Of a stretch of DNA of 9,287 nt, positions 1-9,287 are shown in pieces (within the stretch, counting starts at the first letter, position 1; every line of letters begins with the position of its first letter). The position numbers and the translations under genes were made by a program. The notes under the pieces were generated by a model. The model ran no database searches and had not been told where the DNA came from. It saw nothing but the letters and a program-made list of their open reading frames with translations. Origin of the DNA: Gemmatimonadota bacterium (GTDB lineage: Bacteria; Gemmatimonadota; Gemmatimonadetes; Gemmatimonadales; Gemmatimonadaceae); NCBI GenBank assembly GCA_031127185.1, contig JARIET010000096.1, forward strand, positions 1 through 9,287, in the 5' to 3' direction.

Positions 1-134
1 ATCCCCAATTCAGTAAACGTCGGTTGGCGGCCGAGCATCGCAACGAGCTTGTCGAACTCTTCGGGCGTGAGTCCGTGTTCCGCCACGAGGGCGGGTGAAA
101 TGACCGGATCGTCGTGGCGTGGCGTCGCGGTCAC
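1..134 (-). CDS. purL: PurL, phosphoribosylformylglycinamidine synthase large subunit (N-terminal part only)
   Basis: This is the first 44 codons of a gene that continues past the left edge. PurL is the ATP-dependent synthase subunit that converts FGAR to FGAM using ammonia delivered by PurQ, with PurS bridging the two. The visible peptide contains [12 protein letters not shown], then [11 protein letters not shown], matching the conserved start of small-type (Bacillus-like) PurL, where the motif leads into the SVMWSEHCSYK segment that lies outside the window. The start chosen is GTG at 134-132. It overlaps the stop of the upstream zinc-ribbon gene in a GTGA arrangement, which implies translational coupling. 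The purS-purQ-purL gene set upstream supports the call. Only about 45 residues are visible, so completeness of the active site cannot be judged. Confidence 0.88.
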
Positions 135-442
135 TTCTTGCCCGGAAGCGCGCTGAGGAGGTCGTTGAACAGCGCGCCGAACCGGTTTTCACGGACCTTC
201 TTGAGCATTTCGAGCTCGCCGGCATCGAGCCAGAGGCCGCCGCATTCGCTGCAAACGTCCACGGCCACGTGCTCACGCACGACTTCCTTCAAGTCGGCGC
301 CGCACTTTGGGCACTTCATGAAATGGGTTCGGCGCTCAGCCTTGGCCCGGTCTTCGTCGAGCTTGGCCCGCAATTCCTTCACAAGCTCGGCGTCCTGGCG
401 CAGGAAATATTCTTCTTCGTTGGAACTCGGCTTCTCAGTCAT
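131..442 (-). CDS. Small zinc-ribbon protein, zf-TFIIB type, between purQ and purL
   Basis: A 103-residue protein of unknown role. Residues 1-40 are highly charged and look helical or coiled-coil (Glu, Lys and Arg rich). Residues 44-67 form a four-cysteine zinc ribbon: Cys44-x2-Cys47 and Cys64-x2-Cys67, followed by the [11 protein letters not shown] signature at about 68-78 typical of the zf-TFIIB family (PF13453). The C-terminal part (about 79-103) is basic with an amphipathic [12 protein letters not shown] stretch. It starts at ATG 442-440, 42 nt after the purQ stop; no clear Shine-Dalgarno is visible in that gap. Its TGA overlaps the GTG start of purL. Family members are widespread small proteins of mostly unknown function. 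The position suggests co-expression with FGAM synthase, but any functional link is inference. Confidence 0.85.
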
Positions 443-484
443 GGCAGTGTGTGAGGCGAAAGGTGTTGGTGCGTCGTGGAGCGA

Positions 485-1174
485 TCAGGCGTTGACAGTG
501 GCAAGGAGCGATTCGAACAGCACGCGGCCGTCGGACGACCGGAGGAGCGGCTCCATGGCGCGCTCCGGGTGCGGCATCAGGCCAACTACGTTACGGCCAG
601 CATTGCAGACGCCGGCGACGTTGCGCATCGAGCCATTCGGATTGGCCGAGGCGGTGGCCTCACCGGCAGCATCCACGTAGCGGAAGATGACCTGCCCGGC
701 GTCTTCCATCCGGTCGAGGTCATCCTCGCTCGCAGTGAAACGGCCCTCACCGTGGGCGATCGGCATCGTCAGGCATGCGCCCTTGGGGGCCGCCGACGTC
801 ATTGGTGTATCCGTGCGCTCTACCCGGATGGTCACAGGCATCGAGCGGTAGCCGCCGTTGTTGCGCAGGAGTGCGCCTGGAAGGAGGTGCGCCTCGCAGG
901 CCACCTGAAAACCGTTGCAGATCCCGATCACGATGCCGCCCCGCTCTGCGTGGGCCGCGACTTCGCGCATGATGGGACTGAACCGGGCAATCGCGCCCGC
1001 CCGCAGGTAGTCGCCGTAGGCGAAGCCACCGGGGAGAATGATCACGTCGGATCCCTGCAGGTCGTGATCCTTGTGCCAGAGCATCACGGCCTGTTCGCGC
1101 AACTGCTCGACGATGGCGAGCCAGGCGTCTTCATCGCAGTTGCTGCCGGGAAAGCGGACAATGCCAACCTTCAT
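485..1174 (-). CDS. purQ: PurQ, FGAM synthase glutamine amidotransferase subunit
   Basis: A 229-residue class I glutamine amidotransferase that hydrolyses glutamine and channels ammonia to PurL in the fourth step of de novo purine synthesis, in the cytoplasm. It opens with [16 protein letters not shown], the usual PurQ start. It has the oxyanion region [15 protein letters not shown] (about 47-61), the nucleophile Cys86 in GICNGFQ, and the catalytic pair His202/Glu204 in MPHPER. Length matches stand-alone PurQ (about 220-230), so the triad is intact and the protein is full length. The ATG at 1174 is 7 nt after the purS stop; that gap is spanned by a 4-codon reading frame that overlaps this start as ATGA. 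The gene is followed by the zinc-ribbon gene and then purL. Confidence 0.97.
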
Positions 1175-1185
1175 GGTTGACTCAT
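1171..1185 (-). other. Four-codon bridging reading frame between purS and purQ
   Basis: The purS stop TGA (1184-1182) overlaps an ATG at 1185-1183 as ATGA. This opens MSQP followed by TGA at 1173-1171, which again overlaps the purQ start ATG (1174-1172) as ATGA. The 7-nt gap is thus converted into two 4-nt overlaps. At four codons it can easily arise by chance; it is listed because the same arrangement occurs before purB. Confidence 0.25.
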
Positions 1186-1436
1186 GCGGCCTCCACGCCA
1201 GCGATGACGAAATCTTCCGTCACAGGGTTGGCGAGCAGGCGGTCGCACATCGATTTCACGGCGGCCTTAGCCGCGTCGGCGGAGTCAGCGGAGGTGTCGA
1301 TCACCAAGTGTCGGCCGACGTGCACGTCGGTAACCCCCGCGAATCCAAGCGTGCGGAGTGCGTCGCCAACGGCCTTTCCCTGGGGATCGAGGATGCCGCG
1401 GCGGGGGAGTACATGTACGGCAACACGAAACGTCAT
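1182..1436 (-). CDS. purS: PurS, FGAM synthase small subunit
   Basis: An 84-residue protein of the PurS family, the small dimeric subunit that holds PurQ and small-type PurL together in the FGAM synthase complex. It shows the family pattern: a beta strand MTFRVAVHVLPRRGILDPQG, then GDALRTLGFAGVTDVHVGRH, and a C-terminal helix with CDRLLANPVTEDF. The LLANP(V/T) motif near residue 67 is typical. The length is normal. Its ATG overlaps the pssA stop by 4 nt (ATGA at 1433-1436), so its translation is probably coupled to a phospholipid gene rather than preceded by its own strong ribosome site. The presence of PurS implies that the downstream PurL is the small type. Confidence 0.95.
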   Translation of the reverse strand: MTFRVAVHVLPRRGILDPQGKAVGDALRTLGFAGVTDVHVGRHLVIDTSADSADAAKAAVKSMCDRLLANPVTEDFVIAGVEAA

Positions 1437-2386
1437 GTCGTGGATTCCGGTGGTGGAGTGGTGGAGCTGTTTGGCGGCCCGCCGCCGCGGTTGCGGCGCC
1501 GCCTGCGGCGCCGGCGCCGGGTGTGGGCCATCTCGGCCGCCGGGGCATCGTCGAGATCATCGCCATCGCCATCGCCCTCGATGTCGTCGATCGCGGTTGT
1601 CTCGTTCGTGAAGGCTTCCGCATCAACCGAGGCGTCGGCGTAGTGCATAGGGGACGGACGATCGAGGAGTCCGCGCACGGTCGCTGCTACGAGCCCATAG
1701 ACCACGTACAACATGCCGACGGGGAAGAAGAACTCGCGGGGCAGGAAGATCAGGCCGAGTGCGAGCGCGACAAACAGGATGAGCCCGAGCACCCCTCGGA
1801 GCGTGCGAAGGCTGAACGTGGGCCAGGCGGGGTACGGAACTTCACTGATCATCAGCAAGGCCAATGCGGCCATCAGGTAGCGCAGCAGGATGTGCCACGG
1901 CAAGTCGCCGATCAGCGTCTGGTTGTAGAGCGGCGTCTGGCTGAACCAGTAGTACGATGCCAGCACGCCGCCAGCTGCCGGGCTGGGGAGGCCGTGGAAA
2001 TAGGTCTTTGGGCGCCCGGCCTGCTCCACGTTGAAGCGCGCGAGCCGGATCACCGCGCAGGCCGTAAAGCCGAACACAAAGAGCCAGTCCCATCCTTCCT
2101 TGTGCAGGACGGCGAAGTACATGATCATGGCCGGCGCCAGGCCGAAAGAGATCGCGTCCACCAGGGCGTCGAGCTCTTCGCCGAATCGCGAGCCCGAGCC
2201 GGTCGCCCGCGCGACCCGGCCGTCGAGCGCGTCGCAGAGCGCGCCGATCATCACGTAGAGCACCGCGCGACCAAAGTCACCGCGGGCCGCGGCCACCAGC
2301 GCGAAAATCCCGAAGAAGAGATTCAGGAGCGTGACGCCGCTGGGCAGCATCACGATTGACGGGCGCGGCAGCCGTGGGGTGCGCAT
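1433..2386 (-). CDS. pssA: PssA, CDP-diacylglycerol--serine O-phosphatidyltransferase with unusual charged C-terminal tail
   Basis: A 317-residue integral membrane enzyme making phosphatidylserine and CMP from CDP-diacylglycerol and L-serine. The CDP-alcohol phosphotransferase motif D-x2-DG-x2-AR-x8-G-x3-D-x3-D is complete: Asp52, Asp55-Gly56, Ala59-Arg60, Gly69, Asp73, Asp77. Several hydrophobic segments are visible (about 15-34, 78-94, 100-113, 166-181, 198-215, 219-238). The LPSPAAGG stretch at about 133-140 is typical of type II PssA. The enzyme core ends near residue 245. Beyond it is a low-complexity tail: acidic residues 265-280 (DDIEGDGDGDD), then nine consecutive arginines at 290-298, then Gly/Pro/Ser/Thr to the end. 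The start ATG overlaps the psd stop by one base (TGATG) and its own stop overlaps purS. It acts immediately before Psd in phosphatidylethanolamine synthesis. Confidence 0.94.
   Translation of the reverse strand: MRTPRLPRPSIVMLPSGVTLLNLFFGIFALVAAARGDFGRAVLYVMIGALCDALDGRVARATGSGSRFGEELDALVDAISFGLAPAMIMYFAVLHKEGWDWLFVFGFTACAVIRLARFNVEQAGRPKTYFHGLPSPAAGGVLASYYWFSQTPLYNQTLIGDLPWHILLRYLMAALALLMISEVPYPAWPTFSLRTLRGVLGLILFVALALGLIFLPREFFFPVGMLYVVYGLVAATVRGLLDRPSPMHYADASVDAEAFTNETTAIDDIEGDGDGDDLDDAPAAEMAHTRRRRRRRRRNRGGGPPNSSTTPPPESTT
1494..1513 (-). other. GC-only perfect inverted repeat in the pssA arginine-tail codons
   Basis: A 9-bp perfect inverted repeat (CGGCGCCGC, two bases, GCGGCGCCG) sits within the codons for the nine-arginine run of pssA, about 58 nt upstream of the purS start. 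As RNA it could form a very stable hairpin. No T-run follows on the minus strand, so it does not look like an intrinsic terminator. Possible roles are mRNA stability or translational pausing; it may simply follow from arginine codons in a GC-rich genome. Confidence 0.4.
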
Positions 2387-3030
2387 CAGGCGTCGGCCAG
2401 CACGGTGAGCCCGGCTTGCGCTTGTTCACCGACCTTGACCCGAATCTTGGCCGTGGTCGGCAGAAACACGTCCACGCGAGAGCCGAAGCGAATGATCCCG
2501 AAACGCAGGCCCTGCCGGGCGGCGTCACCGGTCCGTGAGTAGGTCACAATGCGCCGGGCAATCAACCCGGCAATCTGGCGCACCAACACGCGTCCCTTCG
2601 GCGTCTCGATGCCGACCGACATCTGTTCGTTCTCGAGGCTCGCCTTTTCGATGGCTGCGTTGAGAAACTTGCCCGGGTTGTACTGCACATACGCGACGTT
2701 GCCCGTCACCGGATACCGGTTCACGTGCACGCTGAAGATGTTCATGAAGACCGAGATGCGGATCGCCGGTCCGCGAATGAACGCCGGCTCGTGCACCTCG
2801 ACGACGGACACGATTTTACCGTCCGCCGGTGAGATCACGAGGTCGGGTCCGCGGGCGCCCTCGCGCTCCGGATCGCGGAAGAAGTAATGCACCCAGATGG
2901 TCACGACCGTCAGCAGGGCCCAGACCATCCATAGCCACGGGAGCGCGGATGTGAATGCGATGACGAACACTACGAGCGTCACCAGGATCGCGGCGTAGAT
3001 GAACGGGAGCCCTTCTTTCGCGAACTTCAT
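2386..3030 (-). CDS. psd: Psd, phosphatidylserine decarboxylase proenzyme (short type)
   Basis: A 214-residue membrane-associated decarboxylase turning phosphatidylserine into phosphatidylethanolamine. It belongs to the short, single-domain class (about 200-220 residues). Two hydrophobic stretches at about 8-28 and 31-48 probably anchor it in the inner membrane. Conserved landmarks are HYFFRDPER (48-56), SPADGKI (67-73), the MNIFSVHVNR segment containing His102 (96-105), and RFGSRVD (181-187). In this family the proenzyme self-cleaves between Gly183 and Ser184; Ser184 becomes the pyruvoyl cofactor of the small alpha subunit. The site is intact. The ATG overlaps the purC stop as TGATG and its stop overlaps the pssA start the same way, so the two lipid enzymes and PurC are probably translated together. 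Confidence 0.95.
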   Translation of the reverse strand: MKFAKEGLPFIYAAILVTLVVFVIAFTSALPWLWMVWALLTVVTIWVHYFFRDPEREGARGPDLVISPADGKIVSVVEVHEPAFIRGPAIRISVFMNIFSVHVNRYPVTGNVAYVQYNPGKFLNAAIEKASLENEQMSVGIETPKGRVLVRQIAGLIARRIVTYSRTGDAARQGLRFGIIRFGSRVDVFLPTTAKIRVKVGEQAQAGLTVLADA

Positions 3031-3953
3031 CAGGCTCCGACCACCGGGAGCGTGGTACCCGTCAGCAGCTTGTAGGCCTCTCGGTACCGAAGGCTGGTCG
3101 CTTCAATCACGTGTTCCGGCAGGGTCGGCGGCGGCGCGTTGCCGTCCCAACGGCCCGCCTTCTTCTCACCGTCGAGATAGTCGCGCAGCGGCTGCTTGTC
3201 GAAACTGGGTTGCGTCCCGCCAGGTTCGTATCGATCAGCAGGCCAAAAACGCGAACTGTCCGGGGTGAGGACTTCGTCGATCAGGATGATCTTTCCGTTC
3301 GCGGTACCGAATTCGAACTTCGTGTCGGCGATGATGATGCCGCGCTTGGCCGCGAGGTCGCGTCCACGGCTGTAGACGAGGCGCGACAGCCGCTCGAGTT
3401 CGCCGGCCACGTGATCCCCAAGCAACGTCCTGACTTGCGCGACGGTGATGTTCTCGTCGTGGCCGACGTCAGCCTTGGTCGATGGACTGAAAATCGGGGG
3501 GTCGAAGCGGTCGCTCTCGACGAGCCCCTTGGCCAGCGGTTCGCCGGCAAGCGTCCCGCTGGCCTTATACTCCTTCCAGGCGGAGCCAGAGAGATACCCG
3601 CGAATGACGCACTCGACGGGAATGACCTCGGCGCGACGGCAAAGCATCGCCCGGCCATTGAGTTGGGCGCGAAATGGGGCAAGCGACGGGATATCCGCAA
3701 TGATCTCGTCCACGTTCGACGAGAGCATATGGTGGGCGACCTCGCCTTCGAAGTGCTTCAACCACCAGGCGGTGATCTGCGTGAGCACGGCGCCCTTGAA
3801 AGGCACCAGCTCGTTCATCACGACGTCAAACGCGCTGACGCGGTCGCTCGCCACGAGCAGGAGCCGGTCGGCATCCACGGCGAACACTTCGCGCACCTTG
3901 CCGCGGCGGATTCGTTCCAGTGGCAGGTCCGTGCGTCCAACGACTGCGGTCAT
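3030..3953 (-). CDS. purC: PurC, SAICAR synthetase, long (yeast-like) form
   Basis: A 307-residue enzyme that joins CAIR and aspartate with ATP to make SAICAR. Motifs run GKVREVF (18-24, nucleotide-binding loop), [11 protein letters not shown] (36-46), [19 protein letters not shown] (111-129), [15 protein letters not shown] (155-169), [10 protein letters not shown] (207-216) and [14 protein letters not shown] (224-237). The [12 protein letters not shown] and DSSRFW versions, and the length near 300, match the long form known from yeast Ade1 rather than the roughly 237-residue E. coli PurC. Its ATG overlaps the purB stop as ATGA (3950-3953) and its own TGA overlaps the psd start as TGATG. The enzyme precedes PurB in the pathway, and the genes are adjacent. 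Confidence 0.97.
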
Positions 3954-5389
3954 ACGCGAACGTCCTCACGCGTTGTGGTGGTCGTACTCGATGCGGCGTG
4001 GGCGAGGATGGGGTCCGCCACTTCCGCCAGAAACTCGTCGACCTGCTGCGGCGCCCGCCCGACGAATCGGCCTGGCTCCACCGCCGCGATGAGGTCGTCC
4101 ATGGGCACGCCGAACTCGGGGTCCGCCGCAAGCCGGGCAAACAAATCGTTGGGCACGCCGTGATCCTTCATCGCGCGCGCGGCCTCCACGCTGTGGCGGC
4201 GGATGACCTCGTGGGCCTGCTGTCTGTTGCCGCCGCGCTCCACCGCACGGACGATCAACGCCTCCGTGGCCATGAAGGGCAGTTCGTCATTGATCCGCGC
4301 GCGGATGCGCGCGGGATGCACCTCGAGGCCTGCCGCGATGTTTTCCCACAGGATCAGGATGGCATCGGCGGCGAGAAACGCTTCAGGGATCGAAATCCGG
4401 CGGTTGGCGCTGTCGTCCAACGTGCGCTCAAAGTACTGCACGCTGTGGGTCTGATTTGCGTTGGGCTCGAGAGAGAGCACAAAACGGGCAAGTGAGTTGA
4501 TCCGTTCGCTCCGCATGGGATTGCGCTTGTACGCCATCGCGCTCGACCCGATCTGTTCCTTTTCGAACGGCTCCTCGATCTCGCCAAACGCCTGCAGCAT
4601 GCGAATGTCGCTGGCGAACTTGGCCGCACTCGCGGCGAGGCCGCTGACCACGGAAAGTACCTGCGCGTCGATCTTGCGCGTGTACGTCTGTCCCGAGACC
4701 GGGATCGATGCCTCAAATCCCATCGCGCGCACCACCAGCCGGTCAAGTTCGCGCACCTTTGCGTGGTCGCCCTTGAACATCTCAAGGAACGAGGCCTGGG
4801 TGCCCGTCGTGCCCTTCACACCCCGCAGCGGCAAGCGTGATAGGCGTGCGTCGAGCTCCGCGATGTCGAGGACGAGGTCCTGCATCCACAGGGCGGCGCG
4901 CTTCCCTACGGTCACGAGTTGCGCGGACTGCAGGTGCGTATAGCCAAGTGCCGGCTCGTCGCGCCACGTACGCGCAAAGGTCGCGAGCGACTTCAGGACG
5001 GACACGGCGCGGGCACGCAGAAGCTCGAGACCGAGGCGCATCTGGATCAAGTCGGCATTGTCGGTCACATAGGCGCTCGTCGCGCCAAGGTGGATCACGC
5101 CTTTCGCCGCCGGTGCGGCATCGCCGAACGCATGGACGTGCGCCATCACATCGTGCCGGAACCGCTTCTCGTATGCCGCCACGGACGCGAAGTCGATGTC
5201 GGCAACGTGTGCCTCCATCTGCGCGATTGCCTCGTCGGTGATCTCGATGCCAAGTGATTGTTCCGCCCTGGCGAGGGCCAGCCACAGCTGGCGCCAGAGC
5301 CCGTGCCGCGTCTGCGCCGACCAGAGCTCCAGCATGGCGGCGGACGCGTAACGCTCGGAGAGGGGCGATGAGTACCTGGAGTGAGTCAC
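3950..5389 (-). CDS. purB: PurB, adenylosuccinate lyase, human-like subclass
   Basis: A 479-residue fumarase/aspartase-superfamily lyase that releases fumarate from SAICAR (giving AICAR) and from adenylosuccinate (giving AMP). Visible residues include the [12 protein letters not shown] segment (78-89, with His84/His86), the [14 protein letters not shown] substrate loop (100-113), GYTHLQSAQ with general-acid candidate His152, and the flexible signature loop [16 protein letters not shown] (281-296) that carries catalytic Ser282/283. [11 protein letters not shown] at the N-terminus and [14 protein letters not shown] (318-331) resemble the human/eukaryotic ADSL subclass. The superfamily signature proline is alanine here (AMAYK). 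The start is GTG at 5389, placed by homology just before YSSPL. It lies 19 nt after the degP-like stop, bridged by a 7-codon frame. The C-terminal tail is a low-complexity SSTTTTT stretch. Confidence 0.97.
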
Positions 5390-5409
5390 GTCTGCGCGGT
5401 GGAGGTCAT
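5386..5409 (-). other. Seven-codon bridging reading frame between degP-like gene and purB
   Basis: On the minus strand the degP-like stop TAA (5411-5409) shares its last A with an ATG (TAATG). That ATG opens a frame MTSTAQT ending in TGA at 5388-5386, which overlaps the purB start GTG as GTGA. It therefore joins the two genes at both ends and exactly spans the only 19-nt gap. Whether it is translated is unknown; it may be chance or a stepping stone for re-initiating ribosomes. Confidence 0.3.
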
Positions 5410-6827
5410 TACTGGATGGCGAAATCGGTGCTGAATACTTGTCCGCGACGCTCGAGGAACATCCGGATCCGACCGCGTCCGGAGTACGCCTCCAGTACTT
5501 GCTTTGCCTGGCGCGCGTCCCGGATTGGCGTGTTCATCACCTGCACGATCACGTCACCGCTTTGGATGCCGAGGTCTTCACTCACCCGCGGCGTCACCGT
5601 GACAATCAATGCTCCGGTGGCGTTTCGAATGTTGCGTTCGGTCCGAATCGCCGGGGTGAGATCGACCAGTTCAAGGTCCCGGAGCACACCGATGCGCTGG
5701 GCGCTGACTTCGGGCCGGTCGGCGACCGTCACCCGGATCTGCAGTTCGCGTCCACCGCGACGAATCGTGAGGGGAACTTCCTCTCCGACTCGCAGTTCGA
5801 GCAGTTCAGCCTCCCAGTCGTACGAGCTTCGGAGGGTGCGTTCCCGCGATTTGACGAGAATGTCACCGCGGCGAACGCCGGCCGCAGCGGCCGGCGAGTC
5901 GGGCGTGACAACACCGACGACCGCCCCACGACTCACATTGGTGCGGATAGTCTGGTCCGTGCCAGGCTCGCCGATCCTGACGCCGATCCAGGGCTGACGG
6001 GCCTTGCCGTGTGCGATCAGGTCGTCGGCCACGCGACGGGCGCGATCAATCGGGATCGCGAACCCCAGTCCGACTGATGAGCCAGTGGGCGAGTAGATGG
6101 AGCTGTTGACGCCAATGACTTCGCCGAGGGCATTCACCAATGGCCCACCCGAGTTGCCCGGGTTGATCGATGCGTCGGTCTGGATCATGTCGACGTACAC
6201 GCCGCCCCCCTCACTGCGCGCCGTGAGGTTTCGTCCCACGGCGCTGATCACGCCGGCTGTCACACTTGGCTCCGGATTGTCGAGCACGAATCCGTAGGGA
6301 TTCCCGATCGCGATGGCCCACTCGCCGAGCAGCAGGTTTCGTGAGGTACCGAGGGGCGCGACCGGAAGGTTGCGGGCCGGAATCTGTAAGACGGCCAGGT
6401 CGTTGAGCTCGTCGCTTCCCAGGAGCTTGGCCTTGTACGTCTGCCCGTCGCGCATGGCGACATTGATCGACGTGGCACCGGCGATCACGTGTGCATTGGT
6501 GAGAATCACCCCGTCGGCGCGGATCACGAACCCCGATCCGATCCCCGACGATGTTTGCTCACGCGTCTGGCGTCCGAAGAACAGGTCGTACGTGGCGACC
6601 TGTTGCACCGCCTCCGTCTGTACGGTCACCACCGACGGAAACACCCGCGCCGACGCCTCGGTGATGGCCGTGCGTCGCTGCGCGGCGATGGCCTGCGGCC
6701 GGGGATCCACCCGCTGCGGCGCCTGCGCGCCACTGGCATCCGGCGTGGCGGTGCCGCATCCGAGTGCGGCTAGGACCGCTACTAGCGCGTAGCGGACGGG
6801 CAACCGGGCGCCGCCAACGAATACCAT
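5409..6827 (-). CDS. DegP/HtrA-family periplasmic serine protease with two PDZ domains
   Basis: A 472-residue envelope protein-quality-control protease of the S1C family. The N-terminus has a basic start, a hydrophobic stretch (about 11-23) and Cys24 in the context AALGC, which could be a lipobox although Leu at -2 and Ala at -3 are not ideal; otherwise an ordinary signal peptide is possible. The trypsin-like domain (about 55-270) has the triad His113 (LTNAHVI), Asp143 (ELNDLAVL) and Ser226 (NPGNSGGPL). PDZ1 is about 280-370 (WIGVRIG, then SPAAAAGVRRGD) and PDZ2 about 378-468 (LGIQSGDVIVQV, then GRGRIRMFLERRG). Length and layout match DegP/DegQ/DegS-like proteases with two PDZ domains. The ATG overlaps the stop of the transaldolase-like gene as TGATG. 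It has no obvious biochemical tie to the purine genes that follow; co-transcription may reflect a housekeeping operon. Confidence 0.93.
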   Translation of the reverse strand: MVFVGGARLPVRYALVAVLAALGCGTATPDASGAQAPQRVDPRPQAIAAQRRTAITEASARVFPSVVTVQTEAVQQVATYDLFFGRQTREQTSSGIGSGFVIRADGVILTNAHVIAGATSINVAMRDGQTYKAKLLGSDELNDLAVLQIPARNLPVAPLGTSRNLLLGEWAIAIGNPYGFVLDNPEPSVTAGVISAVGRNLTARSEGGGVYVDMIQTDASINPGNSGGPLVNALGEVIGVNSSIYSPTGSSVGLGFAIPIDRARRVADDLIAHGKARQPWIGVRIGEPGTDQTIRTNVSRGAVVGVVTPDSPAAAAGVRRGDILVKSRERTLRSSYDWEAELLELRVGEEVPLTIRRGGRELQIRVTVADRPEVSAQRIGVLRDLELVDLTPAIRTERNIRNATGALIVTVTPRVSEDLGIQSGDVIVQVMNTPIRDARQAKQVLEAYSGRGRIRMFLERRGQVFSTDFAIQ

Positions 6828-7492
6828 CAGCGCGATCGCTTGGGCTTGGCGCGCCGGCTGATGGCGCCGAGGAAACGATCCAGTCCGCGATCGGTCAGGG
6901 GATGTTGTAACAGTGATCGCAGCACGTCGGGCGTGACAATCGCAACGTCAGCGCCTGCAGCCGCCGCAGCGGCGAAACTGGCAGCAGTTCCGGGGCCGGC
7001 CGCTGCAACGTCGCATTCCGCCGAACTGTGGTCGAGTGCCGCGCGCAATTCCGTGATCACGCCATTGCCATTGCCGCCAACGGCGTCCAGCGCGTCGACT
7101 GAGATCGTGACCATGGCCGCGCCGGCGTGAGCGGCAAGAATACCCTGGGCGGCAGAGTAAACCAGCGTGGCTGCGACGGGTATGCCATCGCTGGTGAGCT
7201 TCCGGATCGCCGGAATGGCGTCGTCAATGAACGGGATGGCGATGACGAGGCGGTCCGCGAGTTTCCGCAGATCCTTGGCCCCCTTGACGATATCGGCCGC
7301 GTGAATGGCGGGAACGCTGGCGCAGATCGGGAGGCGGGTGATTCGGCCGACGTCGCCGAGCACTTCGCGCGCATCGGCTTGAGGGGCCTCAGTCGCGATG
7401 ACCGTCGGGGTGGCCACGATGCCATCGATGAGACCGGCATCGCTGGCCCATCGGATTTCATCGGGTGAGGTGGTAGCCAGGAAGATTCGCAT
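6827..7492 (-). CDS. Transaldolase/fructose-6-phosphate aldolase-like protein lacking catalytic residues
   Basis: A 221-residue protein of the small transaldolase (FSA/TalC) family, which forms TIM-barrel decamers. Family features are MRIFLATTSPDEIRWA at the start, GIVATPTVIA (24-33), RLVIAIPFID (81-90), ATLVYSAAQGILAAHAGA (108-125) and a C-terminal HPLTDRGLDRF helix. Against E. coli FSA as I remember it, the chain aligns without gaps to about residue 166, yet the active site is changed: Asp6 to Ala, Asn28 to Thr, Gln59 to Ser, Schiff-base Lys85 to Ala (codon GCC at 7240-7238), Tyr131 to Ser, Arg134 to Ala, Ser166 to Gly; Thr109 is kept. It should not be an aldolase by the known mechanism. 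It has an alanine-rich stretch at 168-179 and a basic tail (RRAKPKRSR). The gene starts 3 nt after truA and overlaps the protease gene (TGATG). Annotation pipelines would probably call it transaldolase; a pseudoenzyme or a new activity is likelier. Confidence 0.88.
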   Translation of the reverse strand: MRIFLATTSPDEIRWASDAGLIDGIVATPTVIATEAPQADAREVLGDVGRITRLPICASVPAIHAADIVKGAKDLRKLADRLVIAIPFIDDAIPAIRKLTSDGIPVAATLVYSAAQGILAAHAGAAMVTISVDALDAVGGNGNGVITELRAALDHSSAECDVAAAGPGTAASFAAAAAAGADVAIVTPDVLRSLLQHPLTDRGLDRFLGAISRRAKPKRSR

Positions 7493-7495
7493 CGC

Positions 7496-8278
7496 TTAGC
7501 GGTTGGCGAGATAGAGGTGGGCGGGGTAGGTCACGCGCTCAAGCGTAAGGCCGCTGGCAGGCGCCGGCGGCGAGACGTCGTCATTGTCCGGGGCGGCAAG
7601 GAGGGCGGTGAAGTCTGCGCGCGAACGCCGCCCGGCGCCGATTTCCAGCATCGTGCCGACAAGGAATCGCACCATGTGGTGCAGAAACCGATTGGCTTCA
7701 ATTTCGAGCGTGAGCAGGCCGTCGGACTTGGTCCAGCGGCAGTCGTGGACCTCGCACTCGTGATTGTCGTCGTCAGGCGCCGTACCGCGAACGGCGAACC
7801 CGCGAAAGACGTGCGTCCCGAGTAACTGCCCGGCACACCAGTCGAGATGCGCCTTATCCGGCGCGACAGGCCCCGGCCACGGATGCAGAAAGCGACGTCG
7901 GAATGGCGACCAACTGTCATCTCGAAGTCCAACCACGTAGCGGTAGCGCCGCCTGGTGGCGCTAAAGCGAGCGTGGAACGAAGGGGCCATCTCGTGCGCG
8001 GCGACGATCCAGACATCGTGCGGTAGCTGCTGATTCAATGCGCGCCGGATACGCTCCGGCGTCCAATGTTCGGCGAGTGTGGCTCCGGCCGCTTGCCCAC
8101 TCGCATGCACTCCGGCATCAGTGCGTCCGGCACCGGTCACCCTGACAGGCCCGCCCGCGAGCCGGTCGAGCGTTGCCTCAAGCACCCCCTGAACCGTGCG
8201 TGTTTCGGGTTGCACCTGCCAGCCGGAGAAGTCCGTTCCGTCGTACTGCACGACGAGCTGGATGGCGCGATCCGGCAT
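7496..8278 (-). CDS. truA: TruA, tRNA pseudouridine(38-40) synthase
   Basis: A 260-residue enzyme that isomerises uridines 38-40 in the anticodon arm of many tRNAs. The start is the ATG at 8278, giving MPDRAIQLVVQYDGTDFSGWQ; the family regularly begins a few residues before the YDGT-x-FSGWQ motif, so the 46-codon upstream extension of the open frame is rejected. The catalytic aspartate is Asp54 in GAGRTDAGVHASGQ. Further landmarks are NQQLPHDVWI (82-91), FHARFSATRRRYRY (101-114), and NRFLHHMVRFLVGTMLEIGAGRR (from 196). Length is normal. It is the first gene of the minus-strand operon, with TAA 3 nt before the next ATG. No good Shine-Dalgarno is seen upstream; a possible -10 box ends only about 10 nt from the ATG. 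Confidence 0.96.
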   Translation of the reverse strand: MPDRAIQLVVQYDGTDFSGWQVQPETRTVQGVLEATLDRLAGGPVRVTGAGRTDAGVHASGQAAGATLAEHWTPERIRRALNQQLPHDVWIVAAHEMAPSFHARFSATRRRYRYVVGLRDDSWSPFRRRFLHPWPGPVAPDKAHLDWCAGQLLGTHVFRGFAVRGTAPDDDNHECEVHDCRWTKSDGLLTLEIEANRFLHHMVRFLVGTMLEIGAGRRSRADFTALLAAPDNDDVSPPAPASGLTLERVTYPAHLYLANR

Positions 8279-8287
8279 TGCAGGGAA

Positions 8288-8314
8288 ATTATCGGGTGGG
8301 GAGCCCCGGTTCAA
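8288..8314 (-). promoter_or_regulatory. Candidate sigma70-type promoter for the truA-pur operon
   Basis: Read on the minus strand, GATAAT (8293-8288) matches five of six bases of the TATAAT -10 box. TTGAAC (8314-8309) resembles a -35 box, with a 15-bp spacer, shorter than the usual 17. Transcription would start about 8281-8283, only a few bases before the truA ATG at 8278. This would make the mRNA leaderless or nearly so, in keeping with the lack of a visible Shine-Dalgarno. Confidence 0.35.
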
Positions 8315-8363
8315 GGAAAAACGCGCGCGTTCGTTACTGATTGACTTTCGCACGAACGTCCGG

Positions 8364-8377
8364 CCAGCTTTTGCTGG
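8364..8377. repeat. Small perfect inverted repeat in the divergent intergenic region
   Basis: CCAGC, a TTTT loop and GCTGG form a 5-bp perfect stem. It lies about 42 bp upstream of the plus-strand ATG, where it could be a regulator site or part of the 5' leader. It is short enough to be chance, and no second copy is seen nearby. Confidence 0.3.
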
Positions 8378-8418
8378 ACAAGGCGGTGACAGGATTCCAG
8401 CCCGCCTCCGCCCCATTT

Positions 8419-9287
8419 ATGACTCCACGCACGCTCGAATCGCTGGCGCACGCGCTGAGTGCCGCGAAGACGCTCGACGCTGCCCTCGTCGCCCTTGCCG
8501 AGTGCGTCGCGGACGTCGACCGCGGGGCATCGGTCGCGTTCCTGCGGGTCGATGCCCGGAGTGGATTGATCGTTGAGCGGCATGACGTGGCCGCGGGCGG
8601 CGTCGCTTCAGCGCCGCTGGAACTGTCCATCGACCAGTTTCCCCGCGGGGTGGTGCAAGGCATCTCCGCGGGGGGGGCATTCGTCGACGTGGGTGACGAG
8701 GCCCCAACGTTTGCGAGGATGCTTGGGTTGTCCCTGGACGCCCCGGCAGGCCGGCTCGCGCTGCGCGGCGTCCGCGTGGATGGGGAACTGGTTGGCATCA
8801 TCGCCCTGCGCGAACCCGTCCGCGTGTTCGGCGTGACTGCCACAGAGCGGGCGGGTCCCATGGCCGCCCTCTTCGATCTTGCGGTCCAACGAACCGTTGA
8901 GCGTGACGCACGCCATGAGGCTCAACGTGCGGTGGAGGACATCTCTCAGCGTCTGCACGCGGAGTACCTTGGCCGGCTTGGTGGCCTCGAGGAACAGCTC
9001 AAGCAGGTGCGTGAATCGACTCCGACACACTCCGGCGGACTGGACCCGCTCGAGGCCGAACGGCAGGCGGCCAAGCTGGCCGAGGAACAGCGGCGTTCCG
9101 CCCGAAAGCTGGCCGCGCTTGAACACCAACTGACGGCTTCGATTGGCCAGCTGGAGCAGGCGCATGTCGAATTGCACCGCCGCAGCGAGTCGCTGCGCCA
9201 ACGGACGCGCACGCTCTACCTGATCGATCGTTTGTTGACTCTCGCAGCGGCAACTGAATCACCGCAACTGCTGGCCGACGGGCTCCT
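8419..9287 (+). CDS. GAF-domain protein with long coiled coil (3' end outside window)
   Basis: An open frame of 289 codons running off the right edge with no stop. Residues about 5-135 look like a GAF sensory domain: an N-terminal helix LAHALSAAKTLDAALVALAE, strand VAFLRVDARSGLIV, and a terminal strand pair RLALRGVRVDGELVGIIALRE. Residues about 155-265 are Glu, Gln, Arg and Leu rich with heptad character, i.e. a coiled coil, interrupted at 199-207 by a Pro/Ser/Gly stretch. The last residues, LYLIDRLLTLAAATESPQLLADG, look like the start of a second GAF domain. The remainder may be another GAF, GGDEF or kinase module, which cannot be told here. The ATG at 8419 is chosen because the GAF helix begins directly after it; an in-frame GTG at 8386 is an alternative. 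No clear ribosome site is seen. Transcription is divergent from truA, so a shared regulatory region is possible. Confidence 0.82.
   Translation, partial: MTPRTLESLAHALSAAKTLDAALVALAECVADVDRGASVAFLRVDARSGLIVERHDVAAGGVASAPLELSIDQFPRGVVQGISAGGAFVDVGDEAPTFARMLGLSLDAPAGRLALRGVRVDGELVGIIALREPVRVFGVTATERAGPMAALFDLAVQRTVERDARHEAQRAVEDISQRLHAEYLGRLGGLEEQLKQVRESTPTHSGGLDPLEAERQAAKLAEEQRRSARKLAALEHQLTASIGQLEQAHVELHRRSESLRQRTRTLYLIDRLLTLAAATESPQLLADGL

Follow-up and report, generated by a model that had tools for sequence, protein, structure and literature searches.

A small transaldolase homologue that has lost its catalytic lysine is kept between truA and htrA in a Gemmatimonadota family

The window, by which we mean the whole stretch of 9,287 nucleotides analysed from a Gemmatimonadota bacterium, carries on its minus strand a gene (6827..7492) for a protein of 221 aa, which the open reading frame with its PF00923 match, an alignment and a structural model identify as a small transaldolase homologue (TalC/FSA type) without the catalytic lysine. 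Its conserved upstream neighbour is truA (7496..8416, minus strand), encoding a tRNA pseudouridine synthase, the stop of which is separated by a gap of 3 nt from the start of the transaldolase homologue. Downstream lies an htrA/degP-like gene for a serine protease with PDZ domains (5409..6827, minus strand), assigned, as was truA, by profile match and neighbour comparison. Its start overlaps the stop of the transaldolase homologue by one base; this overlap and the intact frame had been noticed in the preliminary description of this DNA and were found as described. Two further conserved neighbours on the minus strand, recognised by profile matches, encode an adenylosuccinate lyase-like protein (purB, 3950..5389) and a SAICAR synthetase (purC, 3030..3953), and are followed by genes for a phosphatidylserine decarboxylase, a CDP-alcohol phosphatidyltransferase and a glutamine amidotransferase domain protein (the names purB, purC, purS, purQ, psd and pssA were assigned by us). 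None of the genes neighbouring the transaldolase homologue in the window points to a pathway. The listed start of truA is probably too early, since some relatives have stops in the stretch 8278-8416, ahead of the match to MPDRAIQL; the true start is probably at 8278. Beside truA, a divergent open frame on the plus strand (8341-9285) continues past the end of the window.

The window protein scored 66.2 bits against the TAL_FSA superfamily profile PF00923 (cut-off 27) and 144.6 against the equivalog profile TIGR00875 (fsa_talC_mipB), below its cut-off of 245.95, which an orthologue with Lys85 from a sister family (L065) exceeded with 296.2. Its best solved relatives were the small transaldolases of Bacillus subtilis, Thermoplasma acidophilum and Thermotoga maritima. 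The model of the protein superposed over 212 residues and has the (beta/alpha)8 barrel with a C-terminal helix that characterises small transaldolase/FSA enzymes. These enzymes are decamers made of two pentamers with helix swapping. In the window protein, the conserved residues 197-208 (HPLTDRGLDRFL; 6869..6904, minus strand; located by conservation and helix assignment) run into the last helix (200-212), which we take to be the one swapped in FSA; the window protein would presumably form a ring as well. The part of the FSA report available to us describes helices swapped between the subunits of the rings (PMC13259622). A K86A variant of the T. acidophilum transaldolase was crystallised, according to the portion of the entry consulted (3s1w), indicating that loss of the lysine need not unfold the barrel.

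Almost the entire active site has been replaced. Codon 85 (GCC, 7238..7240) encodes an alanine in place of the Schiff-base lysine of strand 4. According to the alignment, the residues that surround this lysine (Asp6, Asn28, Glu/Gln59 and Phe/Tyr131) are Ala (7475..7477), Thr (7409..7411), Ser (7316..7318) and Ser, and those of the phosphate side (Arg134, Ser166 and Lys/Arg168) are Ala, Gly (6995..6997) and Gly; Ser131 and Ala134 lie within 7091..7102, and all these positions are on the minus strand. In comparison with the small transaldolases TalC/MipB (TIGR00875; 3r8r from B. subtilis, 1vpx from T. maritima, 3s0c from T. acidophilum), the window protein lacks Lys85, Asp6, Asn28, Glu59, Phe131, Arg134, Ser166 and Arg168, and in comparison with the Escherichia coli fructose-6-phosphate aldolase FsaA (1l6w) it keeps only Thr109 out of eight active-site residues. 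The preliminary description had listed the replacements of Lys85 (by Ala), Asp6, Asn28, Gln59, Tyr131, Arg134 and Ser166, with Thr109 as the sole survivor of its eight FSA residues, and the alignment agrees with it on every position. It had also judged a sequencing error at codon 85 improbable; given the state of this codon in relatives and database clusters, such an error is very unlikely. A lysine on the equivalent barrel strand, which it had named as one of the observations that would overturn its reading, was looked for and is absent: sequence and model together show that the window protein has no lysine on any strand. A shifted or relocated lysine can likewise be ruled out in its family, where 41 of 72 aligned copies have a lysine on or adjacent to a strand, none of them near strand 4; 33 of the 41 have it at residue 2 and the rest are scattered (105, 126, 127 and 187). 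Lysines present in at least 30% of the 72 copies are those at residues 2 (33 copies), 77 (36), 122 (56) and 216 (32), and lysines 2 and 122 are common in the Lys85 enzymes too. Mutation of Lys85 abolishes FSA activity, as stated in the part of the report accessible to us (PMC13259622). Judging from its sequence, the window protein cannot carry out the known lysine-based transaldolase chemistry.

We compared the window with relatives from its own family (f1), two sister families of the same order (f2 and f3) and other orders of the class (f4 and f5). Judging from the names of database relatives (Gemmatimonadetes bacterium, Gemmatimonadaceae bacterium and Gemmatimonadales bacterium), f1 is presumably the Gemmatimonadaceae. 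A match was found in 95 of 149 genomes (own genome and relatives), a few of these matching only weakly, to a long transaldolase. Within f1, 66 of 89 genomes had a copy readable at position 85. All these copies but one had truA upstream (65/66; in L095 the contig starts within the gene) and, again in 65 of 66, htrA downstream, the exception being L018, from G013 in the window's own genus, where purB comes directly next. In 17 of the 89 genomes, truA is followed by htrA with no transaldolase gene between them, which makes the gene dispensable; in the six others (G017, G027, G049, G054, G061 and G074) the locus falls at contig ends, or truA was not found or only as a fragment. Lys85 occurred in none of 67 f1 rows (taken as 66 genomes) as against 24 of 24 f2/f3 rows, and eight additional f1 copies in the truA slot were also devoid of it, bringing the total for f1 to 0 of 74. 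This Lys-less form spans at least 24 genera. Residue 85 is Gln in 34, Ala in 26, Glu in eight, Met in two and Arg in two of the 72 aligned f1 copies; outside these 72, it is Arg in L095 and Ala in the frame-broken L176. The 24 f2/f3 copies share, together with Lys85, the same ten active-site residues, and 23 of them occupy the slot (the copy of G145 lies elsewhere). The full catalytic set was also found in all 20 copies read from f4/f5, 17 of which have truA upstream (L187-L189 are without the window's neighbours in the fetched stretch), and in L178, from G162 of another class, which is without these neighbours in the fetched stretch. The downstream side of the slot differs among the sister families: purB directly follows the transaldolase gene, with no htrA, at 16 of 21 f2 loci (e.g., L064-L071), and both f3 loci have htrA. 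Three f1 genomes (G033, G036 and G053) contain a second small homologue with Lys85 away from the window's neighbour genes (L092, L094 and L177, respectively); the longer match in G053 includes one TGA.

In a gene tree of 94 rows, built by a quick method with column 85 included, f1 formed one clade (SH-aLRT 98) with a single change of Lys85. At its base stood the genera g34, g21 and g32, in which Lys85 has become Met or Glu and Asp6, Thr109, Ser129, Phe131, Arg134, Ser166 and Arg168 are retained in 7/7 rows; in the f1 copies outside these genera, most of the pocket is gone. Lys85 thus seems to have been lost first and the remaining pocket later. The tree of TruA+HtrA placed the pocket-keeping genera inside f1, not at its base. 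With the data from these neighbour genes, a tree uniting the 65 pocket-lost rows in one clade was not rejected (p-AU 0.39), so that the pocket may have decayed once or several times.

We think it probable that the window protein is a dead transaldolase homologue retained for binding or as a scaffold, without catalysis and presumably in the form of a ring. By its sequence it would qualify as a pseudoenzyme, being homologous to an enzyme, having lost the catalytic residues and being conserved rather than decaying. The alternative that survives best, although we regard it as unlikely, is that it became a different enzyme, one that would work in the old barrel with no Schiff base and would have its active site in the rebuilt pocket, with Thr28, Ser59, Thr109 and Thr129. 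The conservation of the rebuilt pocket is what speaks for it. In the Ala85 clade (genera g1, g13 and g23), A6, V26, A27, T28, P29, S59, A85, T109 and G166 are identical in 26/26 rows, and five of these nine residues (A6, V26, T28, S59 and T109) are invariant in 120/120 sequences of a set comprising the best 120 of 335 database clusters, all close to the window protein. Residue 85 is Ala in 113 and Ser in seven of these best 120 of 335 clusters, and residues 131, 134 and 168 vary among them while the donor side is fixed. Moreover, residues 134 and 166 have changed in a way similar to the engineered FSA variants R134V/S166G, as far as the titles of the structures tell. Against a new enzyme stand the lack of any charged residue at these pocket positions, the distribution of Cys57, conserved in genus g1 and not in g13 or g23, the lack of a conserved strand lysine apart from residue 2, and the failure of the neighbouring genes to suggest a pathway. 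A weak point of the preferred reading is that the strength of the pocket conservation depends on the column set: nine pocket columns, picked after inspecting the data, averaged 0.096 bits in the best 120 of 335 clusters versus 0.498 for the other strand columns, with only 28 of 10,000 random draws as low. For ten columns taken from the literature, 1,940 of 10,000 draws were as low in the same best 120 of 335 clusters, and genus g1 alone did not rise above chance (1,182/10,000). These ten columns were more conserved than chance in the 26 rows of the Ala85 clade (210/10,000) and more variable than average in the 40 rows of the Gln/Arg/Glu type (9,975/10,000), a variability that argues against a single ligand for the whole family.

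Less likely still, and in our view rather improbable, is that the gene is a slowly decaying leftover from the time when a long transaldolase made it redundant, lingering in a tight operon where htrA may need it in order to be translated. The one-base overlap with htrA fits this idea, as do the second transaldolase present in most f1 genomes, the repeated clean absence of the gene, which requires seven changes on the TruA+HtrA tree (six of them forced by starred branches), and a frame break that splits the homologue of G160 (L176:2493-3123), which may reflect decay or an assembly error. The Lys-less protein also diverges faster over long distances, with a mean identity of 46% versus 63% for TruA and 64% for HtrA; the Lys85 form shows the reverse pattern (70% versus 59% and 59%, in seven genomes). 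However, no break interrupts the frame over the stretch read in 73 of 74 f1 copies, truA and htrA are adjacent without the gene in the 17 genomes mentioned above, and 47 of 208 columns are invariant across the best 120 of 335 database clusters. The ratio dN/dS of the gene is, besides, as low as in its neighbours. It was estimated by NG86 on 20 f1 and seven f2 close pairs, hand-picked from the tree and table and with some genomes used in more than one pair. The median for the Lys-less gene in f1 was 0.079 (range 0.022-0.204, 20 pairs), compared with 0.093 for HtrA (19 pairs), 0.155 for TruA (20) and 0.066 for PurB (8); in f2, the medians were 0.048 for the Lys85 copy (7 pairs), 0.142 for TruA (6) and 0.087 for PurB (6). 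The retained Lys-less copies are under purifying selection like the neighbouring genes, and the low dN/dS rules out a recent pseudogene. In the close f1 pairs, dS of TruA was about half that of its neighbours (median 0.34 versus 0.65 and 0.65).

Conservation has moved in f1 from the active site to the core of the fold and the segment 197-208. With genus-based weighting of the columns (66 rows from 24 genera), the active-site columns, at 0.0 bits in f2/f3, reached 2.32 in f1, versus a mean rise of 1.07 for all columns, and none of 10,000 random column sets matched this increase. Columns 197-208 (0.75 bits) and helix 114-125 (0.63) lie well below the f1 average of 1.63, and Cys160 (0.94; Thr in f2/f3), Ala108, Pro167 and Phe173 are newly conserved. 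Together, alignment, model and dN/dS support the proposal of the preliminary description that purifying selection has kept the fold after the Schiff-base and phosphate residues were gone; random decay in close relatives, which it had regarded as contrary evidence, is not general there, the break in G160 being the one case in 74 copies.

A further possibility, which we consider very unlikely, is that the protein joins an active transaldolase as a regulatory or hetero-oligomeric subunit. Pairing with an active paralogue is common among pseudoenzymes, which lends this idea some appeal, and PDX1.2 is such a subunit for PLP synthase. A potential partner is widespread: among the 89 f1 genomes, a long transaldolase was found near full length in 83 and as fragments in two, and was not found in four. 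The long transaldolase of the window genome (L001, 370 aa), the copy inspected by eye, shows the motifs IKVP and SNP. However, the long transaldolase belongs to another subfamily, a small copy with Lys85 was seen in only the three f1 genomes mentioned above, and the window genome, which is 61% complete, shows two PF00923 genes. Joint work with HtrA is also unlikely on reading the sequences, as the N-terminus of HtrA looks exported and that of the transaldolase homologue does not.

Returning to a retained non-catalytic protein as the preferred reading, its history may have begun with a copy carrying the full catalytic set in the same slot, as seen in the sister families and, further out, in other orders of the class. 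The presence of a long transaldolase elsewhere in most f1 genomes suggests that catalysis by the small one was probably dispensable, the long enzyme having presumably taken over the pathway. A second transaldolase alone does not force the loss of the lysine, because the short copy retains Lys85 in the four f2/f3 genomes that have both types (by hand count, 20 of the 60 f2/f3 genomes have only the short type, 31 only the long one, four both and five neither or fragments). Lys85 would then have been lost once, in f1. The forms of g34, g21 and g32, with Met or Glu at position 85 and Arg134, Ser166 and Arg168 kept, may still bind sugar phosphates. In the clade of the window, a fixed uncharged pocket (A6, V26, T28, S59, A85, T109 and G166), whose conservation in the best 120 of 335 clusters speaks for this reading too, would have replaced the charged one; it might hold a different, uncharged ligand or just brace the barrel, with the ring supplying the working surface. 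We advance more tentatively, as quite possible though short of probable, the combined proposal that the enzyme was inactivated a single time in its own slot, in the ancestor of the family, that its barrel was then re-used, with lineages rebuilding, losing or deleting the old active site, and that the new uncharged pocket of the window's lineage serves a new ligand or a lysine-free reaction.

Pseudoenzymes are often paralogues standing beside an active copy. Here, the gene lost its lysine within its own operon, and catalytically complete relatives occupy the same slot in sister families. The closest precedent that we encountered is the class II aldolase domain of adducin, likewise an aldolase fold without catalysis, which the part of the source available to us presents as an oligomeric protein-binding domain in which the C-terminal helix and the subunit interface have roles (PMC12599920). 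Adducin differs, on the same partial basis, in belonging to another aldolase class and to animals and in having known partners (PMC12599920), whereas the window protein changed in the enzyme's own chromosomal slot. A small transaldolase of Bacillus methanolicus MGA3 has also lost its activity, but through truncation by point mutations in one strain, as far as the portion of that report at hand goes (PMC7092467), in contrast with the conserved group under selection described here. Among the titles and abstract openings of the open-access literature on transaldolase together with pseudoenzyme or Gemmatimonad, we found no dead transaldolase like that of the window. The slot offers an ordered series (Lys85 kept, Lys-less with pocket, pocket rebuilt, gene deleted) in which to ask what sustains a dead enzyme and, if the barrel has indeed been re-used, a natural experiment in an enzyme becoming something else.

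The Lys-less copies also call for caution in annotation, as they are labelled transaldolase or may pass an aldolase cut-off. The source names of the best 120 of 335 clusters, where given, were mostly transaldolase. In L083 (4034-4699, G037), L085 and L060, Lys85 is replaced by Glu and nearly all the other active-site residues are kept, which makes such copies good candidates for sugar-phosphate binding without catalysis. L083 passes the TIGR00875 cut-off despite this replacement (250.6 versus 245.95), and automatic annotation would consequently name it a fructose-6-phosphate aldolase.
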